Below are positions 1-64,000 of a DNA stretch of 64,000 bases, piece after piece; the first letter of the stretch is position 1; every line of letters starts with the position of its first letter. The notes under the pieces were generated by a model. That model ran no database searches and was not told the origin of the DNA. It saw nothing but the letters and a program-made list of their open reading frames with translations. The DNA is from Rhodococcus sp. W8901. Lineage in GTDB: Bacteria; Actinomycetota; Actinomycetes; Mycobacteriales; Mycobacteriaceae. The position numbers and the translations under genes are program-made. Location of the stretch: positions 1,922,001 to 1,986,000 of the forward strand of contig NZ_CP054690.1 of NCBI RefSeq assembly GCF_013348805.1, in the 5' to 3' direction.

Positions 1-58
1 CCACCCGGAGGAGTGTCCGATCAACATCGTGATCACCCCGACCGAGAGTGGTGCCTGA
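1..58 (+). CDS. 3' end of an unrecognised CDS
   Basis: The window opens inside a plus-strand reading frame (codons begin at base 2) whose last residues read HPEECPINIVITPTESGA before a TGA at 56-58. Only 18 residues are visible, so no family can be named. It converges on the excalibur gene, and a GC-rich dyad lies between the two. It is called coding because the frame is open to the window edge and the codons look normal; this is weak evidence. Confidence 0.4.
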   Translation, partial: HPEECPINIVITPTESGA

Positions 59-73
59 CGGTCCGGGTTCCGT

Positions 74-118
74 CCCGCGCGCAAGTTCGTCTGCCGCCCG
101 CGCAATTGTGCGCGCGGG
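74..118. terminator. possible bidirectional terminator hairpin
   Basis: CCCGCGCGCA at 74-83 can pair with TGCGCGCGGG at 109-118 across a 25-base loop. It lies in the gap between two convergent genes. There is no T-run, which is usual for actinobacterial terminators. Confidence 0.4.
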
Positions 119-148
119 AGGCCGATTCGCGCGCGGGACGGATGCGGA

Positions 149-667
149 CTATTCGCAGGCGATTCCGTCGTTGTCGCGATCCAGGTGTGGCGCATATCCG
201 GCCTGGCCGCGGTAGATCGGAGTGACACCGGCATTGCGCGCCTCGGTGCAGTTCTTGTAGCCGGCTCGCGGCGCGGGAGCCGGCGCGGGTGCCGGAGCCA
301 CGCGCGGACTGGCCTGGGGCGCGGGCGCGGGCGCGGGAGCAGGGGCAGGAGCAGGAGCCGGGGCGGGTGGTGCCGGTGCCGGCACGGGAGCGCCGACGAC
401 ATGACCTGGAACCGGCGGCAGGACAGGGCGCAGCGCATCGGCGGATCCTGTGGGGATCATATTGGCGACCTCCAGCGGCAGAAAGTCGTGGATGGTGCTG
501 GGGCGCATCGGCGTACCGGGGGGCCGGGGGCAACAACGGCTGCACGGCGTCGGCGATGAACTGCGGCACCACGGAGGCGCCCGGGGCGGGAAGGAAGTCG
601 TGGATCGTTGTTGCCTGCGCCGCCGGTGGTTTCGGTGCGGCCGGTGATGTACGCTCTCGCGGTTCAT
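149..667 (-). pseudogene. excalibur-domain surface protein, apparently frameshifted
   Basis: The C-terminal third is an excalibur calcium-binding domain: KNC near its start and the hallmark DRDNDGIACE at the end, with a Pro-Ala linker of about 40 residues before it. Excalibur domains occur on secreted or wall-linked actinobacterial proteins. The N-terminal half does not read through in one frame. One frame carries TTIHDFLP and then VVPQFIADAVQPLLPP; the frame that reaches the excalibur domain carries a second TIHDFLP only further down. The switch lies near two G-runs (518-523 and 526-530 on the plus strand). No convincing start codon or signal peptide is seen in either frame. This is either a pseudogene or a homopolymer sequencing error. 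Confidence 0.65.
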
Positions 668-707
668 ACGATGTCCGGCAGGGGGCCGGTTATTGGGGGA
701 GTCTCAA

Positions 708-1202
708 GTGGCTGTCATTTCTTCGAAGAGTGTTCTCGTGCGGTCGACTGCCGTCGGCGTAAGCGCAGTGGTGATCGGTGTACTTGCTGGATGTGGTTCG
801 GGAGAAACGAGTTCCGCGTCTGCAACGTCGACCACGGCCACGACCATGGCCGCCACTACGACGACGTCGGTCGTCGCTCCGGCACCCAGTGTTTCCGCGC
901 CACCCGCCGCGGTCGTGACGCCGGAGGTCACACTGTCCACTCCCGTGGCGCCTCCGGCCCCAGCGCCGACACGGGTGCTCATGCCGGACGTGATGTGCAT
1001 GAACCTGCAGGACGCGCAGGATCTCATTCAGGCGAACGGTGTGTTCTTCTCCCGCAGCGCCGACGCGTCCGGCAAGGGCCGCAAGCAGGTACTCGACGCG
1101 AACTGGATCGTCGTCGGTCAGCAGCCGTCCGTGGGAGCGCCCGTCGGCGAGGCGGAGGCCGTGCTGTCCGTCGTGAAGATCGGAGAGCCGAGCCCCTGCT
1201 GA
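708..1202 (+). CDS. PASTA-like domain lipoprotein
   Basis: A 164-residue exported lipoprotein. The first 26 residues form a type II signal peptide ending in the lipobox LAGC. A Thr/Ser/Ala/Pro-rich spacer of about 60 residues follows, then a domain starting MPDVMCMNLQDAQDLIQ that resembles one PASTA repeat (muropeptide- or beta-lactam-sensing fold) with GQQPSVGAPV as its typical second half. The GTG at 708 is preferred because GGGGGAG lies six bases upstream; an in-frame TTG at 693 lacks a ribosome site. It is probably anchored in the outer leaflet of the plasma membrane. The function is unknown, and the PASTA assignment is by pattern only. Confidence 0.75.
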   Translation: MAVISSKSVLVRSTAVGVSAVVIGVLAGCGSGETSSASATSTTATTMAATTTTSVVAPAPSVSAPPAAVVTPEVTLSTPVAPPAPAPTRVLMPDVMCMNLQDAQDLIQANGVFFSRSADASGKGRKQVLDANWIVVGQQPSVGAPVGEAEAVLSVVKIGEPSPC

Positions 1203-1227
1203 TCCCAGCTACTGCGGTGCGCCGCTG

Positions 1228-2352
1228 CTACCGCAGTTCGTCGGGGTCGTCGAACAGCGACGGCTGGACCGGGTCGTCGAACAGTTCCATCTGTTCGGGC
1301 GGGCTCCCCGGCTCCGGTTCCGGCACGAATGCCTCGGGAACCGTGTCGGCGCCCGATGTCTCGGGTGCCGTGGCCGGTTCGGCGGGCGGGAAGTGCAGCA
1401 CGCCGCCGAAATGCGCCGCGAACTCTTCGTCGACGCCGCCGAGGAAGTCCGACAGGTGCTCGACCATGTCGGCGAGGTGCTGCGGGACGAACGGGTCGGC
1501 GAGCATGTCGATCATGACGCGCAGCCGATCCTCGAAGAGGGCGAAGCGGAGATACGGCCAGCGCCGATTGAGGTCGGTGATGAGCTCGGATGCTCGTGTG
1601 CGGCCACTGATGTCGCGGACCAGGGGCGCCCACAGCTGCACCTCGGGTGTGCTCTCGTTCGCGATGACGAGAGCGAGTGCGGAGCCGAAGCGCAGGACCA
1701 CGTCACCGTCCGCGTCCAGTTCCGGCGCCTGCCCGTAGATGTCGGTCAGGGTGTGCGCGATCACCTCGCGCAGGTGGGCGGTGTCGCGGGGGCGGATCGA
1801 CACGTGCCGGTCGAGCGGTGTCCGGATGGGGGTGACGGCCGGATCCGCTGCCGGTTCGGGATCGCCCCCGAGATGGTGCAGGGCAAGGAATGCGGGGTGT
1901 GGCACGTCCCAGGTGTCCCGCAGGACCGACACCGCCATCGAGGCCAGCTGATCGGCCCAGCGCGCCGCCTTCTCGACGACGAGCGAGGGTACGTCGCCCA
2001 TGTCGAGTTCGGGATCCCCGTCGGGCGCGTCGGTGGACGCGGGATGCGTCCATCCCTGAGCCAGCAGTCGGGATTCGTCGGCAGCGGTCAATCGGCGCCG
2101 CGGCGGCAGGTGGACATCGGCGGGAAGTTCGCACCGGACGGCCGGGCCGTCGGGTCCGTCGACCGCGTTGAACTGCAGGAACGGCACACGGCCGTCGGCC
2201 TCGTCGGTGTCGCAGACCGTCTCGAGGATCACCTGGTCGTCGGACGAGATCGCAGCGATCCGATCGGCGAGCGACGAACGGAACGCAGCCCACGCCCCGG
2301 TGACTTCTCGGTCGAAATCACCGGTGGCGAACCTGTCTGCGGACTCGGACAC
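1228..2352 (-). CDS. TY-Chap (YbjN/CesT-like chaperone fold) protein with tandem QxxLF tail
   Basis: About 374 residues from a GTG at 2352 preceded by a GGGGG run; a start at 2379 is also possible. The protein matches the actinobacterial T3SS (YopN, CesT) and YbjN peptide-binding chaperone-like architecture: an N-terminal domain, a WADQLASMAVSVL block, and a C-terminal domain with DGDVVLRFGS and PFVPQHLADMVEHL. It is a clear paralogue of the protein encoded at 53439-54866. The last 21 residues contain QMELF and, nine residues later, QPSLF. Both resemble the beta-clamp-binding pentapeptide QL[SD]LF, and the paralogue repeats the pattern with the same spacing. Actual function is unknown. It is probably cytoplasmic, as no signal peptide or membrane segment is seen. 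Confidence 0.75.
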   Translation of the reverse strand: MSESADRFATGDFDREVTGAWAAFRSSLADRIAAISSDDQVILETVCDTDEADGRVPFLQFNAVDGPDGPAVRCELPADVHLPPRRRLTAADESRLLAQGWTHPASTDAPDGDPELDMGDVPSLVVEKAARWADQLASMAVSVLRDTWDVPHPAFLALHHLGGDPEPAADPAVTPIRTPLDRHVSIRPRDTAHLREVIAHTLTDIYGQAPELDADGDVVLRFGSALALVIANESTPEVQLWAPLVRDISGRTRASELITDLNRRWPYLRFALFEDRLRVMIDMLADPFVPQHLADMVEHLSDFLGGVDEEFAAHFGGVLHFPPAEPATAPETSGADTVPEAFVPEPEPGSPPEQMELFDDPVQPSLFDDPDELR

Positions 2353-2460
2353 GGGACCCCCTGCTTCACGTCGTACCACCTGGTCCGGGAGTGTCGGCCG
2401 GACCTGTGCGGTACTGATACGGTATCGCGTCCGCCGTCGCGGACTGGAACAGGTGACCGG

Positions 2461-3371
2461 TCTGGAAGGTTCACTGGTGAGAAGCCGCAGTCGGGGCAGG
2501 CCGTTCAGTACACCGTCGCCTCGCTCGCGCTACGCCGTGAGGTCACGGTCGACGTGCTGCTGCCGAAGGACCGGTCGGTGCCGCGCCCCACCCTCTACAT
2601 GCTCGACGGCGCGGGTGCGCGCAACAACACCAGCGGGTGGATGAACAAGAGCCTCGGCGACGCGCCCGCGTTCTTCGAGGACGAGAACGTCAACGTCGTG
2701 CTGCTCAACGGCGGTCAAGGCAGCCTGTACACCGACTGGGACCAGGTCGATCCCGAGCTCGGACTGAACAAGTGGGAGTCCTTCATCGCCGAGGAGCTGC
2801 CGCCACTGATCGACGCGAAGCTGAACACCGACGGCGTCAACGCGATTGCCGGCAACTCGATGGGCGCACAGTCGGCGATGGTGCTGGCCCACCGGTACCC
2901 GGACCTCTACAGCGGTGCCGCGGCCTTCAGCGGGTGCTACTCCACGAGTGATCCCCTCGGCCGTCTCGTGGTCCAGACGACCGTCACGTCACGGAGCGGC
3001 GATCCGGCCAACATGTGGACCGACCCGTCAGGTCCGGAATGGCTGTCGCACGACACGGTGCGCAACGCGGAGAAGCTGCGGGGCAAGAAGATCTACCTGT
3101 CGGTGGCGACGGGCCTGCCCGGGGCCCACGAGGCAGGCTCCGGCGACGTCCGCCGTCTGCTCCTGGGTGGCGTCATCGAGGTGCCTCCAACGTGTGCACC
3201 CGGATTCTCGAGACGCGACTGGACCAGTTGAAGATCCCGGTGACCGTTGACTACGAGGGCACGGGCGTCCACGCCTGGGACTACTGGCGCGACCAGCTGC
3301 CCAAGTCGTGGCCGACGCTCCAGCGGGCCCTCGGTCTCGACTGGCTGCCGGATCAGCCGGTGACGGCCTGA
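2461..3371 (+). pseudogene. antigen-85-like mycolyltransferase/esterase, broken
   Basis: The readable part has alpha/beta-hydrolase features of the antigen 85/FbpA family: LYMLDG, GGQGSLYTDWDQ, the KWESFI block and nucleophile motif GNSMGAQSA, with the histidine region GVHAWDYWRDQL near the end. Intact homologues are secreted and transfer mycolic acids to trehalose or arabinogalactan. Two defects are seen. No start codon or signal peptide precedes the domain in this frame. Near 3183 the frame shifts: GGVIEV is in one frame and ASNVCTRILETRLDQL in another, consistent with loss of one G. The gene ends at 3371, overlapping the convergent lipoprotein gene by 19 bases. It could be intact in the organism if the sequence has local errors. 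Confidence 0.75.
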
Positions 3372-3994
3372 ACCGACAGTTGGTTCAGGCCCTCGCCGGT
3401 GCCGGCGCAGCCCTTGGTCGCGTACGGCACGAAGATCGAGCCGGTGTCGTTCGGCGGGTAGACCCGAAGTCCGGCAACGTCGGTGGGTGAGCAGGTGTCG
3501 GCCGGGTAGTTCTCCACGTTGACCGCGCGCACCGCTGCGGTCGCCGTCGCGTTCGGCGTGAGCGTCACGGCGCCGGACGATTCTCCGGAACGTGTTGCCG
3601 CGGAACCGACCTGGGCGCCGTCGGCGCCGCCCTGGACGTACGAGACGCCGGGGAAGCCGTCGAGGACGCAGTCGCGACCGCCGACGTTCGTGAAGATCAG
3701 CGGCAGTTCGGTGGAGCCGGCCGCGCCCTGCGCCTGGCCGAGGGTCAGCTGCAACTCGCTCACGGCACAACCCTCGGGGTGCGCGGTGGGTGTGAACGTC
3801 GAACCAGCCGCCTTGACGGTCGTGGTCGCGGGCACGGCGGCCGCCGCTGCGGTCGTCGTCGCCGACGTGGCAGAGGTGGTGCCCGGCAGCGCCTCCGCCG
3901 TACCGTCCTCGTCCTTGCTGCACCCGGCGGTGGCCAGGACCGCCGCGATACCCAGGACTCCGAGGCCGCGGACGAGGGTCGGCTGTCGATTCAT
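3353..3994 (-). CDS. DUF4232-type secreted lipoprotein
   Basis: A 213-residue protein with a lipoprotein signal peptide ending LATAGC, an Ala/Thr-rich linker, and a C-terminal domain matching DUF4232: CAVSELQLTLG, a G-S-T-E-L-P-L-I-F-T-N beta strand, then NVGGRDCVLDGFPGVSYV. Four cysteines in the domain suggest two disulphides. The family is widespread in actinobacterial envelopes and has no established function. It is transcribed toward the broken esterase, and the two 3' ends overlap. Confidence 0.8.
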   Translation of the reverse strand: MNRQPTLVRGLGVLGIAAVLATAGCSKDEDGTAEALPGTTSATSATTTAAAAAVPATTTVKAAGSTFTPTAHPEGCAVSELQLTLGQAQGAAGSTELPLIFTNVGGRDCVLDGFPGVSYVQGGADGAQVGSAATRSGESSGAVTLTPNATATAAVRAVNVENYPADTCSPTDVAGLRVYPPNDTGSIFVPYATKGCAGTGEGLNQLSVQAVTG

Positions 3995-4164
3995 GGCTGG
4001 TATCTCCTCGAGCGGATCGGCGGCAGGTTCACTGCGAATATTTCACGCGTGGACCTCGCGTGCCGGTCGGCTCGCCGCAGGCCGTGTCGTCACCGCACGC
4101 CGGCGATACGTGATCGTCACGTCGGGTAGTGCGGATGTAACAGCAGCTTGCCTAGCGTATTCAT

Positions 4165-4178
4165 CGACGTATACACGG
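4165..4178. promoter_or_regulatory. candidate GntR operator upstream of atzF
   Basis: The palindrome GTATAC (4169-4174) lies about 45 bases upstream of the allophanate hydrolase start. The same hexamer, in a similar context, occurs upstream of the GntR gene at 6104-6109. FCD-type GntR proteins often bind short GTATAC- or GTNNNAC-centred dyads. The link is inferred from position. Confidence 0.4.
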
Positions 4179-4219
4179 TTGGACCGCCGCTCGCGGTCCA
4201 CGCGAGAAGGCGGCCGACG

Positions 4220-5950
4220 ATGACGCACCCCTCCACCAGCACCGACAGCAGCACCCCCACCGGCCGCGTGCGCGAGGCCTTCGCGCGCATCGACGAGTGC
4301 GGTCGGCAGGAGGTCTGGATCACGCTGCGCTCGGAGTCCGACGCCATGGCCGACGCGGTCGCCGTGGAGCGCAGGCTCGCGGCGGGTGAGGAACTGCCGT
4401 TGGCGGGAACGGTGTTCGCCGTCAAGGACAACATCGACGTCGTCGGCCTGCCGACCACGGCGGCCTGCCCCGAGTTCGCCTACGTTCCGCAGGTGTCGTC
4501 GCCCGCCGTGACGCGGCTGCAGGCAGCCGGGGCGGTGGTCCTCGGCAAGACCAACCTGGACCAGTTCGCGACGGGACTCGTCGGAACCCGCAGCCCCTAC
4601 GGTGTCGTGCGGTCGGCGACCCACCCGGACCGCGTGTCGGGCGGGTCGAGTTCGGGGTCGGGAGCGGCGGTGGGACTGGGGCTCGTCGACTTCGCGCTGG
4701 GCACGGACACGGCCGGTTCCGGCCGGGTGCCGGCGGCCTTCAACGGTGTCGTGGGCATCAAGCCGACCCTCGGACTCGTCCCGACCCGCGGTGTCGTGCC
4801 GGCCTGCGCGGACTTCGACTGCGTCACCGTGCTGGCGCCCACCGTGGGCCTCGCGGGACGCGCGATGTCGATCATGATCGGGCCGGACGCCGACGACCCG
4901 CGCAGCCGCGTCCGGCCGTCGGACGTGCCCCTGTCCGCCCCGACGCGGGCGCGCGTCGGGGTGCCGGTCGACGGGCAGTTGGAGACGCTCTCCGACAGCT
5001 ACCGGTGCAGCTTCGCGGCGGCTGTCGAGCGCGCCGCGGAAGCCGACATGGAGGTCGTGCGGGTCGACATCGCACCGCTGCTCGACGCCGCGACACTGCT
5101 GTACGACGGCGCCCTGGTCGCGGAGCGCTTCGATGCGGTGGGCCGGTTCGTCGTCTCCCATCCCGATGCCGCGCTGGACCCGACGGTCGCCTCGATCGTT
5201 CGGGCATCGGAATCGAAGCCGGCCCACGAGTTCGTGCGCGACATGGGCACTCTCGCGGCCGCGAAGCATCATGCCGAGCGGCTGTTCGCGGACCTCGACG
5301 TCCTGCTGCTGCCCACCGCTACCGAGCACCCCCTGATCGCGGACGTGCTCGCGGAGCCGGTGGAGATCAACAGGCGTCTGGGCACGTTCACGAACTTCTG
5401 CAACCTGCTCGACCTGGCGTCCGTCGCCGTGCCCACCCCGGGCGAACCCGGTGAATCGTTCGGGGTGATGACCGTGGCTCCGGCGTTCGGGGATCAGGTG
5501 GCGCTGGACGTGGCGGCCCGCATCCAGGGCGTCGAGACGGCGGATCTTGCGCCGGAGGAGGGGATCGGGCTCGCGGTCTTCGGGGCGCACCTGCGTGGTC
5601 AGCCGCTGCATCACCAACTGGAGGCGCTGGGGGCGCGGTTCGAACGACCTGTCGCGACCACCGCGGACTATCTGATGGTGCGGCTGGATTCGGTTCCGCC
5701 CAAGCCGGGCCTGGTGCACGTGCCCGACGGCTCGGGCCGCTCGCTTCCGGGTGAGCTGTACCGGATCTCGGCGGCCGGGCTCGGTGCCTTCCTGGCGGCC
5801 CTGCCCGCCCCGATGGCGCTGACGTCGATGACCCTCGCCGGCGGGACCGTCGCGGTCGGCTTCACCTGCACGCCCGCAGCGGCCGCGGCCGGGGTGGACA
5901 TCACCGAATTCGGTGGCTGGCGTGCGTTTCTCGGTGGCGTTCCCGCGTGA
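4220..5950 (+). CDS. atzF: allophanate hydrolase
   Basis: A 576-residue amidase-signature enzyme that would hydrolyse allophanate to ammonia and CO2, the second step of ATP-dependent urea breakdown and of guanidine or triazine nitrogen use. The Ser-cisSer-Lys triad is visible: Lys in AVKDNIDV, cis-Ser in GGSSSGSGAA, and nucleophile Ser in TDTAGSGRVPAAF. The C-terminal 150 residues (AVFGAHLRGQPLHHQL onward) match the second domain typical of AtzF, so it is not a simple amidase. The ATG at 4220 follows GAAGG; upstream in-frame starts lack a ribosome site. No urea carboxylase is adjacent. The downstream GntR gene probably regulates it. Confidence 0.88.
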   Translation: MTHPSTSTDSSTPTGRVREAFARIDECGRQEVWITLRSESDAMADAVAVERRLAAGEELPLAGTVFAVKDNIDVVGLPTTAACPEFAYVPQVSSPAVTRLQAAGAVVLGKTNLDQFATGLVGTRSPYGVVRSATHPDRVSGGSSSGSGAAVGLGLVDFALGTDTAGSGRVPAAFNGVVGIKPTLGLVPTRGVVPACADFDCVTVLAPTVGLAGRAMSIMIGPDADDPRSRVRPSDVPLSAPTRARVGVPVDGQLETLSDSYRCSFAAAVERAAEADMEVVRVDIAPLLDAATLLYDGALVAERFDAVGRFVVSHPDAALDPTVASIVRASESKPAHEFVRDMGTLAAAKHHAERLFADLDVLLLPTATEHPLIADVLAEPVEINRRLGTFTNFCNLLDLASVAVPTPGEPGESFGVMTVAPAFGDQVALDVAARIQGVETADLAPEEGIGLAVFGAHLRGQPLHHQLEALGARFERPVATTADYLMVRLDSVPPKPGLVHVPDGSGRSLPGELYRISAAGLGAFLAALPAPMALTSMTLAGGTVAVGFTCTPAAAAAGVDITEFGGWRAFLGGVPA

Positions 5951-6093
5951 CGATGTGCCGGGGATCCGCAGAGTGACGGTGCCGACGTGACGGACGTGTT
6001 ACGGGTGCCGCGGCGGGGGCGTTTTCGTTAACACGGCGATCACAGGGGCGACCACCGGGCGTAAACGCGTCGCGAAACAGTGTGGGGGAGCGG

Positions 6094-6109
6094 ATACGGC
6101 GCCGTATAC
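6094..6109. promoter_or_regulatory. palindrome in the gntR leader
   Basis: ATACGGCGCCGTAT (6094-6107) is a perfect 14-bp palindrome. It overlaps GTATAC at 6104-6109, the hexamer also found upstream of atzF. It sits about 100 bases before the GntR gene and is a plausible autoregulatory operator. Confidence 0.45.
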
Positions 6110-6156
6110 CGACTCGGCGCAATACTTTTCGACGTCTCGACCCCCAGGAGAGTTCC

Positions 6157-6183
6157 ATGCCCCTGCACGAGCCGATTCACTGA
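6157..6183 (+). CDS. possible 8-residue leader peptide
   Basis: A tiny reading frame, MPLHEPIH and stop, has a good ribosome site (AGGAG at 6147-6151, five bases before the ATG at 6157). It ends 21 bases before the GntR start. It may be a leader peptide or chance; no attenuator hairpin is obvious. Confidence 0.25.
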   Translation: MPLHEPIH

Positions 6184-6204
6184 CCCGTCGAAGGGAGTAA
6201 CGAG

Positions 6205-6903
6205 ATGGCCACTGCCGACGGATCGTCGGGCACGAGCCTGCGCGAGAAGGTGTACGTGGAGTTGCGGGAGCAGATCATGAGCGGGCAAGTTCCCGCGCAT
6301 GCTCGGCTGGTGGAGGGACGCCTGTGCGAGTCGCTCGGGGTGTCCCGCACACCGTTGCGGGAGGCGCTGGTCCGGTTGCATTCGGACGGCATCGTCACCC
6401 GCCGCGAGGACGGCTACTACCCGACGTTCCCCGATCTCGGCAGCATCCGTGATCTGTACGAGCTGCGGATCACCCTGGAACTGCGGGGGATCGCCCGGCA
6501 CCTCGAGAACGCCGATCTGGAGTTCGACGTGCCGCTGCTCGAAGCGACACGCGCGCAGTGGCGGGACCTGAAGGCAGACCCGCCGGCACCGTCCCGCGAC
6601 ATCGTCCAGCTGGACCAGCAGTTCCACCTCGATCTGTCGACCGCGGCGGGGAATCCGGCGCTGACCCGGGCGCTGGCAGCGGTCAACAGCCAGATCCGGC
6701 TCGTGCGCATGCACGACTACCAAACGCCCGAGCGGGTGGAATCGACGATCACCGAGCACCTGGCGATCGTCGAGCAGGTCCTCGACGGCGAATTGGACGG
6801 TGCACTCGCCGCGCTGCATGCGCACGTCGGCGAGTCGTTGGACGTGGTCGAGGAGCGTGCGGTGCATGCCGTCACCGCGCACGCCCTGCACGGCTGGCGC
6901 TGA
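6205..6903 (+). CDS. GntR-family regulator, FCD (FadR C-terminal) type
   Basis: A 232-residue repressor-type regulator. The N-terminal winged helix (residues ~8-70) includes LREKVYVELREQI and the recognition region CESLGVSRTPLREALVRL. The all-helical FCD ligand domain follows, with the metal/ligand histidine pattern DQQFHLDL, ... TITEHLAIV and LHAHVGESL. The start ATG follows GAAGGGAG. Given its position downstream of atzF and the shared GTATAC element, it probably controls allophanate/urea-nitrogen use, with an unknown effector. The 250-base gap before it also holds a palindrome and a short leader frame. Confidence 0.85.
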   Translation: MATADGSSGTSLREKVYVELREQIMSGQVPAHARLVEGRLCESLGVSRTPLREALVRLHSDGIVTRREDGYYPTFPDLGSIRDLYELRITLELRGIARHLENADLEFDVPLLEATRAQWRDLKADPPAPSRDIVQLDQQFHLDLSTAAGNPALTRALAAVNSQIRLVRMHDYQTPERVESTITEHLAIVEQVLDGELDGALAALHAHVGESLDVVEERAVHAVTAHALHGWR

Positions 6904-6930
6904 CAGCCCGGCACGGCCGGCCCGAGACGA

Positions 6931-6980
6931 CCGAACCGCCTCCGCTACGTGACCGAAGTCACGGACAGGAGGCGGTTCGG
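6931..6980. terminator. nested two-stem hairpin between convergent genes
   Basis: An outer stem of 13 bp (CCGAACCGCCTCC 6931-6943 with its complement at 6968-6980) encloses an inner stem CGTGAC/GTCACG (6948-6953 with 6958-6963) with a CGAA tetraloop. It lies between gntR and the convergent chorismate mutase gene and would act on both strands. Confidence 0.75.
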
Positions 6981-7001
6981 TGTGTGGGCGTGGAGGCGGT
7001 G

Positions 7002-7271
7002 TTACCGCGATCCGGCGGCGCTCAGCCGGGTCAGTGTGCGTCCGAGAACGGGGCCGTCCGAGCCCAGCTCGTCGAACCGGGACTCGGCGTCGGTGAGCGG
7101 CCGCTCGACGGGAGTGAGGGCGCGAGCGAGATCTGCGCGGCGACGCACGGCGGCCAGTATCTGCGCATCCAGGTCGACAATCTCCTGCTCGAGGCGGTCG
7201 AGCGAGGCCGCGTCGGCGGTCCGGTGCGATCCAACGGCACGGACGGCGATCGAGTCGGTCTGAACGGACAA
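7002..7271 (-). CDS. AroQ-class chorismate mutase-like protein
   Basis: About 89 residues if translation starts at the TTG at 7271, which has GAGGAG just upstream; a longer 110-residue form is less likely. The sequence DRLEQEIVDLDAQILAAVRRRADLA is the first helix of the AroQ fold, with the DxxIxxLL...R pattern used to bind chorismate. The C-terminal RFDELGSDGPVLGRTL resembles the short mycobacterial/rhodococcal type. It would convert chorismate to prephenate in Phe/Tyr synthesis. The family is short and divergent, so the activity is inferred. Confidence 0.65.
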   Translation of the reverse strand: MSVQTDSIAVRAVGSHRTADAASLDRLEQEIVDLDAQILAAVRRRADLARALTPVERPLTDAESRFDELGSDGPVLGRTLTRLSAAGSR

Positions 7272-7402
7272 ATCGTCTCCTCGGGTCTCGGTCGGGCAAG
7301 CGCCGATGCGGCGCCGTCTCCTGGTTAGTCGCATCTGCGGCTTGAACGTTACTTCCGGTACGCGACCGATGCATGGCGAGACGGGCGGCGTAGAGTTGCA
7401 CT

Positions 7403-7930
7403 GTGCAACATGACGGCGAGGTCGATCAGGTGGCGGCGGTGCACGCCGAACTGGTCCAGTTGGCCCGAGAGCTGGTGGCCGGCGGCCGGGACGCGCAGGG
7501 CGGTCCGTCGTTCGCTCAGCACTCGGTCCTCTCGTTCGTCGCGCGGAACCCGGGATGTCGCGCCACCGACATCTCCGATGCGTTCGGTGTCAACCGGTCG
7601 ACCGTTTCGCGGCAGCTCCGGGGATGTACCGACGGCGGATGGGTTCGGGCCGATTCGGCCCCCGTCCGCTCCGGTCGCCCCCTGTACCTGACTGCCCAGG
7701 GCGTCGCGGTGCTCGCGGCCGCCGACCGCCGCCGCTTCGACGACGTCCGCGCGCGCGTGGACGGCTGGTCGCCGACCGAGATCGCCCAGTTCGCCCAGAT
7801 CCTGCGGCGGTTCCGTGACGGGCCGCTCGCGGCCCTGGAAGTTCCCGAAGTTCCCGAAACTTCCGCGATACCTGTGATTCCCGGTGTCCCCGGTGTCCCT
7901 GCAACAGCTGGAGATGACGCACATGCGTGA
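7403..7930 (+). CDS. MarR-family transcriptional regulator
   Basis: A 175-residue protein with a MarR winged helix: QHSVLSFVARNPGCRATDISDAFGVNRSTVSRQLRGCTDGGWV, then the wing RSGRPLYLTAQG. A Val/Pro-rich tail (EVPEVPE ... IPGVPGVPA) of about 25 residues is unusual for the family. The GTG start at 7403 fits the codon pattern. Its last eight bases overlap the start of the downstream acyl-CoA synthetase, so the two are translationally coupled and the regulator probably controls fatty-acid activation. Confidence 0.85.
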   Translation: MQHDGEVDQVAAVHAELVQLARELVAGGRDAQGGPSFAQHSVLSFVARNPGCRATDISDAFGVNRSTVSRQLRGCTDGGWVRADSAPVRSGRPLYLTAQGVAVLAAADRRRFDDVRARVDGWSPTEIAQFAQILRRFRDGPLAALEVPEVPETSAIPVIPGVPGVPATAGDDAHA

Positions 7931-9716
7931 GTACGGCGCCCCTGCCCGCTTCACCATCGCCGACGACGAGTCCATCGTCCGCACGGTGTTCGAGCACGCG
8001 AGACGCAGTCCCGATCGCGTGCTGTTCTCCCGTCCGGTCGAGGACCGGTGGGTGGACGTCACCGCACTCGAATTCGCGGATCTGGTCACCGGGGTGGCGA
8101 AGGGTCTGGTGGCGGCGGGGGTCGGACCCGGCGACCGGGTGGCGCTGCTGTCCGCGACGCGGTTCGAGTGGACGCTGTTCGACTTCGCGATCTGGGCGGC
8201 AGGCGCTGTCTCGGTGCCGATCTACGACTCGTCGTCGCCGGAACAGATCCGGTGGATCGTCGAGGATTCCGGGGCCGTCCTCGCGATCGTCGAGACCGCC
8301 ACCCACGCGGCCGGATTCGACGGTGTCATGTCCGGCCCGGGTCGTGTGCTGCAGATCGAGGACCGGGCCGTGGAGAAGCTCGTCGCCGAGGGCGTGCGAA
8401 TCGACGACGCTGTCGTCGGCGACCGGCTGGCCGGGATCCGAGCGGACGACCTTGCGTCGTTGGTCTACACGTCGGGGACCACGGGGCGGCCGAAGGGGTG
8501 CATTCTCACGCACCGGAACTTCCTGTCCGAGGTGCGCGGGATCCTGGTTGCGTCCGTCGGTGACGTGGCCAAGCCCGGCAACCGGATGCTGACCTTCCTT
8601 CCGTTGGCTCACGTGCTCGCGCGCGCGGTGTCCCTCGCGATGTTCGAGGCCGGCGGCACCCAGGCACACTGGTCGAACTTCGGCACGGTCGCGGGCCAGT
8701 TCCAGCGCTTCCGGCCACACGTGATCCTCGGTGTTCCACGGGTTTTCGAGAAGGTGCGCGACAGCGCCGGCCATGCCGCCGAGACCGGGGGCCGGATTCC
8801 GCGGGCGGTGTTCGCCTTCGCGGAGGCCACCGCGATCGCCTACAGCGAATCCCTCGACACGGGTGGCCCGTCCCGGCTCCTGAAGCTGCGACACGCGATC
8901 GCCGATCGGCTGGTGTACGCCAAACTTCGTGCCGCGCTGGGCGACCAGTGCTGGTGGGCGATCTCGGGCGGCGGGGCGCTCATGCCGCGGCTGGGCCACT
9001 TCTTCCGCGGCGTCGGCGTGCCGATCTACGAGGGCTACGGGCTCACGGAGTCCACTGCCGCGCACTGTGTCAACGTGCCCGACGAGCAGAAGATCGGCAC
9101 GGTGGGCCGCCCGATGAGCGGAAACTCGGTGCGGATCGCGCCGGACGGCGAGATCGAACTCGGCGGCGGCGTCGTGTTCGCCGGGTACTGGCGCAACGAC
9201 TCCGCCACGGCGGACACCTTCCACGACGGCTGGCTCCGCACCGGGGACCTCGGCGAACTGGACGACGACGGGTACCTGACGCTCACCGGGCGGAAGAAGG
9301 ACCTGCTGGTTACCGCCGGAGGAAAGAACGTCTCGCCGGGCCCACTCGAGGATCGCCTGCGTTCGAACGTGCTTGTCTCACAGGCTGTTGTCGTGGGTGA
9401 CGGTCGACCGTTCATCGGTGTGTTGTTGACCCTCGACCCCGAGCCCTTCGGGAACTGGAAGTCGGCGAACGGAAAGCCGGCATCGGCGACGGTCGCCGAT
9501 CTCGCCACGGACACCGATCTCCGCGCCGCGCTCCAGGCCGTCATCGACGACGCGAATTCGACGGTCTCCCACGCGGAGGCGATCAAGAGGTTCGAGATCC
9601 TGCCGCACGACCTCAGCGAGGAGTCCGGGGAACTGACCGCCACGCTGAAGATCAAGCGGCAGGTGGTGTCCGAGCGTTTCGCCGAGCAGATCGAGTCGAT
9701 CTACCGGGGGCACTGA
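7923..9716 (+). CDS. long-chain fatty-acid CoA ligase, FadD15-like
   Basis: A 597-residue ANL-superfamily enzyme that adenylates a long-chain fatty acid and transfers it to CoA. It has the P-loop-like motif YTSGTTGRPKGC, the A5 region YEGYGLTESTAAHC, the A7 motif LRTGDLGELDDDGYL and the A8 hinge GRKKDLLVTAGGKNVSP. The C-terminal catalytic Lys is in TATLKIKRQVV. The ATG at 7923 (GGAG upstream) overlaps the MarR stop, so the pair forms one transcript. FadD15-type enzymes are membrane-associated through hydrophobic surfaces, not through membrane helices. Confidence 0.88.
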   Translation: MREYGAPARFTIADDESIVRTVFEHARRSPDRVLFSRPVEDRWVDVTALEFADLVTGVAKGLVAAGVGPGDRVALLSATRFEWTLFDFAIWAAGAVSVPIYDSSSPEQIRWIVEDSGAVLAIVETATHAAGFDGVMSGPGRVLQIEDRAVEKLVAEGVRIDDAVVGDRLAGIRADDLASLVYTSGTTGRPKGCILTHRNFLSEVRGILVASVGDVAKPGNRMLTFLPLAHVLARAVSLAMFEAGGTQAHWSNFGTVAGQFQRFRPHVILGVPRVFEKVRDSAGHAAETGGRIPRAVFAFAEATAIAYSESLDTGGPSRLLKLRHAIADRLVYAKLRAALGDQCWWAISGGGALMPRLGHFFRGVGVPIYEGYGLTESTAAHCVNVPDEQKIGTVGRPMSGNSVRIAPDGEIELGGGVVFAGYWRNDSATADTFHDGWLRTGDLGELDDDGYLTLTGRKKDLLVTAGGKNVSPGPLEDRLRSNVLVSQAVVVGDGRPFIGVLLTLDPEPFGNWKSANGKPASATVADLATDTDLRAALQAVIDDANSTVSHAEAIKRFEILPHDLSEESGELTATLKIKRQVVSERFAEQIESIYRGH

Positions 9717-9721
9717 GCTCG

Positions 9722-10495
9722 TCAGCGGCGGCCTCCGGCGTCACCGGCGGCCGCGACCAACGCCGGCAGGCCCACGGCCGCGGTCGTGCGCCACGAGTAG
9801 TGCACGTCGTCGCTCAATCCGGTTGCCTCGGGATTGATCTCGACGACCGTCGCGCCGGATCGTGCGGCCCGCAGCGGCAGTTCCGCGGCCGGATACACCA
9901 CCGCGGACGTGCCCACGACGACCATGAGGTCGCAGTCCTCGACCGCGTCGACCGCGCGTTGCCACGCGTCCTCGGGCAGTGCCTCGCCGAACCACACGAC
10001 GCCGGGGCGCACCGCCCCGCCGCAGTTTTCGCATGTCGGCGGCGCGAGCGGACCGGTGGGTTCGGCCTCGACGCCGCCGTCGCCGGGGAACGACGAGCCA
10101 CAGTCGCTGCATCGTGGTGAGAACAGGCTGCCGTGCAGGTGCGCGGCGACCGGACTGCCCGCCCGCTCGTGGAGGTCGTCGACGTTCTGGGTGATCACCG
10201 TCATCCCGGTGCGCCCGGCCCACTGGGCGATCGCGCGGTGACCGGCGTGCGGTTGCACACGCCGCGCGAGTCCGGTCCGCCACTGGTACCACGCCCACAC
10301 CAGGCCGCTGTCGCGGTGCCACGCCTCGGGGGTGGCCAGTTCGGCCGGCTCGAATCGTTCCCACAACCCGGTCTGTGCGTCCCGGAAGGTCGGCACGCCG
10401 CTCTCGGCCGACATTCCGGCGCCGCTGAACACCACGACACGACGGGCGGCGCGGGCGGCGCCGACGAGGGCGGGATCTGGCTCGGGTGCGGTCAT
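9722..10495 (-). CDS. cobB: NAD-dependent protein deacylase, sirtuin class III
   Basis: A 257-residue sirtuin. NAD-binding GAGMSAESGVPTFRD and TQNVDDLHERAG, catalytic His in AHLHGSL, and four zinc cysteines in two pairs (CSDC and CENC) are present. The Y-x-x-R pair in WAWYQWR is the signature of desuccinylases/demalonylases such as SIRT5 and E. coli CobB, so acyl groups larger than acetyl are likely substrates. It is divergent from the uracil-DNA glycosylase gene. It would remove lysine acylation from metabolic enzymes, such as acyl-CoA synthetases, in the cytoplasm. Confidence 0.9.
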   Translation of the reverse strand: MTAPEPDPALVGAARAARRVVVFSGAGMSAESGVPTFRDAQTGLWERFEPAELATPEAWHRDSGLVWAWYQWRTGLARRVQPHAGHRAIAQWAGRTGMTVITQNVDDLHERAGSPVAAHLHGSLFSPRCSDCGSSFPGDGGVEAEPTGPLAPPTCENCGGAVRPGVVWFGEALPEDAWQRAVDAVEDCDLMVVVGTSAVVYPAAELPLRAARSGATVVEINPEATGLSDDVHYSWRTTAAVGLPALVAAAGDAGGRR

Positions 10496-10593
10496 ATCGT
10501 CGATTGTGCAGGTCGGTGGACCGCGTGCCGAACCGGACTGGGCCCACCCGGGTGCATCGGGTTGAATTGACCCATGTCTACCTGCGTGCTGCG

Positions 10594-11466
10594 ATGACCG
10601 CGCAGTTCCTGCCGCACCCCGGCACCGGCGAACTGTTCACCTCCCCCGTTGCTGCGGGCAGCGGCTGGCCGGGCGATCCGGCGACCCCGGACACCCCGAT
10701 CGCGCACTCGTGCGCCGACGTCGTCGCCGAGGCCGCCGCCGCAAAGAATCTCGCGGAGTTGGGCGCCCGAATCAGTGTGTGCCGGGCGTGCCCTCGGCTG
10801 GTTGACTGGCGCGAGCAGGCCGCCGAGGTCAAGCGCCGCTCGTTCGCGGACCAGCCCTACTGGGGGCGCCCACTGGTCGGTTTCGGTGACGACTTCCCCA
10901 AGCTGCTGATCATGGGACTGGCACCGGCCGCCAACGGCGGCAATCGGACCGGGCGGATGTTCACCGGCGATCAGGCGGGGGATTGGTTGTTCCGGGCCCT
11001 GCACCGAGCCGGGATCGCGAGCAAGGGCGAGGTCGAGTACGCGGGCGACGGGCAGAAGCTGTTCGGCGCGCGGATGATCTCGGCGGTGCGCTGCGCACCG
11101 CCCGACAACAAGCCCAGTGTCGACGAGCGCGACTGCTGCGCGGGCTGGCTCGACGCCGAGCTCGCGCAACTGCTGCCGTGGGTGCGCGCCGTCATCGCGC
11201 TCGGCGGTTTCGGCTGGGACGCCACACTGAACGCAGTTCGGCGGGCGGGTGGCACGGTACCGACGCCGAAGCCGAAATTCGGGCACGGTGAGGTCGCCGT
11301 CGTCCACAAGGCGGACGGCAAGCCGCTCAACGTGATCGGCTGTTACCACCCGAGTCAGCAGAACACCTTCACCGGCAAACTCACCGAGAAGATGCTCGAC
11401 GACGTCGTCGCCCGTGGCCAGGACCTTGCCGGACTCGGCTGGGGGTGCGGCGGCTCCGGCCGCTGA
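10594..11466 (+). CDS. udgB: family-5 uracil-DNA glycosylase
   Basis: A 290-residue DNA-repair enzyme that excises uracil, and probably hypoxanthine, from DNA. Motif 1 is GLAPAANGGNRTGRMFTGD, which has the Ala-rich form of UdgB without the family-4 Glu/Asp. Motif 2 is HPSQQNTFTGKLTEKM. CRACPRL, a Cys in SAVRCAPP and further cysteines fit the 4Fe-4S cluster of families 4 and 5. The ATG at 10594 begins MTAQFLPHPG, the usual N-terminus of the family. High-GC actinobacteria carry this enzyme against cytosine deamination. Confidence 0.9.
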   Translation: MTAQFLPHPGTGELFTSPVAAGSGWPGDPATPDTPIAHSCADVVAEAAAAKNLAELGARISVCRACPRLVDWREQAAEVKRRSFADQPYWGRPLVGFGDDFPKLLIMGLAPAANGGNRTGRMFTGDQAGDWLFRALHRAGIASKGEVEYAGDGQKLFGARMISAVRCAPPDNKPSVDERDCCAGWLDAELAQLLPWVRAVIALGGFGWDATLNAVRRAGGTVPTPKPKFGHGEVAVVHKADGKPLNVIGCYHPSQQNTFTGKLTEKMLDDVVARGQDLAGLGWGCGGSGR

Positions 11467-11575
11467 CCGCTGCATCCGGAACTCGCGAACGTCCTCTCAG
11501 TGGGACGAATGCTTGATCCACCTCCCCTCTGCGTGGCTAGGATCACACCCCGTCCGAATGTCGTTGGAGGTCCGA

Positions 11576-12094
11576 ATGAGTCACGTGGTGGCCGAACCCG
11601 CCGTCCAGGTCGGGTACGTGGTCGGGGACCTCGACGCGAGCATCGCGCACTGGGTGGGGTCCGTCGGCGTCGGTCCGTGGACCGTGTTTCGCGGCGTGAC
11701 CCTGCACGGCCGGTACGCGGGTGCGGAGACCGCGGTGACCATGGACGTGGCGATGGGCTACTCGGGCGACATGCAGATCGAGTTGATCCAGCCCACGTCG
11801 TCCGGCCCGTCGCCGTACGTCGACGAGTCCGGCTCGCCGTTGGCGGGTCCGCACCACCTCGCGTGGATCACCGAGGACCTGGACGCGTCCCTCGCGGCGG
11901 CCCGGGGGAAGGGGCTGGAGGAGCTGTTCGTCGCGGAGGGCGCAGGCACGCGCGTGGCCTATCTGCAGTCGCCCGGGGAGCCGGGCGTCATCTTCGAGTA
12001 CATCCAGAGTCCCGCGATGCGCCAGATGCTCGCGTACGGGATCGAGCAGGCGCGCACCTGGGACGGCACCGATCCGGTCCGCATTATCGCCTGA
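11576..12094 (+). CDS. VOC (glyoxalase/bleomycin-resistance fold) family protein
   Basis: A 172-residue protein with two paired beta-alpha-beta-beta-beta modules. The first starts VQVGYVVGDLDASIAHW and the second HHLAWITEDLDASLAAARGKG. Metal-site residues are plausible at His in HHLAWI and Glu in IELIQP and IFEYIQ. The ATG at 11576 has TTGGAGG upstream. It lies 63 bases before the KstD-like gene, so the two may be co-transcribed. The substrate is unknown; co-location hints at steroid or lactone catabolism. Confidence 0.75.
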   Translation: MSHVVAEPAVQVGYVVGDLDASIAHWVGSVGVGPWTVFRGVTLHGRYAGAETAVTMDVAMGYSGDMQIELIQPTSSGPSPYVDESGSPLAGPHHLAWITEDLDASLAAARGKGLEELFVAEGAGTRVAYLQSPGEPGVIFEYIQSPAMRQMLAYGIEQARTWDGTDPVRIIA

Positions 12095-12157
12095 TCCACG
12101 GCACCCCGGACACACAGAGTGGAAACAGAATCCGGCACGGCCGGGAAAGGCTGAACG

Positions 12158-13696
12158 ATGGTCAACTGGAACGAAGAATGCGATGTCCTGGTGGTCGGCT
12201 CGGGTGGCGGCGGCGTCACCGGCGCGTACACCGCGGCCCGTGAGGGCCTCGACGTGATCCTGGTCGAGGCAACCGACAAGTTCGGTGGGACCACGGCGTA
12301 CTCGGGCGGCGGCGGGGTCTGGTTCCCGTGCAACCCGGTGCTCGAGCGCGCGGGCACCGACGACACGATCGAGGATGCGCTCGAGTACTACCACGCGGTG
12401 GTCGGTGATCGCACCCCGCGCGAGCTGCAGGACACCTACGTCCGCGGCGGCGCGCCGCTGATCGCGTATCTCGAGCAGGACGAGATCCTGAAGTTCGAGA
12501 TGCTGCCGTGGCCCGACTACTTCGGCAAGGCGCCCAAGGCGCGCCTCGACGGCCAGCGCCACACAATGCCGAGCCCGCTGCCGATCTCGGAGGTCGGTGA
12601 CCTGCACGAGCTGGTGCGCGGCCCGCTGGACTTCGACCGTCTCGGTGCGCCCCTGCCCGAGTACCTGATCGGTGGCCGCGCCCTGATCGCCCGCTTCCTC
12701 AAGGCGATGGAGAAGTACCCGAACGCGAAGCTGCACCTGAACACCGCGCTCGTCGAGCTGGTGGTCGAGGACGGCGCCGTGGTCGGCGGCATCGTCGAGC
12801 GGGACGGCGAGCGGGTCGCGATCCACGCCCGCAAGGGCGTTCTGCTCGCGGCCGGTGGCTTCGAGGGCAACGACGAGATGCGCCAGAAGTACGGCGTTCC
12901 CGGTGAGGCCCGCGACACGATGGGGCCGTGGGGCAACCTCGGTAAGGCACACCAGGCCGGCATCGCGGTCGGCGCGGATACCGACCTGATGGGCGAGGCG
13001 TGGTGGTCGCCCGGCATGACGCATCCGGACGGGCGGTCGGCGTTCGCGCTGTGGTTCACCGCCGGCATCTTCGTCAACCAGGACGGCCAGCGGTTCGTCA
13101 ACGAGTCGGCGGCATACGACCGCATCGGCCGCGACATCATCGCCCAGATGGAGGCCGGTCAGGCCACGCTGCCGTACTGGATGATCTACGACGACAAGGA
13201 CGGCGAGCGTCCTCCGGTGAACGCCACCAACGTCTCGATGGTCGAGACGGAGAAGTACGTCGACGCCGGTCTGTGGCACACCGCCGACACCCTCGAGGAG
13301 CTGGCGGCGAAGATCGGTGTCCCGGCCGAGAACCTGGTCGCGACCGTCGAGCGGTTCAACTCGTTCGTCGGCACCGGCGTCGATCCCGACTTCGGTCGCG
13401 GCGACGAGGCCTACGATCGCGCGTTCTCCGGTGGTGAGCCGCCACTCGTCACGATCGAGCAGGGTCCGTTCCACGCGGCCGCGTTCGGCATCTCCGACCT
13501 CGGCACCAAGGGCGGCCTGCGCACCGACACCGCGGCGCGGGTGCTCGACACGTCGGGCAAGCCCATCGCGGGCCTGTACGCGGCGGGCAACACGATGGCG
13601 GCGCCGAGCGGCACCGTCTACCCCGGCGGCGGCAACCCGATCGGCACCAGCATGCTGTTCAGCCATCTCGCGGCGATGGACATGGCCGGTAAGTAG
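12158..13696 (+). CDS. FAD-dependent 3-ketosteroid dehydrogenase-like flavoprotein
   Basis: A 512-residue member of the fumarate reductase/KstD flavoprotein family. The dinucleotide fold is CDVLVVGSGGGGVTGAYTAA, followed by GGTTAYSGGGVW. The C-terminal FAD/substrate segment contains YPGGGNPIGTSMLFSHLAA; the Tyr and Gly of YPGGG correspond to the C-terminal catalytic Tyr-Gly pair of KstD enzymes. Such enzymes introduce the delta-1 double bond in 3-ketosteroids. The exact substrate cannot be read from sequence, and other family members act on different enones. A strong hairpin follows immediately. Confidence 0.75.
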   Translation: MVNWNEECDVLVVGSGGGGVTGAYTAAREGLDVILVEATDKFGGTTAYSGGGGVWFPCNPVLERAGTDDTIEDALEYYHAVVGDRTPRELQDTYVRGGAPLIAYLEQDEILKFEMLPWPDYFGKAPKARLDGQRHTMPSPLPISEVGDLHELVRGPLDFDRLGAPLPEYLIGGRALIARFLKAMEKYPNAKLHLNTALVELVVEDGAVVGGIVERDGERVAIHARKGVLLAAGGFEGNDEMRQKYGVPGEARDTMGPWGNLGKAHQAGIAVGADTDLMGEAWWSPGMTHPDGRSAFALWFTAGIFVNQDGQRFVNESAAYDRIGRDIIAQMEAGQATLPYWMIYDDKDGERPPVNATNVSMVETEKYVDAGLWHTADTLEELAAKIGVPAENLVATVERFNSFVGTGVDPDFGRGDEAYDRAFSGGEPPLVTIEQGPFHAAAFGISDLGTKGGLRTDTAARVLDTSGKPIAGLYAAGNTMAAPSGTVYPGGGNPIGTSMLFSHLAAMDMAGK

Positions 13697-13708
13697 TCGG
13701 TCCAGCTA

Positions 13709-13754
13709 CTACTGCGCCCCCGCTGCCGGTTCACCGGCAGCGGGGGCGCAGTAG
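13709..13754. terminator. perfect 21-bp hairpin terminator
   Basis: Arms at 13709-13729 and 13734-13754 are exact complements of 21 bases with a TTCA loop. It sits between the convergent kstD-like and protease genes, which share it. Confidence 0.9.
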
Positions 13755-13767
13755 TTCTCGCGAAAGG

Positions 13768-14463
13768 CTAGTTGTTCGTGACCGCGAACCCCTTGCCGAC
13801 CGGGTTGGACTGCGTGGCGATGCCGTCGAGCACCGCGGAGAAGTCCACGAACTCGAACGGCCCCCGGGTCATCCCCACCAGCTGCGTGTCGTTGACGAAC
13901 GCGGGGCCGCCGGAGTCTCCGCCGTTGGCGGTGACGAACGAGTTGATCCGGGACGCGGCCTGTCCGTAGATCGGTCCACAGGTGACGCCGGTCCGTACTC
14001 CGGCCTTGCACAGCTCGCCGTCCGGATTGGACGGCCCGATGCTGTCGATCCGCACCTCTGGTCCGTTCGAGGACAGGACCGCGTCCGGGTTGAGCTTGAT
14101 CACCACGAAGTCGATGCTCGGATCACGGTATGCGATGGTTCCGATCGGATCTCCGGTCCCGGTCGACAGGAACCGGTAAACCGTTGCACCGTCCGGAAAT
14201 TCAGTTGCTCCGCCCGCGACCGCGGAGACGCAGTGCCCCGCGGAGATCGCGATCTTGTTGCCGAGACTGTCGGTGCCGACGACTCCGAGGGTGCAGTACT
14301 CCTGGTTCTGCAGCGGGTTCGACGGGCCGGCATCGGGCTTCGCCGTCCAGGCGATGCCGTTGGAGATCGTTCCCGTTGCCGCCGATGCGGCAGGGGCGAG
14401 GGCCAGTGCCGGCACCAGGGCGGCGAATGCGGCGAGCGTGGCCAGCAGGACTCGTTTCGTCAT
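13768..14463 (-). CDS. secreted S1-family (trypsin-like) serine protease
   Basis: About 231 residues from the ATG at 14463, which has GGAAGAG upstream. A Sec signal peptide (KRVLLATLAAFAALVPALAL ... ASAA) is followed by a small chymotrypsin-fold domain with the triad His in ISAGHCV, Asp in SIDFVVIKL and Ser in GGDSGGP. Two cysteine pairs probably form disulphides. It lacks the long pro-domain of alpha-lytic proteases, and at about 200 mature residues it is like other short actinobacterial exported peptidases. Substrate unknown. Confidence 0.85.
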   Translation of the reverse strand: MTKRVLLATLAAFAALVPALALAPAASAATGTISNGIAWTAKPDAGPSNPLQNQEYCTLGVVGTDSLGNKIAISAGHCVSAVAGGATEFPDGATVYRFLSTGTGDPIGTIAYRDPSIDFVVIKLNPDAVLSSNGPEVRIDSIGPSNPDGELCKAGVRTGVTCGPIYGQAASRINSFVTANGGDSGGPAFVNDTQLVGMTRGPFEFVDFSAVLDGIATQSNPVGKGFAVTNN

Positions 14464-14794
14464 CTTCTCTTCCTGTCGGATGACCATCCGGAGACGAGGT
14501 CGGGTACTGGTGAGGCAGCGAAGAACGCGCCTTCGGTCGGGTGTCGGAGGGCGCGGAGCAGGCTCGGAGCAGGCTCGGAGCAGACTCCGAGCGTCGACCG
14601 GCCCGGTATCTCTACGTGGTGGTGGCGCTGGTGCCGAATGGCCTCTCCGGTAACGCCGTAACAGAAGGATAACGAGGATGTCTCGATCCGTCGAGTGTTA
14701 TCCGTTGTTCGTCTCTATCGGGTCTCAACCGACCGGTTGGCTTGGGCGGTAGTAACTTTCGGGATCGCGACGTGGAGACCGGCCGGTACTGCGC
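14464..14794. other. intergenic region with tandem repeat and nested dyad
   Basis: This 331-base region has no gene. It holds three 11-bp repeats of GGAGCAGGCTC (14555-14587, last copy with one change) and a nested dyad: GGATAAC (14667-14673) with GTTATCC (14697-14703) around CTCGA/TCGAG (14682-14686, 14691-14695). The protease promoter must lie near its right edge as seen from the gene; the dyad could be an operator or the end of the thiamine operon transcript. Confidence 0.5.
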
Positions 14795-15556
14795 TCAGTC
14801 GGCGGTCTCCTGTTCCGCCAGCGCCCGGCGGGACTCTTCGTGCAGGATCTCGATGAGGTCGTGCTCGATCGCGGCGAACTCGGGCGACGTCATCACCGAC
14901 AGTTCCCGGGGCCGCGGCAGATCGACGACGACCTCGCGGCGGACCGTCGCGGGCCGGGCCGAGAGCACGATCACCCGGTCGGACAGGAACACCGCCTCGC
15001 GGATGTCGTGGGTGATCATCAGCACCGTCCAGCGATAGCGCTGCCAGACGTCCTGCAGCCACGTCTGCATCTCGGTGCGGGTGAGGGAGTCGAGGGCGCC
15101 GAACGGCTCGTCGAGGAGCAGCACCTCGCGGTCCTGGACCACGGTCCGCAGCAACGCGGCCCGCTGGCGCATGCCGCCCGACAGTTGGTGCGGGCGCGCA
15201 TCCTCGAACCCGGCCAGGCCGAACACGGGGAACAGCTCGGCCGCGCGCGCCCGCGCCTGCTTCCGGGGCATCCGCTGGACCTCGAGGCCCAGGGTGGTGT
15301 TGTCGATCACCGAGCGCCACGGGAACAGCAGATCCCTCTGCGGCATGTGGGCGCACGTCGGCGCTGCCACGGTCCCGGAGTCCGGGGGCTCGAGGCCCGC
15401 GACGATCGAGAACACGGTGCTCTTGCCGCACCCGCTGGGACCGATCACCGACACGAATTCGCCGGGACGGACCGCGAACTCGATGCCGTCGAGGACGCGG
15501 CGTGTGCCGAACGACTTGGTGACGTCCGACAGTTCGACGATCGGCCGCTCAGCCAC
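14795..15556 (-). CDS. thiZ: ABC transporter ATPase for a thiamine precursor
   Basis: About 253 residues from the GTG at 15556, which overlaps the permease stop by eight bases. Walker A GPSGCGKST, Q-loop region MPQRDLLFPW, signature LSGGMRQRAALLRT and Walker B VLLLDEPFGALD are all present, with ITHDIREA as the H-loop. It belongs to the SsuB/ThiZ/TauB group. The riboswitch and the tenA and thiY neighbours make a hydroxymethylpyrimidine or degraded-thiamine importer the best assignment. Confidence 0.88.
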   Translation of the reverse strand: MAERPIVELSDVTKSFGTRRVLDGIEFAVRPGEFVSVIGPSGCGKSTVFSIVAGLEPPDSGTVAAPTCAHMPQRDLLFPWRSVIDNTTLGLEVQRMPRKQARARAAELFPVFGLAGFEDARPHQLSGGMRQRAALLRTVVQDREVLLLDEPFGALDSLTRTEMQTWLQDVWQRYRWTVLMITHDIREAVFLSDRVIVLSARPATVRREVVVDLPRPRELSVMTSPEFAAIEHDLIEILHEESRRALAEQETAD

Positions 15557-16394
15557 GACGCGACTCCTGGGACCAGCTCGGCTGTGCGATCCACGGCGCC
15601 ACGACACGTTCGATCGCGAACGTGCACAGGTACAGCGCGACGCTGATCGCCGCCGTCACCAGGACGGCGGCGAGCACCAGGTCGGTGCGGAACGAGTTCT
15701 TCTGGATGCTCATGTAGATGCCCAGACCGGAAGTGGCGCCGACGTATTCGGCGAACACCGCACCCACCACGGCGTAGGTGACGCCGATGCGCAGCGCCGT
15801 GAAGAACCGGGGGAGGGCGGACGGTAGCCGCACGTAGCGGAACTGCTGCCACCGGGAGGCACCCATGCTGCGCAGCAGCGCACCGGCCTCCCGGTCGGTC
15901 GAGGCGAACCCCTCGATCAACCCGATCGCCATGGGAAAGAACGTGGCCAGCGCGATCACCAGGATCTTCGGCAGCAGGCCGAACCCGAACCAGATGATCA
16001 TCAGAGGCGCGATCGCGATGATCGGGAGGGTCTGCGAGATCACGAACAGGGGAACGAAAGCCCTGCGCAGCCACGGCGAGAAGTCGACGACGATCGCGAG
16101 CGCCCACGCCACCGCGAGGGACACCGCGAACCCGACGAGCGTCACCTGCAGCGTGGACCACGCGTGGACGGCGATGTCGTCGCGGTGCGCCCAGCCCTGT
16201 TCGAGGACCCGCGCCGGTGACGGCAGCACCTGCGGGCGGATCCCGCTCGCCGCGACATAGGCCTGCCATGCCGCGACGAGCGCGATCACCACGACGATCG
16301 CCGGCAGTAGCCGGCGCACCGCACCGTACATCGTGTGCGCTCCGTGACGGCGCCCATCGAGCGCTCCGCGCTTACGGCGCTGCGAGGTACTCAT
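15549..16394 (-). CDS. thiX: ABC transporter permease for a thiamine precursor
   Basis: A 281-residue inner-membrane permease with six predicted hydrophobic helices and the EAA-loop EGFASTDREAGALLRSMGASRWQQF that docks on the ATPase. It is of the SsuC/ThiX type. The ATG at 16394 lies inside the 3' end of the binding-protein gene, overlapping it by 23 bases, so the two are translationally coupled. A later ATG at 16331 is an alternative start. Confidence 0.88.
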   Translation of the reverse strand: MSTSQRRKRGALDGRRHGAHTMYGAVRRLLPAIVVVIALVAAWQAYVAASGIRPQVLPSPARVLEQGWAHRDDIAVHAWSTLQVTLVGFAVSLAVAWALAIVVDFSPWLRRAFVPLFVISQTLPIIAIAPLMIIWFGFGLLPKILVIALATFFPMAIGLIEGFASTDREAGALLRSMGASRWQQFRYVRLPSALPRFFTALRIGVTYAVVGAVFAEYVGATSGLGIYMSIQKNSFRTDLVLAAVLVTAAISVALYLCTFAIERVVAPWIAQPSWSQESRRG

Positions 16395-17397
16395 CGGTGA
16401 AGTACGTCGACCAGTCCGGCTCGGTGGTGAGTGGCTTGCCGTCGGGGCCTGCGAGCAGACCGTGCTCGAACAGGAAGCGGGAGTACCCCGACCACTGCTC
16501 GAGCGTCTGCGTGCCGACGCGCCCCGATGCGTCCTTCATGTAGTTGGCGGCCAGCATCCGCTGGCTCTCGAACACCAACTCCTCGTCGCTGAACACGCCC
16601 GGATTCGCGGCGATCAGTGCCTTGGCGCCACGGTCCGGATCGTCGGCGGCCACCTGGTAGCCGCGCTGCAGCGCCTGCACGAACTTGCGGGCCTGCTCGG
16701 GATGTGCGGCCAGCCACTCCTCGTTCCCGTTCACCACGATCGCGTACGCGTCCGGGAAGCCGTAGTCGGTGTAGTGGAAGTAGCGCATCGGGGTGCCGCG
16801 GCGGGCGGCCTCGACGCCCTCCCACGCGAAGTACGACACCGTGAAGTCGGCCTGCCCGCCGTACACCGCCTCGTACGCCGATGTTCCCAGCACGACCGTC
16901 TCGAAATCACCTGTTCCGCCGTCGTTTCGAATGACCTGACGGAGGATCTCGCGTTCGCCGGGGTCGCCGAACCCGGCGTAGGTCTTCCCGTCGAGGTCCT
17001 TCGGGCCGGCGAGATCGGCGCGGTCCGCCTTCACGCCGATGCCCGTCGCCCAGTGCTGCAACGGCGCCAGCACGGAGACGGTCTGCGCGCCCGCGGCACG
17101 CGAGAACGTCGCAGAATCCTGGAAGCTGGAACCGAATTCGGCGTTGCCCGAGTCGACGAGCGTGTCGGGGGACGTGTTGTTGTACGGCAGCACCTGGACG
17201 TCGAGTCCCGCGTCCGCGAAGAACCCCTCCTGCAACGCGACGTACAACCCGGTGTGGTTGGTGTTCGGTGTCCAGTCGAGGGCGAAGCGGATGGTGTCTC
17301 CGGAGTCGTCGCTGCCGCACCCGGTGAGGACGCTCAGTGCCGACGCGACGATCGCGGACGTCGCGAGGACCCTGCGCAGCCGGGACATCGACGTCAC
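16372..17397 (-). CDS. thiY: thiamine-precursor binding lipoprotein, NMT1/ThiY family
   Basis: About 341 residues. A lipoprotein signal ends LSVLTGC, then the NMT1/THI5-like domain begins with the hallmark FALDWTPNTNHTGLYVALQ. ThiY proteins bind formylaminopyrimidine or hydroxymethylpyrimidine at the cell surface. The GTG at 17397 overlaps the tenA stop as GTGA; an ATG at 17388 is the alternative. It is third from the promoter side only in function: transcription runs tenA, thiY, thiX, thiZ. Confidence 0.88.
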   Translation of the reverse strand: MTSMSRLRRVLATSAIVASALSVLTGCGSDDSGDTIRFALDWTPNTNHTGLYVALQEGFFADAGLDVQVLPYNNTSPDTLVDSGNAEFGSSFQDSATFSRAAGAQTVSVLAPLQHWATGIGVKADRADLAGPKDLDGKTYAGFGDPGEREILRQVIRNDGGTGDFETVVLGTSAYEAVYGGQADFTVSYFAWEGVEAARRGTPMRYFHYTDYGFPDAYAIVVNGNEEWLAAHPEQARKFVQALQRGYQVAADDPDRGAKALIAANPGVFSDEELVFESQRMLAANYMKDASGRVGTQTLEQWSGYSRFLFEHGLLAGPDGKPLTTEPDWSTYFTDEYLAAP

Positions 17398-18134
17398 GAC
17401 GCGGGCCAGGGCTGCGGGTTCAGGGCGGTGTCCCAGAACATGAACTCGTAGCGCGTGGCGATCACGAACGCGCGCGCCATCGCCTCCCGCTGCGCGGACG
17501 TCGTTGCCGCTGCCGCGACGTCGACCAGTCGGCGCGCGGTCTCGACGGACTCCTGGAACTCGGGGGCGTCGTACGTGGTGACCCACTGGGCGTACGGATG
17601 CGACGGGTCCGCCGCCAGCACCTCCGCGGCGCTCGCGGCGAGCTTGCGGCCCACCTCGCCGTAGATCCAGAAGCACGGCAACACCGCGGCGGCGGCCACG
17701 GCATACGACTCGGTGGCGGCGGTGGCCGTCAGGTACGACACATACCCGAGGCAGGCCTGCGAGTGTTCCGGCGTGGAGTCGCTCGCGGGCAGGACGCCGC
17801 CGGCGAGCAGGCTCTCGTGGAGTTCGGTCTCGACCACCGCGGCCGTCGACGCCGATGTGGCCCAGAACGCCGCGGTGTGCGGATCGGGGGACTTGGCGGC
17901 GAGCAGCGCGAGTGCCTTCGCGTACTCGGCCAGGTAGAGAGCGTCCTGTTCGACGTACGTGCGGAACACGTCGAGCGGCAGTGTGCCGTCGCCGAGACGA
18001 CGCAGGAACTCCATGTCGTCGATCGCGCCGCGCAGGACCGCGGTGCGATCCCACAGGTGATCGGTGAAGCGCGCGTCGGCCGGTGCGGCGTCGTCGCTGG
18101 TGTGGACAGATTTGTCGTGGACAGGCGTGGTCAT
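17394..18134 (-). CDS. tenA: TenA-family aminopyrimidine aminohydrolase (thiaminase II)
   Basis: A 246-residue all-helical TenA protein. The N-terminal FTDHLWDRTAVLRGAI and TYVEQDALYLAEYAKAL blocks, the active-site Cys in VLPCFWIYGEVG and the C-terminal Tyr/Glu in TRYEFMFWDTAL are diagnostic. It hydrolyses aminopyrimidine breakdown products of thiamine to hydroxymethylpyrimidine. It is the first gene of the operon, directly behind the TPP riboswitch, whose 3' strand carries the only ribosome-site-like sequence. Confidence 0.92.
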   Translation of the reverse strand: MTTPVHDKSVHTSDDAAPADARFTDHLWDRTAVLRGAIDDMEFLRRLGDGTLPLDVFRTYVEQDALYLAEYAKALALLAAKSPDPHTAAFWATSASTAAVVETELHESLLAGGVLPASDSTPEHSQACLGYVSYLTATAATESYAVAAAAVLPCFWIYGEVGRKLAASAAEVLAADPSHPYAQWVTTYDAPEFQESVETARRLVDVAAAATTSAQREAMARAFVIATRYEFMFWDTALNPQPWPAS

Positions 18135-18142
18135 CGCCGTGA

Positions 18143-18218
18143 CATCCCTTCGTCAGCATTACCTGATGCAGGTTCCCGGGTGTGATCTCAGCCCCGCCCG
18201 TGCGGAGCACCCCGTGTC
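18143..18218 (-). promoter_or_regulatory. TPP riboswitch (thi box)
   Basis: Read on the minus strand, the element has every conserved TPP-aptamer block: ACGGGGTGCTC at the 5' side, GGGCTGAGAT, ACCC, GAACCTG, then CAGGTAATGCTGACGAAGGGA. The 3' strand (AAGGGA) lies about eleven bases before the tenA ATG, so ligand-bound folding probably hides the ribosome site and shuts off translation. It controls the tenA-thiYXZ operon. Confidence 0.95.
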
Positions 18219-18314
18219 AATGAACGAGCCGACCTTAGCACCGCCGGATTGGTACGTTGGCAGTCGGCTGTCAGCCTCGGTCGGCTGGCGGTCGAAGGTG
18301 AGGAGGGCCGCGTG

Positions 18315-19883
<1,569 letters not shown>

Positions 19884-19893
19884 TCGGGCTGGG

Positions 19894-20244
19894 TCACGCC
19901 TTCTTGACGACGCTCGACTTGAGCTGCATGGGGCCGATCCCGTCGACCTTGCAGTCGATGTCGTGGTCGCCGACGCCCTGGACCAGTCGGATGTTGCGGA
20001 CCTTCGTGCCGGCCTTGATACCGGTGGGGCTGCCCTTGACCTTGAGGCTCTTGATCACCGTGACGGTGTCACCGTCGGCGAGGACGTTGCCGACGGAGTC
20101 CCGGACAACCCCGTCCGCGACGTCGTCCGATCCACCGTCGGAGGGGGTCCATTCGTGTGCGCACTCCGGGCAGATCAGGAGGGCGCCCATCTCGTAGGTG
20201 TACTCACACGAGCAGTTGGGGCAGGGCGGCAGGGGAGTGTCCAC
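19894..20244 (-). CDS. YjdM/PhnA-family zinc-ribbon protein
   Basis: A 116-residue protein with an N-terminal zinc ribbon, CPNC ... CPEC, and a C-terminal SH3-like domain [24 protein letters not shown]. This is the YjdM (formerly PhnA, alkylphosphonate-associated) family. No direct phosphonate role has been proved for most members. It lies tail-to-tail with the carboxylesterase. Confidence 0.88.
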
Positions 20245-20324
20245 GTCGCGATCGTAGTGGGTGGGAGCGGATCAGCGGTGGTCTGGTTCGACGTCCGACA
20301 GGAAGCAGGCCGGGGTCGCCCGGG

Positions 20325-21407
20325 CTACGAACTCGTCGGCTGCGCGAGCATCCTGCCGAGCTTGCGCAGCTGCGATGTTGCGCCCCCGAGTGCGAACTCC
20401 GCCCGCTTGGCCGCGACGAAGTACCGATGAACTGGGTAGTCGAGAAAGATCCCGATGCTCGCGTGCACGTGAACCACAGTGTGAGCGAGGCGATGGCCAG
20501 CCTCCGCAGCCCAGAACTTGGCAGCGGCGATTTCGGCGTCTGCGGACAACTCCTCGGATTCGCGCCACGCTGCCTGCCACAGTGTCATCCGAATCGCCTC
20601 GACATCGATGTAGGCATCCGCCAGCCTCTGCCGGACGGCCTGGAACGAGCCGATCGGCTTGTCGAACTGCTTTCGGGTACAGGCGTAGTCGCTCGTCAGC
20701 TCCAGTGCCTGTTCGACGACACCGAGCTGGTAGGCGCATGTGGCGATGGTCGCGCGTCGGTGTGCCCACTGTGCGCCGCCGTCGCCCGGTGTACCGATGA
20801 CAGCCGTGTGGTCGACAGTCACATCCTCCATTTCGAGCAGGGCGGCATCGGTGCCGTCGACCACGTGCTGCGCGCTGACCCGGACTCCGTCGATGTCGTG
20901 ATCGACGACCACCAACATCGAGCCGTCTTCGGTGGTTGCCTCAACCAGAAAGGCATCGGCGAATGAACCTGAAGGAACAACGCTTCGTGATCCTCTCAGA
21001 CACCAGCCGGCAGCCTTCTTCTCGGCGACGAACCTGTCATCCTCGGTGGCCAATGCCGGCGCGATGACCACGCTGCCGTCCGCGACCGCGCCTACCCACC
21101 GCTGGACTTGGGCGCTGTCACCGAACTGTGCGATTGCGGACGCCGCGACCGCGACGCTGGACAAGTATGGAACCGCAGCGACCGCCCGGCCGATCTCGAT
21201 CAGTATCGAGCACTGTTCTAGCAGCCCGAATCCACCACCGACCGGAGCGGGTAGTGCTGCATCGAGCAACCCGGCCCGCATCATCGCCTGCCACAGTGGC
21301 CGGTCGAAACTGTTGCGGTCGACGGCACTTGTGGTGGCCGAACTCGTCAGCAGGTCACGAGTCAGACGCGACAGGTCGTTCTGCGCTTCGGTGAGACTGA
21401 AGTCCAT
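20325..21407 (-). CDS. acyl-CoA dehydrogenase, non-canonical subunit
   Basis: A 360-residue ACAD-fold protein starting MDFSLTEAQNDL. It lacks the usual catalytic-Glu context and has a poorly conserved FAD loop, but keeps CTRKQFDKPIGSFQAVRQRLADAY. In actinobacterial steroid catabolism such partners assemble with a canonical subunit as alpha2beta2 heterotetramers (ChsE pairs). The neighbour 24 bases upstream is that canonical subunit, which supports a two-gene heteromer. The start at 21407 follows GAGGAG. Confidence 0.8.
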   Translation of the reverse strand: MDFSLTEAQNDLSRLTRDLLTSSATTSAVDRNSFDRPLWQAMMRAGLLDAALPAPVGGGFGLLEQCSILIEIGRAVAAVPYLSSVAVAASAIAQFGDSAQVQRWVGAVADGSVVIAPALATEDDRFVAEKKAAGWCLRGSRSVVPSGSFADAFLVEATTEDGSMLVVVDHDIDGVRVSAQHVVDGTDAALLEMEDVTVDHTAVIGTPGDGGAQWAHRRATIATCAYQLGVVEQALELTSDYACTRKQFDKPIGSFQAVRQRLADAYIDVEAIRMTLWQAAWRESEELSADAEIAAAKFWAAEAGHRLAHTVVHVHASIGIFLDYPVHRYFVAAKRAEFALGGATSQLRKLGRMLAQPTSS

Positions 21408-21430
21408 GGATATCACACTCCTCGAGTAGG

Positions 21431-22612
21431 TCAGCGAGTGATGGGGAGTCCGAGCGCAGCTTTGGCGATGATGTCGCGCTGGACTTCATTCGTGCCGCCG
21501 CCGAAAGTCAGGATGAGCGACGAGCGGTGGAACCGTTCGATCCGGCCACGCAGCAACGCCGCAGGGGAGTTCGTCCGCACGATCGCGGAGTCGCCCAGTA
21601 CCTCCATGAGTAGCCGGTATGCCTCGGTTGCGAGTTCTGTACCGAATATCTTTGTCGCCGAGGCCTCCGCGGGTCCGAGTTCGCCAGAGTCGGCTGCCCA
21701 TGCGATTCGCCAGTTGCGAAGCTTGAGGTACTCGACGTGTGCGTGAACACGCGCCAGATGCAGTTGTGCCCACTCCGCATCGATCACCCGCGAGCCGTCG
21801 GCACGTTTGGTGTGGCGTGCCCACTCCAATACCTGGCGCAGCGACTCCTGAAGGGGAGCGGCCGATGTCAGCGCCACTCGCTCGTGGTTGAGCTGATTGG
21901 TGATCAACGGCCAGCCACCGTGTAGGTCGCCGACGACGTTGGACGCGGGCACCCGCACGTCGGAGTAGAAGGTCGCGCTCGTTCCCGGTCCCGCCATAGT
22001 ACGAATCTTCGTCCAGGAGAAGCCCTCCGCCGAGGCAGGGACGATCAAGATCGACAGCCCGCGATGCTTGGTGGCCTCCTGATCGGTACGTGCCGCCAGC
22101 CACACATAGTCGGCGTACTCGATCAGGCTGGTCCAGGCCTTCTCGCCATTGATGACGTAACTGTCTCCGTCCTGACGGGCCGTGGTCCGCAACGATGCCA
22201 AGTCGGTGCCGGCCTCCGGCTCGGAATATCCAATCGAAAAGTGCAATTCGCCCTTCGCGATCTTTGGAAGGAAGAACGCCTTCTGCTCGTCGGTTCCGAA
22301 TCGCATGATGGTCGGACCTACGGTGTTCACCGTCAGAAATGGGAAGGGGACCCCGGCCGCGGCAGCCTCATCGGTGAAGATCAGTTGATCCAGCATCGGG
22401 CGGTCCCGACCGCCGAACTCTTCCGGCCAGCCGACCGTCAGCCACCCGTCGTGTCCCAGCCGGCGAACAACCTCCTTGTAGGCGCTCGCATCACCGTATT
22501 CACCGCCCGGTCCGGCCAGGGCCTCCCGCAGTTCGGCGGTCATGAGTTCGGAGAAGTACCCACGAAGTTGCTTACGCAACTGTCCCTGCTCTTCGGTGAA
22601 GCTTATGTGCAT
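21431..22612 (-). CDS. acyl-CoA dehydrogenase, FAD-binding subunit
   Basis: A 393-residue ACAD starting MHISFTEEQGQLRK. It shows the flavin/substrate motif IGYSEPEAGTDLASLRTTA, the adenine loop and the C-terminal LTFGGGTNEVQRDIIAKAALG. It is closest in style to FadE-type enzymes acting on branched or steroid side-chain acyl-CoAs. It pairs with the adjacent downstream ACAD. The 14-bp dyad at 22729 lies 117 bases upstream. Confidence 0.85.
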   Translation of the reverse strand: MHISFTEEQGQLRKQLRGYFSELMTAELREALAGPGGEYGDASAYKEVVRRLGHDGWLTVGWPEEFGGRDRPMLDQLIFTDEAAAAGVPFPFLTVNTVGPTIMRFGTDEQKAFFLPKIAKGELHFSIGYSEPEAGTDLASLRTTARQDGDSYVINGEKAWTSLIEYADYVWLAARTDQEATKHRGLSILIVPASAEGFSWTKIRTMAGPGTSATFYSDVRVPASNVVGDLHGGWPLITNQLNHERVALTSAAPLQESLRQVLEWARHTKRADGSRVIDAEWAQLHLARVHAHVEYLKLRNWRIAWAADSGELGPAEASATKIFGTELATEAYRLLMEVLGDSAIVRTNSPAALLRGRIERFHRSSLILTFGGGTNEVQRDIIAKAALGLPITR

Positions 22613-22728
22613 CGGACCCTCGGCTCCTCCGTTGATTGGTCTCCGCATGCACCACGGCCAAACCCGGTGATGCGGCTTTCGAGACCAAAACTAGGACAGG
22701 TTGCAGGTATTGGTGAAGGCTTGTGCGG

Positions 22729-22742
22729 GGCAGGAAGATGCC
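22729..22742. promoter_or_regulatory. shared 14-bp dyad, copy 1
   Basis: GGCAGGAAGATGCC (GGCA-N6-TGCC) sits between the divergent ACAD pair and the LuxR-type gene. The identical 14-mer occurs upstream of the fused acyl-CoA dehydrogenase at 26070-26083. It is a likely binding site of one regulator, perhaps the LuxR-type protein next door. Confidence 0.5.
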
Positions 22743-22869
22743 GATCTCTTGGCAGCGAATTACCAGCGCGAAGGTTCGCCTGTGAGGCGTATCACTTGCG
22801 TTGACTTCGTCTCGGGTGGATCGCACTCTGTCAACTGGGGCGATCCGCGCGAATTCCGGGGGTGGGGAA

Positions 22870-23688
22870 ATGACACACGACGGCATGATTGGTTCTTTCC
22901 ATACAGAGAATCGCGAAGCGGGTGAGACGCAGGTTGACGTCAGTTGGTTACTCGCTGAGTCGCGCAGGTTGCTCGATCGCGCGATCGTCGAACACGACAC
23001 GCGGAGGCAGGGTGGCTTCATTCGCATCTGTCCGGACGACCGTTGGGAACGCAACCTGCAGCATCTACTTCAGCGTGTCCGTGAGGAAGCCGTTCTGGCA
23101 GTGGCCTGCCCCCTACGAATGAAACCCAGCTACCAGGCGAGTCATCAGCTCGTCTCGGAGCATCTGGAAGCAGGCAAGCAGATTCGGCTGCTGTACTCGC
23201 CGGGTTATGCCGAAACACGTGACCATCGGTCGCTGGTTCAACAGACCACGCTCGAAGCGCAGATCAAGGTGGCCAATGCCGACTTTCACAACATGGTCAT
23301 CGTCGACAGGAAGATTGCGGCAATCTGGGGCGATGAAGGTCGACAGCACCCCTATGGGTTCGTGATCAGCGATCCGGATCTGCTCAGGGCGATTCACCAG
23401 TTCGCAACTCTCATTTGGGCCTCGGCGCCTAGGTTGTCGGCGCATCTGGGCTTGCGTCGCGAGGGGTTCGACGAAATGTCACTGGCCGTATTGCGTGCGC
23501 TCAACCTGGGTCTCAAAGACGAAGTAGCGGCGCGCCGGCTGTTGGTGTCGCTGCGTACTTATCGTCGACATGTCGCCGGCATCATGGTCAGGCTCGGCGT
23601 CACCACCCGATTTCAAATCGGAGCCCGAGCGGCCGAACTCGGTCTTCTGTCATCGGGCGCAACCGCTTTCGACCCCAGTCGGACGTAG
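22870..23688 (+). CDS. LuxR-type regulator with an N-terminal PLD-like sensing region
   Basis: A 272-residue protein. The C-terminal ~65 residues form a LuxR/GerE-like helix-turn-helix: LRALNLGLKDEVAARRLLVSLRTYRRHVAGIMVRLGVTTRFQIGARAAELG. The N-terminal region (LQHLLQRVREEAVLAVACPLRMK, then QIRLLYSPGYAETRD and HNMVIVDRKIAAIWG) resembles the phospholipase-D-like domain seen in TrmB-type and some actinobacterial regulators, with no catalytic HKD motif. It is flanked by acyl-CoA dehydrogenase operons and probably regulates them. The ATG at 22870 follows GGGGTGGGG. Confidence 0.75.
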   Translation: MTHDGMIGSFHTENREAGETQVDVSWLLAESRRLLDRAIVEHDTRRQGGFIRICPDDRWERNLQHLLQRVREEAVLAVACPLRMKPSYQASHQLVSEHLEAGKQIRLLYSPGYAETRDHRSLVQQTTLEAQIKVANADFHNMVIVDRKIAAIWGDEGRQHPYGFVISDPDLLRAIHQFATLIWASAPRLSAHLGLRREGFDEMSLAVLRALNLGLKDEVAARRLLVSLRTYRRHVAGIMVRLGVTTRFQIGARAAELGLLSSGATAFDPSRT

Positions 23689-23709
23689 AGCGTGTGTTCG
23701 TGATCGGCC

Positions 23710-26001
23710 TCAGCGCGGCACCCGTGGCAGGCCTAGCCCATTCACGGCGATCAACTCGCGCTGGACCTCGTTCACCCCGCCGCCGAAGGTCAGAACCAGA
23801 TTGCGCTTCGCCTGGACGTCAAGCCAGGTTGCCAACTCTGCTGTCGCCGGATCGGCGAGATCCCCATGCAGGGCAACGATCTGCTCGAGCTGATCGTAGA
23901 GTCGCTGAATTCGCTCGGACCCGAACACTTTCGTCGCCGAAGCATCGGCCGCACCGATCGGTGCGTTCGCCTCCGCGGCGGCGACCTGCCAGTTCAGTAG
24001 CTCATTGATCCGCTCGGTGGCCCGAGTCTCGATCAATGCCGAACGCACGTCCGGAATGTCGAGCCGGTCGTGTTGGGCGGCCCAAGCGTGGACCTGGTCG
24101 AACAGTCCACCGATCCTTCCCGCGGGACCGAGCATCACCCGTTCGTAGTTGAGCTGTGTGACGATCAATTGCCATCCCTGATTCTCCTCGCCGACAATCA
24201 TTTGCGCTGGAACACGAACGTCGGAGTAATACGTCACATCGACGTGGTGTGCACCATCGGCAGTGATGATCGGTGTCCAGGTGAAGCCCGGATCGCGTGT
24301 GTCGACGATGAGTATCGAGATGCCTTTGTGCTTGGGCGCGTCGGGATCGGTTCGAACCGCGAGCCAGATGTAGTCAGCCGCATGGCCTCCCGTGGTGAAC
24401 GTCTTCTGGCCGTTGACGACGTAGTGGTCGCCCACTCGAACCGCGGTGGTGCGAAGTGACGCGAGATCGGTCCCGTAGTCGGGTTCGGAGTATCCGATTG
24501 CAAAGTGGAGATCGCCGGACAAGATCTTGGGCAGGAAGAACGCCTTCTGCTCGTCGGTCCCGAACGCCTGCAGCGTCGGCCCGACGGTCTGCAATGTGAC
24601 AGACGGTAGTTGAACGTCGGCGCGGTGAGCCTCGTTGACGAAGATGTGTTGCTCGATCGAACCGAAGCCGCGACCGCCGAATTCCTTTGGCCAGCCGACT
24701 CCGAGCCAGCCGTCGCGACCCATCCGACGGACCACGTCTCGGTAGACGGGGCCGTGCCGGTCGACAAGTGTCGTTGCCCGCTCATCGGGCGTCATCAACT
24801 GCTGGAAGTAGCGGCGCAACTCGTCCTGCAACGCGCGCTGAGGTGGTGTGAGTTCGATGAACGTTCCCTGGGCTGTGGCCTTCTCCGCGGGCTCTCGCTC
24901 GCTATCCGTGTCCAACCCGAGGACGTGGCGCGTATGTTCCGACCCGCCCAAGAATCGGCTCAGATCCTTGAGCGTGGAGTAGTGCCTATGCAGGGGGTAG
25001 GTGATGTCTGCCCCCATCCCTCCATGCAGGTGGTGACAAGTCCGAAGGGCGCTCAGCGCCTCGGAGGTCAACCAGTGACAAGCGAGTGCGAGGCTCTGAT
25101 CGGAACTCAAACCGGCGGTGACGCGCCATGCGCCGGCCGAGGCCGCCAGATGCATGGTGCGCGCGGCAATGTACACATCGGCGATCTGCTGCGATACAGC
25201 TTGGAAGCTGGCGAGTGGCTTGCCGAACTGATGGCGTGTCCGGACGTGCCTGGTGGTCAATGTGAGCGCGCCGGTCAGTGCACCGTCTCCGATCGCGACC
25301 GCGCCTACAAGAGCGAAGGTACGCAGCGAGGCCACGGAGGCTCCGCTGAAGTCGTTGCCCAGTACCGCCGAATCATCGACCTGCACACCGGACAATCGAA
25401 TCGTGTAGTCGGGTTGTCCGGATGCAGTGGGAGTCGGTACGAGCTCGACGCCATGGGCTGCCGGGTCGACGAGGAACACTGCAGTGCCGTCGGGGGTTGT
25501 GGCCGGTATCAGCACTCGTGTGGCTTGTGCGGCGAATGGTACCGCGATCTTCAGCCCATCGAGTTCCCAACCGCTGGTGGTGCGGATCGCCGTGGTCCGG
25601 GGTGTGTCGGTCAGGGGATCGCTCAGTTCGCTCGGGGCTCCGGTGATCAGGCTGTCGCCGGTGGCCAGGGCCGGCAACAATTCGGCCCGCTGCGCAACGG
25701 TGCCGTGGGTGGCGAGGGGCAGTACTCCGAGCGCGAGAGCTGCGAAGGCGGGAACACGAGCACCGTGGGCTGAGACTTCGTGTAAGACGGCAGCCACCTC
25801 GGCGGCACCCAATCCGTCACCACCGAGGTCTACCGGAAGTGCCAACGACAGCAGACCGACGTCGGCGAGCGAGGCCCACACCCGCGGGTCGTAGCCGAGC
25901 TGCGGATCCAGGTCGACTCGGCTCAGAGGGTTGGTCTTCTCCAGCACCTCGTTCGTCAGCTCGGCTATATCTCGATGAACGTCGTTCGGGGTGAAATCCA
26001 C
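23710..26001 (-). CDS. fused double acyl-CoA dehydrogenase, FadE34/ChsE3-like
   Basis: A 763-residue protein containing two ACAD modules. Residues ~1-370 are the degenerate type (HVRTRHQFGKPLASFQAVSQQ, LHGGMGADITYPLHRHY). Residues ~385-763 are the canonical type (IGYSEPDYGTDLASLRTTA, LTFGGGVNEVQRELIAVNGLG). This is the single-chain version of the heterotetramer encoded at 20325-22612. M. tuberculosis FadE34 is a comparable fusion acting on C24 steroid side-chain CoA thioesters. A bile-acid or sterol side-chain substrate is inferred from family. Confidence 0.85.
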   Translation of the reverse strand: MDFTPNDVHRDIAELTNEVLEKTNPLSRVDLDPQLGYDPRVWASLADVGLLSLALPVDLGGDGLGAAEVAAVLHEVSAHGARVPAFAALALGVLPLATHGTVAQRAELLPALATGDSLITGAPSELSDPLTDTPRTTAIRTTSGWELDGLKIAVPFAAQATRVLIPATTPDGTAVFLVDPAAHGVELVPTPTASGQPDYTIRLSGVQVDDSAVLGNDFSGASVASLRTFALVGAVAIGDGALTGALTLTTRHVRTRHQFGKPLASFQAVSQQIADVYIAARTMHLAASAGAWRVTAGLSSDQSLALACHWLTSEALSALRTCHHLHGGMGADITYPLHRHYSTLKDLSRFLGGSEHTRHVLGLDTDSEREPAEKATAQGTFIELTPPQRALQDELRRYFQQLMTPDERATTLVDRHGPVYRDVVRRMGRDGWLGVGWPKEFGGRGFGSIEQHIFVNEAHRADVQLPSVTLQTVGPTLQAFGTDEQKAFFLPKILSGDLHFAIGYSEPDYGTDLASLRTTAVRVGDHYVVNGQKTFTTGGHAADYIWLAVRTDPDAPKHKGISILIVDTRDPGFTWTPIITADGAHHVDVTYYSDVRVPAQMIVGEENQGWQLIVTQLNYERVMLGPAGRIGGLFDQVHAWAAQHDRLDIPDVRSALIETRATERINELLNWQVAAAEANAPIGAADASATKVFGSERIQRLYDQLEQIVALHGDLADPATAELATWLDVQAKRNLVLTFGGGVNEVQRELIAVNGLGLPRVPR

Positions 26002-26069
26002 GCCAGCTCCTCGGTGGGAATTGCAACTGACCCCGTTCTACTTCCGCATCAGCCGGCGTCTGGCGATCT

Positions 26070-26083
26070 GGCAGGAAGATGCC
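26070..26083. promoter_or_regulatory. shared 14-bp dyad, copy 2
   Basis: The same GGCAGGAAGATGCC as at 22729, here with a longer arm (TGGCA-N6-TGCCA), 69 bases upstream of the fused ACAD start. A further shared string CGAATTACC occurs at 22756 and 26141. The pair probably marks one small regulon. Confidence 0.5.
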
Positions 26084-26159
26084 AGTTTCCGATGCTCTCC
26101 TTTGAGCGACTGCAGATTACGAACGCAGAAATCACCGTGACGAATTACCGTGCTATCGG

Positions 26160-26456
26160 TCAGTGAGAATCCGGTTCGACGCCCAGCTTCTCGCACGCGG
26201 CCTGGTACAGCGCGACCACCTCGGTGCGGATCGAGGCGCGGTCGGTGACCGTGCCGACCCAGGGCACCCGCACGGTGCGCTCGGTGCCGTCGACGTCGGC
26301 GGACCATTCGCCGGCCTCGGTGTCCAGCCCGGTCATGCGGGCACCGGTGGCGGCGGGTTCCGCGAACGCGCGGACGATCATCAGGTTGTCGGCGGCGTGA
26401 TCGCCGTTCATGTGGCCGGTCACGGCGGCGACGACGGCGGCGTCGAAGGAGGTCAT
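26160..26456 (-). CDS. DUF2470-domain protein
   Basis: A 98-residue protein with the DUF2470 pattern VTGHMNGDHAADNLMIVRAF, found at the C-terminus of heme-utilisation (HugZ-like) proteins and as stand-alone small proteins in actinobacteria. Its ATG overlaps the MFS stop as ATGA, so it is co-translated with the transporter. Function unknown; a heme link is only by family. Confidence 0.8.
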   Translation of the reverse strand: MTSFDAAVVAAVTGHMNGDHAADNLMIVRAFAEPAATGARMTGLDTEAGEWSADVDGTERTVRVPWVGTVTDRASIRTEVVALYQAACEKLGVEPDSH

Positions 26457-27718
26457 GGGCGCGATCCTAGCTCCACCGTCGGAGGCTGCCGGTCGGCGTC
26501 CAACTCACGCAGGACCGGCAGCGTGAAGCACACGAGCGCCACCACGAGCACCGGTACCGCCAGGACGAAGAACGTGGTCTGGACGCCGACCTGATCGATC
26601 AGCGGGCCGGCCAACAGGAAGCCGAGCGGCCCGGCGGCGTACGCGGTGGAGGTCATCACTCCGACGACGCGGCCACGCATGTGCTCGGGACTGCGGGTCT
26701 GCATGGCCCAGTTGGCGATCGGACCCACCGGCCCGTACACCAGGCCGATCACGACGGACAGGCCGAGCAGCACCCACAGCGGTGGCAGGAACGCCATGCC
26801 GAGCATCGACAATCCGAGGCCGCTGACCGCGATCAGCATCAGGTTCCGGCGTTTCAGGTACGGCGCGAGCGCCCCGTAGGCGAGGGCGCCGACCAGTCCG
26901 CCGATGCTCATCGCCATCAACACCCAGCCCAATTGGGCGGGCTGGCCCTGATCAGTGAAGTACTTGGGGAACAACACCGACTCGATCGGCAGATACAGCG
27001 CCACGATCACCATGTCGACCAGTGCGAGCGTGCGCAGCAGGCGGTCGTTCCACACGAACCGCAGCCCCTCGAGCGTGCCCGTCCACATCGACGCAGGCCG
27101 GGTGGCGTGGTCGGGGCGGCCGGCGTGCTCGAGGCGCAGGAACGCGATCGTCACGATCGACAGGACGAAGCAGACCGCGGTGACCCACAGGGTGCTCTCC
27201 GGGCCGACCAACGCGATCAGGACACCGCCGATGCCGGGACCGACGAGGTAGGCGACGTTGTAGTTGGCCTCGTACAGGCTGTTGACGCGGTCGAGTTTCC
27301 ATCCCGCCGCCCTCGTCGCGGCCGGCAGCATCGATTCGCGCGCCGAGATCCCGGCCGGGTCGAACGTCGCACCGAGCGCGGCCAGCAGCGCGAGCACCGG
27401 CACCGACAGACCGATGGTGCCCGCGACGACCGGGATCGCGGCCACCGACAGCGCGGAGAGTGCGTCCGACACCAGCGACGTGGGGCGGCGGCCGAACCGG
27501 TCGACGACGGTGCCCGAGAACAGGCTCGCCAGCAGCAGCGGAACGGTTGCCGCGCCCGCCACGATCGCGGCGTCGGTGGCCCGGCCGGTCTGCTCGAGCA
27601 CCAGCCACGGCAGCGCGACGATGACGATGCCGTTGCCGGTCGCCGACAGCAGCGTTGCGATGTTGAGCAGAATCAACGGCCCGAATCGTCGGGTGGTGGT
27701 CACGTTCGGGGCGGTCAC
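26453..27718 (-). CDS. MFS transporter
   Basis: A 421-residue 12-helix major-facilitator protein. The GTG at 27718 begins VTAPNVTTTRRFGPLILL; the loop motif VVDRFGRRPT after helix 2 is the MFS motif A. It resembles the enterobactin exporter-like/DHA3 group of actinobacterial efflux proteins. The substrate is unknown. It heads a two-gene unit with the DUF2470 gene. Confidence 0.85.
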   Translation of the reverse strand: MTAPNVTTTRRFGPLILLNIATLLSATGNGIVIVALPWLVLEQTGRATDAAIVAGAATVPLLLASLFSGTVVDRFGRRPTSLVSDALSALSVAAIPVVAGTIGLSVPVLALLAALGATFDPAGISARESMLPAATRAAGWKLDRVNSLYEANYNVAYLVGPGIGGVLIALVGPESTLWVTAVCFVLSIVTIAFLRLEHAGRPDHATRPASMWTGTLEGLRFVWNDRLLRTLALVDMVIVALYLPIESVLFPKYFTDQGQPAQLGWVLMAMSIGGLVGALAYGALAPYLKRRNLMLIAVSGLGLSMLGMAFLPPLWVLLGLSVVIGLVYGPVGPIANWAMQTRSPEHMRGRVVGVMTSTAYAAGPLGFLLAGPLIDQVGVQTTFFVLAVPVLVVALVCFTLPVLRELDADRQPPTVELGSRP

Positions 27719-27825
27719 GTCGGCAGGCCTCTGCTTGCGGGGGCGGGGTGGTTCGAAGCTAACAGTGCGGCCGGGGACCGCGCGAACGGTTTTCAAGCGG
27801 CACCAGCCCCGGCCGCACCACGTCG

Positions 27826-30342
27826 CTACTCGCGGGTGCCGATGGCCTCGACCGGGTCCTGGCGCAGCGCGGTCCGCGTCGGAAGCGCGATCGCGCACAG
27901 CCCCAGCAGGACGGTGACCGCGATGATGCCGCCGTAGACGACGGGGGAGACACTCGGGATCGGCGTACCCGATACGGCCGCCGCGATGCCGGCGAGCGGG
28001 GGGATCGCGATGAGCGTGCCGACCACCGCGGCGACCGACACCACGATCACCGACTCCGTCCGCATCATCCGGTGCACCTGCCGCTTGCTCGCGCCGACCA
28101 GGCGCAGCAGCGCGAACTCCCGGCCGCGTTCGGCGGTCGCCAGCACGAGCGTGTTGACGACGGCGACCGCGAGGTAGCCGAGCAGGACCGCCAGGGCCAC
28201 GATGCTCACCCACGACTGGGTGCGCCGCTGGTCCTGACCGGCGGCGGCGAACTCGGCGCGGTCCGCGACGGCGATCCCGGGCGTCATCTGCAGCGCCTGA
28301 CGAAGTTCGTCGACCCGACCGGGCTCCGCGGTGACCAGGACGACGTCGGCGGTGCCCGCGGTGGTGTGCTCCCGAACCTGCGCGGCCGGCAGCGTGACAT
28401 CACCGAATCCGAGACCGCGGCCGTACGTCGCCACGACGGTCGGGGTGATCAGCGTCCCGTCGCCGAGTCGCAGCGGCACCACCTCGCCCACGCCGGCGCC
28501 CATGTCGAAGGCGGCGTCGAGACTGAGCGCGACGGTGCCGTCCCGCAGCTGTCCCAGATCACCTTCGCGCACATCGAGATCGAGCGTCGACGATGTGGCG
28601 GCGGGATCGATGCCCTGCACCGCGTGGGGCTCGGTGGTGGGGGCCTCGCTGTCGGCGCTGGTGAACAGTGCCTGACTGCGGGTGATCGGATTTGCCGCGC
28701 GCACAGCCGGTTCGGCGGCGATGGCGTCGACCAGTCCCGGCGCCAGCCCCGCGGCACCGCTCACGACGAGGTCGGCGGTGATGCCGCTGCGGGACTGGTC
28801 GTCGGCCGCCGCGGAGATGGTGCTCTGGGTGAACAGCTGCACCGACCCGATCGCGATGGCCAGGGCCAGCGGGGTGATCGCCGCGGCCAGCCGCCGCGCC
28901 CGCGCTCCGGTGTTGGCGGCCGCGAGGACGAGGGCCGGTGACGAACTGCGTCGCATCGGTCCGCCGAAGCGGGCGATCGCGGTCGATACCAGGGCGGGGC
29001 CGAGGAGTGCCGCCGAGATCACCAGCAGCACAGCCGAACTCCCCGCGCCGGCGAGAGCGGCCTGACCCGGCAGGACGGCGGGCAGCAGCGACGTCGCCAG
29101 ACCGCCGGCGGCGAACACGAGTCCGGTCACGAGCCGGCCGCGCCCGATGGTGGCGGGTTCGACCGCGGACTCGCGCAGCGCCTCGGTGGGATCGAGCCGG
29201 GCCGGACGGCGGGCGGCGATCGCGGCCGCGATCCGCGCGGTGCCGACGGCCAGTAGCACGCCCACCACGGCCGGCAGCGGTCCGTACGCCAGCGCGAAGT
29301 CCGACGGGAGCACCCCGGCCTCGGTGAACTGCGCCCGCAGCATGCCGGCGACGGCGAACCCCGGCCACACGCCGAGCACCGCGGCGAGCCCGGCCACCAG
29401 CAGTACCTCGCTGCCGACCAGGCGGTGGATCTGGCCGGGGGTCGCGCCCATCGCGCGCAGCAACGCGAACTCGCGGCGGCGCTGCCGGATCGACAGCGAC
29501 AGCGTGCTCGCGACCACGAACATCGCGATCAGGATCGCCAGGCCGGCGAACGACCCGCACAGCATGATCAGTTCGCTGCGGGCCGCGCCCGCGTCCAGGT
29601 ACTCGACGTCGCCGCGGGCGTCGCCGGTGTAGGTGCGCACATCGCCGTCGGCGAGCGCGCCGCGGGCGCGGGCGGCCAGTGACGATGCGTCGAACCCCTG
29701 CTCGGCGAGCAGCCCCACCGTCGCGACGCGATCGGCGTGCGGCCACAGTTCCTGCGCCCGGGCGTCGGAGAGGAACACCGCCGCCGGGCGTTCGGTCGGT
29801 TCGGACGTCGGCGCGGCCGCCACGCCCACGACGGTGTAGGTGTCACCGATGCCGCCGTGCCGCAACGTGATCCGATCGCCCGGGGCCGCGCCACCGGTGA
29901 CGACCGCCTCCGTCGCGGACGCGGGGGCGCGTCCGGCGGTGAGGGAATACGGCGCGAGGACGGCCGATCCCCAGCCGTGACCGTCGAGCAGCGTGCCGTC
30001 GTCGGTGGTCAGTGGCACGCTCACATCGCCCACCGCGGTACGCACGCCCGGGAGCGCGGCCAACTCGTCGACGGCCGCGGCCGGCAACAGTGCACGCTCG
30101 GCGAACGGCTGGTCGATGTCCTCCTTCACCTCGAGTGTCTGGGGCGCACCGACGACGACGTCGGCCCCGGCGTACCGGTGCGGGGTGACGCCGCCGCGGA
30201 TCCCGGACTCGAACAGCACCCCGAGCGCGCAGGTGAGCAGTGCCGCGCAGAACACCGCGACGAACATCGCCGCGAAGCCGCCGCGTTGTGCGCGGATGTT
30301 GGCGCGGGCGAGGGCCCGCAGTCTCGACCTGCGCATCGTCAC
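27826..30342 (-). CDS. FtsX-type ABC exporter permease
   Basis: An 838-residue permease with two FtsX repeats: helix-rich blocks SLSIRQRRREFALLRAMGATPGQIHRL and LATAERGREFALLRLVGASKRQVHRMM, each preceded and followed by membrane helices, and two large extracellular domains. This is the MacB/BceB-like single-chain architecture of lipoprotein or antimicrobial-peptide exporters. GTG at 30342 overlaps the ATPase stop as GTGA; an ATG at 30336 is the alternative. The divergent two-component system probably controls it. Confidence 0.88.
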   Translation of the reverse strand: MTMRRSRLRALARANIRAQRGGFAAMFVAVFCAALLTCALGVLFESGIRGGVTPHRYAGADVVVGAPQTLEVKEDIDQPFAERALLPAAAVDELAALPGVRTAVGDVSVPLTTDDGTLLDGHGWGSAVLAPYSLTAGRAPASATEAVVTGGAAPGDRITLRHGGIGDTYTVVGVAAAPTSEPTERPAAVFLSDARAQELWPHADRVATVGLLAEQGFDASSLAARARGALADGDVRTYTGDARGDVEYLDAGAARSELIMLCGSFAGLAILIAMFVVASTLSLSIRQRRREFALLRAMGATPGQIHRLVGSEVLLVAGLAAVLGVWPGFAVAGMLRAQFTEAGVLPSDFALAYGPLPAVVGVLLAVGTARIAAAIAARRPARLDPTEALRESAVEPATIGRGRLVTGLVFAAGGLATSLLPAVLPGQAALAGAGSSAVLLVISAALLGPALVSTAIARFGGPMRRSSSPALVLAAANTGARARRLAAAITPLALAIAIGSVQLFTQSTISAAADDQSRSGITADLVVSGAAGLAPGLVDAIAAEPAVRAANPITRSQALFTSADSEAPTTEPHAVQGIDPAATSSTLDLDVREGDLGQLRDGTVALSLDAAFDMGAGVGEVVPLRLGDGTLITPTVVATYGRGLGFGDVTLPAAQVREHTTAGTADVVLVTAEPGRVDELRQALQMTPGIAVADRAEFAAAGQDQRRTQSWVSIVALAVLLGYLAVAVVNTLVLATAERGREFALLRLVGASKRQVHRMMRTESVIVVSVAAVVGTLIAIPPLAGIAAAVSGTPIPSVSPVVYGGIIAVTVLLGLCAIALPTRTALRQDPVEAIGTRE

Positions 30343-31109
30343 CACTCCCCGAGGTGGGTCATGTGGTCGGCGACCGCGGCCGCGGTGGGGGAGTCCATCC
30401 GGCCGACGAGGCGTCCGTCGGCGAGGAACAACACCCGGTCGGCGTGCGCGGCGGCGACCGGATCGTGGGTCACCATGACGATGGTCTGCCCCAGTTCGGT
30501 GGTGGTGCGGCGCAACAGGTCGAGCACCTGGCGGCCGGTGCGGCTGTCGAGTGCTCCGGTGGGCTCGTCCGCGAACACCGCGTGGGGCTGCGTGATGAGC
30601 GCGCGGGCGATCGCGACGCGCTGCTGTTGGCCGCCCGACATCTCGGCCGGGCGACGGTCGCGCTTGCCGTCGAGCCCGACCGCGTTCAGGACGTAGTCGA
30701 GGTGCGCCCGGTCGGCGGCGCGGCCGGCCAGCAGCAGCGGCAGCGTTACGTTCTGCTCCACCGTCAGCGCCGACATGAGGTTGTACGCCTGGAACACGAA
30801 GCCGATGTGGTCGCGCCGGAACACCGTGCGGGCCTTGGGCTCGAGTGAGCTGAGCTCGGTGTCGCCCAGCCACACCGAACCCCGCGTCGGCTGATCCAGC
30901 CCGGCGGCGCAGTGCAGGAACGTGCTCTTGCCCGAGCCGGACGGCCCCATGACGGCGGTGAAACTGCCGGGCGCGAGTGTGAGGCTGACGTTGTCGAGCG
31001 CGGTGACCTCGGCCCGGCCGGAGCCGTACGACTTGGTGACGGCGTCGAGTCGGACGGCGGCCCGAGGCGGGCTCTCGATGAGCGGGGGCGTTGCGGTGAA
31101 GGAGGACAT
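30339..31109 (-). CDS. ABC exporter ATPase, LolD/MacB type
   Basis: A 256-residue ATPase: Walker A GPSGSGKST, Q-loop FVFQAYNLM, signature MSGGQQQRVAIARAL, Walker B AVFADEPTGALD, and MVTHDP. The EPTGALD form is typical of the MacB/LolD/BceA family. It is coupled to the downstream FtsX permease. Its ATG at 31109 overlaps the other strand's ATG at 31108, but that plus-strand start is not used (see the kinase). Confidence 0.9.
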   Translation of the reverse strand: MSSFTATPPLIESPPRAAVRLDAVTKSYGSGRAEVTALDNVSLTLAPGSFTAVMGPSGSGKSTFLHCAAGLDQPTRGSVWLGDTELSSLEPKARTVFRRDHIGFVFQAYNLMSALTVEQNVTLPLLLAGRAADRAHLDYVLNAVGLDGKRDRRPAEMSGGQQQRVAIARALITQPHAVFADEPTGALDSRTGRQVLDLLRRTTTELGQTIVMVTHDPVAAAHADRVLFLADGRLVGRMDSPTAAAVADHMTHLGEW

Positions 31110-31218
31110 GCCCGAAACGCTATGGACGGTGGCGTGCGCGAACCATCCCGTGCGGTACCCGATCGATGGTGTAGCGGGCTATACCGACAGCGGCCCGGTC
31201 GTGCGGCATGCTGGAGCG

Positions 31219-32469
31219 GTGCAGTGGACCGAACGCCTGAACGAGCGGTGGCGCGCCGTCCGCTTCCTCGCGGTCGAGGCCGGCGCCGCCGTCGTCTCGC
31301 TCTGCTTCCTCGTGGTCGGGCTGGTGATCGGGGCGATGCTGATCCTGATCGTCGGCTGGCTCGCGGTGCCCGCGTACGTGCGCGCGCTGCGGTGGTGGGC
31401 GGGCCGGGCGCGGGTGCGGGCCGGGCGGTACACGGGGACCGTGGTGGGCGAGCGGTATCCGCAGATCACGGACCATCCGGGCTTCGACGATCTACGGCGG
31501 CTGCTGACCGCACAGTCCACGCGACGCGACTTTGCGTGGGTCGCCGTGCACTCGATCGCGGCGCTCACGGCGGGTCTGCTGGCGATAGGACTGCCGGCGG
31601 CGGCGCTGAATTCGCTGGCGATCCCGTTCTACTGGTGGGCGCTGCCGCCCGACGAGCCGGTGAGCAGCATCTATCCGGTCACGTCGTGGTGGGGTGCGGC
31701 GCCGATGCCGCTCGTCGCCGTCGGCTACGTGCTGCTGGGGTGGTGGACGATCCCCGCGATGGCCCGGGGCATCAGCGGGCTCGCGTCCCGGCTGCTCGCG
31801 CCGCGGCGGGAAACCGAACTGTCCGAACGGGTCTCGGCCCTGACCGCGAGCCGTGCCGCCGCCCTCGACGCGCACGCCGCGGAGCTGCGGCGGATCGAAC
31901 GGGACCTGCACGACGGTGCCCAGAATCGGTTGGTCGCGGTGGTGATGATGCTCGGTCTCGCCGAACGCTCGCTGCGGGTGGACCCGGATCAGGCTCTGCC
32001 GCAGCTGCTTCGGGCGCAGGACGCCGCGTCGGACGCGCTGTCGGAGCTGCGGACGCTGGTCCACGACATCTATCCGCCGATCCTCGACGAGCTCGGGCTG
32101 GGCGGTGCCGTGTCGGCGCTGGCGGGACGCTGCACGGTGCCGTGCGTGCTCGACGTCGACGGCCTGCGCCGGGCGCCCGCCGCGGTGGAGGCGGCCGCGT
32201 ACTTCGTCGTCGCCGAGGCCCTCACCAACGTCGTCAAGCACAGCGGTGCCGAGCGCGTGCAGCTCACGATCGGCACCCGCGACGACGCGGCGGGGGCGAC
32301 CATGGTGATCGACGTCCTCGACGACGGGCACGGCGGTGCGGTGGAGACCGCGGGCAGCGGATTGGCCGGGATCCGGCGCCGCGTGGCAGCGTTCGAGGGA
32401 ACTATGACCGTGCAGAGCCCGCTCGGCGGGCCGACGAGACTCGAGGTGACACTGCCGTGCGGATTCTGA
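31219..32469 (+). CDS. sensor histidine kinase, NarL-type partner
   Basis: About 416 residues. The N-terminal half is a four-helix membrane sensor of the actinobacterial putative-sensor type (AVVSLCFLVVGLVIGAMLILIVGWL and two later hydrophobic stretches). The dimerisation/phosphoacceptor region has IERDLHDGAQNRLVAVVMML with the His in RDLHDG. The HATPase domain shows EALTNVVKHS and GSGLAGIRRRV. The start is uncertain: GTG at 31219 has GGAG only two bases away, GTG at 31201 is possible, and a leaderless start would explain both. It is divergent from the ABC exporter. Confidence 0.85.
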   Translation: MQWTERLNERWRAVRFLAVEAGAAVVSLCFLVVGLVIGAMLILIVGWLAVPAYVRALRWWAGRARVRAGRYTGTVVGERYPQITDHPGFDDLRRLLTAQSTRRDFAWVAVHSIAALTAGLLAIGLPAAALNSLAIPFYWWALPPDEPVSSIYPVTSWWGAAPMPLVAVGYVLLGWWTIPAMARGISGLASRLLAPRRETELSERVSALTASRAAALDAHAAELRRIERDLHDGAQNRLVAVVMMLGLAERSLRVDPDQALPQLLRAQDAASDALSELRTLVHDIYPPILDELGLGGAVSALAGRCTVPCVLDVDGLRRAPAAVEAAAYFVVAEALTNVVKHSGAERVQLTIGTRDDAAGATMVIDVLDDGHGGAVETAGSGLAGIRRRVAAFEGTMTVQSPLGGPTRLEVTLPCGF

Positions 32470-33101
32470 TCGCCGAGGACGACGCTCTGCTCCGGGAGGG
32501 GCTCGCGCTCCTGCTGCGCAGCGTCGGGATCGAGGTGACGGCTGCGGTCGACGACGCCGAGAAGTTCCTCGCGGCGTTCGAGGCGGATCCGCCGGACGGT
32601 GCCGTGCTGGACGTGCGCATGCCGCCGACGTTCACCAACGAGGGCCTGAAGGCGGCGATCGAGGCGCGGCGGCGTCGGCCCGGATTCCCGGTCCTGGTGC
32701 TCTCGGCATACGTCGAGGACCGGTACGCGGGGGAGCTGCTGTCGGGTGGCGCGTCCGGCGTCGGCTACCTGCTCAAGGAGCGGGTCGGCAAGGTCGAGGA
32801 GTTCGTCGACGCGCTGCGCCGGGTGGTCGACGGCGGGACGGTGATGGATCCCGAGGTGATCTCGCAGCTCATGAGCCGGCGCCGGGCCGACGATCCCATC
32901 CGCACCCTCACCCCGCGCGAATCGGAGGTGTTGGGACTGATGGCGGAGGGGCTCGGCAACGCGGACATCGCCCGCAAACTCGTGGTCAGCGACACCGCGG
33001 TGAGCAAGCACATCGGTAACATCTTCGCGAAGCTCGGACTGTCAGCGTCGGATACCGGACACCGGCGGGTGCTCGCGGTGCTCGCCCACCTGCGCTCCTG
33101 A
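32457..33101 (+). CDS. NarL/LuxR-family response regulator
   Basis: A 214-residue response regulator. Acidic pocket AEDD, phospho-Asp in GAVLDVRMP, Lys in GYLLKERV, then a GerE helix-turn-helix TPRESEVLGLMAEGLGNADIARKLVVSDTAVSKHIGNIFAKLGL. It overlaps the kinase gene by 13 bases from a GTG at 32457. The pair should sense envelope stress or antimicrobial peptides and switch on the adjacent ABC exporter; that target is inferred from gene order. Confidence 0.9.
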   Translation: MRILIAEDDALLREGLALLLRSVGIEVTAAVDDAEKFLAAFEADPPDGAVLDVRMPPTFTNEGLKAAIEARRRRPGFPVLVLSAYVEDRYAGELLSGGASGVGYLLKERVGKVEEFVDALRRVVDGGTVMDPEVISQLMSRRRADDPIRTLTPRESEVLGLMAEGLGNADIARKLVVSDTAVSKHIGNIFAKLGLSASDTGHRRVLAVLAHLRS

Positions 33102-33386
33102 TCAGGCGCTCTCGAGCGCCTCGCCGACCTCCTGCAGCGCGCGGTGGTGCTGATCGGCGGCCAGCGCGTGCCCGGCGGCGATCGCGAGAGCCACGGGCCA
33201 GTCGATCAGCTCGAACGCCGCGAGCAGCCCGAGGGCGGCGAAATATGCCAGCTGTTCGGGCCGGGGCACCCCGATGTCCCCGACGAGCGGGAGCCGGATC
33301 GCGAAGCGCGAGCCCTGGTCGATCTGTTCGAGCGCGGCCTGGTGCGAATCGAGTCGGTGCTGAAGGTCCATGGTTGTTTCGGTCAT
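33102..33386 (-). CDS. small membrane protein coupled to the P-type ATPase
   Basis: A 94-residue protein with one hydrophobic segment (AYFAALGLLAAFELIDWPVALAIAAGHAL). The core (E/D)WPV-A-L-x-x-x-G-x-A-L recurs in the protein encoded at 37630-38133, on the other side of the ATPase gene. Its ATG overlaps the ATPase stop as ATGA. No named family is recognised. Position and coupling suggest an accessory subunit of the pump. Confidence 0.7.
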   Translation of the reverse strand: MTETTMDLQHRLDSHQAALEQIDQGSRFAIRLPLVGDIGVPRPEQLAYFAALGLLAAFELIDWPVALAIAAGHALAADQHHRALQEVGEALESA

Positions 33387-36300
33387 CGTTCGCCCTGCCC
33401 ATCCTCGTCGTTCACCTGCCGGACACCTACGGCCGCCATCGTGGGAGCCGTGATCGTTTCGTTACCTGCACTGTCTGCGTTCGCATCGGCTCTCGCTCCC
33501 TCGCGGACCGATCCGTTGACCGGTGCCGTCGCCGCAGTTCTGACCCCGCCGCTGCGCCACACGTACGCCGTGCTGCTGCGCGCGGGAGTGCTGATCGTCG
33601 ACTGATTCGGCGCGGTGCTGCGTGTCTGCCACCATGTGAGTACCCGGGGTGCCACCGCGGCGGCCGCGGTGGCACCGGCGGCGGACCCGAGGGCCTGCGT
33701 CCATCCGACGGGGCCGAGTGGGGTGCAACCGAGGAACTGGCTGACCCCGGGCGTGCTGACCACCGCGCCGAGCACCGCCAGCGAGCCCACGGCCGTCGTC
33801 ACGACCAGCGGGCTGCGGGAATCGATCAGCGTCTGCCCCAACTGGGCCCCGACGAGCGCGACGAGTCCCACCGTCGACGCCCTGCGCGGGCGGCCGGTGA
33901 CCGAGGCCAGACCCCACGCGACGCCCGCACCGGCCGCGGTCGCCGCGCCCCGCACGGCGACCGTCCGCCACAGTGCGGCCGTGTCCGGCCCGCGGCCGTC
34001 GTAGGCGCGGTCCGGGTTGGGTGGGCTCACCGCGAGCGCCGCCGCCGGTAGCGCGTCGGTGAGCAGATTGACTAGCAGCAGTTGTCTCGCATTGAGGGGG
34101 GCGCGCCCGCTGATCGCGCTCCCGATCAGCGCGAACGCAACCTCGCCGGCGTTGCCACCGAGCAGCACCGACACCGCCGACTGCACCCGCTGCCACAGCT
34201 GCCGTCCCTCGTCGATCGCGTCCAGGATCGCGTCGACGTGGCCGTCGAGCAGCAGGATGTCGGCCGCGCTGCGGGCCGGGTGGCTGCCGTGCGACGCGAC
34301 GCCGATCCCGATGCTCGCGGCCCGGATCGCGGCGGCGTCGTTCGCGCCGTCCCCGACCATCGCGCAGACGTGCCCGGTGCGTTCGAGGGTCTGCACGATC
34401 TGTACCTTCTGCTCCGGCGACATCCGCGCGAACACCTGGCGCTCGCGCACCGCGGTCTCCTGCCGCCGGTGCGACAGCGCCTCCCATTCGGTGCCGGTCA
34501 GCACGTCGCCCGCGTCGAGTTCGAGGCCCAGGTCCCGGGCGATCGCGGCGGCGGTGACGGGGTGATCGCCGGTGATCAGCCGCACCGAGACGTCCCGCTC
34601 CTCGAGGGCGGGGAGCAGCCCGGCGGCCTCGGGTCGGGCGGTGTCGGACAGCCCCAGCAGGCCGAGCGGCTCCAGCCCCCGGCGGCACAGGGATTCGATC
34701 GCGTCGGGATCGTCCGCGGCCCGCGCCGCCTGGTCCGCGGTGAGGGTGCGGCGGGCCACCGCGATCACGCGCAGGCCCTGCTCGGCCATCGTCTGCACCT
34801 CGTCGACGATCGTCTCGAGCGGTGCGGGCGAGGTGCCGGTGCAGGCGGCCAGCATTACCTCGGGTGCGCCCTTGACCACCAGGTCGGTGCCGGTGATCGC
34901 GGCGGCGTACGGGCGGCCGGACCGGAACGGAAGCAGCAGGTCGGCGGTGTCGACGCTGCCCGACCTCTCCCTGGCCTCCACCACGGCGCGGTCGGTGGCG
35001 TGCGCGGCCGCCTTCCCGTCCGCGGTGATCGATGTCCGTGCTGCGGCGTCGACGACGTCGTCGTGGTCGTGCGAGCCGAGGGGCCGGACCGCGGTGACCC
35101 GCAGGCGGTCCTCGCTGAGCGTGCCCGTCTTGTCGAAGCACACGACGTCGACCCGGCCGAGTGCCTCGACCGAACGGGGCGCGCGTACCAGCGCCGACGA
35201 ATGCGTGAGCCGGCGCGCTGCGGCTTGCTGGGCGAGGGTCGCGACGAGGGGCAGGCCCTCGGGCACGGCCGCCACCGCCACGGCGACGCCGCTCGTGATC
35301 GCGGCCTGGAGCCCTCCGCCGCGCAGCATCGAGGTGAGGGTGACCAGCGCACCACCGCCGACGCTGACCGGCAGAACCCGCCGGGTCAACTCGCCCAGCT
35401 GGGCCTGCAGCCCTGTCCGGCCGACCGGTGTCGGCGACAGCGCGGATGCGCGGCCCGTCTCGGTGGCGGCGCCGACGGCGGTCACCACGGCGGTTGCGGT
35501 GCCGGTCAGGACGGTGGTGCCCGAGTAGAGCATGCAGCTGCGTTCGGCGAGGGGGACGCCCGGCGTCGCCTCGGTCTGCTTGTCGACCGGGAGGGATTCC
35601 CCGGTCAGGGAGGACTCGTCCGCCTCGACGCCGTCCGCCTCGATCAGGCGGCCGTCGGCAGGCACCACCTCACCCGGCCGTACCTCGATCACCTCGCCCG
35701 CGCGGAGCAGTCCGGCGGCCACGGCCTCGTGTCCGCCCTGTCCGCCGCCGACCACGCGAGCCGGGGTGTCCTGCACCGCGAGGAGCCGCCGCAGCAGCCG
35801 CTCCGCGTGCAGGCGCTGGACGGCGGACAGTGCGGCGTTGCCGACGAGGACGGATCCGACGAGGATCGCGTCGACGGGGGAGCCGAGCACGGCACTCGCG
35901 GCCGAGCCCGTGGCGAGGATCGGCGTCAGCGGGTCGGACAGCTCGGTCCGCAGCGAGCGCCCGAAATCCCAGGTGGCCTCCACGGGACGCCGCATCCAGG
36001 TCGCCGTCGCGATCAGGCGGCCCGCCCCGGCCGTCTCCGACCGCGGTCCGGGCGTGCCGAGCATGGCGCGGACACGGTCGACGGGCATCGAATGCCAGTC
36101 GTGCTGTGGATCCGGCAGGGGTGTCGCGGCGCGCAGAACCTGTCGAGCCAGCCGGTGGCCGGTCCACAGTGCGGCGCCGGCCCCGGCGCTGACGGGTCCC
36201 GGGCCGCGGCCGTGCGTCCCGGGCAGCATCAGGAGCGATCCGAGAAGTGAAGCGCCGGTGGCAATCTCGATACCGCGGCGACTGGCGGTCCGGGCCGCCG

Positions 36301-37633
36301 GGACGGCGCGCACCACCCGCCATGCGGCCGCCAGGTCGGGGACGAGGAGGTCGCAGTCGGTGGGCGGCGGGGCGCCGCTGCGCACGAGCCCGATCCCGAC
36401 GTCCGCGGTCGCGAGTGCCCGCGGACAGTCCGCGGCGAGAACCGCCACCGACGCGCCACCGTCCCGCAGGTTCAGTGCCATCTCCAGAAGGTCGGAATCG
36501 ACTGCGCCGGTGGGCTTCCGGAGCTCGTCGAACGCCGAGCGCAGGGTTCCGAGGGCGTCGTCGTCGATCGAGTGGACGGTCATGGCGGACCGTCGAATCT
36601 GTTCGAGCAGGCCACCGGCCAGGGGATCGCGAACGGGCGCGACCAGCACCGCGGCGTCGGGGTCGTCGGCGACGTCTGCCACCTCCGACAGTTCCGCGAG
36701 TCGATGCCAGCCCTGCCCGAGCACTCCGTCGTCGACGGCGGTGCGGGCCACGTCCCAGACGCGCGCCCGACGGTCCTCCGCAACGCCCCGGATCCGGCTC
36801 ACCCGCAGATCAGTGGTCAACAGCGCACGCGGGTCGACGACCAGCGCGGTCACGCAGTCGATCCGACGCAGCACGTCAGGGCCGCGGCACAGCACGCGGT
36901 GATCGGTGACCAGTCCGCGACCGAGCGCGCTCGCGAAGGACTCACGTGCGGTGCGGGCCGCCTTCGGGGCCGTCACCAGAGCCGTCGTCCCGGCCGTGCG
37001 GAGACTGCCGGTGGCGGCACCGACGGCCACCGAGCCCGCGAGCTGTACCCACGCGGCCCGCTCGAGATGGCGATCGACCGCGCCGCTGGGGGGAGCGGTG
37101 TCGGCGGGCGTGCTCCGGGGGAGGGGACTGCGCTGCCACGCGCGCCGGTTGGCGACCACCTCGCCCACCACCGACGCCCGCAGCAGCGCCTCGACCGCGA
37201 GAGGGGCCGGCGCCTGCGCGGCCGCGAAGCCGGCGGCCGTCGCGGTCGACAGGACCAGGTCGGTGCCGACGCGACCGAGCCCGGCCTCCAGGAGCCGGCG
37301 CAGCCGCGGTTGGTAGTCGAGGACCGTCACCGGCGCGGCCAGCGCGAGGGGAAGCCGCGGCAACGTCAGGATCCGTCCCGCCGTCGCGAATCCGAACCCG
37401 ACGGAGTGGGCGGCGAGCGCGGCCACACGGGCGCGGAGCACGGCATCGTCCCAGGCCGGCGGCGGTGGACGATCGGTGCCGGGGGAGTCGGCCTGTCGAG
37501 GCGCGAGCAGCGCGGTCAGCACACCCGCGGTCGCGGCGGTGCCGACGACCGCCGTCGTCAGTGCCGTGTCCAGGCTCCGGCGGGGCAGTGCGCGTGCCTG
37601 CCCCAGTAGTGCCCCGACCCCCGCGATCCTCAC
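33383..37633 (-). CDS. giant P-type ATPase with N-terminal pseudo-ATPase half, CtpI-like
   Basis: 1,416 residues from a GTG at 37633 (GTGA overlap with the gene before). The active half (residues ~570-1350) has the A-domain TGES near 676, PEGLP in the membrane, DKTGT near 833 and GDGANDA near 1092: a complete ion pump, with PEGLP as in P2-type (Ca2+/Na+-like) pumps. The first ~560 residues resemble a second P-type ATPase of P1B style. VLCRGPDVLRRIDCVTALVVDPRALLT lines up with the usual ...DKTGTLT block, and VAVLAADCPRALATADVGIG with ...GDGxNDAPAL...; both catalytic motifs are lost and no A-domain is visible. Length and layout match M. tuberculosis CtpI. Transported ion unknown. Confidence 0.85.
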   Translation of the reverse strand: MRIAGVGALLGQARALPRRSLDTALTTAVVGTAATAGVLTALLAPRQADSPGTDRPPPPAWDDAVLRARVAALAAHSVGFGFATAGRILTLPRLPLALAAPVTVLDYQPRLRRLLEAGLGRVGTDLVLSTATAAGFAAAQAPAPLAVEALLRASVVGEVVANRRAWQRSPLPRSTPADTAPPSGAVDRHLERAAWVQLAGSVAVGAATGSLRTAGTTALVTAPKAARTARESFASALGRGLVTDHRVLCRGPDVLRRIDCVTALVVDPRALLTTDLRVSRIRGVAEDRRARVWDVARTAVDDGVLGQGWHRLAELSEVADVADDPDAAVLVAPVRDPLAGGLLEQIRRSAMTVHSIDDDALGTLRSAFDELRKPTGAVDSDLLEMALNLRDGGASVAVLAADCPRALATADVGIGLVRSGAPPPTDCDLLVPDLAAAWRVVRAVPAARTASRRGIEIATGASLLGSLLMLPGTHGRGPGPVSAGAGAALWTGHRLARQVLRAATPLPDPQHDWHSMPVDRVRAMLGTPGPRSETAGAGRLIATATWMRRPVEATWDFGRSLRTELSDPLTPILATGSAASAVLGSPVDAILVGSVLVGNAALSAVQRLHAERLLRRLLAVQDTPARVVGGGQGGHEAVAAGLLRAGEVIEVRPGEVVPADGRLIEADGVEADESSLTGESLPVDKQTEATPGVPLAERSCMLYSGTTVLTGTATAVVTAVGAATETGRASALSPTPVGRTGLQAQLGELTRRVLPVSVGGGALVTLTSMLRGGGLQAAITSGVAVAVAAVPEGLPLVATLAQQAAARRLTHSSALVRAPRSVEALGRVDVVCFDKTGTLSEDRLRVTAVRPLGSHDHDDVVDAAARTSITADGKAAAHATDRAVVEARERSGSVDTADLLLPFRSGRPYAAAITGTDLVVKGAPEVMLAACTGTSPAPLETIVDEVQTMAEQGLRVIAVARRTLTADQAARAADDPDAIESLCRRGLEPLGLLGLSDTARPEAAGLLPALEERDVSVRLITGDHPVTAAAIARDLGLELDAGDVLTGTEWEALSHRRQETAVRERQVFARMSPEQKVQIVQTLERTGHVCAMVGDGANDAAAIRAASIGIGVASHGSHPARSAADILLLDGHVDAILDAIDEGRQLWQRVQSAVSVLLGGNAGEVAFALIGSAISGRAPLNARQLLLVNLLTDALPAAALAVSPPNPDRAYDGRGPDTAALWRTVAVRGAATAAGAGVAWGLASVTGRPRRASTVGLVALVGAQLGQTLIDSRSPLVVTTAVGSLAVLGAVVSTPGVSQFLGCTPLGPVGWTQALGSAAGATAAAAVAPRVLTWWQTRSTAPNQSTISTPARSSTAYVWRSGGVRTAATAPVNGSVREGARADANADSAGNETITAPTMAAVGVRQVNDEDGQGER

Positions 37634-38133
37634 CGAGTGGTACGCCCCCGTGGCCGGGAGGTCGTGCTCTTCTTCGTCGTCTTCTTCGCAGTTGCCTTCT
37701 TGGTGTTCGCGGTGCGGTCGGGACCCGCTCGGGTGGGCTTGGCGGGCGCGCTCGCGGGGGCGGCGGCCATCGCAGCCTCCGGGTGCGCGCCGCGCTCGTG
37801 GAGTTGCCTCAACACGAGCGCGGCGCCCCCGACGGTCAGGACCACCGGCCATTCGACGAGCCCCACCGCGCCCGCGGCGGCCATGGTCAGTACGGCGGCC
37901 GGTGTGGAGTGGCTCCCGGTTTCGACGCCTCTGCGCATTCCGTCGGCTATTCCGCCGACCGCGCCCCGGACGCCCCCGACGACGGTCCCGACAGCCGCGC
38001 CGCCGACCGCGCCGATCGAGGCGGTGGTCACCTCCGCGATCCCGGAGACGGTCCGCACGGCTCCGTCGGCGAACGACATTCGGCCGTTGCCGGATCTGTG
38101 ACCGTTGTGCGAGGTGTTCCCTGTCTGTTCCAT
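37630..38133 (-). CDS. membrane protein with Lys-rich tail, first gene of the CtpI-like operon
   Basis: A 167-residue protein. Residues ~20-70 are Gly/Ala/Val-rich with periodic GG, then a hydrophobic stretch AVLTMAAAGAVGLVEWPVVLTVGGAALVL that shares the (E/D)WPV core with the small protein at 33102-33386. The last ~40 residues are strongly basic (TKKATAKKTTKKSTTSRPRGRTTR-like), similar in composition to histone-like tails. It precedes the ATPase with a GTGA overlap. No function is known; an inner-membrane partner of the ATPase is the best guess. Confidence 0.65.
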   Translation of the reverse strand: MEQTGNTSHNGHRSGNGRMSFADGAVRTVSGIAEVTTASIGAVGGAAVGTVVGGVRGAVGGIADGMRRGVETGSHSTPAAVLTMAAAGAVGLVEWPVVLTVGGAALVLRQLHERGAHPEAAMAAAPASAPAKPTRAGPDRTANTKKATAKKTTKKSTTSRPRGRTTR

Positions 38134-38418
38134 CGAACGCCCATCGTCGGATTCGCAGTCGCAGTGGGGCTGCAGTCGTCGGGGATCGGGTTACCACTCG
38201 CAGCCGAGTCTAAACCCGACCACCTGCCTTGTGAACCTTTCGGACGTTCGATCGGCACGAATCACCCGGTGTGTCAAGCGTTGTATTCAGCCAAACGGCA
38301 ACCCGTGGCATTGCGACCGTCCGGTCCTAACGTTGTTCTCTGTCACCCCATCCCGTTGCGCCCCCGATCCGAGTGCGGCGCACGGATTTTCCGTCCCATT
38401 GCAACCCAGGAGTCCTCG
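38134..38418. other. divergent intergenic region
   Basis: This 285-base region separates the ATPase operon from the binding-protein gene and should contain both promoters. No ORF, hairpin or known operator is convincing in it. Confidence 0.4.
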
Positions 38419-39453
38419 ATGTTCCGTATGCGCCGTCTGCCCCGAGCTGCTCTCGCTCTCGCGCTCGTTCCCCTGGCAGGGCTGGCGGTTGCATGTGGCG
38501 GTTCGGACGCCGCGGCGTCCGACGCCGCGACCGATCAGTTCACCCTCAAGGTCTACGACCCGGGCAACTCCGGAGCGATTGCGGTCGGGAAGCGTGACGG
38601 TGACTTCGACCGAGCGCTCGCACCGCTCGGAGCGAAGATCGAATGGGTCAAGACCACACCGGGATTCAGTTCCAACCTCAAACTGTTCAACACCGGGGAA
38701 CTGGATATCCAGACTGGCGCCTACAGCCCCGTCGTGGGCGCGCTGTCGAAGGACGTCGGCGTCCGGATCTTCGCGACGTCCGACCCGTACAACAAGGACC
38801 AGAGTGGCATCATCGCCACACCCGGGTCGGGCATCGAGAAGCTCGAGGACCTCGCGGGCAAGCGGGTCGCCGTCAATCCGGCGGCCAAGGGCGAGTACAT
38901 CGTCCTCAAGGCGCTGACCGCGGCGCGCATCCCTATCGATTCGGTGGCGCGGGTACCGCTGCAGCAGACCGATGCGGCGTCCGCGTTCTCCACCGGGCAG
39001 GTGGATGCGTGGGCCTCCTTCCTTGCTCCTTACCAGGAGGCGAAAGTGAAGGGTGCCAAGGAGATCGCCACCGAGGGCAGCATCGACTCGGTCGATAACA
39101 CGATCATCGCCGGCCGCACCGCGGTGCTGCAGGAACATCCCGAGGCGGTGCAGAAGTTCCTCGAGGTCACCCAGGACCTCACTCGCCGGCAGTGGGAGAA
39201 TCCGGCCGCGTTCGAGAACGTCTTCGAACAGGCCGGTCCGCGGGCGCTGACCGGGCAGCGGCTCGACGACGCGATCGCGCTCGGCGGCAAGGTCACCGAC
39301 TTCCGCTACCCGACCGCCGCCGACGAGGCGGATCTGCAGTCCGTGGCCGACCTGTTCTACGACAACGGCGTCATCCAGCGGCAGATCGCGGCCTCCGACC
39401 TCACGTTCGACCTGCAGGGCGCGGTGGCCGACAAGCAGGCGGCACGGCGATGA
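38419..39453 (+). CDS. ABC substrate-binding lipoprotein, sulfonate/taurine type
   Basis: A 344-residue lipoprotein: signal peptide ending LAGLAVAC, then an NMT1/SsuA-like domain (KVYDPGNSGAIAVGKRDGDFD, TGELDIQTGAYSPVVGA, GSGIEKLEDLAGKRVAVNPAAKGEY). Members bind alkanesulfonates, sulfate esters or aromatics. The ATG at 38419 follows AGGAG. Its stop overlaps the next ATG as ATGA, as expected for an SsuA-SsuC pair, but the permease beyond is destroyed, so this binding protein has no transporter here. Confidence 0.85.
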   Translation: MFRMRRLPRAALALALVPLAGLAVACGGSDAAASDAATDQFTLKVYDPGNSGAIAVGKRDGDFDRALAPLGAKIEWVKTTPGFSSNLKLFNTGELDIQTGAYSPVVGALSKDVGVRIFATSDPYNKDQSGIIATPGSGIEKLEDLAGKRVAVNPAAKGEYIVLKALTAARIPIDSVARVPLQQTDAASAFSTGQVDAWASFLAPYQEAKVKGAKEIATEGSIDSVDNTIIAGRTAVLQEHPEAVQKFLEVTQDLTRRQWENPAAFENVFEQAGPRALTGQRLDDAIALGGKVTDFRYPTAADEADLQSVADLFYDNGVIQRQIAASDLTFDLQGAVADKQAARR

Positions 39454-40049
39454 CGGTCACCGCACAACCTGCCGCCGACATCAGGGTGACGGAGTCCCTG
39501 GCGCTCGAGGAGCCCCGCTACCGGAGGACGCGCAGCAGGCCGGCGTGGCTGTCGCTGCCGCTGCGACTGCTCGCGAGGTGCTCTCCGGCCACGGGATCTG
39601 CCGGCTTCGTCACCGGCTACGCCGAGGTCTTCCGCCGGCACCCCGAGATCACGTCCATCGTGCACGTGCACACGCCGTGGCTCGGTGGCTGGGCGCAGAC
39701 CCACCGCACGTTGCGGATCAAGTACGCCGCCTCGCAGCGCCTGACGCTGTCCCGGGACATCCCGCCGCACATCGACCGCAGCCAGTCACCGGGCAACTTC
39801 ATCCTCGATCGCCTGGTCGACGACCCGGACCTCGTCGCGACCTTCGAGGCGAACGGCGGTGTCAACGTCATCGGCCGCGACGGGCTGCTCGAGCTCGCCA
39901 AGTTCGTCGTCCTGCTCGAGGAGGGCGCCCAGTACCAGGCGCTCGGCGAGCTCGTCGGCGGCACCGTCGACTTCGACAAGACCAACCTCGTCGCCCAGTG
40001 GGGCCGCAGCGGCCTGCTCGACGAGGCCCGCCGCCGCGGACTCGTCTGA
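39450..40049 (+). pseudogene. chimeric ORF: ABC permease N-terminus fused to class II aldolase C-terminus
   Basis: A 199-residue open frame. Its first ~42 residues (ending RPAWLSLPLRLLA) look like the cytoplasmic N-terminus of an SsuC-type permease, and the ATGA coupling with the binding protein is preserved. After RLLARCSPATG it becomes the C-terminal ~150 residues of a class II aldolase/adducin-type protein: ITSIVHVHTPWLGGWAQTHR (two metal-binding His), then GGVNVIGRDGLLELAKFV. No membrane helix remains. The simplest reading is an internal deletion that removed the rest of the permease, any ATPase gene and the aldolase N-terminus. Neither function should survive. Confidence 0.8.
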
Positions 40050-40076
40050 GCCCGAACCGATTTCAGGAGGACTTCC

Positions 40077-41024
40077 GTGACCATCCGTGTCGGGTACTTC
40101 CCGAACAACAACTCCCTGTTCGCGCTGCGCCACAACGGCCTGCTCGAACTCCGTCTCCCCGACGTCGAGTGGGTCGACCTGCGCGACCTGCCGTCGACGC
40201 GACGGGTCGATCCCCGGCACGGGTTGCCGACGCTGCACTCGGACTGGCTGTTCGAGGACGGCGGCTACGACGTCATCGGGACCGGGTTCACCCCGCCGAT
40301 CACCGCCCTCGGTCAGGGCCGCGACCTGGTCTACGTCGGCATCTCCGGCCCTCGGGTGGAGAACGGCCGGCTGGTGACCCTCGCCGACTCGGGTATCCGC
40401 ACCGCCGCGGACCTGCGCGGCAAGCGGATCGGGATCACGCACGGGTCGTGGCAGACCACGCTCGCGCTGCTCGCCCTCGACCGCGAGGGCCTGACGTGGT
40501 CGGATGTCGTGCCGGTGGATGTCGATGTGAACGAGGGCGGCGGGGCACTGCTGCGCGGTGACCTCGACGCCTGGGTAGGCGCCTATCCGGGGCTGGCCGA
40601 CGTGGAGGCTGCCGCCCGGCTGCACACCCTCGTCGACACCGACGGGCTGTTCAGTCATCCGTCACTGTGGTTCGTGCGCCGCGACTTCGCCGAGAACCAC
40701 CGCGCCGAGCTCGAGGCGGTCATCGCCGCGCTGCAGGAATCCGACGCGTGGATCGTCGCGAATCCTCGTGAAGCGGCGAGATTCTTCGTCGAGGACGCCG
40801 AAAGGCGCGGGGGCACCGCAGATCTGAACCGTTAGGAGGAGGCACTGCGCAGCCGGCCATTCGGGATCGGTCCGGTCACCGAGGAGTTCCTCGACGAGCA
40901 GCAGCGCGCCGCGGACCTGCTGTATGCCAACGGTCTGCTGCCGAAGCCGGTGGCGGTGCGCGGCGCGGTCCTGCCGTGGATCGGCGGGGTGGTCGAGACG
41001 ACCCGGCCCGGCGCCGCGGTGTGA
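40077..41024 (+). pseudogene. ABC substrate-binding protein with in-frame amber stop
   Basis: Translation starts at the GTG at 40077 (AGGAGG six bases upstream) and gives 252 residues of an NMT1-like binding protein without a signal peptide (VGYFPNNNSLFALRHNGLLE, GKRIGITHGSWQTTLALLAL). A TAG at 40833-40835 ends it, but the same frame continues for 62 good codons, EEALRSRPFGIGPVTEEFLDE to a TGA at 41022-41024, with the usual C-terminal helix of the family. The stop is therefore probably a point mutation. The truncated product may or may not fold. Confidence 0.8.
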
Positions 41025-41095
41025 TCGGTCGGCCGGCACCGGCTACCCTGGTCGTCGAGTGTTCGCGTTCGTGGCGGCACACGTGAGCAGCAGGG

Positions 41096-41977
41096 ATGGC
41101 GTCGATGGGCAGGCAGCGGGGCGGCCGCAGAACCGAGGGGCGCACTCCTCGCGGTGACGAGGGAAGACCCGTCGCAGGGGCCTACGAGATCGACACCGGG
41201 ATGTGCGAACTCGAGGAGGATCCGTTCGATCCGCAGAGCTGGATCGTGAAGATCAACGGTGAACCGAGTTCGCACATCGACCTCGCCGATCCGCAGACCC
41301 TCGCTTTCGACTACATGCGGTGGATATCCGAACTGTCTCGTTCCCAATGGGATTCGCAGACCAAGCTGCGGGTGCTCCACCTCGGCGGCGGCGCCTGCAC
41401 GCTGGCCCGCAGCTTCGCATCCGTGTACTCGGAGGCGCGTCAGGTGGTCGTCGAGCTGGACGGCCGCCTCGCCGTGCTGGTCCGCGAGTGGTTCGACCTG
41501 CCGCGCGCGCCGCTACTGCGGGTTCGGGTGGGGGAGGCGCGCGCGGTCACCGAGACGCTCACCGACGACAGCCGGGACCTGATCATCCGGGACGTGTTCG
41601 CCGGACGCAGCACGCCTCGGCCGCTCACCACGCTCGAGTTCACCAGGCAGGCACGCCGCGTGCTGTCCCCGGGCGGCATCTACTTGGTGAACTGCGGCGA
41701 TACCCCGGATCTGCGCGGCGCGCGCGCCGAGGCGGCGACGATCGGCGCGGTGTTCGAGCACACCGCGATCATCGCGGACCCCGCGATGCTCAAGGGCAAG
41801 CGTGACGGCAACATCGTCATCGCCGGCAGCGATGTCCCGATCGGAACGTCCCCGACACTTGCCAGTCGCGTCCTCGGAGGCGGCACCCCGGCCCACGTGT
41901 GGCAGGACGCCCAGGTCCGGCGGTTCGCCGAGTCGGCGAAGGTACTGCGCGACAAGGGCACGCCGACCGAGGGGTGA
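41096..41977 (+). CDS. spermidine synthase-like methyltransferase-fold protein
   Basis: A 293-residue protein with a Rossmann fold of the spermidine synthase family: LRVLHLGGGACTLARSFAS, then VVELDGRLAVLVREWF, and RDLIIRDVFAG. The aminopropyltransferase Asp pair is only partly kept, so activity is doubtful; related actinobacterial proteins are annotated as spermidine synthase-like. AGGG lies before a second ATG at 41105, which is an equally good start. It precedes the XRE operator. Confidence 0.75.
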   Translation: MASMGRQRGGRRTEGRTPRGDEGRPVAGAYEIDTGMCELEEDPFDPQSWIVKINGEPSSHIDLADPQTLAFDYMRWISELSRSQWDSQTKLRVLHLGGGACTLARSFASVYSEARQVVVELDGRLAVLVREWFDLPRAPLLRVRVGEARAVTETLTDDSRDLIIRDVFAGRSTPRPLTTLEFTRQARRVLSPGGIYLVNCGDTPDLRGARAEAATIGAVFEHTAIIADPAMLKGKRDGNIVIAGSDVPIGTSPTLASRVLGGGTPAHVWQDAQVRRFAESAKVLRDKGTPTEG

Positions 41978-41981
41978 CAAG

Positions 41982-42015
41982 GATGCTTGACATCTGGGTG
42001 TCAAGCATCTTTAAC
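41982..42015 (+). promoter_or_regulatory. palindromic promoter/operator of the XRE gene
   Basis: GATGCTTGACA (41982-41992) and TGTCAAGCATC (41999-42009) form a perfect 11-bp inverted repeat with a 6-base spacer. TTGACA at 41987-41992 is an exact -35 consensus, 17 bases from TTTAAC at 42010-42015, a weak -10. An XRE dimer bound here would block the -35, so this is probably an autorepressed, near-leaderless promoter. It could instead be a terminator of the gene before. Confidence 0.6.
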
Positions 42016-42022
42016 TCTTCCT

Positions 42023-42238
42023 GTGACCGGTACACCACGCGGCAACCGGGTGCGCGAGCATCGCAAACAGGCCGGGATAACGCAGGCCGAACTGGCACGT
42101 GCGGGCGGTGTGAGCCGTCAGAGCATCGTGTCGGTGGAGGGCGGCGACTACGCGCCGAGCGTCTATCTCGCGCTGCGTCTGGCGCGGGCGCTGGACGCGA
42201 GTGTCGAGACGCTGTTCCCGTTGGACGAGGAGGGGTGA
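42023..42238 (+). CDS. XRE-family small regulator
   Basis: A 71-residue HTH_3/XRE protein from the GTG at 42023: NRVREHRKQAGITQAELARAGGVSRQSIVSVEGGDYAPSVYLALRLARALDASVETLF. It covers the five-helix fold with little else. Small proteins of this type are often encoded with a two-helix membrane protein, and such a gene follows, though frameshifted. Confidence 0.85.
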   Translation: MTGTPRGNRVREHRKQAGITQAELARAGGVSRQSIVSVEGGDYAPSVYLALRLARALDASVETLFPLDEEG

Positions 42239-42240
42239 CG

Positions 42241-42466
42241 ATGAGTGTCTTCGTGAACGCCATGCGGGTCGTGGGAGATCGCCGTCGCGGTCTACGTGAT
42301 CGGCGCGGCCGGAATTGTCGCCCGCCTGCTGGTGTCGAACAGCGACAGCGCGTCGTCGACGTGGGCGGGCGTGATTGTCGGGGCGGCGATCGGCGGCGCC
42401 GCTGCCGTCGTCGGCGTCCGGAACAAGCGGCGGCGCCGGGCGCGGTTCGAGGCGGCCGACGACTAG
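42241..42466 (+). pseudogene. small membrane protein, frameshifted
   Basis: The ATG at 42241 starts MSVFVNAMRVVG, then the frame breaks. From about 42275 the next frame reads EIAVAVYVIGAAGIVARLLV and AGVIVGAAIGGAAAVVGVRNKRRRRARFE, two hydrophobic helices and a basic tail, ending at TAG 42464-42466. One missing or extra base near 42272-42275 would explain it. The intact form would be a ~75-residue two-helix protein, co-transcribed with the XRE gene. Confidence 0.6.
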
Positions 42467-42722
42467 GGCGTGGCGCGCCACTGTCAACCGGTGGCGTCAC
42501 AGCAGTTCCCGGTTCCGGTTCGGTGCGCGGATGCCCTTCGGCTTCCGTTGTCCTGCAGGGCGATCAATGCGCACATCGCCGCGCAATGTGCTGCTGCGCG
42601 AACAGTAGGGTGCATGGCTATCGCCCATGCTCGTCGGGCTGTCGATGACATCTTGCCTTCCATTTCGTCGGTGGGGTTGTTCGTCTACGTCGTTGCTGTG
42701 GAACAGATTCGGCGTCGTCGGG
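42467..42722. other. gene-free gap with no clear feature
   Basis: 256 bases between the XRE unit and the surface protein. Short frames exist (one beginning MAIAHARRAVDD at about 42614) but none has supporting context. I see no operator or repeat. Confidence 0.35.
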
Positions 42723-43466
42723 TCAGTGGCTGTGGTGACCGGATGCCTGCTCGGGTACCGGTGTAGTCGCGTTGTCGGCAGTCACGGTGAACTCGGCGGT
42801 ACGCACCACTCCCTCGTGTCGGAAGTCCAAGAACAAGCGGTAGGCCCCGACGCTCGGCATGCCGGCGTAGAAGTTGATGGCGGGCCCAGCCGGTGTAACG
42901 CCGTCACCGGGATGGCCGTCCGGGTGGACGTGGAGATACGTGAGGTCGGAGGCGTGTAACGCGACCAGATGGCCGTACGCGCCCAGATAGGGCTGCAGGT
43001 CCGTTACGGGTTGCTTGTCGCGGCTGACCGAGAGCGTGAGCTTCGATGTTCGGCCTGCGTGGGCCGCCCCGTCGAGGGAGACGGTGTAACTGTCGACCGT
43101 CGCAGTGGCGGTCGCGAGGGGCAATGGCCGCGGCTCGTAGGTGCCTGCGACGTGCACGTCCGCACCCAGCGTGATTCCGTCGCCGCCGTCCGGGGTGAAG
43201 TCGGCGAAGATTCGATAGTCGCCGGCGTGATCGAAATCGACTGGCACATGCCAGGTTCCGGACGAATCCAGTTCGGGGTGCACGTGCTGGAATCCGGTCA
43301 GGTCGTGGCCGACCACGATCAGATGCAGTTGCTTCTCGTGGGCGTCGGTGTACCGGGTCAGTGGGATTCCGGTCGAATCGACGATCCGGAACTGCAGGGG
43401 TACCCGGCTCCCGACGGTCGTCTCCGACGCTGCCAGTTCCAGTGTGTAGCCGCTCTCGCTGAACAT
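42723..43466 (-). CDS. copper-resistance-type surface protein, N-terminus uncertain
   Basis: About 247 residues from the ATG at 43466. Two Ig-like beta modules are visible: one with LHLIVVGHDLTGFQHVHPEL and FADFTPDGGDG, the other with GHLVALHASDLTYLHVHPDG and FYAGMPSVGAYRLFLDFRH. The twin H-V-H motifs and the C-terminal HHSH suggest metal binding. Homologues have an N-terminal membrane anchor; here the frame continues upstream but with no signal or helix, so the 5' end may be lost. It is divergent from the CsoR-type box and the MFS/CopZ genes. Confidence 0.65.
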   Translation of the reverse strand: MFSESGYTLELAASETTVGSRVPLQFRIVDSTGIPLTRYTDAHEKQLHLIVVGHDLTGFQHVHPELDSSGTWHVPVDFDHAGDYRIFADFTPDGGDGITLGADVHVAGTYEPRPLPLATATATVDSYTVSLDGAAHAGRTSKLTLSVSRDKQPVTDLQPYLGAYGHLVALHASDLTYLHVHPDGHPGDGVTPAGPAINFYAGMPSVGAYRLFLDFRHEGVVRTAEFTVTADNATTPVPEQASGHHSH

Positions 43467-43790
43467 CAGTCCTCCAAGTGGTAGGGCGGTGGCAGCTTCC
43501 GTATCGGAAGGGCTGCGGTTGTCGTGCGTCTCGGGGTTGCGTACTGCGATGCCGCAGGCCGCATTGCAATTTGTACTATACCCCCCTAGGGTATCGATCG
43601 GTGAGACAATCACCGACGGGAGATCTGATGTGCCCCTGTGGTGGGCGCCGATCGAGGATGTTCGAGTATTGCCTGTTTGGCGGGCATTTCGCGTCCGTGC
43701 GGGCCAGTGTTCGCCGTGGCTTGATCGTCCAGATCGCCCTTGATCGTCCGTTTCATCGCCCATACCCCGTACAGGTAAGGAAGGGGCAGT
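43467..43790. other. divergent promoter region of the metal-response genes
   Basis: 324 bases without a supported gene, holding the CsoR-type box described separately. The minus-strand frame upstream of 43466 is open, with cysteines (NCNAACG) that may be a relic of the surface protein's original N-terminus. Confidence 0.45.
43578..43594. promoter_or_regulatory. CsoR/RicR-type copper box
   Basis: ATACCCCCCTAGGGTAT is a near-palindrome of the kind bound by CsoR-family copper sensors (TACCC..GGGTA core). It lies 112 bases upstream of the surface protein and 197 bases upstream of the MFS gene. With CopZ downstream, it suggests copper-derepressed expression. No csoR gene is in the window. Confidence 0.65.
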
Positions 43791-45206
43791 ATGTCCACGC
43801 AAGCACAATCCACCCGAAAGTGGTGGGCGTTGGCGTTGATAGCCGCCGCGCAGTTCATGGTCATCATGGACACCTCCATCATCGGTGTCGCTCTTCCCCA
43901 GATGCAGAGTGATCTGGGCTTCTCCCAGGAGGGCCTGACGTGGGTGTTCAACGCCTACGTCATCGCATTCGGTGGGCTGCTCCTACTCGGTGGGCGCCTC
44001 TCGGATCTGTTCGGTGCCCGCCGAGTGTTCACCGCCGGCTGGCTGATCCTGCTGGCCGGTTCCGTCGTCGCCGGTGCCGCCGGCAACGTCGCCGTCGAGC
44101 TCACGGGCCGCGCAGTCCAGGGCGCCGGTGCGGCACTCATCGCGCCGTCGGCCCTCACCCTGTTGATGATGCTGTTCGGCAGCACGCAGAAGGAGATGAC
44201 CAAGGTGCTGTCCATCTACGGTGCTGCGGCCCCGGCCGGCGGCACCGCCGGGGTGTTCCTCGGCGGCGTCATCACCCAGTACGCCAGCTGGCCGTGGGTC
44301 TTCTATCTCAACATCCCCATCGCCGTCATCGCACTGATCGCCACGCCCTTCCTGATGCCGAACGCACCGGCGCGCACCGGATCGATCGATCTTCTCGGTG
44401 CACTCGCGGTCACGGCAGGCCTCGCCGTCGGAGTCTTCGGCATCGTCAGGGCACCCGACGTCGGCTGGGGATCGGGGCAGACGTGGCTTGCGCTCGCGGT
44501 ATCGGCCGCATTGTTGGGCGCCTTCGTGATGATCCAGTCCAAGCGCCGCGAACCATTGGTACGACTCGGAATCTTCAAGGCACCCAACCTCGCCCCCGCC
44601 AACATCGCTCAGCTGGTCCTCGGTGCGGCGTGGATACCGATGTGGTTCTTCCTGAACCTGTACCTGCAGCAAGTGCTCGGTTACAGCGCCTTCCCGGCCG
44701 GTGCGGCTCTGCTGCCGATGACAATGCTCGTCATGCTCGGCATGATCGTTGTCGCTCCCAGGGCCATGCAGCGGTTCGGGGCCAAGACGATGATCGTGGC
44801 AGGGTTGCTGGTTCTCGGAATCGGGTTGGGGTGGATGTCGTTGGTGCGGCCCACCGGCAACTTCTGGGTCGATGTGCTGCCGGCGTCGCTGGTGGCAGCG
44901 GCAGGCATGACGCTGGCGTTCATTCCCTCACTGGGGACGGCGATTTCGGCCGCACGCCCCGAGGAGGGCGGATTGGCGTCCGGCATCGTCAATGTCAGTT
45001 ACCAGGTCGGCTCTGCTGTCGGGCTGGCCGTGATGACGGCAATCGCAACCGTGTTCGGTGCTGACCAGCTCGGTGACCTGACGGAGCTGACGAACGGGTT
45101 CTCCGCAGTCTTCATCGGTGCGGCAGTCATTGCGCTGGTGGGCGCGGGTATCACCGCGGTAGCGATGCGATCGACCAAGGTTGCCCCGGAGCCTGTGAAC
45201 GCCTGA
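43791..45206 (+). CDS. DHA2-type MFS multidrug transporter
   Basis: A 471-residue major-facilitator protein of the EmrB/QacA group with 12-14 membrane segments. MDTSIIGVALPQM (motif D1), GGRLSDLFGARRV (motif A) and GAGAALIAPSALTLL and GGTAGVFLGGVITQY (motif C-like antiporter region) are clear. AAGGGG lies before the ATG at 43791. It is probably a proton-driven exporter; copper control is suggested by the upstream box and the adjacent copZ, not by its own sequence. Confidence 0.85.
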   Translation: MSTQAQSTRKWWALALIAAAQFMVIMDTSIIGVALPQMQSDLGFSQEGLTWVFNAYVIAFGGLLLLGGRLSDLFGARRVFTAGWLILLAGSVVAGAAGNVAVELTGRAVQGAGAALIAPSALTLLMMLFGSTQKEMTKVLSIYGAAAPAGGTAGVFLGGVITQYASWPWVFYLNIPIAVIALIATPFLMPNAPARTGSIDLLGALAVTAGLAVGVFGIVRAPDVGWGSGQTWLALAVSAALLGAFVMIQSKRREPLVRLGIFKAPNLAPANIAQLVLGAAWIPMWFFLNLYLQQVLGYSAFPAGAALLPMTMLVMLGMIVVAPRAMQRFGAKTMIVAGLLVLGIGLGWMSLVRPTGNFWVDVLPASLVAAAGMTLAFIPSLGTAISAARPEEGGLASGIVNVSYQVGSAVGLAVMTAIATVFGADQLGDLTELTNGFSAVFIGAAVIALVGAGITAVAMRSTKVAPEPVNA

Positions 45207-45243
45207 CCCGCAAAGCTTCGAATCGAACAGGAAGGCTCAACCC

Positions 45244-45456
45244 ATGCCCACCGATCGCACCTACCTCGTCGCCGGAATGACCTGCGGAAGCTGCGCGGGA
45301 AAGGTCACCAGGCACGTCGAGCGGATTCCCGGAATCATCGGCGTCGACATCGACCTCGCCACCGGCGGAATCACTCTCACCAGCGAGGGTCCGGTCAGCG
45401 ACGCCGATGTCCGGCAGGCCGTCGAGAACGCCGGGTACAAGCTCACCACCAACTGA
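45244..45456 (+). CDS. copZ: heavy-metal-associated (CopZ-like) copper chaperone
   Basis: A 70-residue HMA domain: GMTCGSCAGKV holds the MxCxxC copper(I) site, followed by the ferredoxin-like beta-alpha-beta fold (GVDIDLATGGITL) and a C-terminal NAGYKL. It would ferry Cu(I) in the cytoplasm to a sensor or pump. AGGA at 45229 precedes the ATG. It ends in a strong hairpin. Confidence 0.9.
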   Translation: MPTDRTYLVAGMTCGSCAGKVTRHVERIPGIIGVDIDLATGGITLTSEGPVSDADVRQAVENAGYKLTTN

Positions 45457-45482
45457 GCAACCGCACATACAGGTCGACTTCG

Positions 45483-45528
45483 CCGCCCGTCCCGGCCACC
45501 CCCACCGGCGGTAAGCCGGGACGGGCGG
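45483..45528 (+). terminator. 13-bp GC hairpin after copZ
   Basis: CCGCCCGTCCCGG (45483-45495) pairs with its complement at 45516-45528 over a 20-base loop, just past the copZ stop. Confidence 0.75.
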
Positions 45529-45563
45529 GGAGCCGACCGCTCACGAAACCACAGAGGACTGCT

Positions 45564-46085
45564 ATGCCTCGTTTCACACCTCTCACCCCGGACACCGCTG
45601 TCGGTGCATCACGGGATCTTCTCTCCGACCTGGTCTCCCGTCATGGACAGGTTGGCGACATGGTCTCCACGATGGCGCACTCGCCCGCCGTGCTGGGCGG
45701 CTATCTGCAGCTCAGTCGGGCCATGAAGCGCGCGAAACTGAGCCGCAGGATCGGCGAGCGAATCTCGATCGCGGTCCAGGCCCGGCAGGGTTGCGCCGCC
45801 TGCCTCGAAGCCCACATCGCCGCCGCGCACGCCCACGGTGTCGAGACCGCCGAGATCGACCGTGCCCGAGAGGGCACCTCGGCCGATCTCGCCATCGCGG
45901 CGATGATCGATCTCGGCCTTCGCGTCTACCGGGAACCGACCTCGATCACCGATGAACACGTCGCGGACCTTCGCGGGCACGGCTACAGCGACCGCGAGAT
46001 CGCCGATGTCGTCGGCATCGTCGCCCTCAACCTCCTGACCGGCGCCTTCAACGTCCTCGCGGGAGTGAAGACTACCGACGGCTAG
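45564..46085 (+). CDS. AhpD-like carboxymuconolactone decarboxylase-family protein
   Basis: A 173-residue helical protein with the CxxC redox motif GCAACLEAHIAAA that marks AhpD-type peroxidase partners. The second half (LLTGAFNVLAGV) is typical of the fold. It could act in peroxide defence, which fits the neighbouring metal-response genes, but no peroxiredoxin gene is adjacent. The ATG at 45564 has weak AGAGGA upstream. Confidence 0.8.
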   Translation: MPRFTPLTPDTAVGASRDLLSDLVSRHGQVGDMVSTMAHSPAVLGGYLQLSRAMKRAKLSRRIGERISIAVQARQGCAACLEAHIAAAHAHGVETAEIDRAREGTSADLAIAAMIDLGLRVYREPTSITDEHVADLRGHGYSDREIADVVGIVALNLLTGAFNVLAGVKTTDG

Positions 46086-46459
46086 GCCGGTTCGGGTTCG
46101 GAGTCCAGCGGGACCTCCCGTGCGGCGCGGATGCCGATCCAGGCGCCGATGAGGGTGAAGCCCAGCAGGCAGCCGGCCCCCACACTGCCGAGCACCGTCA
46201 GCCAGGTCTCCGACAGCGGGGCGAGGGCGCCGAATCCGGTGAGGATCGAGCAGTAGCCACCGATCTGCATCGTGCGGCTCCCGGCTCGGTGGGCGGTGGT
46301 CCACGCCTCGTCGCTCACCATCGTCGACGGTGTCCGAATGCCGGCGTACGGGTTTCGCTTCAGACGGCCGCTGGCCGCGGCCCGCGACGCCCACACGACC
46401 GCGACCCCCGCGATGGTGAAAGTCAGCCACAGCAGCACCCGCAACCCGATCGACTCCAT
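46082..46459 (-). CDS. SdpI-family membrane protein
   Basis: About 125 residues, three or four membrane helices, with the SdpI signature NPYAGIRTPSTMVSDEAWTTAHR between helices 1 and 2. SdpI in Bacillus gives immunity to the SdpC toxin; the actinobacterial relatives are usually of unknown role. It overlaps the AhpD-like gene's end by four bases, tail to tail. A GTG at 46468 is an alternative start. Confidence 0.8.
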   Translation of the reverse strand: MESIGLRVLLWLTFTIAGVAVVWASRAAASGRLKRNPYAGIRTPSTMVSDEAWTTAHRAGSRTMQIGGYCSILTGFGALAPLSETWLTVLGSVGAGCLLGFTLIGAWIGIRAAREVPLDSEPEPA

Positions 46460-46493
46460 GGGACTCACGCTAGATCATGAGCACGACACACAC

Positions 46494-47279
46494 TCATGCT
46501 CCGGCGGGCAACGTGCTGAAGTCGGCCGGTCGGCCCTCCGCGAAGGCGGCCAGCGCCTCCCTGTTCGCGGGCCCGCCCAGCATCTCGCGGAAGCACGCGT
46601 TCTCCCGTTCGCGCGCGGCGGCGATCTCGGCGCGCAGCGGCTCGGTCATCGTCCGTTTGACAGCGATCAGGCTCGAGATCGGCTTGGCTGCCAGGGTTTC
46701 GGCGTGGGCACGGGCAACGTTCATGAGCTCGTCCGGCGCGCACACCCGCCACACCAGGCCCATCTCCTGGGCTTGGTCCGCGTCGATCCACTCCGAACTC
46801 ATCAGCACCCATGCCGCGTTCTGCCGGCCGATCAGCTTCGGCATCAGGTAGCTCGACGCGGCCTCCGGTGCCACGCCGAGATCGGTGAACGGGCACTTGA
46901 GCCGCGCCTGGCTGGACATGAACGTTAGATCCGCGAACCCGAGGATGGTGGCACCGGCACCCAGCCCGAGTCCGTTCACCGCGCAGATCAGCGGCTTGGG
47001 AAAGTTCACGAGTGCGTCGATCAGGCCATTGAAGCCGTGCTTGCCGCGCTGGTAGTTCGGATCGGTTGTGAGCGCCTGCATCTCGCGCAGATCGGTACCC
47101 GCGCTGAACGCGCGTCCGTTGCCGGTGAGCAGCACCACCGCGACTTCCGGGTCGTCGGCGGCGGCCAGCAGCGCCTCGGTGGTGGCGTCGTACAGCGCCT
47201 CGCTGAACGCGTTGAGTGCGTCGGGCCGATCGAGCGTCAGTGTCCGTACGCGGGCGCGGTCGTCGATGAGAATGCTCAT
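46494..47279 (-). CDS. enoyl-CoA hydratase/isomerase (crotonase) family protein
   Basis: A 261-residue crotonase: oxyanion-hole loops NGRAFSAGTDL and NGLGLGAGATILGFADL, and KCPFTDLGVAPEAASSYLMPKLIG with one of the two usual catalytic acids (Glu in APEAAS) and Asp at the other site. That pattern favours an isomerase or a hydratase of unusual substrate. It lies next to but opposite the SPFH gene. The pathway is not known. Confidence 0.85.
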   Translation of the reverse strand: MSILIDDRARVRTLTLDRPDALNAFSEALYDATTEALLAAADDPEVAVVLLTGNGRAFSAGTDLREMQALTTDPNYQRGKHGFNGLIDALVNFPKPLICAVNGLGLGAGATILGFADLTFMSSQARLKCPFTDLGVAPEAASSYLMPKLIGRQNAAWVLMSSEWIDADQAQEMGLVWRVCAPDELMNVARAHAETLAAKPISSLIAVKRTMTEPLRAEIAAARERENACFREMLGGPANREALAAFAEGRPADFSTLPAGA

Positions 47280-47358
47280 GCCAGCACAGTAGAACGTGTT
47301 GCAGCTTCAGGGGTGCGTATCCCGTTCAGGAGGACGCAGGGTGCCGCCGATTCACCGT

Positions 47359-47387
47359 TTGCTTAAAAACTGATATCACTTTAATAT
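47359..47387 (+). promoter_or_regulatory. AT-rich promoter of the SPFH gene
   Basis: TTGCTT (47359-47364), a 17-base spacer, and TAATAT (47382-47387) form a recognisable sigma-A-type promoter. The spacer holds ATATC, repeated as TAATATC at the -10. It is strikingly AT-rich against the local base composition. Confidence 0.55.
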
Positions 47388-47437
47388 CTGTTTTGATGGT
47401 GCGCGACGGACTGCGCCACGCTGACGAGAGGGCACCC

Positions 47438-48373
47438 ATGACTGCCGGGACATCCGGGACATCCGCAATCGAATCCGTTCCGATCGAGGCCACGGGGGTG
47501 GAGGAGCGTCCCGGCTGGTCCGCGAACGGCTGGCCCTTCGCGATCGGCGGGCTGCTGGCGATCGTCGCCGGCGCCGGTCTGATCGCCGCCGGGATCCTGC
47601 TCGGGTCGGGGATCAACATTCCGCTCGTCGTCGCCGGGGGAGTGTTCCTCTTCGGCGCGCTCGACGCCCTGGTGGGGCTCGTGCTCGTCGAGCCGGGGCA
47701 GGCACGGGTGCTTCAGCTGCTGCAGGGCTCCTACTCGGGGACGCTGCGGCAGGACGGACTGCGCTGGGTCAACCCGCTGAACACACGCCGGGCCATCTCC
47801 ACCAGGATTCGCAACCACGACACCGGGAAGGCGAAGGTCAACGACGCGGACGGCAATCCGATCGAGATCTCCGCCGTGATCGTCTGGCAGGTCCGCGACA
47901 CCGCTCGCGCCATGTTCGACGTCGACGATTTCGAGGAGTTCGTGGCGGTCCAGACCGAGGCCGCAGTGCGGCACATCGCCGGCAGCTACCCCTACGACGG
48001 CGGCGGGGAGTCGATCTCTTTGCGGCAGAACGCGGACGAGATCACCTCGAAGCTGTCCGACGAGGTGGGTGAGCGTGTTCGGTCCGCGGGCGTGCAGGTG
48101 ATCGAGTCGCGCATCAATCAGCTCGCGTACGCCCCGGAGATCGCGCAGGCGATGCTGCGGCGCCAGCAGGCCGGTGCCGTCATTGCGGCGCGCGAGCAGA
48201 TCGTGCAGGGTGCGGTCGGCATGGTCGCCTCCGCGCTGGACCGGCTCGAGCGCGAGCACACCGTCGAACTCGACGAGGAGCGCAAGGCGGCGATGGTCTC
48301 GAATCTGCTGGTGGTGCTCTGTGGCGACCAGGGCGCCCAGCCGGTCGTCAACACCGGAACCCTCTACCAGTAG
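47438..48373 (+). CDS. SPFH/Band 7 domain membrane protein
   Basis: About 311 residues from the ATG at 47438. Two membrane helices ([23 protein letters not shown] and [22 protein letters not shown]) are followed by the SPFH core ([49 protein letters not shown]) and a coiled-coil C-terminus. It belongs to the membrane-scaffold slipin/flotillin superfamily. It is followed 11 bases later by a ribbon-helix-helix gene, an arrangement common in actinobacteria. Confidence 0.85.
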
Positions 48374-48384
48374 GCTGCGCCGTC

Positions 48385-48585
48385 ATGGTCGAACGCAAGA
48401 AGGTGCTGTTGCGCCTCGACCCGGCCGTGCACGACGCCCTCGCGCGATGGGCCGCCGACGACCTGCGCAGTACCAACGCGCAGATCGAGTTCCTGCTGCG
48501 ACGTGCGCTGGACGACGCGGGACGGGCGCCCTCGAACGCCGAGAAGATGCGGCGACCGGGACGCCCGCGCAAGGACGACGAGTGA
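48385..48585 (+). CDS. ribbon-helix-helix (Arc-like) protein
   Basis: A 66-residue protein: VLLRLDPAVHDALARWAADDLRSTNAQIEFLLRRAL is an Arc/MetJ-type fold, with a Lys/Arg-rich tail. It is probably a DNA-binding partner or regulator of the SPFH gene, or a member of an Arc-type group that is encoded with it. No cognate toxin is seen. Confidence 0.75.
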   Translation: MVERKKVLLRLDPAVHDALARWAADDLRSTNAQIEFLLRRALDDAGRAPSNAEKMRRPGRPRKDDE

Positions 48586-48628
48586 TGCGGCGCGGGCCGG
48601 GTGGATCTCCACCCGGCCCGCGCCGCAT
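48585..48628. terminator. perfect 21-bp convergent terminator
   Basis: ATGCGGCGCGGGCCGGGTGGA (48585-48605) is exactly complementary to 48608-48628. It begins at the last base of the ribbon-helix-helix stop codon and ends five bases before the stop of the convergent metallo-hydrolase, serving both. Confidence 0.9.
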
Positions 48629-48633
48629 GTAGC

Positions 48634-49632
48634 TCAGTTCCGGGCGAACCGCGCCGGCTCGGTGTTCGGCACCCGCGAGACCTGCCCGCGCGCCACCAGG
48701 TGGCGCAGGTGCGCGGCGGCCTCGGACAGCGCCATCCCCTTGGCCATCGGGTGGAACTTCCCCCACGGCCGGTACCACTTCATCCGCTCGGCCACCTGCC
48801 ACACGGTGATCTCGTCGGTGCCGAACGCCTCGTACAGGTGGTCGAGGCGTTCCTCGTGGTGATCGATCAACTCACCGGCACGGCCCGCCACATCGACGAT
48901 CGGAAGACCGTGCGCGCCGAGCCCGCGGGTGACGTCCATCTTCTGCACGCGGCGCAGCGACTCCATGAACTCGGCGAGCGCGTCACGCTCCTCGAGCGGG
49001 TACACGAAGTTGCCGATGTGCGGGGTGGTCTTCTGCAACACGTGGTCGCCGGTGAACATGACGTCGGCATCCTCGAGATAGAAGCACACGTGGCCGGGGG
49101 TGTGACCCGGAGTGAACACCGCCCGCAGGTTCCGTCCGCTCAGTCCGATCAGCTCGTCGTCGACCAGGACGCGGTCGGGTGCCGATTCCGGACCCACCGG
49201 GGGATCGCCCTGCGCTGCCTTCTCGAACGCCTCCCGGTCGGTCAACGACGCGCCGGCGCGCTCGAGGTTGGACAGCTGGAAGTCCATCCACTCCTCGTTG
49301 CGGCCCGACGACATCTTCTCGAACATGTCGTGGTCGGCCTCGTGCATCGCGATCCACGCGCCTGACGCCTCACGCACCCGGCCGCACAGGCCCGTGTGGT
49401 CGGGGTGGAAGTGCGTGAGCACGACGCCCTCGACCTCGGACACCGAATGCCCGATCGACTCGAGGCCCGACGTCAATCCCTCCCAGCCCTCGTCGCCGTC
49501 CCAGCCGGCGTCGACGAGGATCACCCCGCCCGGCGACTCCATCGCGTAGACGAGGGTGCTGCCCAGCGGATTGTGGGACATGGGAACAGAAATCTGGAAG
49601 ATGCCATCACCGATGGCAGAAGCACCTGACAT
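48634..49632 (-). CDS. MBL-fold metallo-hydrolase
   Basis: A 332-residue metallo-beta-lactamase-fold enzyme: THFHPDHTG is the HxHxDH metal motif, with His in GHTPGHVCFYL, Asp in FTGDHVL and His in GLGAHGLP completing the binuclear site. The C-terminal ~100 residues (EERLDHLYEAFGTDEITVWQVAERM) form the extra helical domain of the lactonase/RNase-Z-like branch in actinobacteria. Substrate unknown. Confidence 0.85.
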   Translation of the reverse strand: MSGASAIGDGIFQISVPMSHNPLGSTLVYAMESPGGVILVDAGWDGDEGWEGLTSGLESIGHSVSEVEGVVLTHFHPDHTGLCGRVREASGAWIAMHEADHDMFEKMSSGRNEEWMDFQLSNLERAGASLTDREAFEKAAQGDPPVGPESAPDRVLVDDELIGLSGRNLRAVFTPGHTPGHVCFYLEDADVMFTGDHVLQKTTPHIGNFVYPLEERDALAEFMESLRRVQKMDVTRGLGAHGLPIVDVAGRAGELIDHHEERLDHLYEAFGTDEITVWQVAERMKWYRPWGKFHPMAKGMALSEAAAHLRHLVARGQVSRVPNTEPARFARN

Positions 49633-49740
49633 TTGCGCAACCTCGTTGGCTAGATGAAGAACCCGCTCTACCTATGCCTTCATAGTTACTCTTCGGGTTT
49701 CGGGGCGGCGTGACCGGTCCCACTTAGCGGAAAATGGCGG

Positions 49741-50019
49741 CTATGCAACCAGGTCTGCGTACTCGGGGTGCGACGCGACGTACTTCTCGACGTACGAGCA
49801 CGACGGCACGATCTTGAAGCCCTGTTCGCGGGAGGTGTCGAGGGCGGCCTTGACCACCTGGCCGGCCAGGCCCTGGCCGCGGAAGTCCGGGTTGGTGACG
49901 GTATGTCCGAAGTCGCGGACGCCGTTCGTCTCGATGTAGTCGGCATAGCCGGCGAGGGCGTCGTCGACGTAGATCTCGAAGCGGTTCTCTCCCGCGTTGT
50001 GCTCGATCCTGTTCGCCAC
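49741..50019 (-). CDS. GNAT-family N-acetyltransferase (short, COG2388 type)
   Basis: A 92-residue single-domain GNAT: DDALAGYADYIE, then the acetyl-CoA loop FRGQGLAGQVVKAALD (R/Q-x-x-G-x-G/A), and SREQGFKIVPSCSYVEKYV. Short members are stand-alone and uncharacterised. AAAGGAG lies upstream of its ATG. Confidence 0.88.
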   Translation of the reverse strand: MANRIEHNAGENRFEIYVDDALAGYADYIETNGVRDFGHTVTNPDFRGQGLAGQVVKAALDTSREQGFKIVPSCSYVEKYVASHPEYADLVA

Positions 50020-50244
50020 GGCCGGGCTCCTTTCGTTTGCTTACGAACGCACGTTACCCGGGTACAGCGCCGGATCGAGGGCGTGTATTCCGTGCCGGTC
50101 TGGATCCGGAGCGGTTCCCGGACGACAGCGAGCCGACGACCGCGTTCGGCCGCGGCGCCGTCTACACCCGCACCTGCGCTGGTTCGCGGCTGCGTGCCGA
50201 GCCGTACCCGCACGCCGGCGTCCCGTGGGGTGGTGAACACGCGG
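50020..50244. other. gap with gene relic
   Basis: 225 bases. A plus-strand frame reads FPDDSEPTTAFGRGAVYTRT and PYPHAGVPWGG without a start, and could be the tail of a lost gene; it ends at the accessory patch boundary. Not assignable. Confidence 0.35.
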
Positions 50245-50715
50245 CTAGCGATTTCCTTGCTGCTTGATCTCTTCAAATCTCGCTCTGAGCAACGGAATGA
50301 AGGCAACGGCATCAAAGTCTTGGAAGCGGTCCCTGTACCTCATGAGGACTTGCTCGAGATGGCTCACGATATCGGCGCAAAGCTGTGTCCTCGTCTCCCC
50401 TTCCGATAGGTCCTCATACTCGTCTACGACGAGCATCTGATCGACCAGGAGCTTGTCGTCCTTCTTGATGTACCGAACAAGCGACCTCAGGTTGCCCTTC
50501 TCGACATTGGTCTTGTGATAGAACCGCAGGATCAGGCCGAGCGCAATGTGGCTGAACTGGGCATCAAGGTTCCGCAATTGGGAAGCAATTCGATCCTGCC
50601 AGGCGTAGTCATTCAGGCTATTGAGAATGTCGTCCAGGATGTCCTGGTTTGTAGTGGCCTTTTCCGCCGTTTTCCCTCCTTGTGAATCATAAGTGATCTT
50701 CAGGAAGATACCCAT
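50245..50715 (-). CDS. unrecognised, immunity-protein-like ORF
   Basis: About 156 residues from the ATG at 50715. The composition differs from its neighbours: Lys/Asp/Glu/Gln-rich and AT-richer DNA. Helical stretches NQDILDDILNSLNDYAWQDRIASQL, RSLVRYIKKDDKLLVDQ and CADIVSHLEQVLMRYRDRFQDFDAVAFIPLLRARFEE give an all-alpha profile like orphan immunity proteins of polymorphic toxin systems, but I recognise no family. Upstream in the same frame is a run of eight lysine codons right after a stop codon, so the true 5' end may be lost. Confidence 0.5.
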   Translation of the reverse strand: MGIFLKITYDSQGGKTAEKATTNQDILDDILNSLNDYAWQDRIASQLRNLDAQFSHIALGLILRFYHKTNVEKGNLRSLVRYIKKDDKLLVDQMLVVDEYEDLSEGETRTQLCADIVSHLEQVLMRYRDRFQDFDAVAFIPLLRARFEEIKQQGNR

Positions 50716-50728
50716 AATCAAGACGCCA

Positions 50729-50755
50729 TTCTTCTTCTTCTTCTTCTTCTTCTTC
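50729..50755. repeat. (TTC)9 trinucleotide microsatellite
   Basis: Nine perfect TTC units, equal to (GAA)9 on the other strand. It lies just upstream of the unrecognised minus-strand gene and, in that frame, reads as lysine codons. Such a tract is rare in high-GC genomes and prone to slippage. Confidence 0.9.
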
Positions 50756-50870
50756 GCGGCCTACTACGAACCGCGCGCAGAAACGCGGTGAACCCTGTCG
50801 ACCACTCCAGCACCTCTGACTGCGCAGAGAATCAAATACCACAACAGTCGTTGTAGTAGTCGTTGCAGTA

Positions 50871-51275
50871 CTAGATCAGGTCCAGGGGCTCCCCGAACCG
50901 GTCGTAGTAGACCTCGTAAGCGAGCCCGCCAAGATTGGCTGGATCACCGACGTCGATGTGTGCCGGCATCCGGCTCGGCTCTGTGAGAACCGCTTCGTAT
51001 CTCACCCGCCCCTGGCTGACGACCCACTGCGCTGCATCTTCCAGGCCATCCTCGGACTCATCGGGCCCCAGATAGGACCGATATGGCTCGTCCTGCAGCT
51101 CGGCGGCGAAGTCCAAGAACAGATCTTGGAACTTGTAGACGGCGTCCTTCGGCAGTCGTCCAAGAATTTCGCGAAGGCGTTCACGGCTCCTCGCGGACTC
51201 CTCTACAACGTCCCAGAACCAGTCGACGTCCGGACCCTCGTCGTGACGAACAGCGTCAGCCAAAGCCTCTCCCAA
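50871..51275 (-). CDS. DUF4240-domain protein
   Basis: A 134-residue protein with the DUF4240 pattern: WFWDVVEESARS at the N-terminus, LREILGRLPKDAVYKFQDLF, then EDGLEDAAQWVVSQGRVRYEAVL. DUF4240 proteins are common near toxin/immunity loci and are thought to belong to the SUKH/immunity-like pool; function unproven. It lies in the same AT-richer patch as the gene above. Confidence 0.7.
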   Translation of the reverse strand: MGEALADAVRHDEGPDVDWFWDVVEESARSRERLREILGRLPKDAVYKFQDLFLDFAAELQDEPYRSYLGPDESEDGLEDAAQWVVSQGRVRYEAVLTEPSRMPAHIDVGDPANLGGLAYEVYYDRFGEPLDLI

Positions 51276-51393
51276 TCTTGCAGACGAGCAGACCTACCGG
51301 CATCCCATCGGCGATGAGGCCGGCCCGACCGCAACCGCGCGCGATCACTTCATCCCAGCACACGCTTGGAGACCATGCCTTGTCGGAGACGCC

Positions 51394-52851
51394 CTAACGG
51401 GATGTCGACCCTTCCGGCTCCTCTGGCTTCTCCGTGTCCGCGGTGTCCTCCGCCTCCTCCGGGCCCTCTGGGGCGCCGGCGGCGTCCTCCACCTGTGGAG
51501 TGCGGGTCGGCCGGATGAGGATCTCCAGTGCGAGAAGCGCGACCAGGGCAATGACGACGATCCAGAACACGACCAGTCCGGTCGGGTACCGCCAGAACAC
51601 CAACAGCAGGGCGGCGACCCCGATGATGAAGCACCGCAATGGCACTCGAGCCTGACCTGCCCACCGTTCCACGTTGGTGGGGGTCCGGTCGGTGCGTGGG
51701 TGTCGCACGAGGTCCAACGACTTCCCGTATCCGCGGCGTATGGCCATGGCCGAGGACGAGCCACCGATCAGGTACGCGCCGAGCGCGATAACCAGGCCCA
51801 CCACCGCGACGGCACGCAGACTCGTCCGCAGTGGCACGGCGACGGTGTCGATGACGGCGGTCGCCGCGTCCGGGGACAGCACGTCTGCCGGAACCGCGTC
51901 GAGGTAGAACGCGCGTCCGACCAGGATTCCCACTGCCAGAACGAACATTCCGACGGCGACGGCCAGACCCGCGAGGGACAGGGTGTGCAGCCGTCGGCCG
52001 CGGGGCGCGATGCCGACCGCAGCGGCGGCGCAGGCGATCCCCAGCCACGGAAGTATCGCCGAGGCCTTGTCGAGCGCGTTGACCGCGCGCTGGGCCTTGA
52101 CCAGGTCGGGGGATTGGAACAGCACGAACTGCTTGTCCACCGTCGGGATGTTCTCGGCGAAGGAGAATCCCCGATCCGTCAGTTCGGTGCGCACGTTGTC
52201 GATGATCGTCGCCAAGGAGATGCTGACGGTGCCGCTCTGATCGACCTCCACGGAGTTGGGGCCGTAGTTTCCGGTCACGACCGCCACGAGCGCGTTGTGC
52301 GCGGTTCGGTTCGCCTGGATCCAGAGGTCCTGGAACTGTTGGGATTCGACGAAGGACAGCACGGTCTCGTGGACGAAGCTCTTCGCCTGTCCCGCGATCA
52401 CCGGCGCCAGGCCGACGACTGCCTGATCGACGCGGGGTGCCTTCTCGTTCAGGTTCGAGACATCGACCAGCGCGTTCAGTGCGTCGGCGGTGAGTGCCTC
52501 GATGTCGACCCGCGAGAAGATCTCGTCGGTGACCTGATTGGTGATCTCCGATTGGACGGCAGGGTCCTCGGCCAGCGGTGCGACGGTGGTGACGTAGCGA
52601 TCGGTATCGAGGATCTGACTGCGGGTGAATCGGGAGGTCACCGACACGATGGCGAGGAGGGCGACCAGGATCAGCAGGATCGTGACCGCCGTCCAACGCA
52701 GCCAGTGATGCGGAGTCCGCGGCGCCGCTCCGGCAGCGCCAGCGGTGTCGGATTCCCGAGCACGCAAAGTCGCGACCTCGGAGCGCAATCGGAGTAGTTC
52801 CGAACGCTCGTCGCTGTCGAGGGGGCGGTCGTTCGTGCCCTCGTCCATCAC
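51394..52851 (-). CDS. large membrane protein with external domain
   Basis: A 485-residue protein: a short cytoplasmic coiled start (ELLRLRSEVATLRARE), one helix (WTAVTILLILVALLAIVSVT), an external domain of ~190 residues with YVTTVAPLAEDPAVQSEIT and SFVHETVLSFVESQQFQDLW, then four or more helices and an acidic Glu/Pro-rich tail. It is an actinobacterial conserved membrane protein of no known role. Confidence 0.75.
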   Translation of the reverse strand: MMDEGTNDRPLDSDERSELLRLRSEVATLRARESDTAGAAGAAPRTPHHWLRWTAVTILLILVALLAIVSVTSRFTRSQILDTDRYVTTVAPLAEDPAVQSEITNQVTDEIFSRVDIEALTADALNALVDVSNLNEKAPRVDQAVVGLAPVIAGQAKSFVHETVLSFVESQQFQDLWIQANRTAHNALVAVVTGNYGPNSVEVDQSGTVSISLATIIDNVRTELTDRGFSFAENIPTVDKQFVLFQSPDLVKAQRAVNALDKASAILPWLGIACAAAAVGIAPRGRRLHTLSLAGLAVAVGMFVLAVGILVGRAFYLDAVPADVLSPDAATAVIDTVAVPLRTSLRAVAVVGLVIALGAYLIGGSSSAMAIRRGYGKSLDLVRHPRTDRTPTNVERWAGQARVPLRCFIIGVAALLLVFWRYPTGLVVFWIVVIALVALLALEILIRPTRTPQVEDAAGAPEGPEEAEDTADTEKPEEPEGSTSR

Positions 52852-52884
52852 GCTCCAATCCGATACGGGCGGTCGTCGTGCGAG

Positions 52885-53280
52885 TCAGGCCTCCCGGGGG
52901 TTCCAGGTGGCCACCGCCCAGATCACGACTGTGTTGAGCGCGACCAGCAGGATGGCCCACAGCGGGTAGTAGGGCAACCACATGAAGTTGACGAGAATCG
53001 ACAGCGAGCAGATCACCATCGCGGCGACCCGAGCCCAGGTCGCACCGGTGAAGAGGACGGCGCCGACCAGCGCGATGATCACGCCGAGCACGAGATGGAT
53101 CCATCCCCAAGTGGTGACGTTGAACTTGTAGACGTACTCGAGTCCGACGACGAACACCTCGTCCTTCGCCACCGCGGAAATCCCTTGGAGGAACTCGAGC
53201 ACACCGATGGTGACCAGCAGGACTGCCGCCCCCATCGACGTCCCTTTTGCTACACCCTGCTTGACCACATCGTCGGACAT
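52885..53280 (-). CDS. DUF7144-type small membrane protein
   Basis: A 131-residue four-helix membrane protein: MGAAVLLVTIGVLEFLQGISAV, WGWIHLVLGVIIALVGAVLF and YYPLWAILLVALNTVVIWAVA match the common actinobacterial DUF7144 family. Role unknown. It lies 33 bases from the large membrane protein and may be co-transcribed. Confidence 0.8.
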   Translation of the reverse strand: MSDDVVKQGVAKGTSMGAAVLLVTIGVLEFLQGISAVAKDEVFVVGLEYVYKFNVTTWGWIHLVLGVIIALVGAVLFTGATWARVAAMVICSLSILVNFMWLPYYPLWAILLVALNTVVIWAVATWNPREA

Positions 53281-53438
53281 GACCTCGTCCCTTCACTGGA
53301 GGGTGAAACCGGCCTGGTGCGACTTATTCTCCTCCGAGAGGACGCATCACGGCACCGATTTCATCTTCCCTTTTCCTCGGGGCTCACCATGCGGACAGAA
53401 TGGGCGCTCCATGGTCGTGATCCGCGCCCGCGAGACGG

Positions 53439-54866
53439 TCATTCACTACCTGTCGCGCGGTGATCCGGCAGTTCGATCGCGGTCGCTTCGTCGAACAGCG
53501 TCGGTTCGGTGGGGTTGCCGAACAGTTCCATCTGACGCGGCTTGATGGCGTGCGGTATCGGTCGACCAGGATCGGGCAGCGCGACGACGCGCAGTGCCGA
53601 TCGCAGCGCCTCGTGGGTCTGCGCCCACGCCCTCGCCTCGTGGTCGCACACGTCGGCCTCCTCCGAATCACCATCGGCACGGGCCTGTTCCGCGGACTCG
53701 CGCCAGCTGATCTCCTGCTCCGACGTGGTTCGCAGATAGTCGAGGAGCGCGTCGCGGTCGTGACCGCACACCTCCGCGACCTCCTCCGCGGTGAGGACAC
53801 CGGCGCCGTGTGGATCGAGATGGAGCAGCGTCAACAGCGCCGCAGGCAGGTCGTCGTCGGTGTCCACGGAATCGAGGGGATCCGGGTTCTCGGCGTCGGG
53901 GGACTCGACACCCGAGTGGTCGTCCGCGAACCGCGACCCGTCGAATCGGGCCGCGAATCGTGCATCGACGGTGGGCAGGAACTTCCCGATCACGTCGATC
54001 GCGTCGACGAGATGACGCGGAACGAAGGGATTGCCGGAGATGTCGATCGACGCGTTCAGCCGATCCTCGTCGAGGGTGAACCGGATACCGGGCCACTGTT
54101 TGGTGAGGTCGCAGATGTTCTCGGCCGCCCGCGTGCGTCCCGCGACCGCGTGCAGCAGCGGAATCCACAGTCGCACGAGGGGCTTGTCCGGGTGGGCGAT
54201 GACGAACACGGGCTGACTGCCGAGGGTGAGGACGACGTCGCCGTCATCGTCGAGCTGCGGCACGAAGCCCAGCGCCTGATCGACCGTGCGCGAGATCAGT
54301 TCCCGGAGTTCGGACGGGTCGCGGGGTGCCACCGCGGCGGTCTCGTCGAGCGTCGACGATGCCGGTCGCGCTCCGTCGGGGGCGTCGGGTGTATCGGCAC
54401 CGAGGAGATCGGTGCCCTCGAGTGTGCCGATGATCTCGGGGTTCAGAAAACTCGGATGGGGGACGCTCCAGACCTCTCGCAGCGTGGTGACGGTCATCGC
54501 GGCGAGCTGGTCGGCCCAGCGCTGTTCCTTGTCGACGAAGAACGCGGGCGATCCCTCGTCGGGTTCCTCGTCCGGCAGGCGGGTGGGCCGCTCCCATCCC
54601 AGCGCACACAGGCGGTCCTCGGACTCCGGCGACAGCGTGTGTCGCGGCGCGAGATACGCGTTGGACGACACCTCGCTCCGCACGTACTCGTCGTCCCACA
54701 CCAGGAACTGCACCCACGGTGTGAATCCGTCCACCGTGGTCTCCTCGATCCAGTCGAGAATCAGGATGTCGTCGTTCCGCATCGCGGAGAGATGGTCGGC
54801 GAGTCGACTCTGGAATCGCGTCCAGGACCGGTCGATCGCGTGGTCGAAGCTGTCGAAATCGAACAT
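53439..54866 (-). CDS. TY-Chap (YbjN/CesT-like) protein, paralogue with helical insert
   Basis: A 475-residue paralogue of the protein at 1228-2352. Shared blocks include RWADQLAAMTVTTLREVW, DGDVVLTLGSQPVFVIA, GRTRAAENICDL and NPFVPRHLVDAIDVIGKFL. It carries an extra ~85-residue helical segment (LLTLLHLDPHGAGVLTAEEVAEV onward, with EDADVCDHEAR-like acidic helices) before the tail. The tail again has QMELF and, nine residues on, EPTLF. The ATG at 54866 is the best start. Two copies 52 kb apart with the same C-terminal motif argue for a conserved role. Confidence 0.75.
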   Translation of the reverse strand: MFDFDSFDHAIDRSWTRFQSRLADHLSAMRNDDILILDWIEETTVDGFTPWVQFLVWDDEYVRSEVSSNAYLAPRHTLSPESEDRLCALGWERPTRLPDEEPDEGSPAFFVDKEQRWADQLAAMTVTTLREVWSVPHPSFLNPEIIGTLEGTDLLGADTPDAPDGARPASSTLDETAAVAPRDPSELRELISRTVDQALGFVPQLDDDGDVVLTLGSQPVFVIAHPDKPLVRLWIPLLHAVAGRTRAAENICDLTKQWPGIRFTLDEDRLNASIDISGNPFVPRHLVDAIDVIGKFLPTVDARFAARFDGSRFADDHSGVESPDAENPDPLDSVDTDDDLPAALLTLLHLDPHGAGVLTAEEVAEVCGHDRDALLDYLRTTSEQEISWRESAEQARADGDSEEADVCDHEARAWAQTHEALRSALRVVALPDPGRPIPHAIKPRQMELFGNPTEPTLFDEATAIELPDHRATGSE

Positions 54867-54994
54867 GAGCCCCCCTGTCCTTCGGGATGGAGCGTCACTC
54901 GGGAGGCGCCCCGCGGGGCCCTCCGTGTCGTGCTGTCATCAAGGTAGCGCGGACCTCCGACAAGTTCGGGAACGGCCGGTCCGGCGCGTGTTCG

Positions 54995-55690
54995 TCAGTT
55001 CGCGAGCAGTGCCGCGGCGCCGGCGGGCAGCTCGGATCCGGGGCGGCGTCGGAAGAGCTCCGCGGGCCGGCCGGTCCCGCTGCTCGACATCCGCCCGGTC
55101 GTCTCGAGCGAGTCGATGACCGTCCGCCGGAACGAGTCCTTCGGCAGTGCGTGCCCGTGGATCGCCTCGTACAGGCGCCTCAGTTCGAGGACGGTGAACA
55201 CCTCGGGCAGCAGTCCGGACGGGTCGACGCGGTGCGCGTAGCGGGTGCGCAGATCGTCGACCGCGTGCGACACCATTTCCGTGTGGTCGAACGCGAGTGG
55301 TTCGGTGACCACGCGGCCCTCGATGCGAACGAGTCTCGCGCCGTGTGGAAGTCGGCCCAGCGGGAGGGCCGCGCCGTGCGCCATCGACAGCACCCATCCG
55401 CGGTCGTCGCGATCGGGGGCGTCGAACATCGCGAGCTGATGGAAGTCGGTGCCGGTGAGACCCGCTTTGGTCTGCAGCGCGCGCTCGGCGGCGTCGGACA
55501 ACCGCTCGGCCGGGCGCAGGAACGAACCGGGCAGGGCGAGTCCGCGCGGGCCCTCGACCACCAGGACGTTCAGCTCCCCGGCGTCGACGGTGAGCACCGC
55601 GACGTCGACGGCGACGGACGGACGGGGATAGTCGGTGAGGGCCTTGCCGGCCGTGTCGGACCACGTCGTCTTCGCTGCTCGTTTCGTCAC
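54995..55690 (-). CDS. NrtR-type Nudix-domain transcriptional regulator
   Basis: A 231-residue protein: an N-terminal Nudix fold (VAVDVAVLTVDAGELNVLVVEGPRGLALPG) whose catalytic box is degenerate (ERLSDAAERALQTKAGL, lacking the REXXEE core), then a winged helix (EVFTVLELRRLYEAIHGHALPKDSFRRTVIDSL). NrtR proteins bind ADP-ribose or related ligands and repress NAD-metabolism genes. Its own promoter faces the ARH/macrodomain operon across two tandem operator-like repeats. The ATG at 55690 is supported by the domain start. Confidence 0.85.
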   Translation of the reverse strand: MTKRAAKTTWSDTAGKALTDYPRPSVAVDVAVLTVDAGELNVLVVEGPRGLALPGSFLRPAERLSDAAERALQTKAGLTGTDFHQLAMFDAPDRDDRGWVLSMAHGAALPLGRLPHGARLVRIEGRVVTEPLAFDHTEMVSHAVDDLRTRYAHRVDPSGLLPEVFTVLELRRLYEAIHGHALPKDSFRRTVIDSLETTGRMSSSGTGRPAELFRRRPGSELPAGAAALLAN

Positions 55691-55699
55691 CCTTGCAGA

Positions 55700-55742
55700 T
55701 TAGCGCAGTGATGATCTAATGTTTAGCGCAGAATCGATCTAA
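55700..55742. promoter_or_regulatory. tandem NrtR-type operators
   Basis: Two 20-bp copies, TTAGCGCAGTGATGATCTAA (55700-55719) and TTAGCGCAGAATCGATCTAA (55723-55742), match at 16 of 20 positions and lie 23 bp start to start. Each is a TTAG-N12-CTAA dyad. They occupy the 64-base gap between the regulator and the ADP-ribosylglycohydrolase gene. Confidence 0.75.
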
Positions 55743-55754
55743 AAGGGGGTTCGG

Positions 55755-56729
55755 GTGGAGCTGAACGAACGGACGGCCGACCGCGCGGCGGGCGTGCTGC
55801 TCGCGACCGCGGCCGGCGACGCACTCGGTGCGGGATACGAATTCACCACTCCCGGAACGGGAACGGTGATCGACATGATCGGCGGGGGGATCGGCGCGTT
55901 CGCGCCCGGCGAGTGGACCGACGACACCTCGATGGCGCTCGCGATCGCGGAGGTCGCGGCCTCGGGTCTCGACATCGGCAGTGGCCCCGGGCTGGATGCC
56001 GTTGCTGCACAGTTCGTCCGGTGGTTCGACTCCGATCCGGCGGACATCGGGAACCAGACGTCCGCGGTGCTGTCCCGGCGGCCGGTGTCGGCGTCCGAGA
56101 TGGCCGAGGTGGCGTGGGCGGTGCCGGGCCGTAAGGGCGGCAACGGCTCGCTGATGCGGACCGCGCCGGTGGCGCTGGCCTACCTCGACGACGTCGACGG
56201 GTGTGTGCGGGCGGCGCGCGCGATCGGATTGCTCACCCACCACGACACCCGTGCGGTCGAGGCGTGCGAGATGTGGACGTACGCGATCCGGCATGCCGTG
56301 CTGCACGGGACCTTCGACGGTGTCCGTGGCTACCTCGACGGTGCGCCGCGGCCGACGCGTGAGTACTGGGCGCCGCTGCTCGACACGGCCGAACGCGGCG
56401 GTCCGGCGGACTTCCCGAACAACGGCTGGGTCGTCGACGCCCTGCTCACCGCGTGGTGGGCGATCACCACCACCGGCCCGTCCGGTCCCGAGCATCTGCC
56501 GCGGGCGCTCGAGCAGGCCGTGCGCGCCGGACACGACACCGACACCACCGCCGCCATCGCCGGTGGCCTGCTCGGCGCGCGGTGGGGTGCGTCGGCGGTG
56601 CCGGACCGGTGGCGGCGGATGCTGCACGGCTGGCCGGGTTACCGCGGCGAGGACCTCGCCCGCATCGGCGTGCGGATCGCGTCGGGGCGCACGGTAACCG
56701 CCACTACTCTTAACGGGGAGAACGCATGA
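55755..56729 (+). CDS. ADP-ribosylglycohydrolase (ARH/DraG) family protein
   Basis: A 324-residue all-helical ARH enzyme from the GTG at 55755 (AGGGGG upstream). Dimetal-site motifs: WTDDTSMALAIAEVA at the start and GHDTDTTAAIAGGLLGARWG near the end, with GDALGAGYEF at the N-terminus. It would cleave ADP-ribose from protein or nucleic-acid targets. It is coupled to the macrodomain gene by an ATGA overlap. Confidence 0.9.
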   Translation: MELNERTADRAAGVLLATAAGDALGAGYEFTTPGTGTVIDMIGGGIGAFAPGEWTDDTSMALAIAEVAASGLDIGSGPGLDAVAAQFVRWFDSDPADIGNQTSAVLSRRPVSASEMAEVAWAVPGRKGGNGSLMRTAPVALAYLDDVDGCVRAARAIGLLTHHDTRAVEACEMWTYAIRHAVLHGTFDGVRGYLDGAPRPTREYWAPLLDTAERGGPADFPNNGWVVDALLTAWWAITTTGPSGPEHLPRALEQAVRAGHDTDTTAAIAGGLLGARWGASAVPDRWRRMLHGWPGYRGEDLARIGVRIASGRTVTATTLNGENA

Positions 56730-57235
56730 CAGTCATCGACATCGCCGAGGGCGACATCACCACGATGCGGGCGGACGCGATCGTCAACGCCGCGAACTCG
56801 TCGCTGCTCGGTGGTGGGGGAGTCGACGGTGCGATCCACCGCCGCGGCGGACCCGCCATCCTCGCGGCGTGCCGGAAGTTGCGTGCGACGACGCTGCCGG
56901 ACGGGTTGGCGGAGGGGGCGGCCGTCGCGACCACCGCGGGCAGCCTGGCCGCGACGTGGGTGATCCACACCGTCGGCCCGCGCTACTCGCGCCACGAGGA
57001 TCGCACCGCGTTGCTGCGGTCGTGTTATCGGAGCGGTCTCGCGGTCGCGGACGACCTCGGTGCGGCCACCGTCGCGTTCCCGCTGATCTCGGCGGGCGCC
57101 TTCGGCTGGCCCACCGACGACGCGGTGATGCAGGCGGTGTCGTCGATCCGGGCGACCCGCACGAACGTCGGCGTCGTCACGCTCGTCGCCTACGATCCCG
57201 CGGTGGCGGCGACGATGCGTCGCGCGGTCGGCTAG
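56726..57235 (+). CDS. macrodomain ADP-ribose hydrolase, MacroD type
   Basis: A 169-residue macrodomain: GDITTMRADAIVNAANSSLLGGGGVDGAIHRRGG, IHTVGPRYS, and LISAGAFGWPTDDAV. NAAN and GGGVDGAIH are the catalytic loops of MacroD/YmdB-type de-ADP-ribosylases. It overlaps the ARH gene by four bases, so the two hydrolases are made together, under the NrtR-type regulator. Confidence 0.9.
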   Translation: MTVIDIAEGDITTMRADAIVNAANSSLLGGGGVDGAIHRRGGPAILAACRKLRATTLPDGLAEGAAVATTAGSLAATWVIHTVGPRYSRHEDRTALLRSCYRSGLAVADDLGAATVAFPLISAGAFGWPTDDAVMQAVSSIRATRTNVGVVTLVAYDPAVAATMRRAVG

Positions 57236-57425
57236 AGCGTGTTTCGCGATCGGCGAGATGTCTGTGCCATCCGCGGACCGCCGAGGGGGCGCGCCGGCTC
57301 GGCACTTGCGCGAGATTGTCGTAGCGGCGGTGCCGCTGTCGGATCGTCTGCCACGGACCGAATTCCGCTGGCACGTCACGCCCCGCGATACCGGCCCTGG
57401 AGCGGCAGCTGATGCCTTCGAACAC
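57236..57425 (-). mobile_element. IS5-family transposase N-terminal relic
   Basis: The minus-strand frame in 57236-57425 reads GISCRSRAGIAGRDVPAEFGPWQTIRQRHRRY, the N-terminal block of IS5-type (DUF4096) transposases, where the usual form is RTGIAWRDLPAEFGPW...RHRRW. No catalytic DDE region, second inverted repeat or target duplication is seen, so only a fragment remains. Confidence 0.65.
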
Positions 57426-57570
57426 CCGGCTTGGATCGGCGGATCCTACTGCACTACTTCTGTTCTCGCCGATCGAACAGGTCGCGGCGTGTCAACGTCC
57501 GTTTGATCGACGTGGCGCCTTATCGTCGGTTCGTCAAATTCGCGCATGTGCGCCCGCTGGCTGTCGGGTG
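57426..57570. other. gap beside the IS relic
   Basis: 145 bases between the transposase relic and the methyltransferase start, with no supported feature; with the relic this makes a 335-base stretch free of intact genes. Confidence 0.4.
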
Positions 57571-57588
57571 ATGGAGGTCGGGGTTCCT

Positions 57589-58389
57589 ATGGTGGATACG
57601 AGCACGCTCAACGGTCGGTACGGCGACGTGGTTTTCGCTCATGGGCGCAGTGACGAGCGTGATCGCCTGGACGCGCTCACCCGTTCACTCGATGAGATCT
57701 CGTTCGCGCGGCTCGACACGCTGCCCATTCGGCCGGACTCGCGGTGTTTGGATATCGGCGCGGGTACCGGAACGGTTGCCGCGTCTCTCGCCGACCGTGT
57801 CGCTTCGGGACACGTCATTGCTCTCGATCGCAGTATTGCTCTTCTGGATCCGAATGCCCGCGAGAACCTCGAGGTGGTGGAGGCGGATATCACCACGGCG
57901 GAGTTCCCGCCCGGGAGTTTCGATGTGATCCATGCACGGTTGGTCCTCCAGCACCTCTCCGATCGGGAAGAGGTCATCGGTCGTGCGGTGTCGTGGTTGG
58001 CGCCGGGCGGCTGGATCCTGTTGAGCGAAGGCATCGACCCGTTCAGTGCCACCTCTCCGAACGACCTTTACAGCAGGCTGATGGCTGGTTTCGTTGACGC
58101 CCTCTATCGGACGATGGGCACGGATATGAACTGCGCACGCAGCTACCCGGCAGTACTCGCCGAGAACGGGATCGTGAACATTGGTATCGATGCGCACGTG
58201 CCGCCGGTCACTGGCGGCAGCCCGACGGCAGAGTTCTTTCGTCTGAGCTGCGGTCAGCTGCGTGAGCCGATCGTTGCTGCGGGCCACCTCGACAACGACG
58301 AGTTCGACGCAGCTATGGCGCTGCTCGACGACCCGACCTTCGTTGATCTTGCGACGGGAATGATGTCGGTGTGGGGGCAGCGGGGCTGA
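57589..58389 (+). CDS. class I SAM-dependent methyltransferase
   Basis: A 266-residue Rossmann-fold methyltransferase: CLDIGAGTGTVAASLAD (motif I), VIALDRSIALL (II), FDVIHARLVLQHLSD (IV) and LAPGGWILLSEG. The acceptor is unknown. The ATG at 57589 begins MVDTSTLNGRY; another ATG at 57571 is upstream of it. It lies between an IS relic and the lactate locus. Confidence 0.8.
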   Translation: MVDTSTLNGRYGDVVFAHGRSDERDRLDALTRSLDEISFARLDTLPIRPDSRCLDIGAGTGTVAASLADRVASGHVIALDRSIALLDPNARENLEVVEADITTAEFPPGSFDVIHARLVLQHLSDREEVIGRAVSWLAPGGWILLSEGIDPFSATSPNDLYSRLMAGFVDALYRTMGTDMNCARSYPAVLAENGIVNIGIDAHVPPVTGGSPTAEFFRLSCGQLREPIVAAGHLDNDEFDAAMALLDDPTFVDLATGMMSVWGQRG

Positions 58390-58496
58390 CCATCAGCGCA
58401 TCCGGGTTGCGTCGGCACTGGGCATCGCGAGACAGCCCACCACCGTCGCCGACGCTCCGGAAGACGAACTGCGGCAGTGGAGGGGCGGCGGTGCAG

Positions 58497-59228
58497 TCAG
58501 TCGCCGCCGCGCACGCCCTCGTAGTAGCCGCGGATGTGGTCGACGATGCGTCGTTCCGCGAGCGGGGCGTCGCCGGCGGTCACCGCCTCGACCAGTCCGC
58601 GGTGCTCGTGCCGCAGTCGGGTGCACGTTGTGGGCCAGGCGGCGATGTCGACGCCGCCGACGACGTACGACTCGATCGACGCGCGGAGTCCGGCCATCAT
58701 CGCGGCGATCACCTGATTGCCGGCGGCGTCGGCCATCGCCACGTGGAACTGGGCGTCGAGGACGAGGAATTCGTCGGCGGTCAGCGTCGGCTCGTCCATC
58801 GAGTCGAGCAGTTCGACCGCCGCCGTCAGATCCGCCGATGCTTTCTGCGCGAGCGCGCGCATCACTTCCGACTCGAGCACGAGACGGGTCTGCACGACGT
58901 CGGAGACGGGAAACCCGTGCGCCGCCACCTGCATCCGCATCAGCATCGTCATGCCGCCCGTCGGGCGGGCGACGATCATGGCGCCGGCCGTCGGGCCGGA
59001 CCCGGTCTGCGCCTTGAGTAGACCGAGCGCCTCCATCACGCGCAGCGCCTCCCGGACGGACGACCGCCCGACGCCGAGATCGGCGGCGAGGGTGCGTTCG
59101 CCCGGGAGACGCTGGCCGGGTAGGAGTTCTCCCGAGACCATCATCTCCTCGACCTTGCTGAGCACGTGCTCCCACGCGCGCGGGTGCGCCGCGATCGGCA
59201 GGTCGGGGGACGAGAACTCGGAGGACAT
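58497..59228 (-). CDS. lldR: GntR/FadR-type lactate regulator LldR
   Basis: A 243-residue FadR-type regulator: winged helix LLPGQRLPGERTLAADLGVGRSSVREALRVME, FCD domain with the metal-binding-type residues DAQFHVAMADAAGN and TRLRHEHRGLVE. The gene follows lldP on the same strand, and two palindromes of the type LldR proteins bind lie upstream of lldP and lldE, so lactate-responsive repression of both is likely. Confidence 0.85.
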   Translation of the reverse strand: MSSEFSSPDLPIAAHPRAWEHVLSKVEEMMVSGELLPGQRLPGERTLAADLGVGRSSVREALRVMEALGLLKAQTGSGPTAGAMIVARPTGGMTMLMRMQVAAHGFPVSDVVQTRLVLESEVMRALAQKASADLTAAVELLDSMDEPTLTADEFLVLDAQFHVAMADAAGNQVIAAMMAGLRASIESYVVGGVDIAAWPTTCTRLRHEHRGLVEAVTAGDAPLAERRIVDHIRGYYEGVRGGD

Positions 59229-59287
59229 GACAGGTCAGCCTAGGCGCAGTGCCCGGGTCGTCCGAGTGCCCGGTGTGCCGCCGATGA

Positions 59288-60955
59288 TCATGGGAGCATC
59301 CAGTTGAGCACCGGCGTGGACTGCAGGTACACCAGAACACACAGGATGGCGAGCATGCCGAGGCTGTAGCCGATGACCTTGCGGAGCAGGATCGGCTCGC
59401 TGCCGGCCTGACCCACCGCGGTCGCCGCGATCGTCAGGTTCTGCGGGCTCACCAGCTTGCCGACCACGCCGCCGGACGTGTTGGCGGCCACCAGCAGTGT
59501 CGGATCGATGCCGGCGGTCTGTCCGGCGGTCTGCTGCAGCTTCGCGAACAGCGCGTTCGCCGACGTGTCGGATCCGGTGACGGCGGTGCCGAGCCAGCCG
59601 AGGATCGGGGAGAAGAACGCGAAGATCGATCCGGTCGCGGCGAGCCACGTACCGATCGCGACGGTCTGACCCGACTGGTTCATCACGTAGCTCAGGCCCA
59701 GGACCGTCGCGACGGTCGCGATCGGCAGGCGCATCTTCACCACGGTCACGCCGAACGTGGTGACCGAGTCGCGGGCGGTGAGCCTGAAGCGTCCGTCGTT
59801 CGTCCAGATCGCGTAGACGATCGTGACGATGATGCCGCAGATCAGCAGGAGAGTGCCGGGGTTCGACAGCCATGAGAAGTTGAAGATCGCGCTGGACGCG
59901 GGATCGCCGCTGCCGGTGAGCAGGTTGCCGTACAGGCCGGGCCACTCCACCTTCCGGTCGGTGCGCGCGAGCCAGGCGGGCACATCGAAGCCGAGGGTCC
60001 ACAGCTTCGCGATGCCGAACACGACGACCACGAGCAGGTACGGGAACAGGGACAGGAACACGCGCGACGGGCCGAGGCGCTCGGCCTCGACGTGCGAGCG
60101 CTGATCCTCGGGGGTCTTCGGGGCCCAGAACTGCAGCATGATCACCGCGGCGGCGAGTCCGGCGAGCGCGGCGACGACGTCGGTGAGCTCGTACGAGAAG
60201 TGGCTCGAGCACCAGAACTGGGCCAGGGCGAACACGGCGCCGGTGACGAGCGCGATCGGCCAGGCCTGCTTCATGCCGCGGCGGCCGTCGACCAGGAACA
60301 GCAGCAGCAGCGGCACGAACAGCGCGAGGAGCGGGGTCTGGCGTCCGACCACGGCGGCGATCTCGGTGGCCGGGATGTCGGTGAGGTTGCCGGCGGTGGT
60401 GATCGGAATCGCCATGGCGCCGAAGGCAACCGGTGCGGTGTTGGCGACCAGCACGGTGACGGCGGCCCGGATCGGGGGCATGCCGAGCGCGATCAGCATC
60501 GCGCCGGTGATCGCGACGGGAGCGCCGAATCCGGCGAGCGCCTCGAGCATGCCGCCGAAGCAGAAGGCGATCAGCATGGCCTGCACGCGCATGTCGCCGC
60601 GGCCGATCGAGTTGAACACCCGGCGCAGATCCTCGAACCGGCCGCTGACGACGGTCAGTTCGTAGAACCAGATCGCGGTGACGACGATCCACATCACCGG
60701 GAACAGGCCGAAGGCGATGCCCTGTAGGGCGGACAGCCCGGTCAGCGACGCCGGCATGTCGAAGCCGATGATCGCGACCAGGGCCGCGACTGCGAGCGCG
60801 CCGAGCCCGGCGTACCAGGCCTTGAGTTTGAAACCGGCCAACAACACGAAGAAGGTGGCCAGCGGGACGAGGCCGACCAGCGCCGAGGCGGTGAGGCTGC
60901 CGCCGACGGCATCGGTCGCGGGGGTGAAGGTCACCGCGAGAAGCTCGGTTTCCAC
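59288..60955 (-). CDS. lldP: L-lactate permease
   Basis: A 555-residue LctP-family permease with 12-14 helices from the GTG at 60955 (AGGAG six bases upstream). Family motifs: FGGMLEALAGFGAPVAITGAMLIALG, GAMAIPIT, and TGSDTSANALFAKLQQ plus AANTSGGVVGKLVSPQNLTIA near the end. It imports lactate, or glycolate, with protons. Confidence 0.92.
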   Translation of the reverse strand: METELLAVTFTPATDAVGGSLTASALVGLVPLATFFVLLAGFKLKAWYAGLGALAVAALVAIIGFDMPASLTGLSALQGIAFGLFPVMWIVVTAIWFYELTVVSGRFEDLRRVFNSIGRGDMRVQAMLIAFCFGGMLEALAGFGAPVAITGAMLIALGMPPIRAAVTVLVANTAPVAFGAMAIPITTAGNLTDIPATEIAAVVGRQTPLLALFVPLLLLFLVDGRRGMKQAWPIALVTGAVFALAQFWCSSHFSYELTDVVAALAGLAAAVIMLQFWAPKTPEDQRSHVEAERLGPSRVFLSLFPYLLVVVVFGIAKLWTLGFDVPAWLARTDRKVEWPGLYGNLLTGSGDPASSAIFNFSWLSNPGTLLLICGIIVTIVYAIWTNDGRFRLTARDSVTTFGVTVVKMRLPIATVATVLGLSYVMNQSGQTVAIGTWLAATGSIFAFFSPILGWLGTAVTGSDTSANALFAKLQQTAGQTAGIDPTLLVAANTSGGVVGKLVSPQNLTIAATAVGQAGSEPILLRKVIGYSLGMLAILCVLVYLQSTPVLNWMLP

Positions 60956-61017
60956 ATGTAACTCCTGGTTCGCGCCGGGGTGACGGCGACTCGGGGACAG
61001 GCCGGATATGACCGCTG

Positions 61018-61032
61018 TGTGGTCAGACCACA
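61018..61032. promoter_or_regulatory. LldR operator, copy 1
   Basis: TGTGGTCAGACCACA is a perfect 15-bp palindrome (TGGTC-N-GACCA core) 63 bases before the lldP start. FadR-type LldR proteins bind TNGTNNNACNA-like dyads. Confidence 0.75.
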
Positions 61033-61129
61033 GGGACCGTACACGATGACCCCGATCACATTCGAGGTCTGGACGAAACTTGGTGCAGAACTCCGTCTTG
61101 TGTGCGTCGGGCCGTTGACCATGCGTTAC

Positions 61130-61144
61130 TGTGGTCTGACCACA
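61130..61144. promoter_or_regulatory. LldR operator, copy 2
   Basis: TGTGGTCTGACCACA, the same palindrome with the centre base changed, 27 bases before the lldE start. The two centres are 112 bp apart, about ten and a half helical turns, which would allow loop formation. Confidence 0.75.
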
Positions 61145-61170
61145 CCGTCGGACGATTCCGGAGATCCGCA

Positions 61171-61926
61171 ATGCGAATCGCGATTTTCGCCACGTGCATG
61201 GGGGACACGATGTTCCCGAATGCCCCCCGAGCGACCGCCCTCCTGCTGACTCGGCTGGGGCACGAAGTCGTGTTTCCGCCAGCGCAGACGTGCTGCGGGC
61301 AGATGCACGTCAACACGGGTTACCAGCCCGACGCGCTGCCGCTCGTGGAGAACTACGCCGACACGTTCGGCGACACCTCGATCGACGCGGTCGTCGCGCC
61401 GTCCGGTTCCTGCGTCGGCTCGGTGCGCCACCAGCATGAGATCGTGGCCTCCCGCTACGGCAGCGCGGGGCTGTGCGGACGGGTCGACACGGTCAAGGCC
61501 AAGACCTACGAGCTGTCCGAGCTGTTGGTCGACGTCCTGGGCGTCACCGACGTCGGCGCGTACTACCCGCATCGGGTCACCTACCACCCGACCTGCCACT
61601 CGCTGCGCATGCTCGGTGTCGGCGACAAGCCGTTGCAGCTGCTGCGGGCGGTCCGCGAGATCGACCTCGTGGAGCTGCCCGAGGCCGACTCCTGCTGCGG
61701 GTTCGGTGGCACCTTCGCGATCAAGAACGCCGAGACGTCGACGGCGATGCTCGCCGACAAGATCCGCAACATCGGCGACACCGGTGCCGAATTCTGTTGC
61801 GCCAGCGACTCGTCCTGTCTGATGCACATCGGTGGCGGGATGTCCCGGTTGCAGATGGGTGCCCGGACGGTGCATCTGGCCGAGATCCTCGCCTCCGTCG
61901 AGTCCGATGTGGAGGTGTCCGCATGA
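61171..61926 (+). CDS. lldE: lactate utilisation protein, iron-sulfur oxidoreductase subunit
   Basis: A 251-residue LldE/LutA protein with two CCG domains: TCCGQMHVNTGY and SCCGFGGTFAI, plus further cysteines (PSGSCVGS, CCASDSSCLMH) for iron-sulfur or heterodisulphide-type centres. With LldF and LldG it forms the LDH-independent L-lactate oxidation complex. The ATG at 61171 begins MRIAIFATCMGD. Confidence 0.92.
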   Translation: MRIAIFATCMGDTMFPNAPRATALLLTRLGHEVVFPPAQTCCGQMHVNTGYQPDALPLVENYADTFGDTSIDAVVAPSGSCVGSVRHQHEIVASRYGSAGLCGRVDTVKAKTYELSELLVDVLGVTDVGAYYPHRVTYHPTCHSLRMLGVGDKPLQLLRAVREIDLVELPEADSCCGFGGTFAIKNAETSTAMLADKIRNIGDTGAEFCCASDSSCLMHIGGGMSRLQMGARTVHLAEILASVESDVEVSA

Positions 61927-63434
61927 GCGGCGTTGCGCTCGGACTGCCGGCGTTCCCGCCCCGCGCGCCCAAGGGTGTCGGGTTCCTGCGCGGCACCGAG
62001 AAGTTCCCGGCGGCCGCGCACCACGAGCTGGCCAACACGCAGCTGCGCAGCAACATCGGCAAGGCCACCCACACCATTCGCGCCAAGCGGCTGAACGTGA
62101 CCGGCGAGCTGCCCGACTGGGAGGACCTGCGCGACGCCGGGTCCGCGATCAAGACCGACGTGATGAATCGGCTGCCCGAGCTGCTCGTGCAGCTCGAGGC
62201 GGCGGTCACCGCGCGCGGCGGGACCGTGCACTGGGCGGCCGACGCGAACGAGGCCAACGAGATCGTCACCCGTCTGGTCCGGGAGACCGGCTCCGGCGAG
62301 GTCATCAAGGTCAAGTCGATGGCCACGCAGGAGATCGAGCTCAACGAGCACCTCGAGGCGAACGGCATCCACGCGTACGAGACCGACCTGGCCGAGCTGA
62401 TCGTCCAGCTCGGCCACGACAAGCCGTCGCACATCCTCGTCCCGGCGATCCACCGCAACCGCGCGGAGATCCGGGAGATCTTCCTGCGCGAGATGGCCGA
62501 CGTCGACCCCGCACTCGACGACGACCCCAGGCACCTCGCTGCCGCGGCGCGGAAGTTCCTGCGGCACAAGTTCATGACCGTGCCGGTCGCGATCTCGGGC
62601 GCCAACTTCGGTGTCGCCGAGACCGGCACGCTCGGTGTCGTCGAGTCCGAGGGCAACGGGCGCATGTGCCTCACGCTGCCGCAGACCCTGATCACCGTGA
62701 TGGGCATCGAGAAGGTGGTCCCCACGTACCGGGACCTCGAGGTGTTCCTGCAGCTGCTGCCGCGGTCGTCGACCGGTGAGCGGATGAATCCGTACACCTC
62801 GATGTGGACCGGCGTCACGCCCGGTGACGGCCCGCAGGACTTCCACCTGGTGCTGCTCGACAACGGCCGCACCGCCGCCCTCGCCGACAGCATCGGCCGG
62901 CAGGCCCTCAACTGCATCCGCTGCTCGGCGTGTCTGAACGTGTGCCCGGTCTACGAGCGCACCGGCGGTCACGCTTACGGCTCCACCTATCCGGGTCCCA
63001 TCGGCGCGGTCCTCACCCCGCAGCTCGCGGGCATGGACGGCAAGGACGACCCCAACTCGACGCTGCCGTTCGCGTCGAGCCTGTGCGGCGCGTGCTTCGA
63101 CGCCTGCCCCGTCAAGATCGACATCCCGTCGCTGCTCGTGGAACTACGGCACCAGAAGGTGGAGCAGTCGCGGTTCGGTGCCGAGGCGGCCGCGATGAAG
63201 GCGGCGTCCGTGGTGATGTCGTCGGCCAAGCGATTCACGTTGGCGCAGAAGGCGGCCGGCCTGGGTCGGGTGATGGCGGGTAAGAAGGGCAAGATCTCGA
63301 CGTTGCCGCCGCCACTGAGCGGGTGGACCGCCGCCCGGGACATTCCTGCTCCGCCGAAGCAGACGTTCCGGCAGTGGTGGGATTCGGCCGAGGGCCGCGC
63401 CGCGATCGCGGATGCACGAAAGGACGGTCAGTGA
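61923..63434 (+). CDS. lldF: lactate utilisation iron-sulfur protein
   Basis: A 503-residue LldF/LutB protein. N-terminal domain with GANFGVAETGTLGVVESEGN, then two 4Fe-4S ferredoxin-like motifs CIRCSACLNVCPVY and CGACFDACPVK. The ATG at 61923 overlaps the lldE stop as ATGA. It is the electron-transfer subunit of the lactate-oxidising complex. Confidence 0.92.
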   Translation: MSGVALGLPAFPPRAPKGVGFLRGTEKFPAAAHHELANTQLRSNIGKATHTIRAKRLNVTGELPDWEDLRDAGSAIKTDVMNRLPELLVQLEAAVTARGGTVHWAADANEANEIVTRLVRETGSGEVIKVKSMATQEIELNEHLEANGIHAYETDLAELIVQLGHDKPSHILVPAIHRNRAEIREIFLREMADVDPALDDDPRHLAAAARKFLRHKFMTVPVAISGANFGVAETGTLGVVESEGNGRMCLTLPQTLITVMGIEKVVPTYRDLEVFLQLLPRSSTGERMNPYTSMWTGVTPGDGPQDFHLVLLDNGRTAALADSIGRQALNCIRCSACLNVCPVYERTGGHAYGSTYPGPIGAVLTPQLAGMDGKDDPNSTLPFASSLCGACFDACPVKIDIPSLLVELRHQKVEQSRFGAEAAAMKAASVVMSSAKRFTLAQKAAGLGRVMAGKKGKISTLPPPLSGWTAARDIPAPPKQTFRQWWDSAEGRAAIADARKDGQ

Positions 63435-64000
63435 TGAGTTCGCGTGACGTGATCATGGGCCGGATCCGGGACGCGCTGACGCTCGCCCCACCGGTCCCGC
63501 AGGAGATTCCGCGCACCTACCGGACCGGACGCACGATGCCCGACGCCGAACGCGTCGAGCTGCTGGTGGACCGGCTGGTCGACTACAAGGCCGTGGTGCA
63601 CCGCAGCTCGGTGGCCGAGCTGCCCGAGGTGCTCGCACGGGTGCTCGGTGATGTCGGAGCGCGCCGTGTCGGTGTGCCTGCCGGACTGGATGATTCGTGG
63701 CTGTCGCAGTTCGGCGGCGAGATCGTCGTCGACTCCGCGGACATTCCGGCACCGGAGCTGTCCGACCTGGACGGCGTCGTCACCGCGTCCGCCGTGTCCT
63801 GCGCCGAGACCGGCACCATCTTCCTCGACGCCCGCCCGGATCAGGGCCGTCGCGCACTGACCCTGGTGCCCGACCTGCACGTGTGCGTCGTGACCGTCGA
63901 CAGCATCGAGGTGGGCGTCCCCGAGGCCATGGCGCGCCTGGTGCCGGAGCGGCCCACCACCATGATCAGCGGGCCGTCGGCGACCTCGGACATCGAACTC
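63434..64000 (+). CDS. lldG: lactate utilisation protein LldG/LutC, cut by window end
   Basis: An open frame of at least 189 residues starting MSSRDVIMGRIRDAL at 63434, whose ATG overlaps the lldF stop as TGATG. It contains SAVSCAETGTIFLDA and the LUD-domain pattern EVLARVLGDVGARRVGVPAG, and matches LutC (DUF162/LUD). The window ends before its stop codon. It completes the lldE-lldF-lldG operon. Confidence 0.9.
   Translation, partial: MSSRDVIMGRIRDALTLAPPVPQEIPRTYRTGRTMPDAERVELLVDRLVDYKAVVHRSSVAELPEVLARVLGDVGARRVGVPAGLDDSWLSQFGGEIVVDSADIPAPELSDLDGVVTASAVSCAETGTIFLDARPDQGRRALTLVPDLHVCVVTVDSIEVGVPEAMARLVPERPTTMISGPSATSDIEL

Follow-up and report, generated by a model that had tools for sequence, protein, structure and literature searches.

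A fused P-type ATPase of Rhodococcus that appears to join a decayed P1B heavy-metal pump to a P2A-type cation pump

A 64,000-nucleotide stretch of the Rhodococcus sp. W8901 genome (the window) encodes a protein that is probably the product of an ancient fusion of a P1B ATPase, now dead, and an active P2A pump, with the dead half serving as a built-in partner. The whole fused gene (P0001, 33383..37633; all coordinates are window positions and all features lie on the minus strand) has a GTG start and encodes 1416 aa in a frame that is uninterrupted from 37633 to 33383. Its N-half (residues 1 to ~505, 36119..37633) is almost certainly a decayed P1B heavy-metal ATPase, as judged from AlphaFold (AF2) models, Foldseek and hhalign, and its C-half (residues 561–1416, 33386..35953) is, from its motifs, very probably an active P2A pump. 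An earlier, sequence-only reading of this DNA had described an inactive P1B-like partner fused to an active P2-like pump, a description supported here by fold, profiles and loss of motifs; that the two halves work as an internal pseudo-heterodimer, as it also proposed, we infer.

The C-half appears to be the complete pump that the sequence-only reading had taken it for. It contains TGES (677–680, 35594..35605), PEGLP (791–795, 35249..35263), the phosphorylation site DKTGT (834–838, 35120..35134), KGAPE (at 921), TGDHP (at 1021) and GDGANDA (1094–1100, 34334..34354), so that the P2A motifs TGES, PEGL, DKTGT, KGAP and GDGxND are all present. NAGE in M5 and NLLTD in M6 (1161–1193, 34055..34153) occupy SERCA-type Ca2+ ligand positions. 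The C-half matches the SERCA ligands E309, N768, E771, N796, T799 and D800 (E908 in M8 was left out), where the SERCA numbering and the Ca2+ ligand roles are those that we take to apply to its PEG, NxGE and NxxTD positions. Among C-half rows, selected for DKTGT, TGE and PEG are each present in 51/51, and GDGxND, NxGE and NxxTD in 37/37, the 14 incomplete rows being excluded from these last counts. Motifs and ligand positions are thus those of P2A Ca2+ pumps of the SERCA/PMR1 type, but the C-half differs from them in being found only fused, in lying on a separate branch of the tree (L094 and L104 left out), and in its score with the best NCBIfam model, the PMR1-type TIGR01522 (314.9 bits, under the cut-off of 798.3).

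The AlphaFold model of residues 1–560 (pLDDT 86, pTM 0.84) has a P domain set on P1B-like helices. Ranks 1–10 of a Foldseek search with the N-half model were all P1B ATPases (4bbj, E = 1.1e-10), among 113 PDB matches at E≤1e-3; TM-scores to P1B structures were modest (0.32–0.39 by query for ranks 1–9), with an rmsd of 8–12 Å. The model of a second homologue (pLDDT 88) contained an HMA-like beta/alpha domain at 51–124, and its Foldseek ranks 1–9 were again P1B, with ATP7B at the top. A fold with a P domain and the P1B order of helices is therefore seen in predicted models. The N-half shares fold and domain order with CopA, ZntA and ATP7B and begins with an HMA-domain region, although an eroded one (residues 1–60, 37454..37633), which has low pLDDT and is recognisable as HMA in relatives. 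It is followed by helices aligned with MA, MB, M1 and M2 (63–168, 37130..37447; hhalign and model, weak hydropathy), a linker at the place of the missing A domain (169–184, 37082..37129; hhalign and model), helices aligned in the model with M3 and M4 (185–245, 36899..37081; M4 is broken at 221–223), a pseudo-P domain with a reduced remnant of the N domain (252–432, 36338..36880; hhalign, model and Foldseek), and helices aligned in the model with M5 and M6 (433–501, 36131..36337). The helix regions on their own (60–185 and 425–520) gave no significant hhalign score, so that the helices are assigned by their collinearity and by the model. The junction with the C-half (505–530, 36044..36121) carries W513 and H514, invariant in all 46 rows of alignment A2. 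It is Cation_ATPase_N-like in distant relatives: of the 7 distant N-halves scanned, 2 have this domain above cut-off directly after M6, and 3 more have it below cut-off. The P1B likeness that the sequence-only reading had assigned to the first ~560 residues stands, but the boundary lies at ~505–513; that reading also missed both the eroded HMA region and how little hydrophobic the helices are.

Alignments and models show that the N-half, in contrast to CopA, ZntA and ATP7B, lacks what catalysis requires: of the phosphorylation motif only the Asp remains, and GDGxND, CPC, the A domain and the bulk of the N domain are gone. In the hhalign alignments, VVDPRALLT (265–273) pairs with VVLDKTGTVT of P1B, DPRALLT (267–273, 36815..36835) replacing DKTGTLT; AADCPRALATADVGIG (400–415, 36389..36436), which replaces GDGxNDAPAL, pairs with the GDGvNDAAALATADLG stretch; and APK (222–224, 36962..36970) pairs with the CPC metal site. 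The first two replacements had been pointed out from the sequence, and they align with the DKTGT and GDGxND regions as proposed. The A domain, also said to be missing, is indeed absent between residues 168 and 185 by hhalign and in the model. The accompanying remark that the ‘P-loop motifs’ are gone was mistaken, because P-type ATPases possess no P-loop.

The same sites are degenerate across homologues. In 83 non-redundant N-halves (from 135; L129, with a DKTGT near its end and an incomplete C-half, was kept), neither DKTGT nor the catalytic Lys was found (0/83 for each); the phospho-Asp column is D in 75/83 and H, E or S in 8/83. At the CPC site there is P-K in 64, P-R in 14, H-K in 1 and something else in 4, i.e. 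a basic residue in 79/83, and P223 and R256 are near-invariant (82/83 each). All 83 lack the A domain, with an interval of 20–66 aa in its place, and Pfam detected PF00122 (A domain) in 0/46 members. The CxxC of HMA domains occurs in 0/46 members and in 1/83 N-halves, there at the very start of the open frame, ahead of the aligned part. Degeneration extends to 10 rows of more distant actinobacterial lineages, 9 of which have D as the phospho-Asp. The N-half thus has none of DKTGT, the catalytic Lys, GDGxND, a CPC/SPC-type M4 site, a TGES A domain or a CxxC HMA domain. We rejected as kept motifs the TGE[SA] strings (5), the GDG..[DN] string (1), and the CPx, TGD and PEG strings within N-halves, which lie off the aligned sites.

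Descent from P1B has to be weighed against an internal tandem duplication, by which the N-half would be a decayed copy of the P2 pump in the C-half. The N-half aligned with P1B with an hhalign score of 118.6 (Prob 98.2, 422 columns), and with 89–119 across six reference rows. Decoys (reversed and 20 column-shuffled templates) scored no more than 22.0 as compared with up to 119, so the alignment with P1B is more than chance. The score against 17 standalone P2 pumps was 61–75 across nine reference rows. In line with a duplication, however, the N-half scored 104.3 against its own C-half, inside the P1B range, and the lead of P1B over the C-half varies with the reference row chosen; the hhalign score by itself would therefore not decide between P1B and P2. 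Nor would the P domain alone exclude a duplication, as residues 240–440 scored 98.3 against the C-half and 89.3 against P1B. In contrast, residues 1–175 match P1B (Prob 72) and not the C-half (0.1). HMA domains are found in relatives: PF00403 (HMA) in 16/46 members, below threshold, and, in the distant relative L209, HMA_2 (4.4e-10) and HMA (1.7e-5), both above the Pfam cut-offs; with the window's own N-half Pfam gave no match at E≤1. Furthermore, the N-half ends in two helices, as P1B pumps do, rather than six, and the Cation_ATPase_N-like start of the C-half comes directly after M6. Because of the HMA domains in relatives, the two-helix C-terminus meeting the C-half start, the Foldseek ranking and the hhalign scores, we assign the N-half to P1B and not to P2, and regard duplication as very improbable. 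The top single match in PDB sequence-profile searches was a rhamnose-binding protein (9e-6 and 1.1e-4), ahead of P1B domains. We rejected this identity: the match is confined to a portion of the pseudo-P domain, and no such protein occurs among the best 50 Foldseek matches of either model.

Living relatives show a decay series of the HMA and A domains, N domain, metal site and hydrophobicity. One lineage (L209–L212), sister to the remaining fused forms in the tree, retains a degenerate A domain in its N-half, whose hhalign alignment with P1B spans 610 columns (Prob 99.4). The fused C-halves form a single clade (tree again without L094 and L104). In 118 genomes, with 8 candidates scored per genome, all 17 C-half-type matches above 900 bits lay in frames of 1459–1728 aa, while the next best match had 589 bits. 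The identities of the N- and C-halves are correlated (Spearman 0.83, a value reached in 0/1000 permutations), at a mean of 35% and 50%, respectively, and the best conserved regions of the N-half are the pseudo-P start, M4 and M5. The pair of halves looks old and obligate. Named relatives are mostly from Mycobacterium, Mycolicibacter and Rhodococcus/Prescottella.

The helices of the N-half are barely hydrophobic, and the loss is greatest in M1, M2 and M4, which carry 1.4–2.6 charges per 18 residues. The P1B hydropathy values used for contrast come from the best-scoring windows anywhere in each protein, a choice that favours P1B; a comparison with equal treatment gives the same picture. Real P1B pumps, too, have an amphipathic MB. 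It is possible, though we put this forward only tentatively, that an entire membrane pump has evolved into a built-in regulatory domain, that M1, M2 and M4 (and MB), while keeping the P1B order in the fold, are too polar to span the membrane unaided, that the P-type ATPase which has died is thereby partly solubilised and lies on the active Ca2+-type pump or is shielded wholly within it, and that the pseudo-heterodimer arose once, early in Actinomycetota, the only phylum searched, in which no C-half was found without an N-half.

In the explanation that we prefer, a whole P1B ATPase (HMA - MA/MB/M1/M2 - A - M3/M4 - P/N - M5/M6) would have been fused, anciently and head to tail, to a whole P2A cation pump. 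The C-half would export a divalent cation, most likely Ca2+, through the usual E1/E2 cycle. Alongside it the dead half would remain folded as a built-in non-catalytic partner, and the motions of the active half may be passed on or restrained by the pseudo-P start, the M4 stalk, M5 and the Trp-His junction. With a basic residue at the former metal site, and with M1, M2 and M4 eroded, the N-half itself would no longer carry ions, and we lean slightly towards a regulatory or scaffolding role for it.

The N-half might instead be a passive anchor, or a remnant without a role that is carried because it is in frame. Its faster evolution and the stepwise loss of HMA, A and N domain parts would fit, but we consider this unlikely, given that all 17 C-half-type matches found have an N-half, that P223, R256, W513 and H514 are near-invariant, and that the fold is predicted with high confidence. 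A composite transporter, in which the N-half would provide a further ion path or a gate for the substrate in the manner of KdpA with KdpB, has a precedent in KdpFABC, which the available portions of its literature describe as a P-type pump whose path includes a second membrane domain; KdpB also comes next after P1B in the fold ranking. The charges in M1, M2 and M4 and the basic residue that has replaced the metal site speak against it, however, and we regard it as quite improbable. It could also be argued that the retained Asp267 is a slow or conditional phospho-acceptor and the N-half a sensor rather than dead, as the prevalence of D in this column, including the more distant rows, would allow. 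Yet Lys and the A domain are absent from all 83 N-halves, GDG..[DN] is absent at the aligned place, and H, E or S takes the place of Asp in some rows, which renders such a sensor highly improbable.

The window protein has the architecture of CtpH/CtpI (FUPA24, TC 3.A.3.24), described in the accessible part of the source as having approximately twofold length and functional motifs in the C-terminal half (PMC3573892). With 1416 aa and motifs at 677–1100, it falls within the FUPA24 definition. CtpH and CtpI are known as P2-type pumps. Published FUPA24 descriptions, in the sections available, assign no identity to the N-terminal segment and locate ten TM segments in the C-half, whereas here the N-segment would be a decayed P1B ATPase; topology prediction tools are said there to have disagreed on these proteins (PMC3573892). 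The available portion of a 2023 review treats CtpH/CtpI as uncharacterised and isolated in the tree, with the double length among the open puzzles (PMC10654040), and no text explaining their long N-terminus was found among the partial texts covered by our literature search. The dead-pump reading would explain this double length, including that of two pumps of the tuberculosis bacterium, and would alter topology models of CtpH/CtpI-type proteins.

KdpFABC is likewise a P-type pump working with a second membrane domain, but KdpA, in the accounts accessible in part, is channel-like and not a decayed P-type pump, and its components are separate polypeptides, unlike the fused window protein. In the apicomplexan guanylyl cyclase-P4-ATPase fusion (GC-alpha), a P-type ATPase domain is also fused to a working enzyme; there a cyclase is the partner, and an active P4 domain is reportedly essential (PMC7858053), whereas in the window protein the fused domain appears dead. 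Among kinases, phosphatases and proteases, sources available in part describe pseudo-enzymes that regulate active relatives, and within the same kind of partial texts our search found no report of a pseudo-enzyme P-type ATPase fused to an active pump.

The GTG start of the pump overlaps by 4 nt (GTGA) the stop codon of P0003, the ORF upstream, and the open segment starts at the same VRI in four relatives (L013, L015, L016 and L018); for these two reasons GTG is the best fit. The frame stays open further 5′, as far as 38197, but a start there was rejected, because the first 188 residues would overlie the upstream ORF in another frame. P0003 itself (37630..38133) is a Gly/Ala-rich ORF of 167 aa. 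We rejected it as a DUF1490/PacL-like protein, there being no such Pfam match at E≤1. Of 91 fused loci flanked on each side by 700 bp or more, 21 have a P0003 relative next to the pump gene (within 1 kb, same strand), all of them from Prescottella, Rhodococcus or Mycobacterium; P0003 is therefore not a general third component, and we regard it as a candidate partner of the pump.

We analysed the pump gene at 37633..33383 on the minus strand, an uninterrupted ORF with a GTG start that encodes 1416 aa. Its C-half (residues 561-1416) appears to be an ordinary P2A pump. Pfam placed E1-E2_ATPase at 622-810, Hydrolase at 828-1106 and Cation_ATPase_C at 1178-1325, with nothing upstream of residue 622 at E≤1, and the best NCBIfam model for the C-half was a PMR1-type Ca2+ pump (314.9 bits, far below the cut-off of 798.3). 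TGE and PEG are invariant across 51 non-redundant C-halves, as are GDGxND, NxGE (M5) and NxxTD (M6) in the 37 that are of sufficient length; DKTGT, found in 51 of 51, was the criterion for selecting rows and hence is no evidence. NxGE and NxxTD are SERCA Ca2+ ligand positions.

The N-half (residues 1 to about 505) is very probably a decayed heavy-metal (P1B) pump. A profile of 83 N-halves aligned by hhalign with 11 intact P1B pumps (probability 98.2, score 118.6, 422 columns) through the heavy-metal-associated (HMA) domain, the helices, a gap at the P1B A domain, M4 and the phosphorylation and GDGxND sites, while decoys (reversed, and 20 column shuffles per template) reached at most 22.0. With varied reference rows, scores were 89-119 against P1B (six rows) and 61-75 against 17 standalone P2 pumps (nine rows). 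Against its own C-half the N-half scored 104.3, and its P-domain part alone was slightly closer to the C-half (98.3 versus 89.3 for P1B); residues 1-175 match P1B only (probability 72). Among 46 members, PF00403 (HMA) gave sub-threshold matches in 16 (best 0.0069), and PF00122 and PF00702 gave none. A profile search with the N-half found solved copper-ATPase HMA domains, ranked after a rhamnose-binding protein.

The sequence-only reading had taken the first ~560 residues for a degenerate P1B-like half fused to a complete P2-like pump, and the predicted fold agrees with it. The AlphaFold2 model of residues 1-560, run with 45 relatives (pLDDT 86, pTM 0.84), has an M4 broken at 221-223, then a P domain spanning 252-432 and a final pair of helices (434-468 and 479-501). 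M4 is likewise broken in real pumps. Foldseek against the PDB gave 113 matches at E≤1e-3, with structures of the CopA, ZntA and ATP7B type at ranks 1-10 and KdpB, MgtA and Ca2+ pumps among the lower ranks. The model of a Mycobacterium homologue (L066, 640 aa, pLDDT 88), which has an additional HMA-like domain, also returned P1B structures at ranks 1-9. We count the ranking as evidence and not the superposition, because TM-scores by query at ranks 1-9 were low (0.32-0.39 for the window N-half, 0.29-0.38 for L066) and the rmsd large.

The loss of catalytic motifs extends across homologues. Neither DKTGT nor a Lys following the phospho-site Asp occurs in any of the 83 N-halves, and in all 83 the interval at the expected A-domain place is only 20-66 aa; stray motif strings fall off-site. 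The Asp itself is retained in 75 of 83. The M4 site reads P-K in 64, P-R in 14, H-K in 1 and otherwise in 4; ten more distant rows have P-K or P-R in every case and the Asp in nine. The N-half is under constraint, and our computation finds this motif-less P1B half linked to a motif-bearing P2A half in all matches of the C-half type. Across 55 rows, mean pairwise identity is 35% for N-halves and 50% for C-halves, and the two are correlated (Spearman 0.83, 0 of 1000 permutations as high). Conservation is best at the start of the pseudo-P domain, the M4 stalk and M5, and a junction Trp-His, present in the window, is shared by all 46 rows of our alignment and 0.99-1.0 conserved in the 83-row set.

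The fusion looks old and obligate, judging from the genomes sampled. N-half matches were found in 15 of 41 relatives; across the order they occurred in 129 of 298 genomes and across the class in 58 of 296, in overlapping samples with four candidates scored per genome for order and class. The class matches include at least two ordinary P1B pumps (G379 and G473). All 134 P2-type entries with DKTGT beyond residue 780, some of them repeats of one gene, have a single DKTGT. A single clade (support 100) holds the 37 fused C-halves, separate from standalone P2 and P1B pumps. A C-half profile, built from fused rows partly from the same genomes, gave 17 matches at 948-1138 bits in 118 class genomes (8 candidates each); the next match scored 589 bits, in an 861-aa frame. 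All 17 lie in frames of 1459-1728 aa, and therefore no C-half without an N-half was found in this sample. Some fused copies have a broken frame (L094, Prescottella defluvii; L104, Mycolicibacter icosiumassiliensis) or far longer open frames of 1784-2006 aa (L120, L121 and L137).

A phylum-wide search (four candidates per genome) gave matches in 30 of 296 genomes. Seven weak ones, in 730-892-aa frames, may be ordinary P1B pumps, as is the one checked (L223). The search also found a distant fused form, L209-L212, which is a living intermediate of the decay. Its N-half has two stretches of HMA type, and its A domain is degenerate. In L209, HMA_2 (4.4e-10) and HMA (1.7e-5) both exceed the Pfam cut-offs; an A-domain-like stretch is retained with TGPDGLP for TGESLP, IDGPRVLT replaces DKTGT, and SDNANAAAAF replaces GDGxNDAPAL. 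The four-row profile aligned with P1B over 610 columns (probability 99.4). In the C-half, KGA[PS] was not found by pattern. A quick-method C-half tree, with 17 standalone P2 pumps as the root, places the three rows of this lineage as sister group to the remaining 42 fused forms (support 99 for the latter, 91 at the root). Its N-half state and this position therefore suggest that inactivation came early, A-domain loss later and HMA erosion in Prescottella last. Among seven distant N-halves scanned, Cation_ATPase_N directly followed M6 over the cut-off in two (L217 and L218) and below it in three, and was absent in two. Since it lies right behind M6, the fusion combines a whole P1B pump with a whole P2A pump.

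The N-half helices are unusually polar. Windows of 19 residues at Kyte-Doolittle 1.6 or more number 5.5 (4-8) in P1B pumps, 5.1 (2-8) in C-halves and 1.0 (0-3) in N-halves. Mean hydrophobicity is 0.20-0.41 in MB, M1, M2 and M4, with 1.4-2.6 charges per 18 residues, against 0.70 and 0.3 charges for P1B pumps (top eight windows); MA, M3, M5 and M6 (0.45-0.56) are still marginally membrane-like. Presumably either packing on the C-half keeps the polar helices in the membrane, or part of the dead pump has left it. The low hydrophobicity agrees with the published account of CtpH/CtpI, in which topology tools gave conflicting results and ten helices were assigned to the C-half (PMC3573892).

Built-in counter-charges occur in other P-type pumps. 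By analogy, we would guess that the basic residue where an ion once bound acts as a block or lock: it would prevent cation binding by the dead half, and may hold that half in one state. In the literature searched, we found no text calling the N-terminal segment of CtpH/CtpI a P-type pseudo-ATPase. In the paper that introduced FUPA, Chan et al. 2010, the similarity may already be noted. Two other sources place CtpH and CtpI in FUPA24 and treat them as uncharacterised, with a large, unexplained N-terminal segment (PMC3573892, PMC10654040).

The genome (5.71 Mb, single contig) has nine PF00122 matches, the pump gene among them. Because the best named N-half relatives are R. hoagii and other Prescottella/Rhodococcus (60-68% identity, the nearest records perhaps excluded), it groups there. 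Upstream of the pump gene, the 167-aa ORF P0003 (37630-38133, minus strand), whose stop shares four bases with the GTG start, is glycine/alanine-rich with a Lys/Thr-rich tail and matched no Pfam family. A relative adjoins the pump gene in 21 of 91 fused loci, and P0003 is a candidate small partner of the pump within its sub-branch. Nearby, a 763-aa ORF (23710-26001, minus strand) has three acyl-CoA dehydrogenase Pfam domains, with two stretches of each, and is perhaps another fused pair, FadE34-like, of two such cores in tandem. A 729-aa ORF (30912-33101, plus strand) ends in a receiver (518-622) and a LuxR helix-turn-helix (665-710), with no strong Pfam match in its first 500 residues. The ORF at 26453-28213 (minus strand) encodes an MFS efflux protein closest to the NCBIfam model Tap (562.9 bits versus a cut-off of 625).
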